A DNA stretch of 38,241 nucleotides from contig VXNK01000128.1 in assembly GCA_009840595.1 (NCBI GenBank), positions 1 to 38,241 on the forward strand, written 5' to 3'. Every line of letters starts with the position of its first letter. The stretch's first letter is position 1. The DNA comes from Rhodospirillaceae bacterium. GTDB taxonomy: Bacteria > Pseudomonadota > Alphaproteobacteria > Bin65. Under the pieces are notes generated by a model. That model did no database searches. It had not been told where the DNA came from and saw only the letters and a list, made by a program, of their open reading frames with translations. Made by a program: the position numbers and the translations under genes. This document shows, in pieces, positions 1 through 38,241 of this stretch.

Positions 1-137
1 GGGGTTTCCCCCGACCCCCCGCCCCTCTTCTTGGTGTTTCTGTCGGTGGGGGTCTTTATTTATCTTCCAAAAAAAAAAACTGGGGGGGGGCGGGGGGGGG
101 GGGCCCCCCCCACCCCTTCAGGCTGCAAGAATCGGCT
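1..137. other. low-complexity contig end
   Basis: Runs of G, C and A, including ten A in a row near 68 and long G then C runs at 82-113, fill the first ~120 bases and resemble neither the coding nor the intergenic sequence elsewhere in the window. I see no gene. The most likely explanation is poor-quality sequence at a contig end. The real genome resumes near 120, just before the stop codon of the first gene. Confidence 0.7.
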
Positions 138-1124
138 CTATTTCGTGAACAGCTCCATCAGCTTCTTGCCGTGTTCGGGGCTGCGCTTGAGCACTTCGTC
201 CCAGGCCGCCTTTTTCGCGGTGCCGAGCCATTTTTCGCGATCGGCGCCCTTCATCTCGATGGTCTTGATGCCCTTGCTCTCGTACCAGGCCATCGTCTTC
301 TTCCGCAGGGCCTGGAAACGCGGCTTGGTCGTCTCGGCGGCGGATTCATGCGCCAACGTCAGATCGGTGATGAATTTCCGCTGCGCATCGCTCAGCGACT
401 TCCACTTCCTGTTGTTGACAAGCAAGTGGAGCGACGCGTTGTAGAAACCTGGATCCACACGATATTTCGTGACCTTCGCCCAGGCCGGATTCCAGCCGAC
501 CGCCGGCCAGCCGAAGCCCTGCACCGTGTTGCTCTCCATAAGCGTGTAGATTTTCGGCATTGCCGCGAGCTGGACCGTGGCGCCCAGCGCCTTGAAGAAG
601 GCCGTGTAGACCGGCGCGACGCGCAGATGCAGCCCCTTCAGGTCCGGGCCCGTGATCGGCTTGCTCAGGAACAGGTGGAACGTTCCGTAGTCCCAGTAAC
701 GGCCGACATAGTGGAGGTTCTTCGCGGCGAGCAGCTTGCTGACATAGGCGATCGCGCCGCGCTTGCGCAGCGTGGCGAAATCGTATTCCTGCAGGCGCAG
801 CACCGGCGCCTCCGGAAGCACGTTGCCGAAATAGGCTTCCGTGCAGCCGACCATGTCGTAGGCGCCCTTGGCCATGCGCTGGGTCAGCGTGAACGGGCTG
901 CCGATCGCCGGCGCACCGCCGAGCAGGTTGACCTGAACGACGCCCTTGCCCTTGGCGTTCATCTCCTTGACAAGCGCCTCGAAGGGCCGACCGGGCGGGC
1001 TGCCGATGGGAAAGCAGCTCGCGCCGCGCAGCGTGACTTCCGCGGCATTCACCGCGACCGGGGCCGCGCCTGCGGCCAGCGCGGCAACCGCGAGGCCGGG
1101 AACGGCGAATTTGAGCATTTTCAT
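138..1124 (-). CDS. TRAP transporter solute-binding protein (DctP family)
   Basis: Periplasmic binding protein of a tripartite ATP-independent transporter; it captures an organic acid and delivers it to the DctQM membrane proteins. The product is 328 aa, normal for the family. It opens with a Sec signal peptide (about residues 1-27: Lys-rich start, Ala/Val core, cleavage near VNA-AE), followed by the family's two-lobed pattern, including the central segment near 'LKGLHLRVAPVYTAFFKALGA' and the 'VQGFGWPAVG' region. The ATG at 1124 is chosen because an ideal Shine-Dalgarno (GGAGGAAAAG) lies just upstream; the longer reading frame would bury the signal peptide. No dctQ or dctM is adjacent on the right, so its membrane partners must lie left of the window or elsewhere. 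Substrate unknown. A second, complete TRAP system lies at 26911-29816. Confidence 0.88.
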   Translation of the reverse strand: MKMLKFAVPGLAVAALAAGAAPVAVNAAEVTLRGASCFPIGSPPGRPFEALVKEMNAKGKGVVQVNLLGGAPAIGSPFTLTQRMAKGAYDMVGCTEAYFGNVLPEAPVLRLQEYDFATLRKRGAIAYVSKLLAAKNLHYVGRYWDYGTFHLFLSKPITGPDLKGLHLRVAPVYTAFFKALGATVQLAAMPKIYTLMESNTVQGFGWPAVGWNPAWAKVTKYRVDPGFYNASLHLLVNNRKWKSLSDAQRKFITDLTLAHESAAETTKPRFQALRKKTMAWYESKGIKTIEMKGADREKWLGTAKKAAWDEVLKRSPEHGKKLMELFTK

Positions 1125-1251
1125 GGACTTTTCCTCCCAGACACACGAACGGCCGGCGCCGCGGGCCGGGACCCGCCTTCCAGCCGGCGATACCCTGTCA
1201 TAGCGTACGGCCAAGGCGCCGACAACGGATTAGAGGCGAATTAGAGGGGCA

Positions 1252-1743
1252 TTAGAGCGGAACGGCGAGCAGGCCGACGATGTTGGACGTGTCGAGCAGG
1301 ACCAGCCGTTCGGCGAATTTCGGCGCGCCTTCTACGAAAACGATCCGGTCGACATATTCGCCGGCGGAGAAGAGTTCCGACCGTCCTTCGGCGTCGGTCT
1401 GGATCACGGCGTAGTTCGCCCGGGCGTCGTAGACCCCGTCCGTCACGCCGACGATATCGACATTGGCGATGAGGTGCCGGTCGGTATGCAGGTTGTAGTA
1501 GTTGGCGACCCGCAGCGACGTGACCCGGTCCCGCATCATCGCCCTGTTCTCGAAATACAGGATATAGCCGTACAGGCCGGCGTCGCGGTTCTCGCGCGAC
1601 TGGATCAGGTAGCGCCCGTCTTCGAGGAAGAAATCCGGCCAGTCCTCCAGCCGGTCGTCGTCCAGGCAGCGGGCATAGGCCTTGTTCAACTGCTCGATCG
1701 CGAACAAGGCGTCGCGGTCGACGTCGAGCCCGATGCTGCTCAC
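1252..1743 (-). CDS. aromatic-ring-hydroxylating dioxygenase, beta (small) subunit
   Basis: Small structural subunit of a Rieske non-haem iron oxygenase. The 163-aa product has the SnoaL/NTF2-like pattern of the family: an N-terminal helix ending in 'ARCLDDDRLEDWPDFF', then 'DGRYLIQSREN', a conserved 'RVANYYNLHTDRHLIAN' stretch and a C-terminal beta-sheet with 'YVDRIVFVEG'. It starts at a GTG (1743) that overlaps the stop of the alpha-subunit gene (GTGA), so the two are translationally coupled and presumably form an alpha-beta hexamer. An upstream extension in the same frame is only a shadow of the alpha gene. No ferredoxin or reductase gene is nearby, so electrons must come from components encoded elsewhere. 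Confidence 0.85.
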   Translation of the reverse strand: MSSIGLDVDRDALFAIEQLNKAYARCLDDDRLEDWPDFFLEDGRYLIQSRENRDAGLYGYILYFENRAMMRDRVTSLRVANYYNLHTDRHLIANVDIVGVTDGVYDARANYAVIQTDAEGRSELFSAGEYVDRIVFVEGAPKFAERLVLLDTSNIVGLLAVPL

Positions 1744-3029
1744 TGGGGCGACCGCTCCCCGCCTGCCCCGGACCCGCCCGTCTCCGGCGGCGCGAAGTCC
1801 ATGAAGCGGGCGTAGCCCTTCCACATGGCGCGCAGGTTGGCTTCGCTGACCATATGGTCGATCCGGTCGGGCGTCGTATCCGTGCCGTCCATCGCCACCA
1901 GGCCGGCGCCCTTGTCGCCGCCCAGCGCGATCCGGGCCTGGAGTTTCTCTACTACCTCGGCGTCTTCCATCGCGACATAGCCGGCCGGCCCGAACTGGTT
2001 GTTCTGGAACAGATGCTCGCGCAGGCAGTCCGGATCGTCGGCATAGGTGAAGTAGGTGTAGACGACCTCGAACCGGTCCGGCGCCTTGGGCCGGAACTGG
2101 CGGATGCTGAAGGCGCTGCCGATCAGGGTGAACAGGCAGTTCGGAAAAATCCCCACGATCGAAATGGCGATGTTTTCGGGCAGCGCGGTGCGAAAGGCGG
2201 CGACCCGCGGCTCCTCCAGTTTGGTGCGTTGCTTGCGGGCCCCTGGATTCTGGTAGATCGTCAGCAGGCAATGGGTGCCCTCGTGCCACATCTCGGCGCG
2301 GGCCGCCTGGTCGGGCTGGACGATGCCGAACGCGCCGAAGAACTTGTGCAGCTGGGGCGCGTGGTAGAAATCGCGCGAGTTTTCGTAAAGCAATTTCCAG
2401 TTGGCGCGGATCGTGTGGCGCTGGTAGCCGGTGACCGTGACCGGCCGGGCGAACACCGCCGAGAGTCGCGCGCAGATTGCCGGGCCCAGATAGTCTTCGA
2501 GCGGCGGCGCCTCGCCGGAGAAGGTGCCGAAGACCACGCCGGCCCACGAAGCGACGCGCAGCGGCCGCATCCGGTGCTGCGCTTTGTCGAAGGCCGCGTC
2601 GTAGCCGCCGGCGCCGCCGCGGCCCTTCTCCCAGGGCACGCCGACGACCCGACCCGCCCGGTCGTAGCTCCAGTTGTGGTAGATGCAGGTGAATCCGCGC
2701 GCGTTGCCGCGCGGCCGGCGTACCACCTCGGCGCCGCGATGGGCGCAGCGGTTGACGAAGGCGCGCAACGCCCCGCCCTCGTCGCGCACCAGCACGACCG
2801 GCGTCGCCCCGACGTGGCACGTCGTGTAGTCGCCGGGTTCGGGGACCTCGACCTCGAGCCCGAGATAGTTCCAGTTCGGGCCGCGAAAGAGCCGTTCGTC
2901 TTCGCGTTCGTGGATTTCCGGACTCGTGAACAGTTCGAACGGCACCCGGCTCCAGCCTTCGGCCGGCCAGACCAGACCGCCCGTGTTGCTGTCGGCAACG
3001 GCACGGTCGAAGGCGGTGTCTGCGGGCAT
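1740..3029 (-). CDS. Rieske aromatic-ring-hydroxylating oxygenase, alpha subunit
   Basis: Catalytic subunit of a two-component-type oxygenase that would hydroxylate or dihydroxylate an aromatic acid in the cytoplasm. The 429-aa product shows the Rieske [2Fe-2S] ligands C95-x-H97 and C115-x2-H118, with the 17-residue spacing typical of the family. The mononuclear iron motif follows: 'NSRDFYHAPQLH' supplies the bridging Asp and the two His. Overall it looks most like the anthranilate/salicylate/terephthalate group, but the substrate cannot be assigned. The ATG at 3029 gives the usual length; an ATG at 3134 would add 35 residues of low-complexity sequence and is less likely. No good Shine-Dalgarno is visible for either. 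The beta-subunit gene overlaps its stop. Confidence 0.88.
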   Translation of the reverse strand: MPADTAFDRAVADSNTGGLVWPAEGWSRVPFELFTSPEIHEREDERLFRGPNWNYLGLEVEVPEPGDYTTCHVGATPVVLVRDEGGALRAFVNRCAHRGAEVVRRPRGNARGFTCIYHNWSYDRAGRVVGVPWEKGRGGAGGYDAAFDKAQHRMRPLRVASWAGVVFGTFSGEAPPLEDYLGPAICARLSAVFARPVTVTGYQRHTIRANWKLLYENSRDFYHAPQLHKFFGAFGIVQPDQAARAEMWHEGTHCLLTIYQNPGARKQRTKLEEPRVAAFRTALPENIAISIVGIFPNCLFTLIGSAFSIRQFRPKAPDRFEVVYTYFTYADDPDCLREHLFQNNQFGPAGYVAMEDAEVVEKLQARIALGGDKGAGLVAMDGTDTTPDRIDHMVSEANLRAMWKGYARFMDFAPPETGGSGAGGERSPQ

Positions 3030-3192
3030 GGCGGCGATCCGATGCGAGGCGGAGCAAAGCCCGGAAGCGCCTTCCGGCGCCGGGCCGGATACCAGCCTTA
3101 CATCATTCGGGGCGCCGCGGGAAATCCCCGCCATGGCGGAAAGCGGACTTGCAATAACCTGCCCCGGCCGGCCGCCGGGCGCGGCGCGCCGC

Positions 3193-4086
3193 CTACAGCC
3201 CGGCGGCCTCGCGGGCCTCGGCCAGCCAGTCCATCGCCCGGCCGACGCCGCCGAACGGGAATATATGCAGCCCGGCGATCTCCGGCAGCGGGTCTGTGCC
3301 CGCCGCGGCGGCCAGGCCGGCGAGCAGGTCGTCCGGCCTCACGGTGCGGCGGATCAGTTTCACGCTGCCGGCGCCCTGGCGCATCAGGGCGCGGGTCGAA
3401 ACGCCGATGCCGCAGATTTTCGCGTAGCGCAGCAGGGTCGCCAGATCGGCCGGACCGGCGATGCCGAGGCGCACCGGCAGGCCGATGCCCAGGCCGCGCA
3501 ATCTCTGCGCCCAGTCGACAACGGTCGCGCCGTCGAACACGAACTGGGTGACGAAATCGAAATCCGCATCGCTGCTGCGGGCGTAATGATCCTTGCTGAG
3601 CATCGCCTCGCGCAGGGCGTCGTCGCCGATGAGGCGGTTGCCCTCGGGATGCGCGCCGACATGGATCGTTTGCAGGCCGTGCCGCTCCAGGGCGCCGGTG
3701 AGCAGCACATCCATGCTTTCGGCAAACGGCCCGGCGACCTCGGGCCGGTCTCCGGCGATGACCAGCGCCTCGCGGCATCCGGCCTCGCCGGTCAGACGGT
3801 AGAGGAAATCCTCCAGCGCGGCATGGCTGGGCAGCGCGCGCGCCGCGATATGCGGCACGGCGACATAGCCGCGATCGTTCAGAATCTTCGCGGCGGCAAC
3901 CGTATCGGCCCGGTCGCGCGACGGCAGCGAGGCGACGAAGACCCGGGTCCCCGGCGGTACATGCGCGCACACCTTATCGACCTGGTCGATATCCGGCAGG
4001 GTTTCCGTCGACATATGGGTAAGCAGGCGCTGCAACAGCGGTTGCAGTTCGGCCGGGTATGCGACGGAGCGACGATCGCGGGTCAT
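3193..4086 (-). CDS. methylenetetrahydrofolate reductase-like protein (MetF family)
   Basis: Predicted FAD-dependent TIM-barrel enzyme of the MetF family, which interconverts 5,10-methylene- and 5-methyl-tetrahydrofolate. The 297-aa product has the right length and motifs: 'LVIAGDRPE' (107-115), 'VGAHPEGN' (143-150, compare the HPE of MetF), 'DFDFVTQFVFD' (175-185) and the C-terminal 'GIAGPADLATLLRYAKICGIG'. It reads away from the molybdopterin gene and lies 163 bp upstream of the Rieske genes in the same direction, so it may be the first gene of that operon. Proteins of this type are often found in C1-transfer or demethylation pathways rather than as the sole biosynthetic MetF. A MetE-type methyltransferase occurs at 25752. 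An internal ATG at 4014 is an alternative start. Confidence 0.82.
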   Translation of the reverse strand: MTRDRRSVAYPAELQPLLQRLLTHMSTETLPDIDQVDKVCAHVPPGTRVFVASLPSRDRADTVAAAKILNDRGYVAVPHIAARALPSHAALEDFLYRLTGEAGCREALVIAGDRPEVAGPFAESMDVLLTGALERHGLQTIHVGAHPEGNRLIGDDALREAMLSKDHYARSSDADFDFVTQFVFDGATVVDWAQRLRGLGIGLPVRLGIAGPADLATLLRYAKICGIGVSTRALMRQGAGSVKLIRRTVRPDDLLAGLAAAAGTDPLPEIAGLHIFPFGGVGRAMDWLAEAREAAGL

Positions 4087-4423
4087 GGCGTCACCGATCG
4101 GCCGGGCCCGGCGCGCCTGTGTCGCACGGGCCGATGCAGGGTGGGAGCGGCCTCTACGCCCTTTATCCGGCGTTGAAAAGCGAAAAAATGCAGGCCGAAA
4201 TCACAGCTTCGTGTACGGCTGCGGACGGGTTCCGAAACCGGTCGAACCGGCCGGGTCCGGCGGTCGCCCCAGCACTATGGAATCCGCTGTGGAATCCGCC
4301 GTGGAATCCGCTTGCCGCCCCTGCCCTGCACGCTAAGTTTGGCGCACCGTGCCGGGCACGGCATTACCGCTGCCGCACCGGAGCGCGTGCGGCGTGCAGG
4401 CAACCCAACAGGCAAGAACAGCG
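4087..4423. other. divergent intergenic region, 337 bp
   Basis: Separates the MetF-like gene (minus) from the molybdopterin gene (plus) and must hold both promoters. Apart from the 12-bp tandem repeat at 4277-4312, I see no convincing -35/-10 pair, operator or riboswitch, and no small gene. Confidence 0.5.
4277..4312 (+). repeat. three tandem 12-bp repeats (consensus GTGGAATCCGCT)
   Basis: Three adjacent copies, differing by one base each: 4277-4288, 4289-4300 and 4301-4312. They lie 112 bp upstream of the molybdopterin gene start. They may be a slippage-prone minisatellite or closely phased protein-binding sites. Confidence 0.85.
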
Positions 4424-6733
4424 ATGACGAAATTCGGAGTGGGCCAGGCGGCGGCCCGAATCGAGGACAGGGTGCTGGTGACCGGGGCCGGCGCCTATAC
4501 CGACGATACCTCGATCGACGGCCAGGCCTGGGCCTGTGTTCTGCGCTCGCCCCACGCCCACGCCCGCATTCTCGGCATCGACAGCGCGGACGCCGCCGCC
4601 TCGCCCGGCGTGGTCGGAATCCTGACCGGAGCGGACATGGCCGCCGACGGCCTCGGCGACCTGCCCTGCCTGGTCCCGCTCGAAAACCGGGACGGCTCGG
4701 AGCGCCACGACTCGCCGCACGGCATCCTCGCCGGCGACCGGGTGCGCTATGTCGGCCATCCGGTGGCGCTGGTCGTGGCCGAGACCCTGGCCCAGGCGCG
4801 CGACGCCGCCGAGCGGATCGCGGTCGAGTATGAGGAACTGCCGGTCACCGTCCACACGGAGCATTCGGCGGCGGACGGCGCCCCCCTGCTCTACGACCAC
4901 ATCCCCAACAATCTGATCTACGACTGGCACAAGGGCGACGAGGCCGGCGTCGAGGCGGCGCTGGCCCGGGCGCACCATGTCTGCGAGCTCCGGCTGGTCA
5001 ACAACCGGGTGGTCGCCAACCCGATGGAGCCGCGCAGCGCGCTCGCCGTGCATGACGCCGCGACGGGACGCACGACGCTCGCGGCCTCGACCCAGGGGCC
5101 GAGCCTGATCCGCGACATCCTCGCCGAGCCGGTTTTCGGCATCGATCCGTCGAAGCTGCGCGTCACCACCGGCCATGTCGGCGGCGGATTCGGCATGAAG
5201 GTCTTTCCGCACGCGGAGCAGGCGCTGGTGATCTGGGCGGCGCGCCGGCTCGGGCGGCCGGTCAAGTGGACCTCCGAGCGGTCCGAAGGCTTCCTTTCCG
5301 ACGTCCAGGCGCGGGACAACATCACCTACTGCAAGCTGGGCCTGGACCGGGACGGCCGCATCCTCGCCCTGCGCGCCGACACCTTCGCCAACGAGGGCGC
5401 CTACCTGTCGACCTTCGCCCCGCTGGTCGCCTGTTTCGGCATGGACATGCTGGCCGGGCTCTACGACATCCCGGTCATCTACACGACGGTGAAGGGCGTG
5501 CTGACCAATACGGTGCCGGTCGACGCCTATCGCGGCGCCGGGCGGCCGGAGGCCGCCTATATCGTCGAGCGGGTCATCGACAAGGCGGCGCTGGAAACCG
5601 GCCGGTCGCCCGACGAAATCCGCCGGATCAATTTCATCCGGCCGGACCGGATGCCCTACGCCACCTGCCTGGGCGACACCTACGACAGCGGCGAATTCGA
5701 GGCGCTGATGGACGCGGCGATGGCGCAGGCCGACTGGGCCGGTTTCGAGGCGCGCCGGGCCGAGTCGCTGCGGCGCGGCAAGTATCGCGGCATCGGCCTC
5801 GCCACCTATATCGAGCGCTGCGGCGGCGGCCCGCCCGAGGTCGCCGCCGGCAGTTTCGGCGACGACGGGATTCTTACCGTCGCCATCGGGACGATGGACA
5901 ACGGCCAGGGCCACAAGACGTCCTACGGCCAGATCCTGTCCGGCGAGCTGGGCATCGATATGGAGAATATCCGGATATTCCAGGGCGATTCCGACCGCGC
6001 CCCGCCCGGCATGACCGGCGGTTCGCGCTCCGTCCCGGTCGGCGGGTCGGCGATGCTCGGGCTGGCCGCGGCCATCATCGACAAGGGACGGCGGACCGCC
6101 GCCGACATGCTGGAAGCCGCCGCCGGGGATGTGGAATATGGCGACGGCGCCTACCGGGTCGCCGGCACCGACCGGGAGGTGGCCCTGTTCGATGTCGCCC
6201 GCCGGGCGAAGGAAAACGGCGAACCGCTGGACGACTCCTTCGAACGCACGCCCGAGGCCGACACATTTCCGAACGGCGCCCATGTCGTCGAACTGGAGGT
6301 CGACGCCGAAACGGCCGAGATCGAGATCCTGCGCTACACGGTGGTCGACGATTTCGGCGCCGTCATCAACCCGCTGCTGATCGAGGGCCAGGTCCATGGC
6401 GGGATCGTCCAGGGGCTGGGGCAGGCCCTGCACGAGTTCACCTGGTACGACCCGGCGAGCGGCCAGCTCGAGACCGGCTCCTTCATGGACTACAACATGC
6501 CGAAGGCGGACTATTTCCCGTTCTTCAGCTTCGCCACCCGCAACGTGCGCTGCACGACCAACCCGCTCGGCATCAAGGGCGCGGGCGAGGCCGGCGCGAT
6601 CGGCGCACCGCCCGCCGCGATCAACGCCCTGGTCGATGCCCTGCGCCCGGTAACCGGAATCGACCATATCGACATGCCGGCGACGCCGCAGGCGGTTTTC
6701 CGGCTGCTGAACGGCGCGCGCAAGGCGGCCTAG
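4424..6733 (+). CDS. xanthine dehydrogenase-family molybdopterin-binding (large) subunit
   Basis: Large catalytic subunit of a molybdenum hydroxylase (aldehyde oxidase/xanthine dehydrogenase/CoxL superfamily), binding Mo-pterin cytosine dinucleotide. The 769-aa product has the usual length. Motifs seen: 'GHVGGGFGMK' near residue 250, 'AYRGAGRPEAAY' near 368 in the place of the CO-dehydrogenase active-site loop, and 'GAGEAGAIGAP' whose Glu (about 722) is the catalytic base of the superfamily. The AYxCSFR loop of true form-I CO dehydrogenase is absent, so this is a form-II-like enzyme or another aldehyde or N-heterocycle hydroxylase. The FAD (CoxM) and 2Fe-2S (CoxS) subunits that normally sit beside it are missing here. 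The ATG at 4424 gives the standard N-terminus; the longer frame adds non-conserved sequence. Confidence 0.88.
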   Translation: MTKFGVGQAAARIEDRVLVTGAGAYTDDTSIDGQAWACVLRSPHAHARILGIDSADAAASPGVVGILTGADMAADGLGDLPCLVPLENRDGSERHDSPHGILAGDRVRYVGHPVALVVAETLAQARDAAERIAVEYEELPVTVHTEHSAADGAPLLYDHIPNNLIYDWHKGDEAGVEAALARAHHVCELRLVNNRVVANPMEPRSALAVHDAATGRTTLAASTQGPSLIRDILAEPVFGIDPSKLRVTTGHVGGGFGMKVFPHAEQALVIWAARRLGRPVKWTSERSEGFLSDVQARDNITYCKLGLDRDGRILALRADTFANEGAYLSTFAPLVACFGMDMLAGLYDIPVIYTTVKGVLTNTVPVDAYRGAGRPEAAYIVERVIDKAALETGRSPDEIRRINFIRPDRMPYATCLGDTYDSGEFEALMDAAMAQADWAGFEARRAESLRRGKYRGIGLATYIERCGGGPPEVAAGSFGDDGILTVAIGTMDNGQGHKTSYGQILSGELGIDMENIRIFQGDSDRAPPGMTGGSRSVPVGGSAMLGLAAAIIDKGRRTAADMLEAAAGDVEYGDGAYRVAGTDREVALFDVARRAKENGEPLDDSFERTPEADTFPNGAHVVELEVDAETAEIEILRYTVVDDFGAVINPLLIEGQVHGGIVQGLGQALHEFTWYDPASGQLETGSFMDYNMPKADYFPFFSFATRNVRCTTNPLGIKGAGEAGAIGAPPAAINALVDALRPVTGIDHIDMPATPQAVFRLLNGARKAA

Positions 6734-6894
6734 GCTTGCCGAGGGGCCGGCCGCTGCGCAAACGGATGCCCGCGCCCTGGTGGGCGGCGGCGATCCTGGC
6801 CCTGGCCTGGCTGCTGTTTTCCTCGGTTGCGGACGCCGCAACCGCCCCGCCCGCCCCGGCGCCCGAATCCGCCCTTCGGTCCGGACCGGCCAAA

Positions 6895-7038
6895 AACGTC
6901 CTTTCCCCTCTCCGGGCGATCGGCGACGGCATATTGGATGCCAACGTCAACTACGAATACCCGCTGAAGGACGCCATCGCGGCGCACCGGGCCATCGAGA
7001 GCGGAACGACACTCGGGGCGACGGTATTGCTTCCGTGA
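6895..7038 (+). pseudogene. 3' remnant of a zinc-independent quinone oxidoreductase
   Basis: The last ~47 codons of this frame read as the C-terminus of the medium-chain NADPH:quinone oxidoreductase family: 'IGDGILDANVNYEYPLKDA', then 'AHRAIESGTTLG' and a final hydrophobic strand, matching the family pattern YPL-x2-A-x2-AHR-x-LE-x-G-x2-G-x3-L-x-P. The ~280 residues that should precede it are absent. The same open frame runs back to an ATG at 6766 through a signal-like hydrophobic stretch and a Pro/Ala-rich linker with no good ribosome site, so a 90-aa peptide is possible but more likely fortuitous. The rest of the 6734-7189 interval (456 bp) holds the promoter region of the TauD operon, where I recognise no clear elements. 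Confidence 0.6.
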
Positions 7039-7189
7039 GAATCCGCCCCGCCCGGTTGCAAGGCGTTTGCGCCCGGACCGGTCTGCAAGGCCCTCGGCCA
7101 GGCAAGACCCTATCGATCTGATCCGGTGGACCCGGACCGGGCGCCGGACAACTTTCGGGACCTGCATCCGGTTCGGAAGGAAATCTCCG

Positions 7190-8143
7190 ATGCTCGACGC
7201 GACCGGGACGCTCAGGACAACAGCACTGACCGAATTGTTCGGCGTCGAAGTGCAGGATTACGACCTGTCGGAGGTCACGACTGAAGAGAATTTTCGGCAG
7301 TTGCGGGACTTGTTCGAGGAACATTCGGCCCTGCTGTTTCGCAACCAGTCCCTGACGGACGAGGCCCATATGCGCCTGGCCGGCCTATTCGGCCCGATCG
7401 AGGACCGCAAGGCCGATGAGCGCAAGCCCGGCGAGGCCTTCACGGTTCCAGACGTGTCGAACCTGCAGGAGGACGGAACCGTCCGCGCCGAAACGGACCC
7501 GCACATGCTGGACCTCAGGTCGAACTTTCTGTGGCATTGCGACAGCACGTTCATGCCGGTTCCGGCCCTGGTCAATATTCTCGCGGCGCGGATCGTGCCT
7601 TCGGAAGGCGGCGCAACGGAACTGGCGTCGACCCGCGCGGCCTGGGCCGAGATGCCGCGGGACCTGAAGGCGAAGGTCGAGGGCCGCGGCATCCGGCACC
7701 GCTACAGCCATTCCCGCAAGGCGATTTCCGAGGAGCTTTCTCGTTTGCCCAGGTTCCACAAATGGCCCGACCAGCACTGGAAATCGGTCTGGACCAACCC
7801 TGCAAACGGGCGCGAGGCGCTTTACATTGCCAGCCACGCCTACCTGGTCGATGGGTATGACGAGCTGGAGAGCGCGACGCTTCTGTCCGAGTTGACGGCC
7901 TTCTGCACCCGGCCCCGCTATGTCTATTCGCATCGCTGGCAGGTCGGCGACGTGCTGATCTGGGACCAGCGCGCCGTCATGCACCGCGGCACACCATGGC
8001 CGTCCGAGCAGCCCCGCAGGCTTTCCAGCATCTGCTGCAGCGCACGCGAAAGCGACGGCCTGTCCGGCATCAGGATCGGGCCGGCCGATGACCGGCCGCT
8101 GCATGGAACGAAACGTATTGAAAAGGGGAGAATCGATCCATGA
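7190..8143 (+). CDS. TauD/TfdA-family Fe(II)/2-oxoglutarate dioxygenase
   Basis: Predicted 2-oxoglutarate-dependent hydroxylase of the taurine/2,4-D dioxygenase family; it would hydroxylate a small acid or sulfonate to trigger its breakdown. The 317-aa product carries the facial triad: H116 and D118 in 'LWHCDSTF', and H265 in 'RAVMHRGTPW'. The 2-oxoglutarate-binding Arg follows in 'QPRRLSS' (276/277). The N-terminal 'EEHSALLFRNQSLTDEAH' is also typical. The ATG at 7190 follows a good GGAAGG ribosome site. It is the first gene of a compact operon; the next gene starts within its stop codon (ATGA). The closest named relatives by motif are TfdA-like (2,4-D/alpha-ketoglutarate) enzymes, but the substrate is open. 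Confidence 0.88.
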   Translation: MLDATGTLRTTALTELFGVEVQDYDLSEVTTEENFRQLRDLFEEHSALLFRNQSLTDEAHMRLAGLFGPIEDRKADERKPGEAFTVPDVSNLQEDGTVRAETDPHMLDLRSNFLWHCDSTFMPVPALVNILAARIVPSEGGATELASTRAAWAEMPRDLKAKVEGRGIRHRYSHSRKAISEELSRLPRFHKWPDQHWKSVWTNPANGREALYIASHAYLVDGYDELESATLLSELTAFCTRPRYVYSHRWQVGDVLIWDQRAVMHRGTPWPSEQPRRLSSICCSARESDGLSGIRIGPADDRPLHGTKRIEKGRIDP

Positions 8144-9222
8144 CGAAGGGCAGCGAGCGCTGGACGAATCGGCCCGAGGGCGCGAACTGGGGCGACTTCG
8201 GCGACGACGACGAGCTCGGCAGGGTCAATCTCCTGACCGCGGAGAAGGTCCAACGGGCGGCGCGCGAGATCCGGGAAGGCATCAGTTTCTGCCTCAGCCT
8301 GCCCCTCGACCGGCCGGCCAGAAGCGTCAACCCGTCCCGCCATCCGCCGCGCCGCTACGCCCTGAACCGCGGCGGCCATCCGCTGTTCAACTTCAGGCTG
8401 GAGATCGTCGATCCGTTTTTCACGGACGTCGCCTGCGACGACGCGGTGCTGCTCCATCTTCAGCATTCCACGCAATGGGACGCGCTATGCCATGTCGGCA
8501 GCCAGTTCGATGCCGACGGCGACGGCGTCCGCGAGACCATCTACTACAACGGCTGGCGCGGCGGCGAGGATATCGTCGGGGTTCCGGACGGCGCCGAGGC
8601 CATCGAGGGGTGCGGGTTCGCCGGGTCCGCCGCGAACCGCCTGGCCATCGACCTGCTCGCCCGGCACGGCATGCAGGGCCGGGGCGTCCTGGTCAACCTC
8701 TACGAGAGATACGGCCGGGAGCCTGCGGCCGTGCCGTTTTCCGATTTCGAAACGCTCATGAAAGAACAGGATGTCGTCGTGGAGGAAGGCGATATTCTCT
8801 GCCTCTACACCGGCCTCGCGGATGTCATTCTGGAAATGGGCGAACGGCAGGATACCGAGATGCTGCGCGCGTCCTGCTGCTCGCTCGACGGCAACGACCC
8901 GGACCTTCTGGCCTGGGTTGCGGAAAGCGGCGTCGCCGCCATCGCGGCCGACAATTACGGCGTCGAATCCTTCCCCTACCGGCGCGTTTACGATCGGAAG
9001 AACACGGCAACGCCGGCAAGCGATGCGGAACGGACGCCGATGATCCCGCTGCACGAGCTCTGCCTGTTCAAGCTCGGAATCCCGCTCGGCGAACTCTGGT
9101 ATTTGGGCGAACTGGCCGAATGGCTGGGCGCACACGGCCGCAACCGGTTCTTCCTGACCGCGCCGCCATTGCGGCTGCCCAAAGCGGCCGGCTCGCCGGT
9201 GACGCCGATCGCAACGGTCTGA
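8140..9222 (+). CDS. cyclase-family protein (kynurenine formamidase-like hydrolase)
   Basis: Member of the metal-dependent 'cyclase' fold family, which includes kynurenine formamidase and isatin hydrolase; these usually hydrolyse amide, lactam or lactone bonds. The 360-aa product belongs to the longer subgroup with an N-terminal 'WGDFGDDDELGRVNLLT' segment. In place of the canonical HxGTHxDxPxH it has 'HSTQWDALCH' (109-118), which keeps two His and an Asp as likely ligands. It is translationally coupled to the TauD-type gene (ATGA overlap), suggesting it acts on the oxygenase product. The shorter paralogue at 36730 has the canonical motif. Reaction not assignable. Confidence 0.85.
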   Translation: MTKGSERWTNRPEGANWGDFGDDDELGRVNLLTAEKVQRAAREIREGISFCLSLPLDRPARSVNPSRHPPRRYALNRGGHPLFNFRLEIVDPFFTDVACDDAVLLHLQHSTQWDALCHVGSQFDADGDGVRETIYYNGWRGGEDIVGVPDGAEAIEGCGFAGSAANRLAIDLLARHGMQGRGVLVNLYERYGREPAAVPFSDFETLMKEQDVVVEEGDILCLYTGLADVILEMGERQDTEMLRASCCSLDGNDPDLLAWVAESGVAAIAADNYGVESFPYRRVYDRKNTATPASDAERTPMIPLHELCLFKLGIPLGELWYLGELAEWLGAHGRNRFFLTAPPLRLPKAAGSPVTPIATV

Positions 9223-9293
9223 GACGGGAAGCACCGTTTATCGCATTGCGAATTCGGAACAGGTAGACTGACGGACGACAAACGGAGCCGGCC

Positions 9294-10316
9294 GTGCCAC
9301 AGGACAGCGACAGAACACTCCCGAACAGGGTGCCGACGAACGGACAGCTCCTCTCGATGTTCGAGCGGATGCTGACGATCCGGCGGTTCGAAGAACGGCT
9401 GGGCGAGGACTTTCATGCCGGAAAGCTGCCCGGCGGTGTGCATCTCTATATCGGCCAGGAGGCGGTCGCCGTCGGGGTGTGCGCCCATCTGGACGACCGC
9501 GACCGCATCACCAGTACGCACCGCGGCCACGGGCACTTCATTGCCAAGGGCGGCGATCCCAAACCCATGGTTGCCGAGATCTACGGCAAGCGCGACGGCA
9601 TCTGCGGCGGCATGGGCGGTTCGATGCACGTCGCCGACGTTTCCAAGGGCATACTCGGCGCGAACGGTATCGTCGCGGGCGGCATTCCGATTGCCGCCGG
9701 TGCGGCGCTCGCGGCTCAGCTCGACGGCAACGGGCGCGTCGTCGTCTGCTTCTTCGGCGACGGAGCGGCCAATGAAGGCGTCCTGATGGAGAGCATGAAC
9801 ATCGCCGCGCTGTGGCAATTGCCGCTCATTTTCGTCTGCGAGCACAACGGCTTCTCGGAATTCTCGCCCTCCGACACCGTGACGGCCGGCGAAATCCGGG
9901 AGCGCGCCCGCCCGTTCGGAATGCCGGCCGAGTTGGTCGACGGCAACGACCTCGTCGCGGTCTGGCGCGCCGCCGACACGGCCGTCGACCGTGCCCGCAC
10001 CGGGCAGGGCCCCTCCTTCATCGAGGCCGCGACCTATCGCATCCGCGGGCATCTCGAAGCGGAGGCTCACTTCCTCAGCCGGTCCTACCGGTCCGAGGAG
10101 GAGGTCGAGCGATGGCGCCGCAACGATCCGATCGATCGATTGTCCGGGCACCTTCTGTCTTCGGAAATCTGCTCGGAGGCCGAAATTTCCGCGATCGAAG
10201 CGAAGATCGGGGAGGCAGTGGAAGAGGCGGCGGCGTTCGCGGAAGCCTCGGACCTGCCGGACGCCGACCGGGCGCCGGCGCTGATGTTCGCCGGCGGTCC
10301 CGCGGAAGCGGCGTGA
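9294..10316 (+). CDS. 2-oxoacid/acetoin dehydrogenase E1 component, alpha subunit
   Basis: Thiamine-diphosphate-binding half of an E1 heterotetramer. The 340-aa product shows the ThDP motif 'GDGAANEGVLMESMNIAALWQLPL' (GDG at 155-157) and the early 'IRRFEERL' and 'THRGHGHFIAKGGD' segments of PDH and acetoin dehydrogenase E1 alpha. It starts at GTG 9294 behind a CGGAG ribosome site; an ATG at 9357 would remove conserved sequence. The beta-subunit gene starts one base into its stop (TGATG), so the two are co-translated. The absence of an E2 acyltransferase and an E3 gene nearby is notable. The acid substrate is unknown; acetoin, pyruvate and branched oxoacids are all possible by family. Confidence 0.9.
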   Translation: MPQDSDRTLPNRVPTNGQLLSMFERMLTIRRFEERLGEDFHAGKLPGGVHLYIGQEAVAVGVCAHLDDRDRITSTHRGHGHFIAKGGDPKPMVAEIYGKRDGICGGMGGSMHVADVSKGILGANGIVAGGIPIAAGAALAAQLDGNGRVVVCFFGDGAANEGVLMESMNIAALWQLPLIFVCEHNGFSEFSPSDTVTAGEIRERARPFGMPAELVDGNDLVAVWRAADTAVDRARTGQGPSFIEAATYRIRGHLEAEAHFLSRSYRSEEEVERWRRNDPIDRLSGHLLSSEICSEAEISAIEAKIGEAVEEAAAFAEASDLPDADRAPALMFAGGPAEAA

Positions 10317-11296
10317 TGGCCCGAAAGCGCCTGATCCAGGCGATCAACGATGCGCTGCACGAGGAGATGGCGCGCGACCCGAAGGTGATTCTGTTCGGCG
10401 AGGACGTCGAGATCAGCATGTTCGGCGACACCGCCGGACTGCACGAGCGGTTCGGCCCCGACCGGGTGCGCAACACCCCGATCTCCGAGGCAAGCCTCAC
10501 CGGGATGGCCGTGGGGGCGGCGACCAGCGGCTACCGCGTCGTGCTGCACATGATGTTCGCCAACTTCATCTATACCGGCTTCGACGCCATCGCGAACCAG
10601 ATGGCCAAACTGCGCCTGATGACCGGCGGGCAGATCGAACTGCCCATCACGATCGTCGCGGGATACGGCGGCGGGCGCTCGACCGCGGCGCAGCATTCGG
10701 ACACGCCCTACCCGCTGCTGATGAACCTGGGCGGCCTCAACGTCGCGGTGCCGGCGACTCCCAGGGATGCCAAGGGGCTCATGAAGACAGCGATCCGGGG
10801 CCGGGATCCGACGGTGTTTCTCGAGGCCGGCGGGCGCGGGGGCGAGAGCGGCGAGGTGCCCGACGAGGAGTATCTGACGCCGTTCGGCGAAGCCGCGGTC
10901 GGCCGCGAGGGGACGGACGTCACGATCGTCGCCATCGGATCGATGGTGCGCCCGGCGATGCGTGCGGCCAAGCAGCTCGACGGGCAGGGCATATCGGCCG
11001 AGGTCCTCGACTGCCGAACCCTGGTGCCGCTCGACGAGGACGGCATCCTGCGCTCGGTGGCGAAGACCGGGCGGCTGGTCGTAGTCGATGAAGCGCGCGA
11101 CCGGTGCAGCGCGGCGAGCCACATCGCCGCTGTGGTGGCCGAGCGCGGTTTCGCTTCGCTGGCGGCGCCGATCCGCCGCCTGACGGTCCCCGATACCGCG
11201 ATGCCCTACGCGCCCGCGGCGGAAAAGCACCTGCTGCCGAACCCGGAGAAGATCGTCGTCGCCGTCTCGGCACTGATGGCCGGCTCGGCGAATTAA
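10316..11296 (+). CDS. 2-oxoacid/acetoin dehydrogenase E1 component, beta subunit
   Basis: Partner of the preceding gene. The 326-aa product begins 'ARKRLIQAINDALHEEM' as in other E1 beta chains, has the ThDP-activating Glu in 'NTPISEASLTGMAVGAA' (E58) and the active-site His in 'RSTAAQHSDTPY' (H127), and ends with the transketolase C-terminal domain: 'GTDVTIVAIGSMVRPAMRAA' and 'LDCRTLVPLDEDGI'. Start ATG 10316 overlaps the alpha-subunit stop. It is followed 12 bp later by a lone lipoyl-domain gene, which is the natural acceptor for the E1 reaction. Subunit assignment is secure; substrate is not. Confidence 0.92.
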   Translation: MARKRLIQAINDALHEEMARDPKVILFGEDVEISMFGDTAGLHERFGPDRVRNTPISEASLTGMAVGAATSGYRVVLHMMFANFIYTGFDAIANQMAKLRLMTGGQIELPITIVAGYGGGRSTAAQHSDTPYPLLMNLGGLNVAVPATPRDAKGLMKTAIRGRDPTVFLEAGGRGGESGEVPDEEYLTPFGEAAVGREGTDVTIVAIGSMVRPAMRAAKQLDGQGISAEVLDCRTLVPLDEDGILRSVAKTGRLVVVDEARDRCSAASHIAAVVAERGFASLAAPIRRLTVPDTAMPYAPAAEKHLLPNPEKIVVAVSALMAGSAN

Positions 11297-11308
11297 CCGG
11301 ACACAGCG

Positions 11309-11560
11309 ATGAGAATCAGGCTGAAGCTCGCTCGGGTCGGGATGAATATGGAGGAAGCGACCATCGTGAAATGGCACAAACAGCCAGGCAACGCTTTCGC
11401 GGCGGGCGACATCCTCTACGAGATCGAAACCGAGAAGGTGACCCAAGAGGTCGCGGCGACCGGCGATGGCAGGCTGGTGGAAATTCTGGTCCCGGAAGGC
11501 GAAATTGCAGAGGTGGGCGAAGAAGTGTGCGTCGTCGAGACGGCGCCGGTCGCGGCTTAG
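11309..11560 (+). CDS. free-standing lipoyl-domain protein
   Basis: An 83-aa protein consisting of one lipoyl/biotinyl hammerhead domain and nothing else. The modified lysine is K43 in 'YEIETEKVTQEV'; the ETEKV form marks a lipoyl rather than a biotin domain (biotin uses EAMKM). In ordinary 2-oxoacid dehydrogenases this domain is the N-terminus of a ~400-aa E2 with a subunit-binding domain and an acyltransferase core. Here the frame stops after the domain and the next gene is unrelated, so it is a detached carrier, comparable in concept to glycine-cleavage H protein. It lies 12 bp after E1 beta in the same operon and presumably accepts the acyl group from E1. Confidence 0.85.
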   Translation: MRIRLKLARVGMNMEEATIVKWHKQPGNAFAAGDILYEIETEKVTQEVAATGDGRLVEILVPEGEIAEVGEEVCVVETAPVAA

Positions 11561-11616
11561 GTCGGCCGGATACGAAGCCGGGCAAATGCGGGTGTAGATC
11601 GATAGCCGAGGCGCCA

Positions 11617-12093
11617 ATGACGACGAACGCACGGATCGCTGCCGTCAACCACACCGGGATCACCGTCTCAGACCTGGATCGCTGGATATTTCTGTTTCGC
11701 GATGTTCTGGGGCTGGAGGTAACGGAGAAGTCCCGCCACGGCGGCGCGTTCATCGAAGGCGTGACGGGCGTGCCCGGCGCCATCATCGACATCGCCTACG
11801 CGCAATTGCCGGGTCATACGGTCGAACTGCTGCAGTATGTCAAACCGGACGATCGCCGACGGTCGGAGCTGCGGCCCTGCGATGCCGGCTTCCTCCACCT
11901 CGCCTTCCAGGTCAACGATCTCGATGCAATCCTGGCGGCGATCGAACCGGCCGGCTTCGCGCCGGTCGAACCGCCGCAGACCGTTCCGGCCGGACCGCGC
12001 AAGGGCGCGCGCACCGTCTACACGCGCGATCCCGACGGTGTGGTGCTGGAATTTCAGGAGACCGTGACACAAGCCCGCGCGTCCGGCTCCTGA
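11617..12093 (+). CDS. VOC-superfamily protein (glyoxalase/methylmalonyl-CoA epimerase-like)
   Basis: A 158-aa vicinal-oxygen-chelate protein with the two beta-alpha-beta-beta-beta repeats of the fold. Likely metal ligands are H12 ('VNHTGITV'), H94 ('GFLHLAFQV') and E145 ('DGVVLEFQE'), with E70 ('HTVELLQY') as the fourth. The pattern resembles methylmalonyl-CoA epimerase and lactoylglutathione lyase more than extradiol dioxygenases. The ATG at 11617 is 56 bp after the lipoyl gene, so it is probably part of the operon. Possible roles are epimerising or isomerising a CoA ester or 2-oxo intermediate; the reaction is not determined by the sequence. Confidence 0.8.
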   Translation: MTTNARIAAVNHTGITVSDLDRWIFLFRDVLGLEVTEKSRHGGAFIEGVTGVPGAIIDIAYAQLPGHTVELLQYVKPDDRRRSELRPCDAGFLHLAFQVNDLDAILAAIEPAGFAPVEPPQTVPAGPRKGARTVYTRDPDGVVLEFQETVTQARASGS

Positions 12094-12186
12094 AACCGCC
12101 CCTGTCGACGGACCGGAATTCGGCGCGCGTCTCTCTCCGCTCCCTGTTCCGACGTCCCGCGGCGCTGAGAGTTTACGAGGTGGAAT

Positions 12187-13584
12187 ATGGCCGATCGGAT
12201 ATCGAACTCAGTTGCGGCACTGGATGCCGCGCATCATCTGCACGGGTTTTCGGACCTGTCTGCGGTCACCGAAAACTCGCTTTCGGTCATCGACCGCGGC
12301 GAGGGCGTGTTCGTCTACGACGACGGCGGCAATCGCTACATCGATTGCACCGCCGGCATGTTCGCGACCGCGCTGGGCTTCAGCGAGAAGGAGCTTGCCG
12401 AAGCAGCCTATCGCCAGATGCTCCGCCTGCCGACCTATCACACATTGTTCGAGACGACGTCGCCACCGGCGGCGGCGCTCGTCGACAAAATCGTCGAAAT
12501 AACGCCGGATAACATCAACCGCGTCTTCCTGGTGAACTCGGGATCCGAGGCGAACGACACCATCGTCAAGCTTGTCTGGTATCGCAATAACGCGCTCGGG
12601 CTGCCTGAGAAGAAGAAGATAATCTCGCGCCGCGGAAGTTATCACGGCAACACCGTGGCCGCATCGAGTCTCACCGGAATGGATCGGATGCAGGAAGGCT
12701 TCGACACGCCGATCGACAGGTTCCTGAAGGTCGACGGGCCGCACATGTTTCGTGCGATGCAGGACGGGGACACGGAAGCGGACTACGCCGCGCGCCTCCT
12801 CGAGCAGCTTGAGACAGTAATTCTAAGGGAAGGACCGGACACGATCGCCGCGATGTTTGTCGATCCGGTGTCGGCATCGGGCGGCATGCAGATATCGCCG
12901 GAAGGATATTTCCAGGGGCTGCAGGAAATCCTGAAAAAGCACAATATTCTTCTGGTCGTTGACGAGGTCATCTCGGGCTTTGGGCGTACGGGTAACCTGT
13001 TTGCCTGTGAAACATTCGGCCTGAAGCCGGATGTTATGTCGATGGCGAAGGGGCTGTGCTCGGCTTACCTCCCGATCGCCGCCATCGCCATGTCGGAAGC
13101 GTTTTTTGACGGGGTCGCCGCACAGGCGTCCCGGGTCGGAATGTTCCGGCAGGCATTCACGACCTCGGGTCATCCAACCGCCTCGGCTGTCGCCCTGCGG
13201 AACATCGAGCTAATCGAAGAAAGGGATCTGGTCGGGCATGTGAGGCGCGTCGCACCGCTGTTTCAGAGCGCGCTTTGCGAGCTTGAGACGCATGAGCTGG
13301 TGGGAAATGCACACGGGATTGGTCTGGCCGGTGCGGTGGAGCTTGTCGCCGACAAATCGGACATGCGCCCGTTCGGGGCCGAAACGCTTGGCGCGCTGCG
13401 GCTGCTGATGCGCCGCTTCGGCCAGCGCCATGGGGTCATTCCGCGGGGCATGGCCGATATCCAGACCTTTGCGCCGCCTCTCATCATCACCGAGGACGAG
13501 ATCGCACAAATGTTCGCCGGATTCCGGCGGGCGCTCGACGACCTTGCCGAACATCTCGAGGCGACGGGCGCGCGCCATGCATGA
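12187..13584 (+). CDS. class-III pyridoxal-phosphate aminotransferase
   Basis: Fold-type I PLP enzyme of the omega-amino-acid/4-aminobutyrate aminotransferase group. The 465-aa product has 'VNSGSEANDT' (phosphate-binding), 'DEVISGFGRTG' with D259 contacting the pyridine nitrogen, and the Schiff-base lysine K288 in 'MSMAKGLCSAYLPIAA'. It starts at 12187 after a GAGGTGG ribosome site. It would convert an amine, beta- or omega-amino acid (or taurine-like compound) to an aldehyde or oxo acid, which fits an operon that also encodes an oxygenase and an E1 2-oxoacid dehydrogenase. Base composition is visibly less GC-rich than the flanking genes, hinting at a different history. The stop overlaps the start of an SDR remnant. 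Confidence 0.9.
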   Translation: MADRISNSVAALDAAHHLHGFSDLSAVTENSLSVIDRGEGVFVYDDGGNRYIDCTAGMFATALGFSEKELAEAAYRQMLRLPTYHTLFETTSPPAAALVDKIVEITPDNINRVFLVNSGSEANDTIVKLVWYRNNALGLPEKKKIISRRGSYHGNTVAASSLTGMDRMQEGFDTPIDRFLKVDGPHMFRAMQDGDTEADYAARLLEQLETVILREGPDTIAAMFVDPVSASGGMQISPEGYFQGLQEILKKHNILLVVDEVISGFGRTGNLFACETFGLKPDVMSMAKGLCSAYLPIAAIAMSEAFFDGVAAQASRVGMFRQAFTTSGHPTASAVALRNIELIEERDLVGHVRRVAPLFQSALCELETHELVGNAHGIGLAGAVELVADKSDMRPFGAETLGALRLLMRRFGQRHGVIPRGMADIQTFAPPLIITEDEIAQMFAGFRRALDDLAEHLEATGARHA

Positions 13585-13724
13585 TGTTCGATCTCACCGG
13601 TCGCGCCGCACTCGTGACCGAAGCGTCCGGCGGCTTGGGGCCGGCACTCTTGCCTTGCTCGGACGCCTCAATCGTCATAGCCGGCAAATGCGCTTCGATT
13701 ATGCCGCCGGGCTCCACGGCATAG
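13581..13724 (+). pseudogene. N-terminal remnant of a short-chain dehydrogenase (SDR)
   Basis: The frame starting at ATG 13581, overlapping the aminotransferase stop (ATGA), encodes 47 aa opening 'MMFDLTGRAALVTEASGGLG'. This is the standard SDR start (F-x-L-x-GR-x-ALVTG-x2-x-GLG) with the first motif Gly changed to Glu. Weak similarity continues to 'SDASIVIAGK', where the SDR second strand should be, then the frame stops at 13724. The coupling to the aminotransferase shows that an intact SDR was once the last gene of this operon; only its 5' end remains. Confidence 0.6.
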
Positions 13725-13795
13725 CGGACTTCTCGGGCAAGACGTCGGCGCTGCGCACCGGGCGCGGCGAGCGCGTGGACTGCCGCCGACGCGGC

Positions 13796-13824
13796 TTGCA
13801 CCCGCACCGGCCCGCCCTTATATC
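13796..13824 (+). promoter_or_regulatory. promoter of the tRNA-Pro gene
   Basis: TTGCAC (13796-13801), a 17-base spacer and TATATC (13819-13824) precede the tRNA by 11 bases. The -35 and spacing match the usual layout of alphaproteobacterial tRNA promoters. Confidence 0.5.
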
Positions 13825-13835
13825 GCCCGCTCGGC

Positions 13836-13912
13836 CGGTGTGTAGTTCGACCTGGTAGAGCGTTGTCTTCGGGAGGCCGGGGCCGGCGGTTCGAATCCAC
13901 TCACTCCGACCG
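13836..13912 (+). tRNA. tRNA-Pro(CGG), probably degenerate
   Basis: A 77-base cloverleaf of exactly the proline-tRNA length can be drawn: acceptor 13836-13842/13902-13908, D arm with CCTGGTAGAGC, anticodon loop TTCGGGA with anticodon CGG at 13870-13872, a 5-base variable loop, T arm GGCGG-TTCGAAT-CCACT, and end ACCG instead of ACCA. Mismatches are T-T in the acceptor (position 4), T-C in the anticodon stem (28-42) and C-A in the T stem (51-63), with three more G-T pairs. A functional bacterial tRNA rarely has one mismatch in each of three stems, so this is either a decaying gene or one under relaxed selection; tRNA-Pro(UGG) can usually cover the CCG codon. A promoter is retained upstream and a short T run (TCTTTT) follows. 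Confidence 0.6.
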
Positions 13913-14130
13913 GTCTTTTCAACGGGTTAGACCAGTTTCCAACCCTTCGGATATGTGCCGGGACTGCGGCATGGCGCAATGCAGGCGCGACTCGGGGCAA
14001 ATCCCGCCTTCGCTGCCCCCGCCCGACGCCGCGGCCGGCGCCGGGCCCCTGCGCAACGTCCCGGGACACGCCTCGCACCGCGATTCGCTGTTGCCGGGCG
14101 GCGGACGGGCCTTGCAGGAAGGAGTCTCCC
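13913..14130. other. intergenic region upstream of the TetR gene
   Basis: Between the tRNA and the regulator gene. A Shine-Dalgarno (AGGAAGGAG, 14116-14124) precedes the TTG start at 14131. I see no operator like those at 14789 and 20831 here, so the regulator shows no obvious autoregulatory site of that kind. Confidence 0.4.
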
Positions 14131-14760
14131 TTGTCCACCCGCAATCCCGAGCGCACCAGGGAATCGATCCTGGCGGCGGCGACCGAGGAATTTTCGCAAA
14201 ACGGGCTCGAAGGCGCGCGGGTCGACCGGATCGCCCGGCGCGCCGGCGTCAACAAGCGGATGCTCTACCATTATTTCGGCAACAAGGAAGATTTGTTCCT
14301 CGCCGTCCTGGAAGCCGTCTACCGGGATATCCGTTCCCACGAGCTGGAGTTGAACCTGGAGGCCCTGGCTCCGGCGGACGCGATGCGCGAACTCGTCGAA
14401 TACACGTTCGACTATTACATCGCGAATCCGCACTTCATCCGGCTGCTCAACAACGAAAACCTGTACGGCGCGCGCCATCTTAAGCGCTCAGGCGAGATTC
14501 CGCGCATGCACTCGCCCCTGGTCAGCCTGCTCGCCGGCGTGTTGCGCAAGGGCGAGGCCGACGGCGTTTTCCGCGGCGGCGTCGACCCGGTGCAGCTTTA
14601 CATTTCGATCGCCGGTGTCTGCTATTTCTACATGTCGAATGCGGATACGCTTTCGACGATTTTCGCCACCGACCTGCGGGCTCCGAAGGCGATCCGTGCC
14701 CGCCGCGAGCATGCTGCGGACGTGATCCTCGGCTACCTCCTGGCAGTCCGCAGCGATTGA
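14131..14760 (+). CDS. TetR-family transcriptional regulator
   Basis: A 209-aa one-component repressor. The N-terminal DNA-binding domain runs from 'RTRESILAAATEEFSQNGLEGARVD' through the recognition helix region 'RRAGVNKRMLYHYFGNKEDLF' (about 38-56); the C-terminal ligand domain is of the type with 'YTFDYYIANPHFIRLLNNENL'. It starts at TTG 14131, supported by a strong ribosome site. It lies directly upstream of, and reads into, the catabolic cluster starting at 14845. A perfect palindrome, GTAACC-N4-GGTTAC, typical of TetR operators, is found right after its stop codon, and a near copy is in front of the binding-protein gene at 20945. It therefore most likely represses both promoters until the substrate or a CoA or aldehyde intermediate binds. 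Confidence 0.9.
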   Translation: MSTRNPERTRESILAAATEEFSQNGLEGARVDRIARRAGVNKRMLYHYFGNKEDLFLAVLEAVYRDIRSHELELNLEALAPADAMRELVEYTFDYYIANPHFIRLLNNENLYGARHLKRSGEIPRMHSPLVSLLAGVLRKGEADGVFRGGVDPVQLYISIAGVCYFYMSNADTLSTIFATDLRAPKAIRARREHAADVILGYLLAVRSD

Positions 14761-14785
14761 CCCTTTCGTCTCGAAGACCTAGGCT
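14757..14785 (+). promoter_or_regulatory. sigma-70-like promoter of the Gfo/Idh operon
   Basis: TTGACC (14757-14762), 17 bases, TAGGCT (14780-14785). The -35 overlaps the tetR stop codon. The expected start site (~14792) falls inside the palindromic operator. Confidence 0.55.
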
Positions 14786-14788
14786 GGA

Positions 14789-14804
14789 GTAACCAATCGG
14801 TTAC
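14789..14804 (+). promoter_or_regulatory. TetR-type operator 1
   Basis: GTAACCAATCGGTTAC: a perfect 6-bp inverted repeat around four bases, three bases downstream of the -10 element. The same sequence is repeated, with 13 of 16 positions identical in reverse orientation, at 20831-20846, with almost the same distance to its own -10. Confidence 0.75.
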
Positions 14805-14844
14805 TAGCGGCAGGCGGCGCAGCGAAAGCGCCGGGACGGCAGGC

Positions 14845-15996
14845 ATGACCCGGCATCGACTCGGGCTGATCATGAACGGCGTAACCGGGCGCATGGGGAC
14901 GAACCAGCACCTGGTGCGCTCGATCTGCGTCATCCGGGCCGAGGGCGGCGTGCGGCTCTCCAACGGCGACACCGTAGTCCCCGACCCGATCCTGGTCGGC
15001 CGCAACGAAACGAAGCTGGCCGCACTCGCCGAAGCCAACGGCATCGGGCGCTGGACGACCGACCTCGACGCCGCCCTCGCCGACCCTGACGACAGCCTGT
15101 TCTTCGACGCTGCGACCACGCAGATGCGCAAGGATCTGCTGCTGAAGGCGATCGACGCCGGCAAGGACATTTACACCGAAAAGCCGGTCGCCGAGACGCT
15201 CGACGACGCGCTCGCCATTGCCCGCGCGGCGCGCGACAAGGGCGTCAGGGGCGGTGTGGTCCACGACAAGCTCAGCCTGCCGGGCCTGATCAAGCTGCGC
15301 ACGCTGCGGGACACCGGCTTCTTCGGCCGCATCCTCTCGGTGCGCGGCGAGTTCGGCTACTGGGTGTTCGAGGGCGACCGGGAGCCGGCGCAGCGGCCGT
15401 CCTGGAATTACCGCAACGCCGATGGCGGCGGCATCATCCTCGATATGCTGTGCCACTGGCGCTATGTGCTCGACCATACGATCGCGCCGGTCCGGGCGGT
15501 CTGCTGCCACGGCGCGATCCATATTCCGCAGCGTTGGGACGAGGCCGGCGAACCCTACGACGCCGATGTCGAGGACGCGGCCTACGCCCTGTTCGAGCTG
15601 GAGGGCGGCATCGTCGCTCAGATCAACTCCTCCTGGTGCACCCGGGTGCGGCGGGACGATCTGGCGACCTTCCATGTCGACGGCACCCACGGCTCCGCCG
15701 TCGCCGGGCTGACCCGCTGCCTCGTCCAGCCCCGGGACGACACGCCCAAGCCGGTGTGGAACCCGGACGTGCCCCAGACCATCGATTTCCGCGCCGGCTG
15801 GCAGGAGGCGCCCGACGACCGGGCCTACGAGAACGGCTTCAAGACCCAATGGCAGGATTTCATCCGCCACCTCTACGAGGAGGCGCCGTGGGACTACACC
15901 TTCCTCTCCGGCGCCAGGGGCGTCCAGCTTGCCGAACTCGGCTACCACAGCTGGCACGAGCGGCGCTGGGTCGACGTGCCGGATCTGGAGCTCTGA
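14845..15996 (+). CDS. Gfo/Idh/MocA-family oxidoreductase
   Basis: NAD(P)-dependent dehydrogenase of the glucose-fructose oxidoreductase/inositol dehydrogenase family, which oxidises or epimerises sugars, polyols and sugar acids. The 383-aa product has a Rossmann domain starting 'RLGLIMNGVTGRMG', the hallmark 'TEKPVAETLDDALAIARAARDKGV' (EKP near 112-114) and the C-terminal beta-sheet domain with 'DVEDAAYALFELEGGIVAQINSSW'. It starts at ATG 14845, 40 bp after operator 1, and is followed after two bases by the DUF993 gene. First enzyme of the presumed pathway; the polyol or sugar is unknown. Confidence 0.87.
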   Translation: MTRHRLGLIMNGVTGRMGTNQHLVRSICVIRAEGGVRLSNGDTVVPDPILVGRNETKLAALAEANGIGRWTTDLDAALADPDDSLFFDAATTQMRKDLLLKAIDAGKDIYTEKPVAETLDDALAIARAARDKGVRGGVVHDKLSLPGLIKLRTLRDTGFFGRILSVRGEFGYWVFEGDREPAQRPSWNYRNADGGGIILDMLCHWRYVLDHTIAPVRAVCCHGAIHIPQRWDEAGEPYDADVEDAAYALFELEGGIVAQINSSWCTRVRRDDLATFHVDGTHGSAVAGLTRCLVQPRDDTPKPVWNPDVPQTIDFRAGWQEAPDDRAYENGFKTQWQDFIRHLYEEAPWDYTFLSGARGVQLAELGYHSWHERRWVDVPDLEL

Positions 15997-15998
15997 GC

Positions 15999-17165
15999 GT
16001 GCCTTCGGTCGACCTGCCGACGAGCGACGGCCGGATCGAGGCCTACCGTCTGTCGCAGCCGCTGACCTATGAACCGGCGCGCGCCGACGCCCTGCCCCGC
16101 GTCGCCTACGCCGCCGCCCATGTCGTCAACGATCCGCGCGCCGACGCCGACCCCTGGCTCGACACCGCCCTCGACTGGGAAGCGACGCTGGCTTACCGGG
16201 AGCATCTGTGGTCGCTCGGCCTCGGCGTCGCGGAAGCCATGGACACCGCGCAGCGCGGCATGGGGCTGGACTGGCCGACGTCGCACGAGCTGATCCGGCG
16301 CTCGGTCGCCGCTTCAAAGGCGCGGGACGGCGGCGGGCTGATCGCCTGCGGCGCCGGCACCGACCATCTGGCGCCCGGCCCGGATATCGGCGTCGACGAC
16401 GTGATCCGCGCCTACGAGGACCAATGCGAGGCGGTCGAGGCCGCGGGTGGGCGGATCGTCCTGATGGCGAGCCGGGCGCTCGCCGCCTGCGCCGAAGGCC
16501 CTGCCGACTACGAGAAAGTCTACGGCCGCATCCTCTCCCAGGTGCGCGAGCCGGTCCTGATCCACTGGCTGGGCGAGATGTTCGATCCCGCGCTGGACGG
16601 CTACTGGGGCGATGCCGACCATATGGCGGCGATGGAGGTCTGCCTGTCGATCCTGGCGGCTCATGCGGAGAAGATCGACGGCATCAAGATTTCCCTGCTC
16701 GACGACGGCAAGGAGATCGCCATGCGCCGCCGCTTGCCGCCGAGCGTGCGCATGTATACCGGCGACGACTTCAACTATCCGGCGCTGATCGCAGGCGACG
16801 CGGAGGGCTTTTCCCACGCCCTGCTCGGCATCTTCGACGCCATCGCCCCGGCGGCCAGCGCGGCCCTGCTCGCCATGGCGCGGCAGGACATGGACGGCTA
16901 TTTCGCGACCCTGGCGCCGACCGTGCCCCTGTCGCGCCACATCTTCCGCGCGCCGACGCGCTTCTACAAGACCGGCGTCGTCTTCATGGCCTATCTGAAC
17001 GGCCACCAGGACCATTTCACCATGGTCGGCGGCCAGGAGAGCGCGCGCTCGACCCTGCATCTGAGCGACTTGTTCCGCCTCGCCGACAAGGCCGGCCTGC
17101 TGCGCGACCCGGACGCCGCGGCGGCGCGCATGGCCGCGGTGCTGGCGGTGCGCGGCGTCGCCTGA
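15999..17165 (+). CDS. DUF993 protein (dihydrodipicolinate-synthase-like aldolase fold)
   Basis: A 388-aa member of the DUF993 family, a divergent branch of the DapA/N-acetylneuraminate lyase TIM-barrel superfamily. The barrel shows the 'LIHWLGEMFDP' strand where the catalytic Tyr region would be, and 'KIDGIKISLLDD' with the likely Schiff-base lysine, followed by 'RMYTGDDFNYPALI', equivalent to the G-x-D motif of class-I aldolases. It starts at GTG 15999, two bases after the Gfo/Idh stop. It is one of two DapA-fold proteins in this operon; the second (18042) is closer to the classical family. The reaction of DUF993 proteins is, to my knowledge, not established; aldol cleavage of the oxidised sugar is the obvious guess. 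Confidence 0.82.
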   Translation: MPSVDLPTSDGRIEAYRLSQPLTYEPARADALPRVAYAAAHVVNDPRADADPWLDTALDWEATLAYREHLWSLGLGVAEAMDTAQRGMGLDWPTSHELIRRSVAASKARDGGGLIACGAGTDHLAPGPDIGVDDVIRAYEDQCEAVEAAGGRIVLMASRALAACAEGPADYEKVYGRILSQVREPVLIHWLGEMFDPALDGYWGDADHMAAMEVCLSILAAHAEKIDGIKISLLDDGKEIAMRRRLPPSVRMYTGDDFNYPALIAGDAEGFSHALLGIFDAIAPAASAALLAMARQDMDGYFATLAPTVPLSRHIFRAPTRFYKTGVVFMAYLNGHQDHFTMVGGQESARSTLHLSDLFRLADKAGLLRDPDAAAARMAAVLAVRGVA

Positions 17166-17196
17166 AGCTCGAAGCGGACCGGGATACAGGCGGGCG

Positions 17197-18036
17197 ATGC
17201 GCGACTTTTCCGGCGATACCGCGCTGCTGTCGCTCAACACGGCGACGGTGCAGGCCCAGTGGACCCTGGCGCAGTGCATCGAGGGCTGCGCCCGGCATGG
17301 TATCGGCGGCATCGCGCCCTGGCGCGACAAGCTGGCGGAATGCGGCACCGAGCGGGCCGCCCGGCTGATCCGGAACGCCGGCCTGCGCGTCACCGGCCTG
17401 TGCCGGGGCGGCATGTTTCCGGCCGCGACCCCGGCAGGGCGCAGGGCCGCGCTGGACGACAACCGCAGGGCGGTGGACGACGCCGCGGCCATCGGCGCCG
17501 AATGCCTGATCCTGGTTGTCGGCGGCCTGCCCGAAGGCTCGAAGGACATTGCCGGCGCCCGAAGGCAGGTCCACGACGGCATCGCCGCGCTGCTGGATCA
17601 CGCCCGCGCCGCTGGCATGCCGCTCGCCATCGAGCCGCTGCACCCGATGTACGCCGCCGACCGCGCCTGCGTGAACACGCTGAGGCAGGCCAACGACCTG
17701 TGCGACGCGCTGGGTGACGGCGTGGGAGTGGCGGTCGATGTCTACCATGTCTGGTGGGACCCCGATCTGGAAGCGGAGGTCGCACGCGCCGGGGCCGCGG
17801 ATCGGATTCTCGGCTTCCATGTCAGCGACTGGCTGGTGCCGACGGCCGATCTGCTGCTCGACCGCGGCATGATGGGCGACGGCGTCATCGACATTCCGAA
17901 GATTCGCGGCTGGGTCGAGGCGGCGGGTTATAGCGGAGCGTCGGAGGTCGAGATATTCTCGAAAGACAACTGGTGGCGGCGGGAGCCGGACGAGGTGCTG
18001 GCGACCTGCATCGAACGCCACCGGAGCGCGGTATAA
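17197..18036 (+). CDS. sugar phosphate isomerase/epimerase-like protein (AP endonuclease family 2 fold)
   Basis: A 279-aa TIM-barrel protein of the xylose-isomerase-like family, which includes inosose dehydratase, ketose epimerases and hydroxypyruvate isomerase. Conserved stretches are 'MPLAIEPLHPMYAADRACVNT' (metal-binding Glu and a His), 'GVAVDVYHVWWDPDL' (Asp/His pair), 'RILGFHVSDWL' (His) and the terminal 'SEVEIFSKDNWWRREPDE' (Glu). Those Glu, Asp, His and Glu residues match the expected metal site. The upstream gap is 31 bp and the next gene begins 5 bp after the stop. It probably acts between the dehydrogenase and aldolase steps. Confidence 0.85.
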   Translation: MRDFSGDTALLSLNTATVQAQWTLAQCIEGCARHGIGGIAPWRDKLAECGTERAARLIRNAGLRVTGLCRGGMFPAATPAGRRAALDDNRRAVDDAAAIGAECLILVVGGLPEGSKDIAGARRQVHDGIAALLDHARAAGMPLAIEPLHPMYAADRACVNTLRQANDLCDALGDGVGVAVDVYHVWWDPDLEAEVARAGAADRILGFHVSDWLVPTADLLLDRGMMGDGVIDIPKIRGWVEAAGYSGASEVEIFSKDNWWRREPDEVLATCIERHRSAV

Positions 18037-18041
18037 CGGCG

Positions 18042-19106
18042 ATGGCGCGGACAATCGCAGATATCCCGGACGCGGCGCTGGCGCGCTTCCGAAAGGGCAC
18101 GGCGATCCCGGCCCACCCCCTGGCGCTGACCGCGGCCCGGGCGCTGGACGAGACCCGGCAGCGGGCGCTAAGCCGCTACTATATCGACGCCGGCGCGGGC
18201 GGACTGGCGGTCGGCGTGCACACCACCCAGTTCGCGATCCGCGAGGCCGGGCTGTACGAGCCGGTATTGCGCCTCGCCGGCGAAACGGCGGCCGATCGGG
18301 CCGATGGACCGCTTTTCCTCATCGCCGGGGTTGCCGGTCGCACCGGACAGGCCGTCGCCGAGGCGCAGGTCGCCGCCGGCCTGGGCTATCACGCGGTCTT
18401 GCTCAGCCTCGCCGCATTCCGGGGCGCATCCGAAGACGAACTGATCGCCCATTGCCGGCGGATCGGGGAGGAAATGCCGGTGGTCGGCTTCTATCTGCAG
18501 CCGGCGGTCGGCGGCGTGCCGCTGCCCTTTTCCTTCTGGCGGCGTTTCGCCGAACTGGACGCCGTCGTCGGCATCAAGATCGCGCCCTTCGACCGCTACG
18601 GAACGCTCGACGTCGTGCGCGGCGTCGCCGAGGCCGGCGCCGAGGACAGGATCGCCCTCTACACCGGCAACGACGACAATATCCTGCTCGACCTGCTGAC
18701 ACCCTGGCGCCTGAAGCGCGGCGACAAAACGGTGGACCTGCGCATCGCCGGCGGCCTGCTCGGCCATTGGAGCGTGTGGGTCAAGTCGGTCGTGACCCTG
18801 TTGGACCGGGTCCATGCCGCGGCCGGCGCCGACCGGGTCGACCGGGACCTGCTGGCGCTCGCCGGCCAGATCACCGACTGCAACGCCGCCTTCTTCGACG
18901 TCGCCAACGATTTCCGCGGCTGCATCGCCGGGATGCACGAGGTGCTGAGCCGGCAGGGCCTGCTCGAAGGCATCTGGTGCCTCGATCCGGACGAGAGTCT
19001 GAGCCCCGGCCAAGCTGCCGAGATCGACCGGGTCTGCCGCGCCTATCCGCATCTCAACGACGATTCCTTTGTCGCGGAAAATCTGGAAAGATGGCTGGCG
19101 CCCTGA
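18042..19106 (+). CDS. dihydrodipicolinate synthase/N-acetylneuraminate lyase-family protein
   Basis: A 354-aa class-I aldolase/lyase-fold protein. The Schiff-base lysine is K179 in 'DAVVGIKIAPFDRYGTL', the barrel Tyr is in 'VVGFYLQPAVGG' (Y151), and the following strand 'RIALYTGNDDN' is the G-x-D/N motif. It is longer than DapA (~290 aa), with an extra C-terminal region of 'GIWCLDPDESLSPGQAAEI' type. ATG 18042 follows the isomerase stop by five bases. Two different DapA-fold proteins in one operon suggests two sequential lyase or dehydratase steps, or one that has lost catalysis. Not a lysine-biosynthesis DapA by context. Confidence 0.82.
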   Translation: MARTIADIPDAALARFRKGTAIPAHPLALTAARALDETRQRALSRYYIDAGAGGLAVGVHTTQFAIREAGLYEPVLRLAGETAADRADGPLFLIAGVAGRTGQAVAEAQVAAGLGYHAVLLSLAAFRGASEDELIAHCRRIGEEMPVVGFYLQPAVGGVPLPFSFWRRFAELDAVVGIKIAPFDRYGTLDVVRGVAEAGAEDRIALYTGNDDNILLDLLTPWRLKRGDKTVDLRIAGGLLGHWSVWVKSVVTLLDRVHAAAGADRVDRDLLALAGQITDCNAAFFDVANDFRGCIAGMHEVLSRQGLLEGIWCLDPDESLSPGQAAEIDRVCRAYPHLNDDSFVAENLERWLAP

Positions 19107-19170
19107 GCCGGCCGGCCAGGGCCTGAGAAGAGCCCGGCCGGGACCGGAGGACGCCGAAAGGAGGCGCGAC

Positions 19171-19947
19171 ATGGGACCGGGACTTTCCGCCCAAACGATC
19201 TGGCGCTGGACCGCTATCGTCCTCGTCCATCTGGCGGTCGTGCTGATCTGGTACATCGCGGTCGAGGTCGGCGAGGTGCCGAAATTCGTCCTGGCCTCGC
19301 CCCAGGAAACCCTCCTGTCGCTGTTCGACACCTATCCCTGGTTCCACAACACCATGGTGACGACGGCGGAAATCTTCGGCGGCTATTTCCTGGCCGTTGT
19401 CGTCGGCGTCGGCCTCGCCCTGCTGTTCTCCTGGTTCCGCACCGTGGATACCCTGCTGATGCCGCTGGTCGTCAGCCTCAACATGATCCCCAAGGTGGCG
19501 CTCGGGCCGCTGATCATCGTCTGGTTCGATTACGGCATCCAGACCAACATCATCATCGCCTTTTCGATCAGCTTCCTGCCGATCCTGATCACCACGGCCC
19601 GCGGCCTGCGCGAGGTCGAACCCGACCTGATCGACCTGGTGAGGACCCTGCGCGCCACGCGGCGGCAGATTTTCGTCAAGATCCAGCTGCCCGGCTCGCT
19701 GCCCTACATCTTCTCCGGCATGAAGGTGGCGGTCGTGCTCGCGGTCGCCGGCGCCGTGGTCGGCGAGATCATCGCGTCGGATTCCGGCCTCGCCTACCTG
19801 ATCGGCCAGGTCCAGGTGACGCTGGATACGGCGGCGATGATGATGGCGGTCATCCTGATCACCCTGGTCGGCGTGGCGCTCTACCTGATCGTGCTGGGCC
19901 TCGAGCGGCTCGTCGTGGTGCGCGACGCCCGGGTCGAGACCGTATGA
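19171..19947 (+). CDS. ABC transporter permease (NrtB/SsuC/TauC type)
   Basis: Inner-membrane subunit of an importer. The 258-aa product has about six membrane segments (for example residues 12-30, 66-88, 98-120, 122-143, 184-203 and 222-245). The EAA loop '[28 protein letters not shown]' (about 165-190) docks the ATPase. ATG 19171 follows AAAGGAGG at ideal spacing. The ATPase gene starts in its stop codon (ATGA). The family imports nitrate, sulfonates, taurine or thiamine precursors; here the catabolic neighbours argue for an organic substrate of the pathway. Confidence 0.9.
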
Positions 19948-20729
19948 CCGCACAACCGGCCAGCGGCGGCGAGCCCTTCATCCGTCTCGTCGGCGTCAAG
20001 AAGGTGTTCCGCGCCCGCCGCGAGGAATTCCTGGCGGTCTCCGACGCGACCTTCGACGTCAACGAGGGCGATCTGGTGTCCATCGTCGGGCCGTCGGGCT
20101 GCGGCAAGACCACCCTGCTCAAGATCGTCGCCGGCCTTTTCCCCCACGACGGCGGCACGCTGGAGATCGGCGGCGCCGGCAGCGATTTCGATCCGGCGCG
20201 CGACGTCGGCATGGTGTTCCAGCAGCCGCTGCTGCTGAAGTGGCGGCGGGTGCTGGAAAATGTGTTGCTGCCCGCGGAGATTCTCGGCCTGCCGATGGGC
20301 GAGGCGCGCGAGCGCGCCCGCGGGCTGATCGACATGGTCGGCCTCGCCGGCCACGAGCAGAAATATCCCTACGAACTCTCCGGCGGCATGCAGCAGCGCG
20401 CCGCCATCGCCCGGTCTCTCGTCCACGATCCGCGGCTGATCCTGATGGACGAGCCGTTCGGCGCTCTCGACGCGCTGACCCGCGAGCGCATGAACCTGGA
20501 GCTGCTGCGCATCTGGGAACAGAGCCGCAAGACCATCCTGTTCGTCACCCACGGCATTGCGGAAGCGGTATTCCTCGGGACCAGGGTGGTGGTGCTCACC
20601 GCCGGCCCGGCGCGCATGGCCGACCGGATCGACATCGACCTGCCCCGGCCGCGCACCCTCGACATGAAGACCCACGAACGCTTCGGCGCCTACGCCCGCC
20701 ACATCTACCACCTGCTCGGCGTCGAATGA
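19944..20729 (+). CDS. ABC transporter ATP-binding protein (SsuB/TauB type)
   Basis: Cytoplasmic ATPase of the importer, 261 aa. Walker A 'GPSGCGKTT' (49-57), Q-loop '[12 protein letters not shown]', signature '[15 protein letters not shown]', Walker B '[12 protein letters not shown]' and switch His in '[12 protein letters not shown]' are all present and in order, so it should be active. It is coupled by a 4-bp overlap to the permease gene. The binding-protein gene follows only after a 215-bp gap with its own promoter, so binding protein can be made in excess over the membrane parts. Confidence 0.93.
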
Positions 20730-20750
20730 GGCAGGGCGGCAGGTCCGCTC

Positions 20751-20794
20751 CGCCGACAACACGCCGACAACACGCCGACAACACGCCAACAACA
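20751..20794 (+). repeat. four tandem 11-bp repeats upstream of the second TetR-controlled promoter
   Basis: Unit CGCCGACAACA: three perfect copies (20751-20783) and a fourth with one change (20784-20794). The array ends three bases before the -35 element at 20798. An 11-bp period is close to one DNA helical turn, so a protein bound to each copy would line up on one face. Confidence 0.9.
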
Positions 20795-20797
20795 CGG

Positions 20798-20826
20798 TTG
20801 TCGCCTGCCCCGGCGCGGCGTAAGAT
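20798..20826 (+). promoter_or_regulatory. sigma-70-like promoter of the binding-protein gene
   Basis: TTGTCG (20798-20803), 17 bases, TAAGAT (20821-20826), followed after four bases by operator 2. The arrangement copies that at 14757-14804. Confidence 0.6.
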
Positions 20827-20830
20827 TTTT

Positions 20831-20846
20831 TTACCCGGTTGGTTAC
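20831..20846 (+). promoter_or_regulatory. TetR-type operator 2
   Basis: TTACCCGGTTGGTTAC. Read on the other strand it is GTAACCAACCGGGTAA, which matches operator 1 at 13 of 16 positions and keeps one perfect half-site. It covers the expected transcription start (~20833). Confidence 0.7.
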
Positions 20847-20944
20847 TTACGGGAGGAAACGCGGTCGTGCAGACGATGGCTCGCCCTGCAACCGGTCAGG
20901 GCCTTGCACGCGCGACCGGGAAATCGGTTCGAACCGGCAGCAAG

Positions 20945-21979
20945 ATGAGGATCGTCATGATTGGGCGAAATTCAGTGGCAGCGCTGGCCGTAGCCGCGGT
21001 CGGCAGCATGGGCGCGGCGCAGGCCGGCGCCGCGGAAAAGGTCGATTTCATTCTCAACTGGATCGCCGGCGGCGACCACGCACCCTACTACTACGCCAAG
21101 AAGATGGGCCTGTACGCCAAGGCGGGCATCGACCTGAACATCCAGCAGGGCAAGGGCTCGTCGATGTCGTCGCGCCGCACCGGCGCCGGCAAGAATCCGA
21201 TCGGCTTGGCCGATCTCGGCACCGCGCTGGTCACCATGGGCAAGGGCGCCCGCATGGTCGCGGTGATGAACGTCTACGCCAACTCACCCTATGGTATGTA
21301 CTGGCTGAACAGCTCCGGCATCAAGGGCCCGAAAGACTTTGCCGGCAAGAAGATCGGCAATCCGCCGTGGGACGCGGCGCGCCAGATGTGGCCGGCGCTG
21401 GCCAAGAAGGTCGGCGTCGACCCGGCAACGGTGAAATGGGTCAACATCCAGCCGAACGCGAAGCTGGCGGCGCTCAAGGCCGGATCGATCGATGTCACCA
21501 CCTCCTTCTACAACATCCACCACATCTTCAAGCGGGTGCTGGGCAAGGACATGGGCTTCTTCCCGTGGAGCAAATACGGCATCAACCCCTACGGCAACTC
21601 GATCATCGTCAACATGGATTACCTGAAGAAGAACAAGAAGACGGTGGCGGCGTTCGTTTCGGTGACGCAGAAGGCCTTCCAGACCTGCGTCAAGACTCCG
21701 GCGCCCTGCATTGCGGCGCTGGTCGAGGCCAACAAGGGCCTCAAGACCGCCAACGAGACGGAAAACTGGGGCCTGGTGACCGAGCTGATGAGCGACAAGT
21801 TCTCGCGCACGGTCGCGCTCGGCTATTTCGATCCGGCGCGGATGAAGTCCGACCACGAACTGGTCAACACCTACTTCAAGATCGAGACCAAATACCCCAT
21901 CGAGGAGCGCTACACGAACGAGTTCCTCGACCGCGACATCAAGATGCCGAAGATCGACCGCAAGTCCGCATTCGATTGA
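20945..21979 (+). CDS. ABC transporter substrate-binding protein (NMT1/THI5-like, SsuA family)
   Basis: Periplasmic binding protein of the importer at 19171-20729. The mature part starts near 'AAEKVDFILNWIAGGDHAPYYYAKKMGLYAKAGIDL', the standard NMT1/THI5-like opening, and continues with 'FAGKKIGNPPWDAARQMWPALAKK' and 'VKWVNIQPNAKLAALKAGSIDV'. A Sec signal peptide (core 'SVAALAVAAVGSMGAAQAGA') precedes it. Start choice is uncertain: ATG 20945 and ATG 20957 give a normal signal peptide (344 or 340 aa), whereas the only strong ribosome site, GGGAGG at 20850-20855, sits before in-frame GTG 20867 and ATG 20876, which would add ~23-26 residues. Driven by its own TetR-repressed promoter. Ligand unknown; pyrimidine, sulfonate and aromatic ligands occur in this family. 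Confidence 0.88.
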   Translation: MRIVMIGRNSVAALAVAAVGSMGAAQAGAAEKVDFILNWIAGGDHAPYYYAKKMGLYAKAGIDLNIQQGKGSSMSSRRTGAGKNPIGLADLGTALVTMGKGARMVAVMNVYANSPYGMYWLNSSGIKGPKDFAGKKIGNPPWDAARQMWPALAKKVGVDPATVKWVNIQPNAKLAALKAGSIDVTTSFYNIHHIFKRVLGKDMGFFPWSKYGINPYGNSIIVNMDYLKKNKKTVAAFVSVTQKAFQTCVKTPAPCIAALVEANKGLKTANETENWGLVTELMSDKFSRTVALGYFDPARMKSDHELVNTYFKIETKYPIEERYTNEFLDRDIKMPKIDRKSAFD

Positions 21980-22046
21980 CCGGTTTCCCGCCCGGCGGCG
22001 GCCCGGCCGGACCGGTCCGGGACCGGACCGCCGCCGAAGTGGGCGC

Positions 22047-23660
22047 ATGGACGATACCTACGACGCCATTATTCTGGGGGCGGGCCATAACGGCCTGATC
22101 CTCCAGGCCTACCTGGCGCGCGCCGGGCTGGCGACCCTGGGGGTCGAACGCCGCAGCGAAGCCGGCGGCGGCCTCGCCGCCCTGGAAGATCCGCTGGCTC
22201 CGGGACTGATCCACAATACGCACGCCTTCTTCCTGCGGGCGATTACCGGCATGCCCTGGTACCGGGACCTCGACCTGGAGGGCCACGGCGCCCGGATGAT
22301 CGAACCGGAACTGAACGTCGCGATGCTGACGCGCGACGGCGGCGCCCTGGAGTGGTGGACCGATATCGACCGCACGGTGGCGTCCTTCGCCGAATTCAGC
22401 GCGCGCGACGCCCGGACCCTGCGGCGCTGGTTCGACGAATTCGGCCCGGTCGTCGAGCGCATCCTGATCCCGGAGGCGACATCGCCGCCGATCCCGCCCG
22501 ACAAGCGCCGCGCCCTGCTCGAACGGAGCCCCGAGGGCCGGCGGCTGCTCGAGGTCAGCGCCCTCAGCCCGCTCGAATTCGTGCACCGGGAATTCGAGAG
22601 CCCGGTCATCCAGGCCGGGTTGCTGTTCTTCAACGGCCTGCGCGAGGTCGACCTGCGGATTCGCGGCTTCGGACACCATATCGCCTTCCTGCTCGCCAAC
22701 CCGTCCAAGGCGCAGATGTCGGCCGGCGGCAGCGCCGCGCTCGGCAGGGCTCTGGCCGCGGCGGTGACGGCCGCGGGCGGGCGCATCGCCGCCGGCGCCG
22801 AGGCAACGCGCATTCTGGTCGAGGGCGGCCGGGCCGTCGGCGTCGAGACGGCGGACGGCCGTAGCTATCGCGCGCGCCTGCTGGTCGCCTCCTCGCTCAA
22901 TCCGCAGCAGACCTTCCTCGACCTGATCGATGCCGAGGCCCTGCCCGGCACCTGGCGCGACAAGGCGGCGGCCTTCCGCTACAACCTTCTGGCGCCGCTC
23001 TTCGCCCTCAACCTGACGCTCGAGGCGCCGCCGGCCTACGCCGCAGCGGCCCGCTACCCCGAACTGGCCCGGCCCTTCATGACCATTCTCGGCCTCGATC
23101 ACATCGACCGCTTCGACGAGATCGTCCGCCATCACGAGGCCGGAACCGTTCCGCCGACCGTCATGTGGGGCACCTGCCCGACGCAATTCGATGCCAGCCA
23201 GTCCGCCGGCGGCAAGCACGCCGCCTTCATGTGGGAGAAGCTGCCCTACGCCCTGCACGGCGACCCGGCGAACTGGGATGCCGCCCGCGACGCCCACGGC
23301 GCGGCGATGCTCGACCTGTGGGAGGACTACGCGCCGGGCCTGCGCGACTCCGTGGTCGGGTCCTTCACGCGCAGCCCGCTCGATATCGTGCGCGATTTTC
23401 CCAACATGGCCGAGGCCGACCTGCTGGTCGGCGCCTTTACCGACGGGCAGATCGGCTACCGCCGGCCGTTCGAGGGCGCAGGCGATTACCGCACCTGCAT
23501 CGAAGGCCTGTATCTCTGCGGATCGTCCTCCCATCCCGGCGGCAACATCACCGGTCTGCCGGGCTACAACGCCGCGCAGACGATCTTCCGCGACCTGGGA
23601 CTGGCCGGCGACTGGCTCCCTGCTCCGGCCGCCGTGCGCATCGCCGAACTCGCAGCCTGA
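22047..23660 (+). CDS. phytoene-desaturase-like FAD-dependent oxidoreductase
   Basis: A 537-aa flavoprotein of the amine-oxidase/phytoene dehydrogenase superfamily. The dinucleotide-binding motif is near the start ('AIILGAGHNGLILQAYLARAG', followed by the acidic strand end 'LGVERRSEAGG'). The C-terminal FAD-contact motif is 'LCGSSSHPGGNITGLPGYNAAQ'. The GAGHNGL form is typical of the PYROXD2/CrtI-like subgroup common in alphaproteobacteria and not linked to carotenoid synthesis; no carotenoid gene is nearby. It starts 67 bp after the binding-protein stop and is probably on the same transcript, so it may oxidise the imported compound. The convergent GNAT gene ends one base away, leaving no room for a terminator. 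Confidence 0.87.
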   Translation: MDDTYDAIILGAGHNGLILQAYLARAGLATLGVERRSEAGGGLAALEDPLAPGLIHNTHAFFLRAITGMPWYRDLDLEGHGARMIEPELNVAMLTRDGGALEWWTDIDRTVASFAEFSARDARTLRRWFDEFGPVVERILIPEATSPPIPPDKRRALLERSPEGRRLLEVSALSPLEFVHREFESPVIQAGLLFFNGLREVDLRIRGFGHHIAFLLANPSKAQMSAGGSAALGRALAAAVTAAGGRIAAGAEATRILVEGGRAVGVETADGRSYRARLLVASSLNPQQTFLDLIDAEALPGTWRDKAAAFRYNLLAPLFALNLTLEAPPAYAAAARYPELARPFMTILGLDHIDRFDEIVRHHEAGTVPPTVMWGTCPTQFDASQSAGGKHAAFMWEKLPYALHGDPANWDAARDAHGAAMLDLWEDYAPGLRDSVVGSFTRSPLDIVRDFPNMAEADLLVGAFTDGQIGYRRPFEGAGDYRTCIEGLYLCGSSSHPGGNITGLPGYNAAQTIFRDLGLAGDWLPAPAAVRIAELAA

Positions 23661-23661
23661 G

Positions 23662-24552
23662 TTACCCGAGCTCCGGCCCGGCAATGGCGTAGAGCAGACT
23701 CGAATCGTCAAATCCGGAGTCGCGGCCGCGTATCATGCGGATGTAGGGACGCTGCAGGGCGAAGCCGCAGGCTTCCAGCCACCGGACGAAGCCGCTCCGG
23801 ACGTCGGCGACGTCGATAAAGACCGGCCCCGTCACCGCGTCGAACGCGGCGGCCGCGAGCGATTGTGCCGCCGCGTCGTCGGCCGCGGCCAGCGGGCCGA
23901 TCTGGACCGCCTCGCGCCCGTCGCGCGCCAGCACATAGCCGGCCGGCCGGCCCTCGCGCCACGCGCCGAAGGCGGCGCCGGGCTGCCGGCGGCGCAAATG
24001 GAACAGCAGTTCCAGCCGGTCGGCGCCGAACAGGCGGCGGTCGGGCGCTGCGAACCGGGTCAGGTCGGCTGCCTCCAGCGGGCGCACGCTCAGTGCGTCA
24101 TGCAGAATGCTGGGCAGCGTGGGCGGGGCCTCGGGCGCCGCCGCTTCAACCCTTTCGGCCTGGTAACGCGCCAGGCGCCAGACGTCCCTGAAGCCGATCC
24201 GCCGGTAGACCTCGCGCCCGTCCGGCGTCGCGTCCAGGCCCGGTATCCGCCCGGCGGCTTCCTGGCGTTGCACCACCGCGTCCATCAGCCGGGTGGCGAT
24301 GCCCTGCCGGCGCCAGCCGGGTGCCACCAGCACCAGGCAAACCCAGGCAAACCGGCCGTAGGGCAGCGCCATGGCGGTGCCGATCAGCGTGTCTTCGGAG
24401 TCAAGCACGCCGACGCCCGCACCGTGGGCGAGGATATAGCGCCAGTCCTCCACCGTCTGGTTCCAGCCGATCAGGGCGGACAGGCCGAACCCGGCTTCGG
24501 CATGAGCGGGTGACAGATCGATCTGACGGAGCGTTTCCGCCGACGCCGCCAT
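23662..24552 (-). CDS. two-domain GNAT-family N-acetyltransferase
   Basis: A 296-aa protein with two acetyltransferase-fold halves. The N-terminal one has the acetyl-CoA pyrophosphate loop 'APGWRRQGIATRLMDAVV' (R/Q-x2-G-x-A), followed by 'DATPDGREVYRRIGFRDVWRLARYQ' as in complete GNATs. The C-terminal half ('LRRRQPGAAFGAWREGRPAGYVLARDG', 'GPVFIDVADVRSGFVRWLEACGF') matches the second domain of YitH-type proteins. ATG 24552 lies two bases after the stop of the epimerase gene, so the two are co-transcribed. Acceptor substrate unknown. Confidence 0.83.
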   Translation of the reverse strand: MAASAETLRQIDLSPAHAEAGFGLSALIGWNQTVEDWRYILAHGAGVGVLDSEDTLIGTAMALPYGRFAWVCLVLVAPGWRRQGIATRLMDAVVQRQEAAGRIPGLDATPDGREVYRRIGFRDVWRLARYQAERVEAAAPEAPPTLPSILHDALSVRPLEAADLTRFAAPDRRLFGADRLELLFHLRRRQPGAAFGAWREGRPAGYVLARDGREAVQIGPLAAADDAAAQSLAAAAFDAVTGPVFIDVADVRSGFVRWLEACGFALQRPYIRMIRGRDSGFDDSSLLYAIAGPELG

Positions 24553-24554
24553 GG

Positions 24555-25595
24555 CTAGAACGCGCCGTCGCGGCTGGCGAATTCGGTCGGTTTGCCATAG
24601 GCGCTGCCGCCGGTCTGCAGCCAGTCGGCCATCCAACCGACCATGGTGAACAGCGGCACCGACGGATTGCCGAACAGGCGCGTCGCCTCGCCGGCGTTGA
24701 CGAGCCAGCACCGGTCCGATTCCGTCCCCTCGAATACCGGTTCCCGGCCGAAGCGCTCGCCGAAAGCCAGGGCGAGGGCGCGCACGCTGGCGGTTTCCGG
24801 GCCCGATACGTTGAGCGGCGTCGCCGGCGCCGTGCAATGGGCCAGGCAGCGCAGGACCTGGCTGTTGGCGTCGCCCTGCCAGATCACGTTGACATTGCCG
24901 GTCGTCAGGTCGACCGGCTGCCCTGCCAGCACCTTGCTGCCGATGTCGTGCAGCACGCCGTAGCGCATGTCGATGGCGTAGTTGAGCCGGACGATGCGGC
25001 CCGGCGTGCCGTATTTCTCCGAGAAATGCTCGAACATGCGCTCGCGGCCCAGGCAGCTCATGGCATATTCGCCCATCGGCCCCGGCGGATCGGTCTCGCG
25101 CGAGCCACCTTCCGCAACCCGGGCGAAGGGATAGACGTTGCCGGTGGAGAAGGCGACGATCCGGCTGTCCCGGAAGGTCTCGGCCGCGATCGCGGGCATC
25201 GCGACATTCATCGCCCAGGTGAGCGACAGCGCGCCGGCCGTGCCGAACTTGCGCCCGGCCATGAAGATCACGTTCGGGCATCGCGGCAGCGCCGCCACCG
25301 CGCTACGGTCCAGCAGATCGCAGGCTATGGTTTCGACTTGCCAGGCCGCGAGCTTTTCTCTGACCGCCGGATCGGAGAAGCGCGCGACGCCGATCACCCG
25401 CCGGTCCGGCGCGGCGCGCTTGGCGAGCCGCGCCAGCGTCGGCCCCATCTTGCCGCCGACGCCGAGGATCAGCAGATCGCCTTCGACCGATTCCAGATCG
25501 CGCACCAGCGCGGCCGAGGGCCGCGTCATGAACTCTTCGAGCGCCGCTTCGTCGGCGAATCCCGCGGGCAGACCGGCCACGTCGTTCCCTGTCAT
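24555..25595 (-). CDS. NAD-dependent epimerase/dehydratase-family protein
   Basis: Extended short-chain dehydrogenase-like protein, 346 aa. It has a Rossmann motif 'LLILGVGGKMGPTLARLAKRA', a central 'IVAFSTGNVYPF' (catalytic Ser/Thr strand), and 'GEYAMSCLGRERMFEHFS', where the usual Y-x3-K has become Y-x3-C. The missing Lys means either altered catalysis or a binding role. Later 'GRIVRLNYAIDMRYGVL' and 'NVNVIWQGDANSQVLRCLAHC' are typical of sugar-nucleotide epimerases. The ATG at 25595 was chosen as the start that gives a normal N-terminus; the frame extends upstream without conserved sequence. Divergent from the MetE-like gene. Substrate unknown. Confidence 0.8.
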   Translation of the reverse strand: MTGNDVAGLPAGFADEAALEEFMTRPSAALVRDLESVEGDLLILGVGGKMGPTLARLAKRAAPDRRVIGVARFSDPAVREKLAAWQVETIACDLLDRSAVAALPRCPNVIFMAGRKFGTAGALSLTWAMNVAMPAIAAETFRDSRIVAFSTGNVYPFARVAEGGSRETDPPGPMGEYAMSCLGRERMFEHFSEKYGTPGRIVRLNYAIDMRYGVLHDIGSKVLAGQPVDLTTGNVNVIWQGDANSQVLRCLAHCTAPATPLNVSGPETASVRALALAFGERFGREPVFEGTESDRCWLVNAGEATRLFGNPSVPLFTMVGWMADWLQTGGSAYGKPTEFASRDGAF

Positions 25596-25751
25596 GGTTC
25601 CGTCTCTTTCCGGCTCCCGGACCGGGCGGATCGGCCCGGCGCTGCCCGGTTTCCAGGCTGTTTCGGGCCGTTTCCGGGCCGCTTCGATTGTACCGCCCGC
25701 GGAATCCTGCCATTCTGGCCGGGCTTTGGGAATAGGCAGCAGAGGGCGGCC

Positions 25752-26780
25752 ATGAATGCCGAAAGCCCGCGAATCCGAACGACCGTCGTCGGCTCCTATC
25801 CGGTGCCGGACTGGCTGATCCAGTGTCCGTCGGAGCAGGCGCTGGCCGACGCCACGCGGGTCGTGCTGCACACCCAGGAACTGGCGGGCATAGACCTGGT
25901 GTGCGACGGCGAGCTCTACCGTTTCGACCCGAACCATCCCGAGACCAACGGCATGATCGAATATTTCGTCCGGCCGATGGCGGGGGTGGCGACGGATATC
26001 GGCTTCGACGAACTGACCCGCTACCGCGCGCAGCCCGGCATGCAGTTCCGCAGCCGGCCGCCCGGCGTCGTCACCGGTCCGGTCGGCGCGGGATATCTCG
26101 ACCTGCCCGGCGCGTGCCGGATAGCCCGGCGACTGACCCGCAAGCCGCTGAAGTTCACGCTGACCGGGCCGCACATGCTGGCCAAGACGCTGATCGACCG
26201 CCATTACGCGGACACGCCGGCTCTCGCCCTGGCGATCGCCGATGTGCTCGCCGAACAGGTCCGTCATGTCGATGCCGACGTGGTGCAGGTCGACGAGGCC
26301 AACCTGCCGGGCGCGCCGGAGGAATGGCAGTGGGCCGCCGACGCGATCAACCGGGTGCTCGACGCGGTAGACGGCCTGCCGGCGGTTCATCTCTGTTTCG
26401 GCAACTATGGCGGCCAGTCGATCCAGAAGGGCAGCTGGGACCGGCTGATCGACTATCTGAACGCGCTCCATGCCGACCATATCGTGATGGAGGTTGCCCA
26501 CAGGCCGCCGGAAGAGCTGGCCGCCTTCCGGGGCCTGCGCCCGGAGATCGGCTTCGGCCTCGGCGCGATCGACATCAAGACCACCGAAATCGAAAGCGCC
26601 GACCGGGTGGCCCGGGCCATCGAACGGGCCGAGACGCTACTCGGCGAAGGCCGGGTGCGCTACGTCCACCCGGACTGCGGCTTCTGGATGCTCAAGCGCT
26701 CCGTCGCCGACGCCAAGATCCGCGCCCTGGTCGAGGGCCGGGACCTGTACGAGGGCCGGCGCAGCGCAGCGGCGGCCTGA
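25752..26780 (+). CDS. MetE C-terminal-type (cobalamin-independent) methyltransferase
   Basis: A 342-aa protein equal to the catalytic C-terminal barrel of cobalamin-independent methionine synthase, without the N-terminal half of the ~750-aa MetE. It opens 'IRTTVVGSYPVPDWL' and keeps all four predicted zinc ligands: H213 and C215 in 'AVHLCFGNYGG', E247 in 'IVMEVAHR' and C309 in 'YVHPDCGFWML'. It is therefore probably an active zinc-thiolate methyltransferase. Such short 'core' MetE proteins can use methyl donors other than folylpolyglutamate. ATG 25752 has a moderate AGAGGG ribosome site. It is divergent from the epimerase gene (156-bp spacer, no riboswitch seen). The MetF-like gene at 3193 is a possible functional partner. 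Confidence 0.85.
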   Translation: MNAESPRIRTTVVGSYPVPDWLIQCPSEQALADATRVVLHTQELAGIDLVCDGELYRFDPNHPETNGMIEYFVRPMAGVATDIGFDELTRYRAQPGMQFRSRPPGVVTGPVGAGYLDLPGACRIARRLTRKPLKFTLTGPHMLAKTLIDRHYADTPALALAIADVLAEQVRHVDADVVQVDEANLPGAPEEWQWAADAINRVLDAVDGLPAVHLCFGNYGGQSIQKGSWDRLIDYLNALHADHIVMEVAHRPPEELAAFRGLRPEIGFGLGAIDIKTTEIESADRVARAIERAETLLGEGRVRYVHPDCGFWMLKRSVADAKIRALVEGRDLYEGRRSAAAA

Positions 26781-26910
26781 GCCTGTCTTTGCGGACAGAG
26801 TGAAGAATCGGTGAATTCCGCCGGGTTGGGTGGGCCCTCGCCGGAGCGAACCGCTTTGGATTACGAAACCGGCATTCAGGCGAAACGCGTGCCGAGTTGC
26901 GGAAGCAGGG

Positions 26911-28200
26911 CTATCGTCCGAAACCCATCAATCCCGGCAGCCAGAGGCTGATCGAAGGCACCAGCAGCATCAGGATCAGGCCGGCCACCATGAGCACGGC
27001 ATAGGGTACGGTCCCGCGGATAACCTCGCCCAGCGGGGCGCGCGTAATTCCCCGTATGACGAACAGGTTGATGCCCACCGGCGGGGTGATCAGCGCCAGT
27101 TCAAGATTGATCATCAGAAGAACGCCGTACCAGACCGGGCTGATGCCCAGGTCGACCATTACCGGGAAGATGATCGGCGTCGTGATCAGGATGATCGCGA
27201 TGGTTTCGAGGAACATGCCGAGGACGAAAATCACCAGCATGACCGCGATGATGAATTCGACCGGTGTCAGCCCCGCCCCGGTCGTGGCCGCCACCAGTTC
27301 GTTGGGCAGCCGCATCACCGTGACTGCATGCCCGAACATCCCGGCGGCCGCCACGATCATGAACAGCATGGCGCTGATCCTGACCGTGTCGTAGGCGCAG
27401 TCGTACAAATCCTTCCAGCCGAAATTCCGGTAGGCCAGCACCGCTACGAGCAAGGCGAGGATGGCGCCGATGGCAGCCGCCTCCGACGCGGTGAAGACGC
27501 CGAAATAGATGCCGCCGAGAACCAGCGGCGGCATGACCAGCGCCCAGAAAGAAGCGCGGATCGCTACAAGCGCTTCGCGGGCGGTCGCCCGTTCTCCCCG
27601 TTGCGCCCCGCGCGGGCCGAGATTGCTGGCGACGCACCACAGGGCGAACAGCGTGGCGACGATCAGGCCGGGGATCAGGCCGGCGGCAAAGAGCGCGCCG
27701 ATCGACGCTTCGGTAACGATGGCGTACAGGATCATCGGGCCCGATGGCGGAATCAATATGCCCAGCGTGCCGCCGGCGGCCACCACACCCAGCGCAGCGC
27801 GCGAGGGATAGCCGTAGCGGTTCATCTGGGGAATGGCGCTGGTGCCGATCGTCAGCGCCGTCGCGGCCGACGATCCCGAGATGGCGGAGAAAACGGTGCA
27901 GGACATGACTGTGGCCACGCCGAGCCCGCCGGGCAGATGGCGGACCAGGGTATGCGCCGTCCGGTACAGGTCGTCGACGATCCGCGCCCGGATCATGATG
28001 TAGGCCATAAAAGCGAACAGCGGGATCGTCGCCAGCAGGTTGATATTGAGCTTGCCGAAAACGGTGTCGGCGACGCCGCTGAAGCTGCCCTCGACCAGCA
28101 GCATGATGACGATCGAGGTGAGGCCGATCCCGGCGAAGACCGGGACACCGGTCAGCAGCAGCAGGACGAGGCCGCCCAGAACGACGACGAGGGAAATCAC
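26911..28200 (-). CDS. TRAP transporter large permease subunit (DctM)
   Basis: Main membrane subunit that moves the substrate with sodium or proton flux. The 429-aa product has about 12 hydrophobic segments and the DctM pattern: N-terminal 'LLTGVPVFAGIGLTSIV', 'ISGSSAATALTIGTSAIPQMNRYGY', then 'GTLGILIPPSGPMILYAIVTEASIGALFAAGLIPG', and the C-terminal half 'LITPPVGINLFVIRGI'. It starts at GTG 28200, seven bases after the dctQ stop. It is the last gene of the minus-strand operon; the convergent MetE-like gene ends 130 bp away, and the spacer holds only a weak hairpin (26783-26798) without a T run. Confidence 0.92.
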   Translation of the reverse strand: MISLVVVLGGLVLLLLTGVPVFAGIGLTSIVIMLLVEGSFSGVADTVFGKLNINLLATIPLFAFMAYIMIRARIVDDLYRTAHTLVRHLPGGLGVATVMSCTVFSAISGSSAATALTIGTSAIPQMNRYGYPSRAALGVVAAGGTLGILIPPSGPMILYAIVTEASIGALFAAGLIPGLIVATLFALWCVASNLGPRGAQRGERATAREALVAIRASFWALVMPPLVLGGIYFGVFTASEAAAIGAILALLVAVLAYRNFGWKDLYDCAYDTVRISAMLFMIVAAAGMFGHAVTVMRLPNELVAATTGAGLTPVEFIIAVMLVIFVLGMFLETIAIILITTPIIFPVMVDLGISPVWYGVLLMINLELALITPPVGINLFVIRGITRAPLGEVIRGTVPYAVLMVAGLILMLLVPSISLWLPGLMGFGR

Positions 28201-28207
28201 CGCCGGA

Positions 28208-28780
28208 TCAGTCGATGCGGCTGCGGTCGACTGCCGGGAAGCCCGCCAGCGCCCGGATCAGCGCCATCGCCGCCGCCACGATCAGCATCGCGGCACCCAG
28301 CACTATGGCGGATTGCGGAATCCACATCCCTATTTCCAGATAGCCCTCCGATACCAGGCCCATGGCGTGGACGCCGAGCACCGCGTCGACAGCATCCGCC
28401 AACAGGACGATCCCGAACGCGATCGCCGCCAGCATTCCCCAGATCGCAACCAGTCGCTGGCCGGGCGGCCCGAGGCGTCCCACGAGCAGATCGACGTTGA
28501 TATGGTCGCCGCGGCGCAGCGCTTCGGCCACGCCGACCATGACCAGGGAAACGACCAGGTATCCGGACAGTTCGTCGATCCAGGTGATCGGAACGCCCAG
28601 TACATAGCGCCAGAAGACGCTGTAGCCGGTCAGAACCGTGAGCAGGAGAACTCCGACGACCCCGACGATGACCAGCAGGAAGGCAAGCCGGCCGAGCCAG
28701 CGGTCGGCTGCCCGCAGGACCGGCCCGGCCCCCGCCAGCGGATCGGGGGCCGGGCTTTCGTCCGGACCGGATTGAGTCAT
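28208..28780 (-). CDS. TRAP transporter small permease subunit (DctQ)
   Basis: A 190-aa membrane protein with four predicted helices (about 32-53, 70-89, 107-128 and 150-172). It has the DctQ signature 'FWRYVLGVPITWIDELSGYLVVSLVMVGVAEALRRGDHINVDLL', where the Glu and the GDHI stretch are conserved in the family. It lies between the dctP and dctM genes, 40 bp after the former, and forms the membrane complex with DctM. Confidence 0.9.
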   Translation of the reverse strand: MTQSGPDESPAPDPLAGAGPVLRAADRWLGRLAFLLVIVGVVGVLLLTVLTGYSVFWRYVLGVPITWIDELSGYLVVSLVMVGVAEALRRGDHINVDLLVGRLGPPGQRLVAIWGMLAAIAFGIVLLADAVDAVLGVHAMGLVSEGYLEIGMWIPQSAIVLGAAMLIVAAAMALIRALAGFPAVDRSRID

Positions 28781-28820
28781 ACCGTTCGCCGTTCGGCCCG
28801 TCCGGCGTATGCCGGACCGG

Positions 28821-29816
28821 CTATTTGCCCAGGATTTTCATCAACTTCTTGCCGGTTTCGCCGGTAGAGCCATCGAAGGCCTTGTCGAACGCCGGCGCCA
28901 TGACCTTTTTCATGGCAGCGATTTCGGCCGCTGTGTGGATGTGGACGATCATGCCCTTTGCCTTGAGCTGGCCGGGCGCCTTGGCAGCTGTTGCATCCGA
29001 AACGTCCACGGCCCACTTGCCCAGCTTCGCGCCGGCGGTCGCGAGCGCCTGCTTCTGCGCCGCGTCCAGGCCGTCGTACCATTTCGGGTTGACGTAGGCG
29101 TGGAAGAACACGCTGAACAGCGGCGAGACGGTGACGTATTTCTGAACCTCGTAATATTTCCGGGAATAGGCCGCGGAAATGTCGGTGAGCCCGGCATCGA
29201 TCACGCCGGTCGCCAGCGCCTGGTAGACCTTGCTCCCGGACATGGCCGACGGCGCGGCGCCCAGAGCACGCAAGCCGTTATCCACCAGCTTGTTCAGGCC
29301 GCGGATTTTGACGCCCTTGAAGTCGTCGGGCTTGATGAGCGGCTTGTCTTTCGAGGTGTAGGCCGACATGCGGGTGATGAACATCCAGGCGACGTTGCGC
29401 ACGCCCTTCTTGAGCATGGCGGCTTCGAGGATCTTCGCCGCCTCGGACTCGTGGAATTTCTCGAGCAGCGCCCGGTCCGTAAAAGTGTAGGGACGAAGCG
29501 TGACGTTCATTTCCGGAATGGTCCCGCCCCACTGGAAGTTCACCGAAAAGGCGCACTCTATGTTGCCGCGAGCGACGGCCGGAATGTTCTGCTTGGCGTT
29601 GCGCAGCGAATTGGCGCCGTAAACCTGGACCTTCAGCGTGCCCTTCGACTGGGCCTCGATTTCCTTGGCCCAGCGCGCGATCAGCTTGGCGCCGTGGTGG
29701 CGCGGCGGCAGTTGATGGCTGCACCGCATGGTCTGTTCGGCGGCGACCGCAGCCGGCGCAGCCATGAACGCAGGCGCGACGGCCGCACCGGCGAGGATCA
29801 GTACTGTCTTTTTCAT
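28821..29816 (-). CDS. TRAP transporter solute-binding protein (DctP)
   Basis: Periplasmic binding protein of the complete TRAP system, 331 aa. Sec signal peptide in residues 1-25 ('KKTVLILAGAAVAPAFMAAPAAVAA'), then 'RCSHQLPPRHHGAKLIARWAKEIEAQSKGTLKVQVYGANSL', the typical DctP start, and the ligand-clamp region 'FKGVKIRGLNKLVDNGLRALGAAPSAMSGSKVYQAL', containing the conserved Arg that pairs with a substrate carboxylate. The ATG at 29816 has a perfect AAGGAGGAAGG ribosome site. It differs clearly from the orphan binding protein at 138. Context with a CoA-transferase and lyase indicates a carboxylic acid ligand. Confidence 0.92.
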   Translation of the reverse strand: MKKTVLILAGAAVAPAFMAAPAAVAAEQTMRCSHQLPPRHHGAKLIARWAKEIEAQSKGTLKVQVYGANSLRNAKQNIPAVARGNIECAFSVNFQWGGTIPEMNVTLRPYTFTDRALLEKFHESEAAKILEAAMLKKGVRNVAWMFITRMSAYTSKDKPLIKPDDFKGVKIRGLNKLVDNGLRALGAAPSAMSGSKVYQALATGVIDAGLTDISAAYSRKYYEVQKYVTVSPLFSVFFHAYVNPKWYDGLDAAQKQALATAGAKLGKWAVDVSDATAAKAPGQLKAKGMIVHIHTAAEIAAMKKVMAPAFDKAFDGSTGETGKKLMKILGK

Positions 29817-29865
29817 TCCTTCCTCCTTGAAGACGATTTTCTCCGTTTGCCCTCCGGCACCCCGT

Positions 29866-30831
29866 TCAGACGGGCTGTGCCGCGGGCGAACTCTCCAGGC
29901 CGAGCGGCAGGCCGGCCTTTTCCAGGGCGCCGTAGAAGGTCTCTCCCGGCATTTCTTCGGCCTGAACCTTCCGCAACGCGATCAGTTTCCGGACGTCGAT
30001 CCCGGTATCGATTCCCTTCGTCCGGCACAGGAATGCCAAATCCTCGAACACGATGTTGCCGGTCGCTTTCGGAGCCGCCGGACAGCCCCCCAGTCCGCCG
30101 AGCGAACCGTCGATCAGCGTGGCGCCCTCGTCGAGGGCGGCCGACGCGTTGGCGAGGCCGAGGCCGCGGGTATCGTGCAGGTGGACGCCAACAGGCCGGC
30201 CGTCTGCCATGGTCCGGACGGTCCGCACCATGTCGGCGACCTGCCGCGGACCGGCGTAGCCGACCGTGTCGGCGATGCTGACGATATCGGCGCCGGCGTC
30301 GAGGCCCAGTCCGACCAGGCGGTAGACATCCGCCGGATCGACCCGGCCTTCGATCGTGCAGCCCAAGGCGTTCGAAATGCCGAGGGCAACGACCGGCCGA
30401 TGGGCCGAGCCTTCGCGCAGCCGACAGATTTCCGCCACGACGCCGAGCGCTTCTTCGCGTGTGCGGCGGACATTGCGCAGACTGTGCGATTCCGTGGCGG
30501 AAACGACGCAATCCAGTTGGGGCGCCGGGGTCTCCAGGGCATCCGCGGCGCCGCGCACATTCAGGGTCAGGACGGTCGCTACCGCACCGGGCAGACCGTC
30601 GATGAAGCCAACGATGTCCCGCACATCCGCGAACTGCGGATGGCGCGCCGGCGGCAGGAAGGAACCCGCGTCGAAATAGCGGACGCCGGCGGCATATTCC
30701 GCCTCTATCCAGCGCTTTTTGCCTTCGGTCGAGGGAAAGGACGCGGTCAGCTGGAGGCCGTCGCGCAGCCCCACTTCGCGCAGTGCGACCCGGCCGTCGG
30801 GATACAGGCCGGACAGGTTTGCGGCGGTCAT
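29866..30831 (-). CDS. hydroxymethylglutaryl-CoA lyase-family enzyme
   Basis: HMGL-like TIM-barrel lyase, 321 aa, which cleaves a 3-hydroxy-acyl-CoA to acetyl-CoA and an oxo acid. Catalytic residues are all present: R23 and D24 in 'REVGLRDGLQ', the metal ligands H217 and H219 in 'VGVHLHDTRGLGLAN', and the active-site loop Cys C250 in 'GGLGGCPAAPKATGN' (usually GGLGGCP-x-APGASGN). The ATG at 30831 overlaps the stop of the CoA-transferase gene (ATGA). The pairing suggests the transferase makes the CoA ester that this enzyme splits. HMG, citramalate or a related branched hydroxy acid is plausible, but the substrate is inference. Confidence 0.9.
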   Translation of the reverse strand: MTAANLSGLYPDGRVALREVGLRDGLQLTASFPSTEGKKRWIEAEYAAGVRYFDAGSFLPPARHPQFADVRDIVGFIDGLPGAVATVLTLNVRGAADALETPAPQLDCVVSATESHSLRNVRRTREEALGVVAEICRLREGSAHRPVVALGISNALGCTIEGRVDPADVYRLVGLGLDAGADIVSIADTVGYAGPRQVADMVRTVRTMADGRPVGVHLHDTRGLGLANASAALDEGATLIDGSLGGLGGCPAAPKATGNIVFEDLAFLCRTKGIDTGIDVRKLIALRKVQAEEMPGETFYGALEKAGLPLGLESSPAAQPV

Positions 30832-32003
30832 GCCGCTTCCGCCCGGCTTCGCGCCAGATCGTCGATTTCGCCGGCCGAATAGCCGAGCGACGTCAGCACG
30901 GCTTCGGTATCGGCGCCGAGCACCGGTACGTCCGATTGCGCCGACAGGCCGATCCCGTCGAACTCGATCGGCAGGGACGGAGTCCGGAACGGTGCGCCGT
31001 CGGAATTGCGCGACGACGTCAGACCGCCCGGCCGGTTGACATGCGGATCCTCGTACATGTCCTGCGGCCGGTTGATCGGCGAATAGGGAATGTTCGCGCT
31101 GTCGAACAACCGGCAGAGTTCGTCGAGCGGCCGGACGGTCAGCGCCTCGGTGAAGCGTGGCAGGAACCCGCCCCGACCGGCTATCCGGCCCATTTGGGAT
31201 TGCAGCGCCGGGTCCGCCAGCAGATCGTCGAAACCGAACATGCGGCAGGCCGCCTGCCAATGACCGTCGGTAACGACGGCAAGAAAAATTTGCCGTCCGT
31301 CCGAAGTATCGAAGACATCGTAGACCGGCCAGGAGAAATCCCGCTCCGGCATCGGCGGCGACGCCGTGCCCGACAAATCGAAATGCACCATATGCTGCGC
31401 GACGAGGAACAGGCAGTTTTCGAACAGGCCGACGCGCACCTCCTGCCCCTCTCCGGTCCGCGCCCGCTCAAGGAGCGCCGCCAGAATGCCGACAACGCCG
31501 TGAATGCCGCCCATGATGTCGTTGGCCGAAGAGCCCATGCGCAGCGGCCGACCCGACGGCCCGGTCATATAGGCCATACCGGTCGCCATCTGGACGACTT
31601 CGTCCAGCGCCGGACGATGGGCATAGGGGCCGCCGAGAAACCCCTTGTGCGCAGCAGTGATGAGGCGCGGGAATTTGCGGCGCAGCGTGGCATGGTCGAC
31701 GCCCATGCGCGCCAGAGTCTCGTCGCGGAAGTTCTCGACGAAGACATCGGCCGTCGCCAGCAGGCGATACAGCGCTTCCAGCCCGCCCTGGGTCGCGATA
31801 TCGATCGCAACCGACCTTTTCCCGCGGTTGAAGGTCGGGAAAAAAGAAGCGCCCATGCCCTTGAGAGCACGGGTCTTGTCACCTTGCGGCGGCTCGACCT
31901 TGATCACTTCTGCACCGAGCTGTGCCAGATAGAGACCGCATGTCGGCCCCATCACCATGTGGCTGATCTCGACGACGCGGGTGTTTTCGAGCGGTCCGGC
32001 CAT
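30828..32003 (-). CDS. class-III CoA-transferase (CaiB/BaiF family)
   Basis: Transfers CoA from a donor such as succinyl-CoA to a carboxylic acid. The 391-aa product has the interlocked-ring family's features: N-terminal 'GPLENTRVVEISHMVMGPTCGLYLAQLGAEVIKVEPP', 'FNRGKRSVAIDI', 'VFVENFRDETLARMG' and the catalytic Asp D134 in 'GPYAHRPALDEVVQMATG'. The ATG at 32003 fits the conserved start; an upstream ATG at 32036 would add 11 unsupported residues. It is the first gene of the operon that continues with the lyase and the TRAP genes, and is divergent from the LysR gene, whose binding site lies in the shared spacer. Confidence 0.92.
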   Translation of the reverse strand: MAGPLENTRVVEISHMVMGPTCGLYLAQLGAEVIKVEPPQGDKTRALKGMGASFFPTFNRGKRSVAIDIATQGGLEALYRLLATADVFVENFRDETLARMGVDHATLRRKFPRLITAAHKGFLGGPYAHRPALDEVVQMATGMAYMTGPSGRPLRMGSSANDIMGGIHGVVGILAALLERARTGEGQEVRVGLFENCLFLVAQHMVHFDLSGTASPPMPERDFSWPVYDVFDTSDGRQIFLAVVTDGHWQAACRMFGFDDLLADPALQSQMGRIAGRGGFLPRFTEALTVRPLDELCRLFDSANIPYSPINRPQDMYEDPHVNRPGGLTSSRNSDGAPFRTPSLPIEFDGIGLSAQSDVPVLGADTEAVLTSLGYSAGEIDDLARSRAEAA

Positions 32004-32073
32004 GACGTTTCCAACCGTGGAAGACCCACGCCGCAATCCTAGGGTCTCGCCACTTTTCAGAAAATTAGATAAT

Positions 32074-32088
32074 ATCGATAGTTAAGAT
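32074..32088 (+). promoter_or_regulatory. probable LysR box (ATC-N9-GAT)
   Basis: ATCGATAGTTAAGAT contains the T-N11-A pattern with the classical ATC-N9-GAT arms. It lies 20-34 bases upstream of lysR and about 70 bases upstream of the CoA-transferase start, in an AT-rich spacer (32059-32107) unlike the rest of the window. A second small palindrome, TCGAA-TTT-TTCGA (32088-32100), overlaps its end. Confidence 0.6.
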
Positions 32089-32107
32089 CGAATTTTTCGA
32101 AATCGAA

Positions 32108-33034
32108 ATGACCCTTAAGCAATTGCGTTATTTCGAGGCCATCTACGAAACCGGCTCGGTTTCGGGAGCGTCGCTGCGCCACAACATCGCCCAGTCGGCG
32201 CTCAGCTACCAGATTGCCAATCTGGAGAAAGAACTGGGTGTCCGGCTGTTCGAGCGTCGGCCGCGAGGTATGGCGCCGACCGTAGAGGGCGACCGGCTGT
32301 ACGAGCATGTCCGGCGCATCTTCCTGGCTGTCGACAACGCCCGGTCCGATCTCCTGGCCCGATCCGGCACTGTCGCGGGGACCGTCACAGTCGGCCTGCC
32401 CTATACCGCGCTGGAAATGATCGGACTCCAGCTTGCGGAACGAGCCGCCGCCGCCTTTCCCAACCTGCAACTCTGGATTGCCGAGAGCCTGTCCAGCCAG
32501 GCGCTGAGCAGCCTGAGGCGCGGCTCGGTCGATCTCGCCCTGCTGTACAACCCGGCGGTGTCGGCAGACCTCCGGACCACGCAACTGTTGACGGAGGAAA
32601 TGCTGTGTATCGGCAGGCCGGAAATCGTTGGCACCTCCGGCGCTCCCATTGACTTCGACGATGTGGCGAAGCTGCCGCAACTGCTGCTCCGGCACGGCGA
32701 CGCAGCCCGGGCCATCGTAGACGATCCCGTTTTGCTGAGACGGATCGTGCGCAGGTCGCGCATCGAGCTGATCTCGACCAACATGCTGAAGCAGGCTCTG
32801 GTCAAGGGTTTCGGCTGTGCGATCGGCCCGCGAGCGACACTCGATAGCGTTCTGCGCGATCCGAGCCTGCACGCGCGTCGCATTACCCGGCCGGTCATTC
32901 GCCGTCGCCTTTGTCTGGCATGGCTCGCCGAGCGACCGCTGGGGCGGGCGGAAATGGCGGTGGCCGACCTTTTGACCGAACTGATCGCGGACGCAATCGG
33001 TTCCGGCCGCTGGGACGCCGAACTGGAGACCTGA
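32108..33034 (+). CDS. LysR-family transcriptional regulator
   Basis: A 308-aa regulator with an N-terminal winged HTH ('TLKQLRYFEAIYETGSVSGASLRHNIAQSALSYQIANLEKELGVRLFERRPRG', 2-55) and the periplasmic-binding-like effector domain ('GTVTVGLPYTALEMIG' onward). Divergent from the CoA-transferase/lyase/TRAP operon with only 104 bp between the start codons, the classic layout for activation of the neighbouring operon by a pathway intermediate. The probable LysR box is in that spacer. The 'SALSYQIANLEKELG' variant places it in the CbbR/Nac-like half of the family, but the ligand is unknown. Confidence 0.93.
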   Translation: MTLKQLRYFEAIYETGSVSGASLRHNIAQSALSYQIANLEKELGVRLFERRPRGMAPTVEGDRLYEHVRRIFLAVDNARSDLLARSGTVAGTVTVGLPYTALEMIGLQLAERAAAAFPNLQLWIAESLSSQALSSLRRGSVDLALLYNPAVSADLRTTQLLTEEMLCIGRPEIVGTSGAPIDFDDVAKLPQLLLRHGDAARAIVDDPVLLRRIVRRSRIELISTNMLKQALVKGFGCAIGPRATLDSVLRDPSLHARRITRPVIRRRLCLAWLAERPLGRAEMAVADLLTELIADAIGSGRWDAELET

Positions 33035-33422
33035 AGATATCGCCCTGCCGGTGATTTCGGCAGTCCAAGTGCACCGGAGAGTCGATCGTCAGCGGTGCCG
33101 GAAACCCGATGAAGGTTAACGGAAAGCCAGCCGTGGCCGTGAGTATGTAAACAGCAGGGCAGGGGCACGCCGAAGCCGGCGAGGTCGCGGTCCCGGAAGA
33201 TCGCGTCCTTGCCGTCGGCCTTCAGCCGTTCCACAATCCGCCCGGTGAGCCCGAGTGCACTCCGTCCGGGCATCGCCCTTCCTCCCGCCGTCGAAGACAA
33301 ACCCGGCATTGAACAGTCAAAGAAATGACCTCTCTTCAGTGGGGAAATCCGGGAGCGCAGCGGAAGGGATGGGAGGCGTCACGGCCGGGAAGCGCCGCTC
33401 ATGATCCGGCCGTGACCGGCCC
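33035..33422. other. 388-bp intergenic region with an integrase stub
   Basis: Between lysR and the thiolase-like gene. It contains the integrase remnant at 33166-33273 (minus strand). The remainder, including 33274-33422 upstream of the thiolase-like gene, shows no other recognisable gene or clear promoter; the start at 33423 has no strong ribosome site. Confidence 0.5.
33166..33273 (-). pseudogene. N-terminal stub of a tyrosine recombinase (integrase)
   Basis: From the ATG at 33273, behind a strong ribosome site (GGGAGGAAGG), the minus strand encodes 'ALGLTGRIVERLKADG' followed by 'KDAIFRDRDLAGFGV'. This matches the arm-binding (DUF4102-type) start of phage/island integrases: L-T-x2-x-V-x2-L-K-x-DGK-x2-I-x-D-x2-L-x-GFG-V. 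Similarity ends abruptly at residue 36, and the frame then runs antisense into lysR with no core or catalytic domain (no R...HxxR...Y). It is the beginning of an integrase gene whose remainder is lost, a footprint of a former mobile element. Confidence 0.6.
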
Positions 33423-34616
33423 ATGACCCAGCCCATCACCCGGTCCGCAAGCCGCAGGGCGCCGTATGACGGCATTGTCGTCACGACGCCGGTCTCGATC
33501 CCCTATGTCCGCTTCTCGACCCGGGGCGCCCATTGGTGGATCGGGCGCGCCCTGGCCGCGCTGGTCCGCGACTCCGGCCTCTCCAAGGACCGGTTCGACG
33601 GCGTGTGCGCCACCAGCATGTCGCTGGCGCCGGATACCGCCGTCGGCATCGTCCAGCATCACGGGCTGACGCCGCGCTGGCTCGACTTCATCCCGATGGG
33701 CGGCGTCACCGGGGTCGTCGCGATGCGCCGGGCGGCGCGCGCGGTCCAGGCCGGCGACGCCGATATCGTCGCCTGCGTCGCCGGCGACACCAACCATATC
33801 GACAGCTTCCGCCAGGGCCTGGAGAACTTCAGCCAGTTCGGCAAGGACGCCGTCTATCCCGTTGGAACGGGAGGGCCGAACGCCAGCTTCGCCTTCCTCA
33901 CCGACTACTACATGCGGACCTACGGCGCCCGGCGCGAGGATTTCGGCAAGATGTGCGTCGCCCAGCGCGAAAACGCCCTCGCCTATCCCCACGCCCTGTT
34001 CAAGGCGCCGCTCACCCTGGAGCAATACATGACCGCCCGGCCGATCGCCGAGCCGGTGCATCTGTTCGACTGCGTCATGCCCTGCGCCGGCGCCGAAGCC
34101 TACCTCGTCATGCGCGAGGACGAGGCGCGCGGCCTCGGCTTGAGCTTCGGGCGGATTCTCGGCACCATCGAGCGGCACAACGCCTTCCCGGACGATCCGG
34201 TGCAGTATCGCGGCGGCTGGGCGATGGACGGCGGCGAGCTCTACGGCATGGCCGGCGTGAGCCCGGACGACATCGACTTCTTCGAGACCTACGACGACTA
34301 TCCCGTGATCAACATGCTGCAGTTCGAGGATCTGGGCTTCTGCGCCAAGGGCGAGGCGCCGGACTTCGTGCGCAGCCACACTATGACGACCGGCGGCAGC
34401 TTCCCGATCAACACGTCCGGCGGGCAGCTTTCCGTCGGGCAGGCCGGCGGCGCGGGCGGCTTTCTCGGCACGGTCGAGGCGATCCGGCAGGTCACCGGGC
34501 AGGCGCTCGGCAGGCCGGTCCCGGACGCGAAGATCGGCCTGGTCGGCGGCTTCGGCATGATCAGCTATGACCGCGGCGTCTGTTCCGCGGCGGCGATCCT
34601 GGCGGCGGGAGACTGA
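33423..34616 (+). CDS. thiolase-like protein (lipid-transfer/SCP2-thiolase type), likely non-classical
   Basis: A 397-aa thiolase-fold protein of the type annotated as acetyl-CoA acetyltransferase or lipid-transfer thiolase. The fold is recognisable from 'LVRDSGLSKDRFDGVCATS', 'VQAGDADIVACVAGDTN' and the C-terminal 'FPINTSGGQLSVGQAGGAGGFLGTVEAIRQVTGQA'. However, the nucleophilic Cys loop is replaced by 'DFIPMGGVTGVVAMRRA', and the GHP of the C-terminal motif is GQA, so it lacks two of the usual thiolase catalytic residues. Such proteins often work as a complex with a DUF35 protein, and a DUF35 domain is encoded by the next gene, four bases downstream. A role as aldolase or scaffold, as in steroid side-chain cleavage complexes, is possible. 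Confidence 0.82.
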   Translation: MTQPITRSASRRAPYDGIVVTTPVSIPYVRFSTRGAHWWIGRALAALVRDSGLSKDRFDGVCATSMSLAPDTAVGIVQHHGLTPRWLDFIPMGGVTGVVAMRRAARAVQAGDADIVACVAGDTNHIDSFRQGLENFSQFGKDAVYPVGTGGPNASFAFLTDYYMRTYGARREDFGKMCVAQRENALAYPHALFKAPLTLEQYMTARPIAEPVHLFDCVMPCAGAEAYLVMREDEARGLGLSFGRILGTIERHNAFPDDPVQYRGGWAMDGGELYGMAGVSPDDIDFFETYDDYPVINMLQFEDLGFCAKGEAPDFVRSHTMTTGGSFPINTSGGQLSVGQAGGAGGFLGTVEAIRQVTGQALGRPVPDAKIGLVGGFGMISYDRGVCSAAAILAAGD

Positions 34617-34620
34617 GTCC

Positions 34621-35886
34621 GTGGCCGCCCCGCTCAAGAAACCGAAGCGCAAGAACCCGGTCCTGCGCACACGGGCGCCGATGCTGCCGCCGGCGCCGCG
34701 CAGCCGGATTTCGCTCGGCCTGACCTCGGGCGCGGCGCGCGGCGTCTTCGAACTCCAGGTCTGCCGGGACTGCGGCGCCGTCCAGTATCCGCCGCGCGAG
34801 GCCTGCAAGGAGTGCCTCTCCGACCGGCTGGACTGGACGCCCCACAGCGGCCGCGGCGAACTGGTGGCGCACACCACCCTGCGCCACGCCATGGAGAACT
34901 ATTTCCGCGAGCGCCTGCCCTGGCGGCTCGGCATCGTGAAGCTGGACAATGACGGGCCCCATGAAGCGCCCAGCCTGATCGTCCACGTCCACGGCGATTG
35001 CGCCGAACCGCCGGCCCGGGTCCGCATCCGCGCCATGCTGGACCGGTCCGGACAGGCGGTGCTGCTGGCCCTGCCGGAAAAGGATACGCCCCATATGAGC
35101 GACGATCCCCAGATGCGCGAACTGACCTGCGATCCCAAATTCCGCAAGGTCTTCGTGACCGACGGCAAGGGCCCGGTCGGCCAGGCGGTCGTGAAGGCCA
35201 TGATCGCGGCCGGGTCCGACCTGGTCTGGGTCGGCGAGGCCGCGCCGTGGAAGAAGATCCCCGGTTTCGAGGAGATCGCGGCGCTGCCGGAGGTCACGAT
35301 GGTCGACCTGGACGTGACCAACCCGGATTCGGTCAAGCGCTGCGCCGGGCAGATCGGCCCCAAGGTCGATATCCTGGTCAACACGGCCGAGCAGCACCGG
35401 GCCTACACGGTCGGCGGGCGCTACGGCACGGAGAACGCCCGCGCCGAAATGGAAATCAACTATTTCGGCCTGCTTCGCCTCGCCCAGGAGTTCGGCCCGG
35501 TAATGATGTCCCGCGGCGCCGATACCGAGACCAATGCGGTGGCGTGGGTCAATATCCTGTCGATCTTCGCGCTCGCCAACAAGCCGGACCAGAGCACCTT
35601 CTCGGCGTCCAAGGCGGCCGCCCATTCGCTCGCCCAGGCGATGCGCGCGGGCATGCACCGGTCCGGCGTGCGGGTGATCAACCTGTATCCGGGGCCGCTC
35701 GACGTCGAATGGAACCAGGAATTGCGCCCGCCCAAGGTGACGCCGGCGGCGCTCGCCCGCGCTATCGTCGGCGCCTTGCAGGGCGGCGCGGAGGACGTTT
35801 ATCCCGGCGACGTCGCCAAGGACTGGTACGAACGCTGGCGCCGCGATCCGAAGGTGCTGGAACGGGAGCTGGCCCATGGCGAATAG
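34621..35886 (+). CDS. DUF35 (Zn-ribbon/OB-fold)-SDR fusion protein
   Basis: A 421-aa two-domain protein. Residues ~40-155 form a DUF35 acyl-CoA-associated domain: a zinc ribbon with C48-x2-C51 and C62-x2-C65 in 'CRDCGAVQYPPREACKEC', then an OB fold ending 'RVRIRAMLDRSG'. Residues ~170-415 are a short-chain dehydrogenase fold ('RKVFVTDGKGPVGQAVVKAMIAAG', 'VDILVNTAEQ', 'STFSASKAAAHSLAQAM', 'VINLYPGPLDVEW'). The SDR active site is degraded: TG-x3-G-x-G is TDGKGPVG, NNAG is NTAE and the catalytic Y-x3-K is F327-x3-K331. It starts at GTG 34621, four bases after the thiolase-like stop, so the two are co-translated and probably form one complex. Confidence 0.82.
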   Translation: MAAPLKKPKRKNPVLRTRAPMLPPAPRSRISLGLTSGAARGVFELQVCRDCGAVQYPPREACKECLSDRLDWTPHSGRGELVAHTTLRHAMENYFRERLPWRLGIVKLDNDGPHEAPSLIVHVHGDCAEPPARVRIRAMLDRSGQAVLLALPEKDTPHMSDDPQMRELTCDPKFRKVFVTDGKGPVGQAVVKAMIAAGSDLVWVGEAAPWKKIPGFEEIAALPEVTMVDLDVTNPDSVKRCAGQIGPKVDILVNTAEQHRAYTVGGRYGTENARAEMEINYFGLLRLAQEFGPVMMSRGADTETNAVAWVNILSIFALANKPDQSTFSASKAAAHSLAQAMRAGMHRSGVRVINLYPGPLDVEWNQELRPPKVTPAALARAIVGALQGGAEDVYPGDVAKDWYERWRRDPKVLERELAHGE

Positions 35887-35911
35887 CCCTTCGATACGCC
35901 GCCCGACCGGC

Positions 35912-35949
35912 CAGTCCCCGAATTGACAGTCCCCGAATTGACAGTCCGG
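35912..35949 (+). repeat. 15-bp tandem repeat, 2.5 copies
   Basis: CAGTCCCCGAATTGA at 35912-35926 and 35927-35941, with a partial third copy to 35949. It sits in the 149-bp gap before the VOC gene; the gap holds no gene. Confidence 0.85.
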
Positions 35950-36035
35950 CATCCGCCGAAATAGAACGACTCCGGTTCGCGCTCCGCCGCGGCGCCCCGG
36001 TCGGGCAACGGCCAGGTCCGAATTGGGAGGCTTCC

Positions 36036-36638
36036 ATGAGTTCGAGACCGTCGATCCGCCTGAACCATGCCGGGTTCCACGTCTTCGACATCGAGCGGAT
36101 GGTGGACTTCTTCACCAGCGTTTACGGCCTTCATGTCACCGATCGCGGCATTGCCGGGGAGACGGGCGAGATCGTCTTTCTCTGCGCCGACCCGAGGGAC
36201 CACCACCAGCTGGTGCTCTACGAAGGACGGACGTCGAGGGAGGGCGTTCACTACAATCACATGTCCTTCGAGGTGAACGACCTCGACCGGCTCAGGAAGA
36301 TCTACCGCGCGCTTCAGGACTATCCCGGCGTCACCGGCATCCACACCATGAACCACGGGGTCTCCTGGGCCGTCTATTGCCACGACCCGGAGGGCAACCG
36401 CACCGAAGCCTTCGTCGATACGCCCTGGTACGTCAACCAGCCCTACTACGCCGACAACCTGGACCTCTCCCGGAGCGACGAGGAAATCGCCGAGATCACC
36501 AGACGGATGCTCGAAGCCGAGCCGACGGCGGAACCGGTCGAGCGCTGGCGCGCCCGCTTTGCCGAAAAGCTGGGGCTCGACCCGGCGCTCGACCCGGCGC
36601 GGGGGCCTTCGGCACAGGGCAGGCCCGCGCCGCGGTAG
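36036..36638 (+). CDS. VOC-family extradiol-dioxygenase-like protein
   Basis: A 200-aa vicinal-oxygen-chelate protein with the 2-His-1-carboxylate arrangement of type-I extradiol (catechol) dioxygenases: H11 in 'RLNHAGFHVFD', H75 in 'HYNHMSFEVND' and E124 in 'DPEGNRTEAFVDTPWYV'. The 'CHDPEGNRTE' segment is especially like biphenyl- and catechol-cleaving enzymes. The C-terminal tail has a duplicated LDPA motif and is low-complexity. ATG 36036 has a GGGAGG ribosome site. It is followed by a cyclase-family hydrolase, so ring opening then hydrolysis is a possible sequence of steps, but a glyoxalase-like isomerase cannot be excluded. Confidence 0.83.
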   Translation: MSSRPSIRLNHAGFHVFDIERMVDFFTSVYGLHVTDRGIAGETGEIVFLCADPRDHHQLVLYEGRTSREGVHYNHMSFEVNDLDRLRKIYRALQDYPGVTGIHTMNHGVSWAVYCHDPEGNRTEAFVDTPWYVNQPYYADNLDLSRSDEEIAEITRRMLEAEPTAEPVERWRARFAEKLGLDPALDPARGPSAQGRPAPR

Positions 36639-36729
36639 GCAAGGCGGAAACCCGGGCTTTGCCGCCTTCGGCCGGGGGCATCGAGCAGCGCCCGATCGAC
36701 AGGAAGCCGTCTGGAACGAAGGAATCGCC

Positions 36730-37515
36730 ATGACCGCCAACCCGCTTCTGGACATGGTCCGCGGCATCGCCGAACGGCAGATCCGCGTGATCGACCTGAC
36801 CCAGACCCTGACGCCGGATTTTCCGCAGATCGAACTGCCGCCGGAAATGGGCCAGTGCTGGCCGTTCCGGCTCGAGGAGGTGTCGCGCTACGACGACCGC
36901 GGGCTCGCCGCCTACTGGAACAATTTTTCGTGCGGCGAGCATACCGGCACCCATTTCGACGCGCCGATCCACTGGGTCTCCGGCCGCAACCTGCCCAACA
37001 ACAGCACCGATACCGTGCCGGTCGAGAACATGGTCGCGCCGGCCTGCGTCGTGGACTGCGTGAAGCATGTCGAGCAGAACGCCGACTACCTGCTCAGCGC
37101 CGATTTCCTGCGCAACTGGGAGGAAGAGCACGGCAAGATCCCGCCGCGCTCCTGGGTCCTGATGCGGACCGACTGGTCGAAACGGCCGGACCCGGAATCC
37201 TACCAGAATTTCGACGATGAAGGGCAGCACACGCCGGGGCCGGATACCGACGCCGTGCGCTTCCTGGTCGAGGAGCGCGACGTCATGGGCTTCGGCAGCG
37301 AGTGCATCGGCACCGACGCCGGCCAGGCCATGCATCTGCGCCCGCCCTACCCATGCCACTACTATATCCACGGCGCCGGCCGCTACGGGCTGCAATGCCT
37401 GACCAACCTCGACCTGCTGCCGCCGACCGGCAGCGTGCTCTTCACCGCCCCGCTCAAGATCAAGCAGGGCAGCGGCTCGCCCCTGCGCGTCCTGGCGCTG
37501 GTGTGGGAGGGGTAG
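36730..37515 (+). CDS. cyclase-family protein (kynurenine formamidase-like)
   Basis: A 261-aa hydrolase of the cyclase fold with the canonical metal motif 'HTGTHFDAPIHW' (H71, H75, D77, H81). Supporting stretches are 'IRVIDLTQTLTPDFPQIELPPE' and 'MGFGSECIGTDAGQAM', which are typical of kynurenine formamidase and isatin hydrolase relatives. It is shorter than and distinct from the paralogue at 8140, whose motif is altered. ATG 36730 follows AAGGA. It probably hydrolyses an amide or lactone in the same pathway as the VOC enzyme 91 bp upstream. Confidence 0.87.
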   Translation: MTANPLLDMVRGIAERQIRVIDLTQTLTPDFPQIELPPEMGQCWPFRLEEVSRYDDRGLAAYWNNFSCGEHTGTHFDAPIHWVSGRNLPNNSTDTVPVENMVAPACVVDCVKHVEQNADYLLSADFLRNWEEEHGKIPPRSWVLMRTDWSKRPDPESYQNFDDEGQHTPGPDTDAVRFLVEERDVMGFGSECIGTDAGQAMHLRPPYPCHYYIHGAGRYGLQCLTNLDLLPPTGSVLFTAPLKIKQGSGSPLRVLALVWEG

Positions 37516-37758
37516 CGCAGCGCCCGCCCTGCCCGCTTCGCTCCGGACGCCGGAGTGCTTCCGGCAATTCGACAGGATGCGCAGGCGCGCCCCGGACCGC
37601 GGGAAGGTGCGCGCCTCGTGCCTTGATTCGGTGAAAAAGAACATTAAATGAACAAATCCATTCAATCGACGGCGGTGGGAAAGGCGCCGGGGTCGCCTCT
37701 CTCGCGCGGCCGGCGCCCGGCGATTCCGGCGCGGCGAAGCAAGGCGAAGAACCACCGG

Positions 37759-37784
37759 CATGACAAATCATGACATTTCATGAC
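37759..37784 (+). repeat. 26-bp direct repeat, left copy
   Basis: The sequence is itself a 10-bp-period repeat: CATGACAAAT, CATGACATTT, CATGAC. An identical 26-bp copy lies at 38038-38063. Confidence 0.9.
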
Positions 37785-37833
37785 GCATCCCGGGATCCTC
37801 ATTCCGGGACCCTCCTTCCGACCGGGCGCAAAC

Positions 37834-37975
37834 CCCACGCCGTCATTCCGACCGGAGCCCCGGATTAAATCCGGGGCGTAGTGGAGGAATCCCGGCGCTG
37901 GCCTCCGGGTTCCCGTTGTCGGGATCGAGTCGAGATTCCTCCACTCGCTTCGCTCGGTCGGAATGACGGCGTGGG
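37834..37975. repeat. intergenic inverted-repeat element
   Basis: Perfect 21-bp outer arms at 37834-37854 and 37955-37975 enclose a second perfect 11-bp pair (GTGGAGGAATC at 37881-37891, GATTCCTCCAC at 37934-37944). A self-complementary hairpin CCCCGGAT-TAA-ATCCGGGG lies at 37858-37876. The RNA or single strand would fold into a long stem. This resembles the dispersed palindromic elements common in alphaproteobacterial genomes. Confidence 0.85.
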
Positions 37976-38037
37976 ATTTGCGGTATCGGTGTCCGGTTCG
38001 GAACGGCGGCGCGAAAGGAGAGGCCATCGCAGCGGAA

Positions 38038-38063
38038 CATGACAAATCATGACATTTCATGAC
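38038..38063 (+). repeat. 26-bp direct repeat, right copy
   Basis: Identical to 37759-37784. The two copies bracket the inverted-repeat element with 253 bases between them. Confidence 0.9.
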
Positions 38064-38128
38064 ATCCCGACATCTGTCCAAATCCCCTCGATTGCCGCCC
38101 CGGACGGAGCGAAGCGGAGATCCGGTTT

Positions 38129-38148
38129 CCCCGGACCCCGATCCGGGG
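38129..38148. repeat. GC-rich hairpin
   Basis: CCCCGGA (38129-38135), loop CCCCGA, TCCGGGG (38142-38148). No T run follows, so a rho-independent terminator is not supported. It probably belongs to a second dispersed repeat. Confidence 0.6.
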
Positions 38149-38241
38149 GACCAGGGGCCACAGGCGAGGCCGTGCCGGGCGGCCCTGGACCCCGATGGGG
38201 TGGACGCCTCCTGCCGACGGCATCGTGATGTGCCAGGTTGG

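Follow-up and report, generated by a model that had tools for sequence, protein, structure and literature searches.

A thiolase-fold protein and its DUF35–SDR fusion partner as the probable aldolase pair IadG–IadH of the aerobic iad pathway

Two adjacent genes in the stretch of Rhodospirillaceae DNA analysed here (38,241 nt, hereafter referred to as the window) probably encode IadG and IadH of the aerobic iad pathway of auxin (IAA) degradation, a pair that would remove the side chain of this plant hormone by retro-aldol cleavage of dioxindole-3-acetyl-CoA (DOAA-CoA) to isatin and acetyl-CoA, the SDR part of IadH being a pseudoenzyme; we assign this reading a probability of roughly 0.78. Our observations concern homology, residue losses, conservation, gene context and co-occurrence. 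The first gene (33423..34616, forward strand) is an ORF for an iadG-type thiolase-fold protein of 397 aa with a Pfam Thiolase_C_1 match, and the second (34621..35886, forward strand), starting with a GTG at 34621, four bases past the iadG stop, codes for an iadH-type fusion of 421 aa with Pfam matches to zf-ChsH2, OB_ChsH2_C and adh_short. In this fusion, residues 36–140 (34726..35040, forward strand) form the DUF35 part, composed of the zf-ChsH2 zinc ribbon with Cys48, 51, 62 and 65 and the OB_ChsH2_C domain, and residues 174–421 (35140..35883, forward strand) form the pseudo-SDR domain.

The closest solved relatives of IadG are the aldolases CtSal and Ltp2, with CtSal (9myr) as the top PDB match (E=6e-43). 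Active-site positions were mapped according to PMC12329534, by alignment of IadG with CtSal (9myr) and Ltp2 (6ok1). In CtSal, catalysis is carried out by Tyr302 and Cys304 of the YDCY motif, the nucleophile position of thiolases being occupied by Gly and the Cys being supported by Gln347 and Gln352; the C304A, C304S and C304H variants are inactive (PMC12329534). IadG has Gly at the nucleophile position (G93/G94) and Gln340 at the His position of the GHP motif, both of which were invariant among 26 aligned orthologues. The residue set of thiolases (EC 2.3.1.9/16), two Cys and two His, is missing in IadG, which has Gly at the nucleophile position, Tyr-Asp-Asp at that of HDCF and Gln at that of GHP. 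The YDDY motif (Tyr290-Asp-Asp292-Tyr) was present in all 26 orthologues and in 12/12 proteins of one further genus, with Y290 and Asp292 invariant in the aligned set, and both supporting Gln of the CtSal type are retained as Gln335 and Gln340. Neither the acid of Sal (Cys304) nor that of Ltp2 (Tyr344) was found in IadG. Asp292 and Gln340 stand in their places, invariant in the 26 aligned sequences, and because of these replacements the mechanism is not portable residue by residue from CtSal or Ltp2. The loss of the Cys is a family trait common to the Ltp2 and Sal aldolases, and no oddity of the window copy. As for Sal/Ltp2-type aldolases, a DUF35 partner (zf-ChsH2 and OB_ChsH2_C in IadH) is encoded beside IadG; in Sal and Ltp2, it is the DUF35 domain that links the aldolase to its partner (PMC11321319).

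In IadH, the SDR Tyr position is occupied by F327 (context STFSASK), K331 is kept, and the TGxxxGxG site reads T180-D-G-K-G-P-V-G187 (TDGKGPVG), with the first Gly replaced by Asp and the second by Pro. Across an alignment of 26 orthologous fusions, the SDR Tyr and Lys were never present together (0/26), and the first Gly of the motif was lost in every case (Asp in 21, Asn in 5). At position 327, F and Y occur in 8 sequences each, and the other 10 have H, T, A, V, P or S; at position 331, K was seen in 5 and Q in 9. The catalytic Asn is retained in 9 of the 26. Lineages keeping the Tyr lack the Lys instead, the catalytic losses differing from lineage to lineage; Ruegeria pomeroyi IadH carries Thr and Ala at the two positions. 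As a reference set, we used five stand-alone SDRs from the nearest family, in which the glycine motif and Lys were present in 5/5 and Tyr in 4/5. The DUF35–SDR fusions are monophyletic, forming one clade (support 99/99), and their four zinc-ribbon Cys are near-invariant in the family. Within the genus, dN/dS was 0.06–0.08 for the SDR part versus 0.17–0.29 for the DUF35 part. Because different lineages lost different catalytic residues, yet purifying selection is strong, the SDR part is, as judged from its sequence, a conserved pseudoenzyme domain, widespread and labelled as an oxidoreductase in databases. It is predicted to be unable to act as a classical SDR, and the usual alcohol dehydrogenase label of IadH is probably wrong.

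An earlier note on this DNA had described the altered thiolase nucleophile loop and GHP motif, the zinc-ribbon/OB–SDR fusion in the gene four bases on, and F327 together with the broken TGxxxGxG; all of these descriptions stand. Its treatment of Phe327 as the key feature does not, since the trait common to the family is an incomplete Tyr–Lys pair. Given the range of residues seen at position 327, a conserved functional role of Phe327 is ruled out, and the Phe itself is a lineage feature. The possibility of a lone decayed copy is ruled out by the 26 orthologous fusions with their common loss and low dN/dS, and no close homologue keeping both the Tyr and the glycine motif was found (0/26).

The SDR part of the 26 fusions also contains near-invariant, family-specific positions (N254, R260, G358-P359, W364, Q366 and P371), which, along with the strong purifying selection, would be in line with a domain that is still alive, either performing a different chemistry or binding NAD(P) in a non-canonical manner via these other conserved residues. 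We consider this highly improbable, however, as the first Gly and either Tyr or Lys are lost in every member, in a pattern that differs by lineage, as would be expected under relaxed catalytic constraint. The SDR part is missing from two relatives: in one genome (G202), iadD, E, F, G, I and J are accompanied by a DUF35-only IadH, and the genes of Novosphingobium resinovorum read IadF-IadG-DUF35. These two group together in the IadG tree (support 97/96), which gives the group no supported placement among the fused lineages; the SDR part may have been lost in them or never present. AlphaFold2 models of the two window proteins, built with six closely related sequences only, gave pLDDT values of 29 and 35. 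In Agrobacterium pusense (locus L066, 8995–10248), the SDR gene as deposited begins at 9370, so that the DUF35 part encoded upstream in frame is left out.

Orthologous pairs were found in three genomes of the genus besides the window's own and in five MAG loci (possibly overlapping sets), as well as in other alphaproteobacterial families and at least one genus outside the class. The pair is also present in 34 plasmid records, whose hosts include Roseibium, Sulfitobacter, Ruegeria, Azospirillum, Agrobacterium and Novosphingobium; in these, the first gene is annotated as 'thiolase' and the second mostly as 'SDR family NAD(P)-dependent oxidoreductase'. On one such plasmid, of Sulfitobacter sp. 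THAF37 (L075, 9529–11129), two additional genes lie near the iad operon, one thiolase-like and the other, after it, for a stand-alone OB-fold protein. In Roseibium, Ruegeria, Sulfitobacter and two further genomes (G581 and G636), the genes are arranged in the order ferredoxin reductase, Rieske alpha, Rieske beta, AMP-ligase, thiolase-like, DUF35-SDR, cyclase and SDR, matching the order iadC-D-E-F-G-H-I-J given for Variovorax paradoxus CL14 in PMC12633357 and PMC10374108; the identity with the CL14 proteins rests on gene order and annotation. The cyclase (PF04199) gene is next after the pair in most relatives, directly after iadH. Both R. pomeroyi DSS-3 and Roseibium (Labrenzia) aggregatum carry the iad operon, and all tested strains with the IAA-degradation locus, R. 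pomeroyi DSS-3 among them, degraded IAA (PMC9613470). Among 397 genomes (a sample of 398 with the window's own left out), IadG co-occurred with IadD (Fisher p=1.6e-9) and with IadI (p=1.2e-9), these p-values being optimistic owing to relatedness between the genomes. A putative Variovorax genus (g402) was positive in 23 of its 25 genomes, with an IadH match of ~62%. As a point against an iad role, the iadGHI clusters of two genomes (G531 and G649) were found with no close IadD. Taken together, gene order, downstream partner and co-occurrence indicate that the window pair is most likely IadG–IadH of the iad operon.

Of the iad order, only G, H and I stand together in the window. The iadI-type gene (36730..37515, forward strand; start at 36730 inferred) encodes a cyclase-family (PF04199) product that matches isatin hydrolase A (PDB 5nna, E=2.9e-106). 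Within the region 35888–36720, iadH and iadI are separated, in the window only, by a VOC/glyoxalase-family gene (36036..36638, forward strand), which is absent at that place in the genus relatives, where iadI follows shortly after iadH; a short direct repeat, gacagtccccgaatt, was detected upstream of this gene, which is probably no part of the iad system. In another genome (G633; L105, 6074–10605), an isatin hydrolase gene lies by indolepyruvate-ferredoxin-oxidoreductase-like genes with no iadGH, which suggests that isatin arises by another route there and that isatinate undergoes a thiamine-dependent step. On the 5′ side, a xanthine-dehydrogenase-type Mo-hydroxylase gene (4349–6733 in the window; 6699–9083 in L059; 5892–8201 in L060) stands directly upstream of iadG in the genus relatives. 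Its flank and that of iadG are only a few hundred bases apart in relatives L004–L008, L059 and L060, and are separated by ~26.5 kb (6909–33387) in the window, representing a large insertion, a rearrangement in the genome or a join in the MAG assembly. The Mo-hydroxylase might offer an alternative path from IAA to an oxindole acid.

Other Iad proteins are encoded elsewhere in the window genome (G000): contig C53 carries orthologues of IadD (65%), IadE (52%) and IadJ (58%), and contig C160 one of IadF (~50%). The arrangement in the genus relatives, in which iadGHI is preceded not by iadCDEF but by the Mo-hydroxylase gene and a Rieske gene only distantly related to IadD (23%), could be taken to mean that in this sponge-associated genus the pair, still as a retro-aldol or retro-Claisen enzyme, acts on another 3-substituted oxindole or an N-heteroaromatic acyl-CoA, and not on DOAA-CoA, fed by the neighbouring Mo-hydroxylase and Rieske enzymes. 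Such a substrate is unlikely, given that all four genus genomes keep an IadD orthologue (61–66%) with IadE and IadJ adjoining, together with IadF (~50%), and that the isatin hydrolase is retained next to the pair.

For DOAA-CoA as the substrate of IadG–IadH, we infer the following reaction, catalytic roles and complex. The ligase IadF is expected to yield DOAA-CoA, a β-hydroxyacyl-CoA with a tertiary alcohol. IadG, most likely complexed with IadH via the latter's DUF35 domain, by analogy with Sal and Ltp2, would cleave DOAA-CoA into a ketone, isatin, and acetyl-CoA, the reaction needing neither a nucleophilic Cys nor a redox step. The retained Tyr290 would serve as the base on the C3 hydroxyl, and Asp292 probably protonates the acetyl-CoA enolate. 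The isatin hydrolase IadI would then convert isatin to isatinate, on to anthranilate. The pseudo-SDR would be kept for structure, with a part in assembling the complex, in binding CoA or the substrate, or in docking. The mass balance agrees with this scheme (C10H9NO4 = isatin C8H5NO2 + C2H4O2). According to PMC12633357, C10H9NO4, the formula of DOAA, accumulates in the iadF, G, H and I deletions, and C8H7NO3 was detected in Variovorax; the latter is the formula of isatinate and fits the isatin route. More tentatively, and as a possibility to which we give limited weight, IadG may represent a third kind of thiolase-fold aldolase with a Tyr-Asp dyad (YDDY), with the pseudo-SDR repurposed for oxindole-CoA binding or for the handover of isatin to the isatin hydrolase, i.e. 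as a channelling scaffold. The earlier note had proposed either an aldolase or a non-redox acyl-CoA-binding complex with a structural SDR part; an aldolase-type pair with a non-redox SDR is indeed best supported, and the iad pathway substrate had been missed. Steroid side-chain breakdown is ruled out as the context, the partner gene being an isatin hydrolase and the operon carrying iad genes.

The published assignment is different. In the 2025 preprint PMC12633357, IadG and IadH are assigned by annotation as a ketothiolase and an alcohol dehydrogenase, and the side-chain removal is described as reductive, to C8H7NO2 (dioxindole mass), which accumulates, and not isatin, in the iadI deletion. 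A thiolase/acetyltransferase IadG acting with an NAD(P)H-dependent alcohol dehydrogenase IadH, so that the acetyl side chain is removed reductively to give dioxindole, would account for the C8H7NO2 reported both when iadI is deleted and when iadCDEFGH is expressed together with iadJ and K2 (PMC12633357), and agrees with the database labels of both genes. Nevertheless, the two assignments are contradicted by the residues, and we regard the reductive route as quite unlikely: all IadG orthologues lack the nucleophilic Cys and have Gln at the GHP His, no IadH among the 26 has the Tyr–Lys combination or the first Gly of the nucleotide motif, the IAA degrader R. pomeroyi has Thr and Ala at the Tyr and Lys positions, and G202 combines an iad set with a DUF35-only IadH. 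For retro-aldol cleavage to isatin, off-pathway reduction of isatin by other reductases of the cell in the absence of IadI must be assumed to explain the C8H7NO2 signal. No DUF35 or aldolase assignment for the CL14-type iadG and iadH appears in the available text of PMC12633357 and PMC10374108, and a search of largely open-access literature gave no match for a DUF35–SDR fusion with a thiolase. The molecular identity of the side-chain step seems to have gone unrecognised, the pathway itself being known.

The iad auxin-degradation operon is described from V. paradoxus CL14 and Bradyrhizobium (PMC9613470, PMC10374108 and PMC12633357). Its pathway enables Variovorax and Bradyrhizobium to counter the inhibition of root growth by auxin, and the 2025 preprint (PMC12633357) reports that it was transferred to further root bacteria with the aim of improving plant growth. 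Its side-chain removal step, iadF-G-H, has so far been assigned by annotation only. If our reading is true, the ketothiolase label of IadG would give way to that of an aldolase, IadH would be no dehydrogenase and no NAD(P)H would be needed, and the expected product would be isatin, in line with the adjoining isatin hydrolase. YDDY would represent a third active-site solution for aldolases of the thiolase fold, and the SDR part would join the known pseudoenzymes as a widespread and strongly conserved case that is labelled as an oxidoreductase in databases.

Compared with the iad operon, in which IadG and IadH of the relatives lie between the AMP-ligase IadF and the cyclase/isatin hydrolase IadI, the window genus splits the pathway over three places (iadDEJ, iadF and iadGHI). 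Isatin hydrolase A of Labrenzia aggregata (5nna/5nnb; PMC6117287) corresponds to the downstream partner IadI; it is outside the IadG–IadH pair, but defines the expected product. The nearest sequence relatives of the IadH SDR part are the PRK08264-like SDRs (NF006118; PDB 5u4s), which differ in being stand-alone, with an intact TGANRGIG and with Tyr and Lys mostly kept. One subgroup of these (L016, L022, L026, L027, L029 and PDB 5u4s) combines Leu at the catalytic Tyr position with a TGxxxGxG-type motif that is intact.

Among the aldolases, the steroid enzyme Ltp2–ChsH2 (6ok1) is likewise a thiolase-fold retro-aldolase with a DUF35 partner, producing a ketone from a tertiary β-hydroxyacyl-CoA, to which DOAA-CoA is similar in kind. 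The base Tyr294 of Ltp2 corresponds to Tyr290 of IadG, whereas its acid Tyr344 is replaced by Gln340, and its motif is YDHF instead of YDDY. The bile-acid aldolase CtSal–CtShy shares with IadG the thiolase fold, the Gly in place of the nucleophilic Cys, the Tyr of YDxY and the Gln pair of GGQ...GQ, and, as in IadH, its DUF35 partner is fused to a second domain. However, the catalytic Cys304 of CtSal is Asp292 in IadG, the second domain on its DUF35 partner is an active MaoC hydratase in contrast to the predicted inactive SDR of IadH, and its zinc ribbon is of the C3H1 type, as opposed to the four Cys of IadH.

Follow-up and report, generated by a model that had tools for sequence, protein, structure and literature searches.

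The 26-bp direct repeats near the end of the window (the whole stretch of 38,241 bp analysed here) are members of a dispersed family of arrays, spaced at exactly 10 bp, in related uncultured Alphaproteobacteria, and these arrays accompany an orphan small-terminase-like gene (Terminase_2). The relevant unit is just the 26-bp array, made up of three CATGAC hexamers 10 bp apart, and so is smaller than the inverted-repeat element of the original prediction. It is probable, in our judgement, that the repeats are helically phased recognition arrays for the small-terminase-like protein, which is encoded elsewhere in the genome. The DNA itself shows the phasing, the copy number and the linkage to the gene, as well as the joint occurrence of arrays and gene across the genus, a divergent counterpart in another genus and LexA-type boxes. 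In our best reading, the arrays would serve domesticated, SOS-linked small terminases as recognition sites spread over the chromosome, where binding, SOS control, domestication and purpose are what we infer.

The layout of the locus is given in Table 1. As predicted, there are two identical 26-bp copies with CATGAC at a 10-bp period, and between them an inverted repeat with a long stem. The outer arms of this hairpin (hairpin A) are 28 nt long and 96% complementary with a perfect 21-bp run, and the inner arms are 15 nt (93%). The 253 bp between the arrays fold far better than shuffled sequence (z = -9.35, 0 of 200 shuffles as good, DNA parameters). Two features are additional to the prediction: the LexA-type box, and the fact that the two arrays have the 26 bp in common and flanks that are unlike. 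The contig ends at 38241, just past the start of a B-like hairpin. At 20751-20796 the window also has 4.2 tandem copies of an 11-bp unit.

Table 1. Features of the array locus in the window
Feature	Positions	Strand	Basis
Promoter-like TTGATT near the LexA-type box	37623-37628		reading by eye
LexA-type box GAACATTAAATGAACA in promoter-like sequence	37639-37654	+	pattern match; aligned with 24 other own copies
Array 1, three CATGAC hexamers, 10-bp period, CATGACAAATCATGACATTTCATGAC	37759-37784	+	sequence and genome search
Hairpin A, GTCATTCCGACCG family, dispersed inverted repeat between the arrays	37827-37982		folding, genome search, orthologous site
Outer arms of hairpin A	37827-37854 / 37955-37982		sequence; perfect 21-bp run by eye
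Inner arms of hairpin A	37880-37894 / 37931-37945		
Array 2, same 26 bp as array 1	38038-38063	+	sequence and genome search
B-like hairpin repeat, start only, CCCCGGACGGAGCG...	38096-38205		comparison with inter-array B-like segments; boundaries approximate

The hexamers are strictly phased. Over the loci fetched from the own genome, C[AC]TGAC pairs occur 105, 53 and 9 times at distances of 10, 20 and 30 bp and 22 times in total at 18 other distances up to 60 bp, and the reversed motif, used as a control, gives no pairs. A spacing of one DNA turn is the trace expected from a protein that reads one face of the helix. There are 45 matches to the 26-mer at up to three mismatches in the own genome (G000, a 4.1-Mb assembly of 168 contigs) and none to the reversed pattern. 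At up to two mismatches, 30-48 matches are found in each of six of the seven genus genomes, so that five of the six other members carry arrays. A genome search at this threshold gave none in the remaining member, G006, and none in 34 genomes outside the genus. All these genomes are draft assemblies, mostly metagenome bins, and genes were called from open reading frames and GC bias.

A scan of one genome per species gave at least 106 stretches with an array, 104 of them under the titles Rhodospirillaceae bacterium or Alphaproteobacteria bacterium. One array-bearing bin is named after Spongia and the remaining records are presumably sponge metagenomes. The matches in Dyadobacter and Carbobacillus (loci L106 and L091) were judged to be due to chance and were dropped, leaving 104 of the 106 stretches. 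The L091 contig, from Candidatus Carbobacillus (an unrelated Firmicute), has CATGAC units in tandem with a 10-bp period. A viral origin of the arrays was also rejected, the single match in viral_contigs lying in an unrelated AT-rich context; the 10-bp array is absent from three viral relatives of the terminase-like protein.

The arrays track the terminase-like gene. A protein search that also counted fragments gave 24 matches in the six genus genomes with arrays (2-6 gene copies per genome), no match in the array-less G006 and weaker matches in seven other genomes. Eighteen genus copies found in this way have their stop codon within the locus; the contig of another ended before its stop. In 11 of the 18 an array lies no more than 60 bp from this codon (in ten it overlaps the codon), and in 14 one lies within 800 bp; the other four have none. 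In a control, 84 of 4000 windows reach the score, these windows being drawn from loci many of which had been picked for their arrays. We also used a motif-blind test, which searches the 650 bp around the terminase-like stop for a 5-mer that occurs three times at a constant lag. At lag 10 such triple 5-mers occur at 13 of 30 terminase-like stops and in 1 of 143 control windows (Fisher p = 1.2e-10). Other lags gave one case at lag 11 and one at lag 12 at the terminase-like stops, and about six at lag 12 and two at lag 13 in the 143 controls. By genus, the lag-10 arrays are found at 8 of 18 stops in the window's genus and at 5 of 6 in a second genus (G008 and G010). Contrary to the rule, G009 has six terminase-like genes and a phased array at none of their stops, and no dispersed arrays were seen in its genus. 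On G009 contig C89 (L173/L195) there is a 10-bp-phased ATGTTGC repeat inside the terminase-like coding sequence.

Two simple roles for the arrays were rejected. Most arrays are not at a start codon, so they are not gene starts or translational couplers; the ATG or TGA of the array serves some open reading frames of relatives, in differing frames. Nor are they terminators of convergent genes, because the nearest downstream gene is found on either strand: it is on the same strand for 16 of 26 own clusters, on the opposite strand for 8 and lacking for 2, and the corresponding counts for the clusters of other species are 55, 35 and 14 of 104. The arrays are therefore without fixed orientation.

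The two terminase-like proteins scanned match Terminase_2 (PF03592) with 44.4 and 48.9 bits against a cut-off of 26.1, and the product also matches PHROG 51, terminase small subunit. The structures of the SF6 small-terminase DNA-binding domain match by sequence (4zc3, E = 5.8e-4). A structure model of one protein is confident only in its N-terminal part (pLDDT 80-87 over residues 11-60, against a mean of 55.5 for the whole model). Its top three Foldseek matches are all SF6 small terminase, with weak E-values (0.068-0.12; TM 0.85 on 4zc3 at E = 0.068), and the modelled protein has an SF6-like helix-turn-helix fold. The one NCBIfam match (13.3 bits against a cut-off of 400) is noise. All 13 genus copies caught by the pattern, which matched 19 of the 28 loci given, have SARQ(T/S)G as their putative recognition helix, and this helix differs among three paralogues in G008.

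The terminase-like genes stand alone. Two families of the phage packaging module, the large terminase PF03237 (Terminase_6N) and the HK97 capsid PF05065, were searched in G000 and neither gave a match, so that packaging would need a helper phage. For these families there are weak or partial matches in G003, G004 and G001 and strong capsid matches in G007 and G010. No island was recognised around the terminase-like genes examined.

The layout is also found in the second genus, of the same family, though with an array of another sequence. In G008 and G010 a phased repeat, AAAGCCAA plus 2 bp, lies beside terminase-like genes. The prediction that it would also be dispersed held: after its discovery at the gene side, a genome search gave 81 matches in G008 and 30 in G010 (overlapping register matches included) and 0 in seven other genomes. 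At five loci (L175, L182, L251, L252 and L253) we count, by eye, 9 or 10 AAAGCCAA units, grouped in blocks that are 32-33 bp (about three turns) from one another; the 9 or 10 units recall the subunit number of small-terminase rings. In another G010 paralogue, AAAGTAGG units lie at the stop codon and directly after it. This third array type has four matches on two G010 contigs and 0 in four other genomes, and its confinement to two contigs indicates that wide dispersal is not general. Another 10-bp-phased repeat, of TTGACGAATG type, follows one G008 terminase-like gene (L174/L198, G008:C179) and recurs at one gene-less locus (L254, G008:C148).

There is a LexA-type box, GAACA-N6-GAAC, on the same strand within 600 bp of 17 of 24 own clusters, and in 16 it is upstream of the array; 17 is also the both-strand total over the 94,685 bases examined, all of them selected for arrays. 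Genome-wide there are 28 copies of GAACA-N6-GAACA (reversed control, 2), of which 15 are, by eye, upstream of an array, and some others adjoin a TetR-like module with no array. The box overlaps promoter-like sequence. The longest open reading frame that starts between box and array has 108 codons (16 own loci). By our count, GAAC-N7-GAAC lies within 330 bp of nine of the 17 genus terminase-like genes whose upstream sequence is long enough to tell (that of two more is too short), and recA carries it in all four genomes with a recA match. It is the reverse complement of the Caulobacter LexA motif as given in the excerpted text of PMC12700426, and the alphaproteobacterial GTTC-N7-GTTC of a LexA regulon is found upstream. 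A strict box is near only 29 of the 104 clusters in other species, and in the second genus a box is upstream at 4 of 9 gene-less array loci. These boxes are consistent with a putative SOS control of the array and terminase loci. Near 13 of 24 own clusters (L009-L035; L238-L244) there is also a palindrome that resembles a TetR operator, around CCGGTCTGT and with an A-rich lead that is conserved; it occurs downstream of LexA-type boxes without arrays as well.

Direct repeats of 10 bp are used by regulators such as response regulators. The arrays might be operators of an ordinary host regulator, with the terminase-like genes just some of its targets. Their position downstream of promoter-like LexA-type boxes fits this, as does their persistence at orthologous sites: for 13 of 29 own clusters, by our own count, a flank matches over 450 bp or more next to an array of another species (a looser script rule gave 16). 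This is a lower bound because the loci compared, 53 from four other species, are a partial set. However, the array sequence changes between genera along with the terminase-like genes while still lying at their 3' end, and the arrays overlap the end of the gene, not its promoter. We consider an ordinary host regulator unlikely.

The arrays could instead be selfish repeats without host function, spread by the terminase-like protein or by some unknown enzyme in the manner of REP/RAYT. There are dozens of intergenic copies, two to six terminase-like genes per genome, mosaics with other repeats and changes in copy number between relatives, as this would have it. Against it, the flanks of the array copies differ (mean 0.40-0.43 bits per position in a 46-array profile, in which the invariance of TGAC is imposed by the search pattern and the linkers and flanks are informative), so that no copied unit with clear ends is seen. 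The persistence at orthologous sites is long, and no transposase or recombinase domain was found in the two terminase-like proteins scanned. We think selfish spread of this kind decidedly improbable.

The hairpin is a separate, common dispersed repeat, apart from the arrays. Its half-site CCGTCATTCCGACCG has 148 matches at up to one mismatch in the own genome (control, 0), with or without arrays and with varied flanks. Stem and 26-mer are thus both dispersed, in the own genome and in relatives, and neither is the single-copy sequence on which the original prediction would have foundered. The 16 inter-array segments from own loci contain hairpin A in 7 cases, a B-like hairpin in 5 and neither in 4. 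The orthologous site, downstream of a gene present in all seven genus genomes, was examined over 1,500 bp. In G004 the order is box-array, with no stem; in G002, box-hairpin-array with a degenerate first array unit; in G001, box-hairpin-array-second hairpin-array; and in the window, box-array-hairpin-array-start of second hairpin. Within the 1,500 bp, G003 has other sequence and no array, G005 has box-like sequence and no array, and G006 has neither box nor array. The comparison shows an array in four of the seven genomes and hairpins that come and go. In G003, the upstream gene is found again in pieces at C32:120037 and C32:123080 (L224), resembling an insertion with partial duplication.

The prediction had taken repeats and stem together as one non-autonomous element, and at this site that did not hold: arrays and hairpins vary independently. 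A transposon or MITE, as one unit with defined ends that is present or absent as a whole, was not found at this one site in seven genomes, which rules out a single mobile hairpin element as the unit there. The doubt expressed about a usual target duplication was well placed, since the same 26-mer lies at unrelated loci. For repeats and stem as a non-autonomous mobile element or a structured RNA gene there is the strong folding and the hairpin A in 7 of 16 inter-array segments, but with arrays lacking hairpins, hairpins lacking arrays, a single unit contradicted at the orthologous site and a sole Rfam match of 25.1 bits against a gathering score of 90, we regard it as very unlikely.

The terminase-like system was compared with four known ones, as they appear in excerpts of the sources cited. 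SPP1/SF6 small terminases and pac likewise combine a helix-turn-helix protein with direct repeats in or next to its gene, the SPP1 pac consisting of three sets of direct repeats that span promoters and the gene start (PMC4737164). Here, in contrast, a strictly 10-bp phased array lies at the gene's 3' end and has copies at dozens of chromosomal loci, and the own genome has no Terminase_6N or HK97 capsid match. SaPI small terminases are also carried on the chromosome, with related sites across the host genome, and act at SaPI pseudo-pac sites in island-mediated generalized transduction (PMC6687093); in the present case no island was recognised, and the sites are conserved arrays by LexA-type boxes rather than loose pac look-alikes. 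REP/BIME sequences with RAYT (TnpA-REP) share the pattern of few protein genes, many cognate intergenic sites and mosaics (PMC2817692, PMC8266576). That system has a palindromic REP and a tyrosine (Y1) transposase, whereas here there are phased direct repeats and a terminase-like helix-turn-helix protein. Finally, PICI Rpp is a chromosomal protein that changes which DNA a phage packages, but it binds the phage TerS, while here the protein itself is TerS-like (PMC6739421).

The mechanism that we propose starts from an oligomer of the terminase-like protein, with its Terminase_2 helix-turn-helix and helical core, that would offer one helix-turn-helix to each turn of the DNA. Just as the small terminases of phages are believed to bind pac sites within or close to the gene that encodes them, the oligomer may dock on CATGAC hexamers 10 bp apart. 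The full unit would be a LexA-type promoter, the terminase-like gene and an array at its stop codon. Gene-less loci with a LexA-type box followed by an array, that of the window included, would be reduced relatives of this unit or captured sites, kept intergenic; such loci probably descend from gene-bearing ones.

The role of the protein can be read in three ways. It may be an SOS-linked DNA-binding protein that regulates or marks the array loci, it may be what remains of a selfish family, or, by analogy with SaPI small terminases and their pseudo-pac sites, it may redirect infecting phages to host DNA. A bolder form of the last, that SOS-inducible small terminases and matched arrays divert the large terminase and capsids of an incoming phage to host DNA, strikes us as a long shot. 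If true, the chromosome would encode a distributed packaging network by which the phage is blocked and host genes are exported on phage strike or DNA damage. When isolated, the domains of SF6 small terminase have little preference in vitro for the sequence of pac repeats, according to the excerpted text of PMC4737164, and this is a caution for all three readings alike.

We recognised no description of orphan small terminases with dispersed arrays in the open-licence PMC literature, as judged from search listings. Small terminases start phage DNA packaging. Here several of them stand alone in chromosomes with matching arrays at dozens of sites, and in a second genus with another sequence. This opens a natural series in which to test how small terminases choose DNA, and whether components of the packaging machinery have become host regulators, selfish repeats or gene-export devices.
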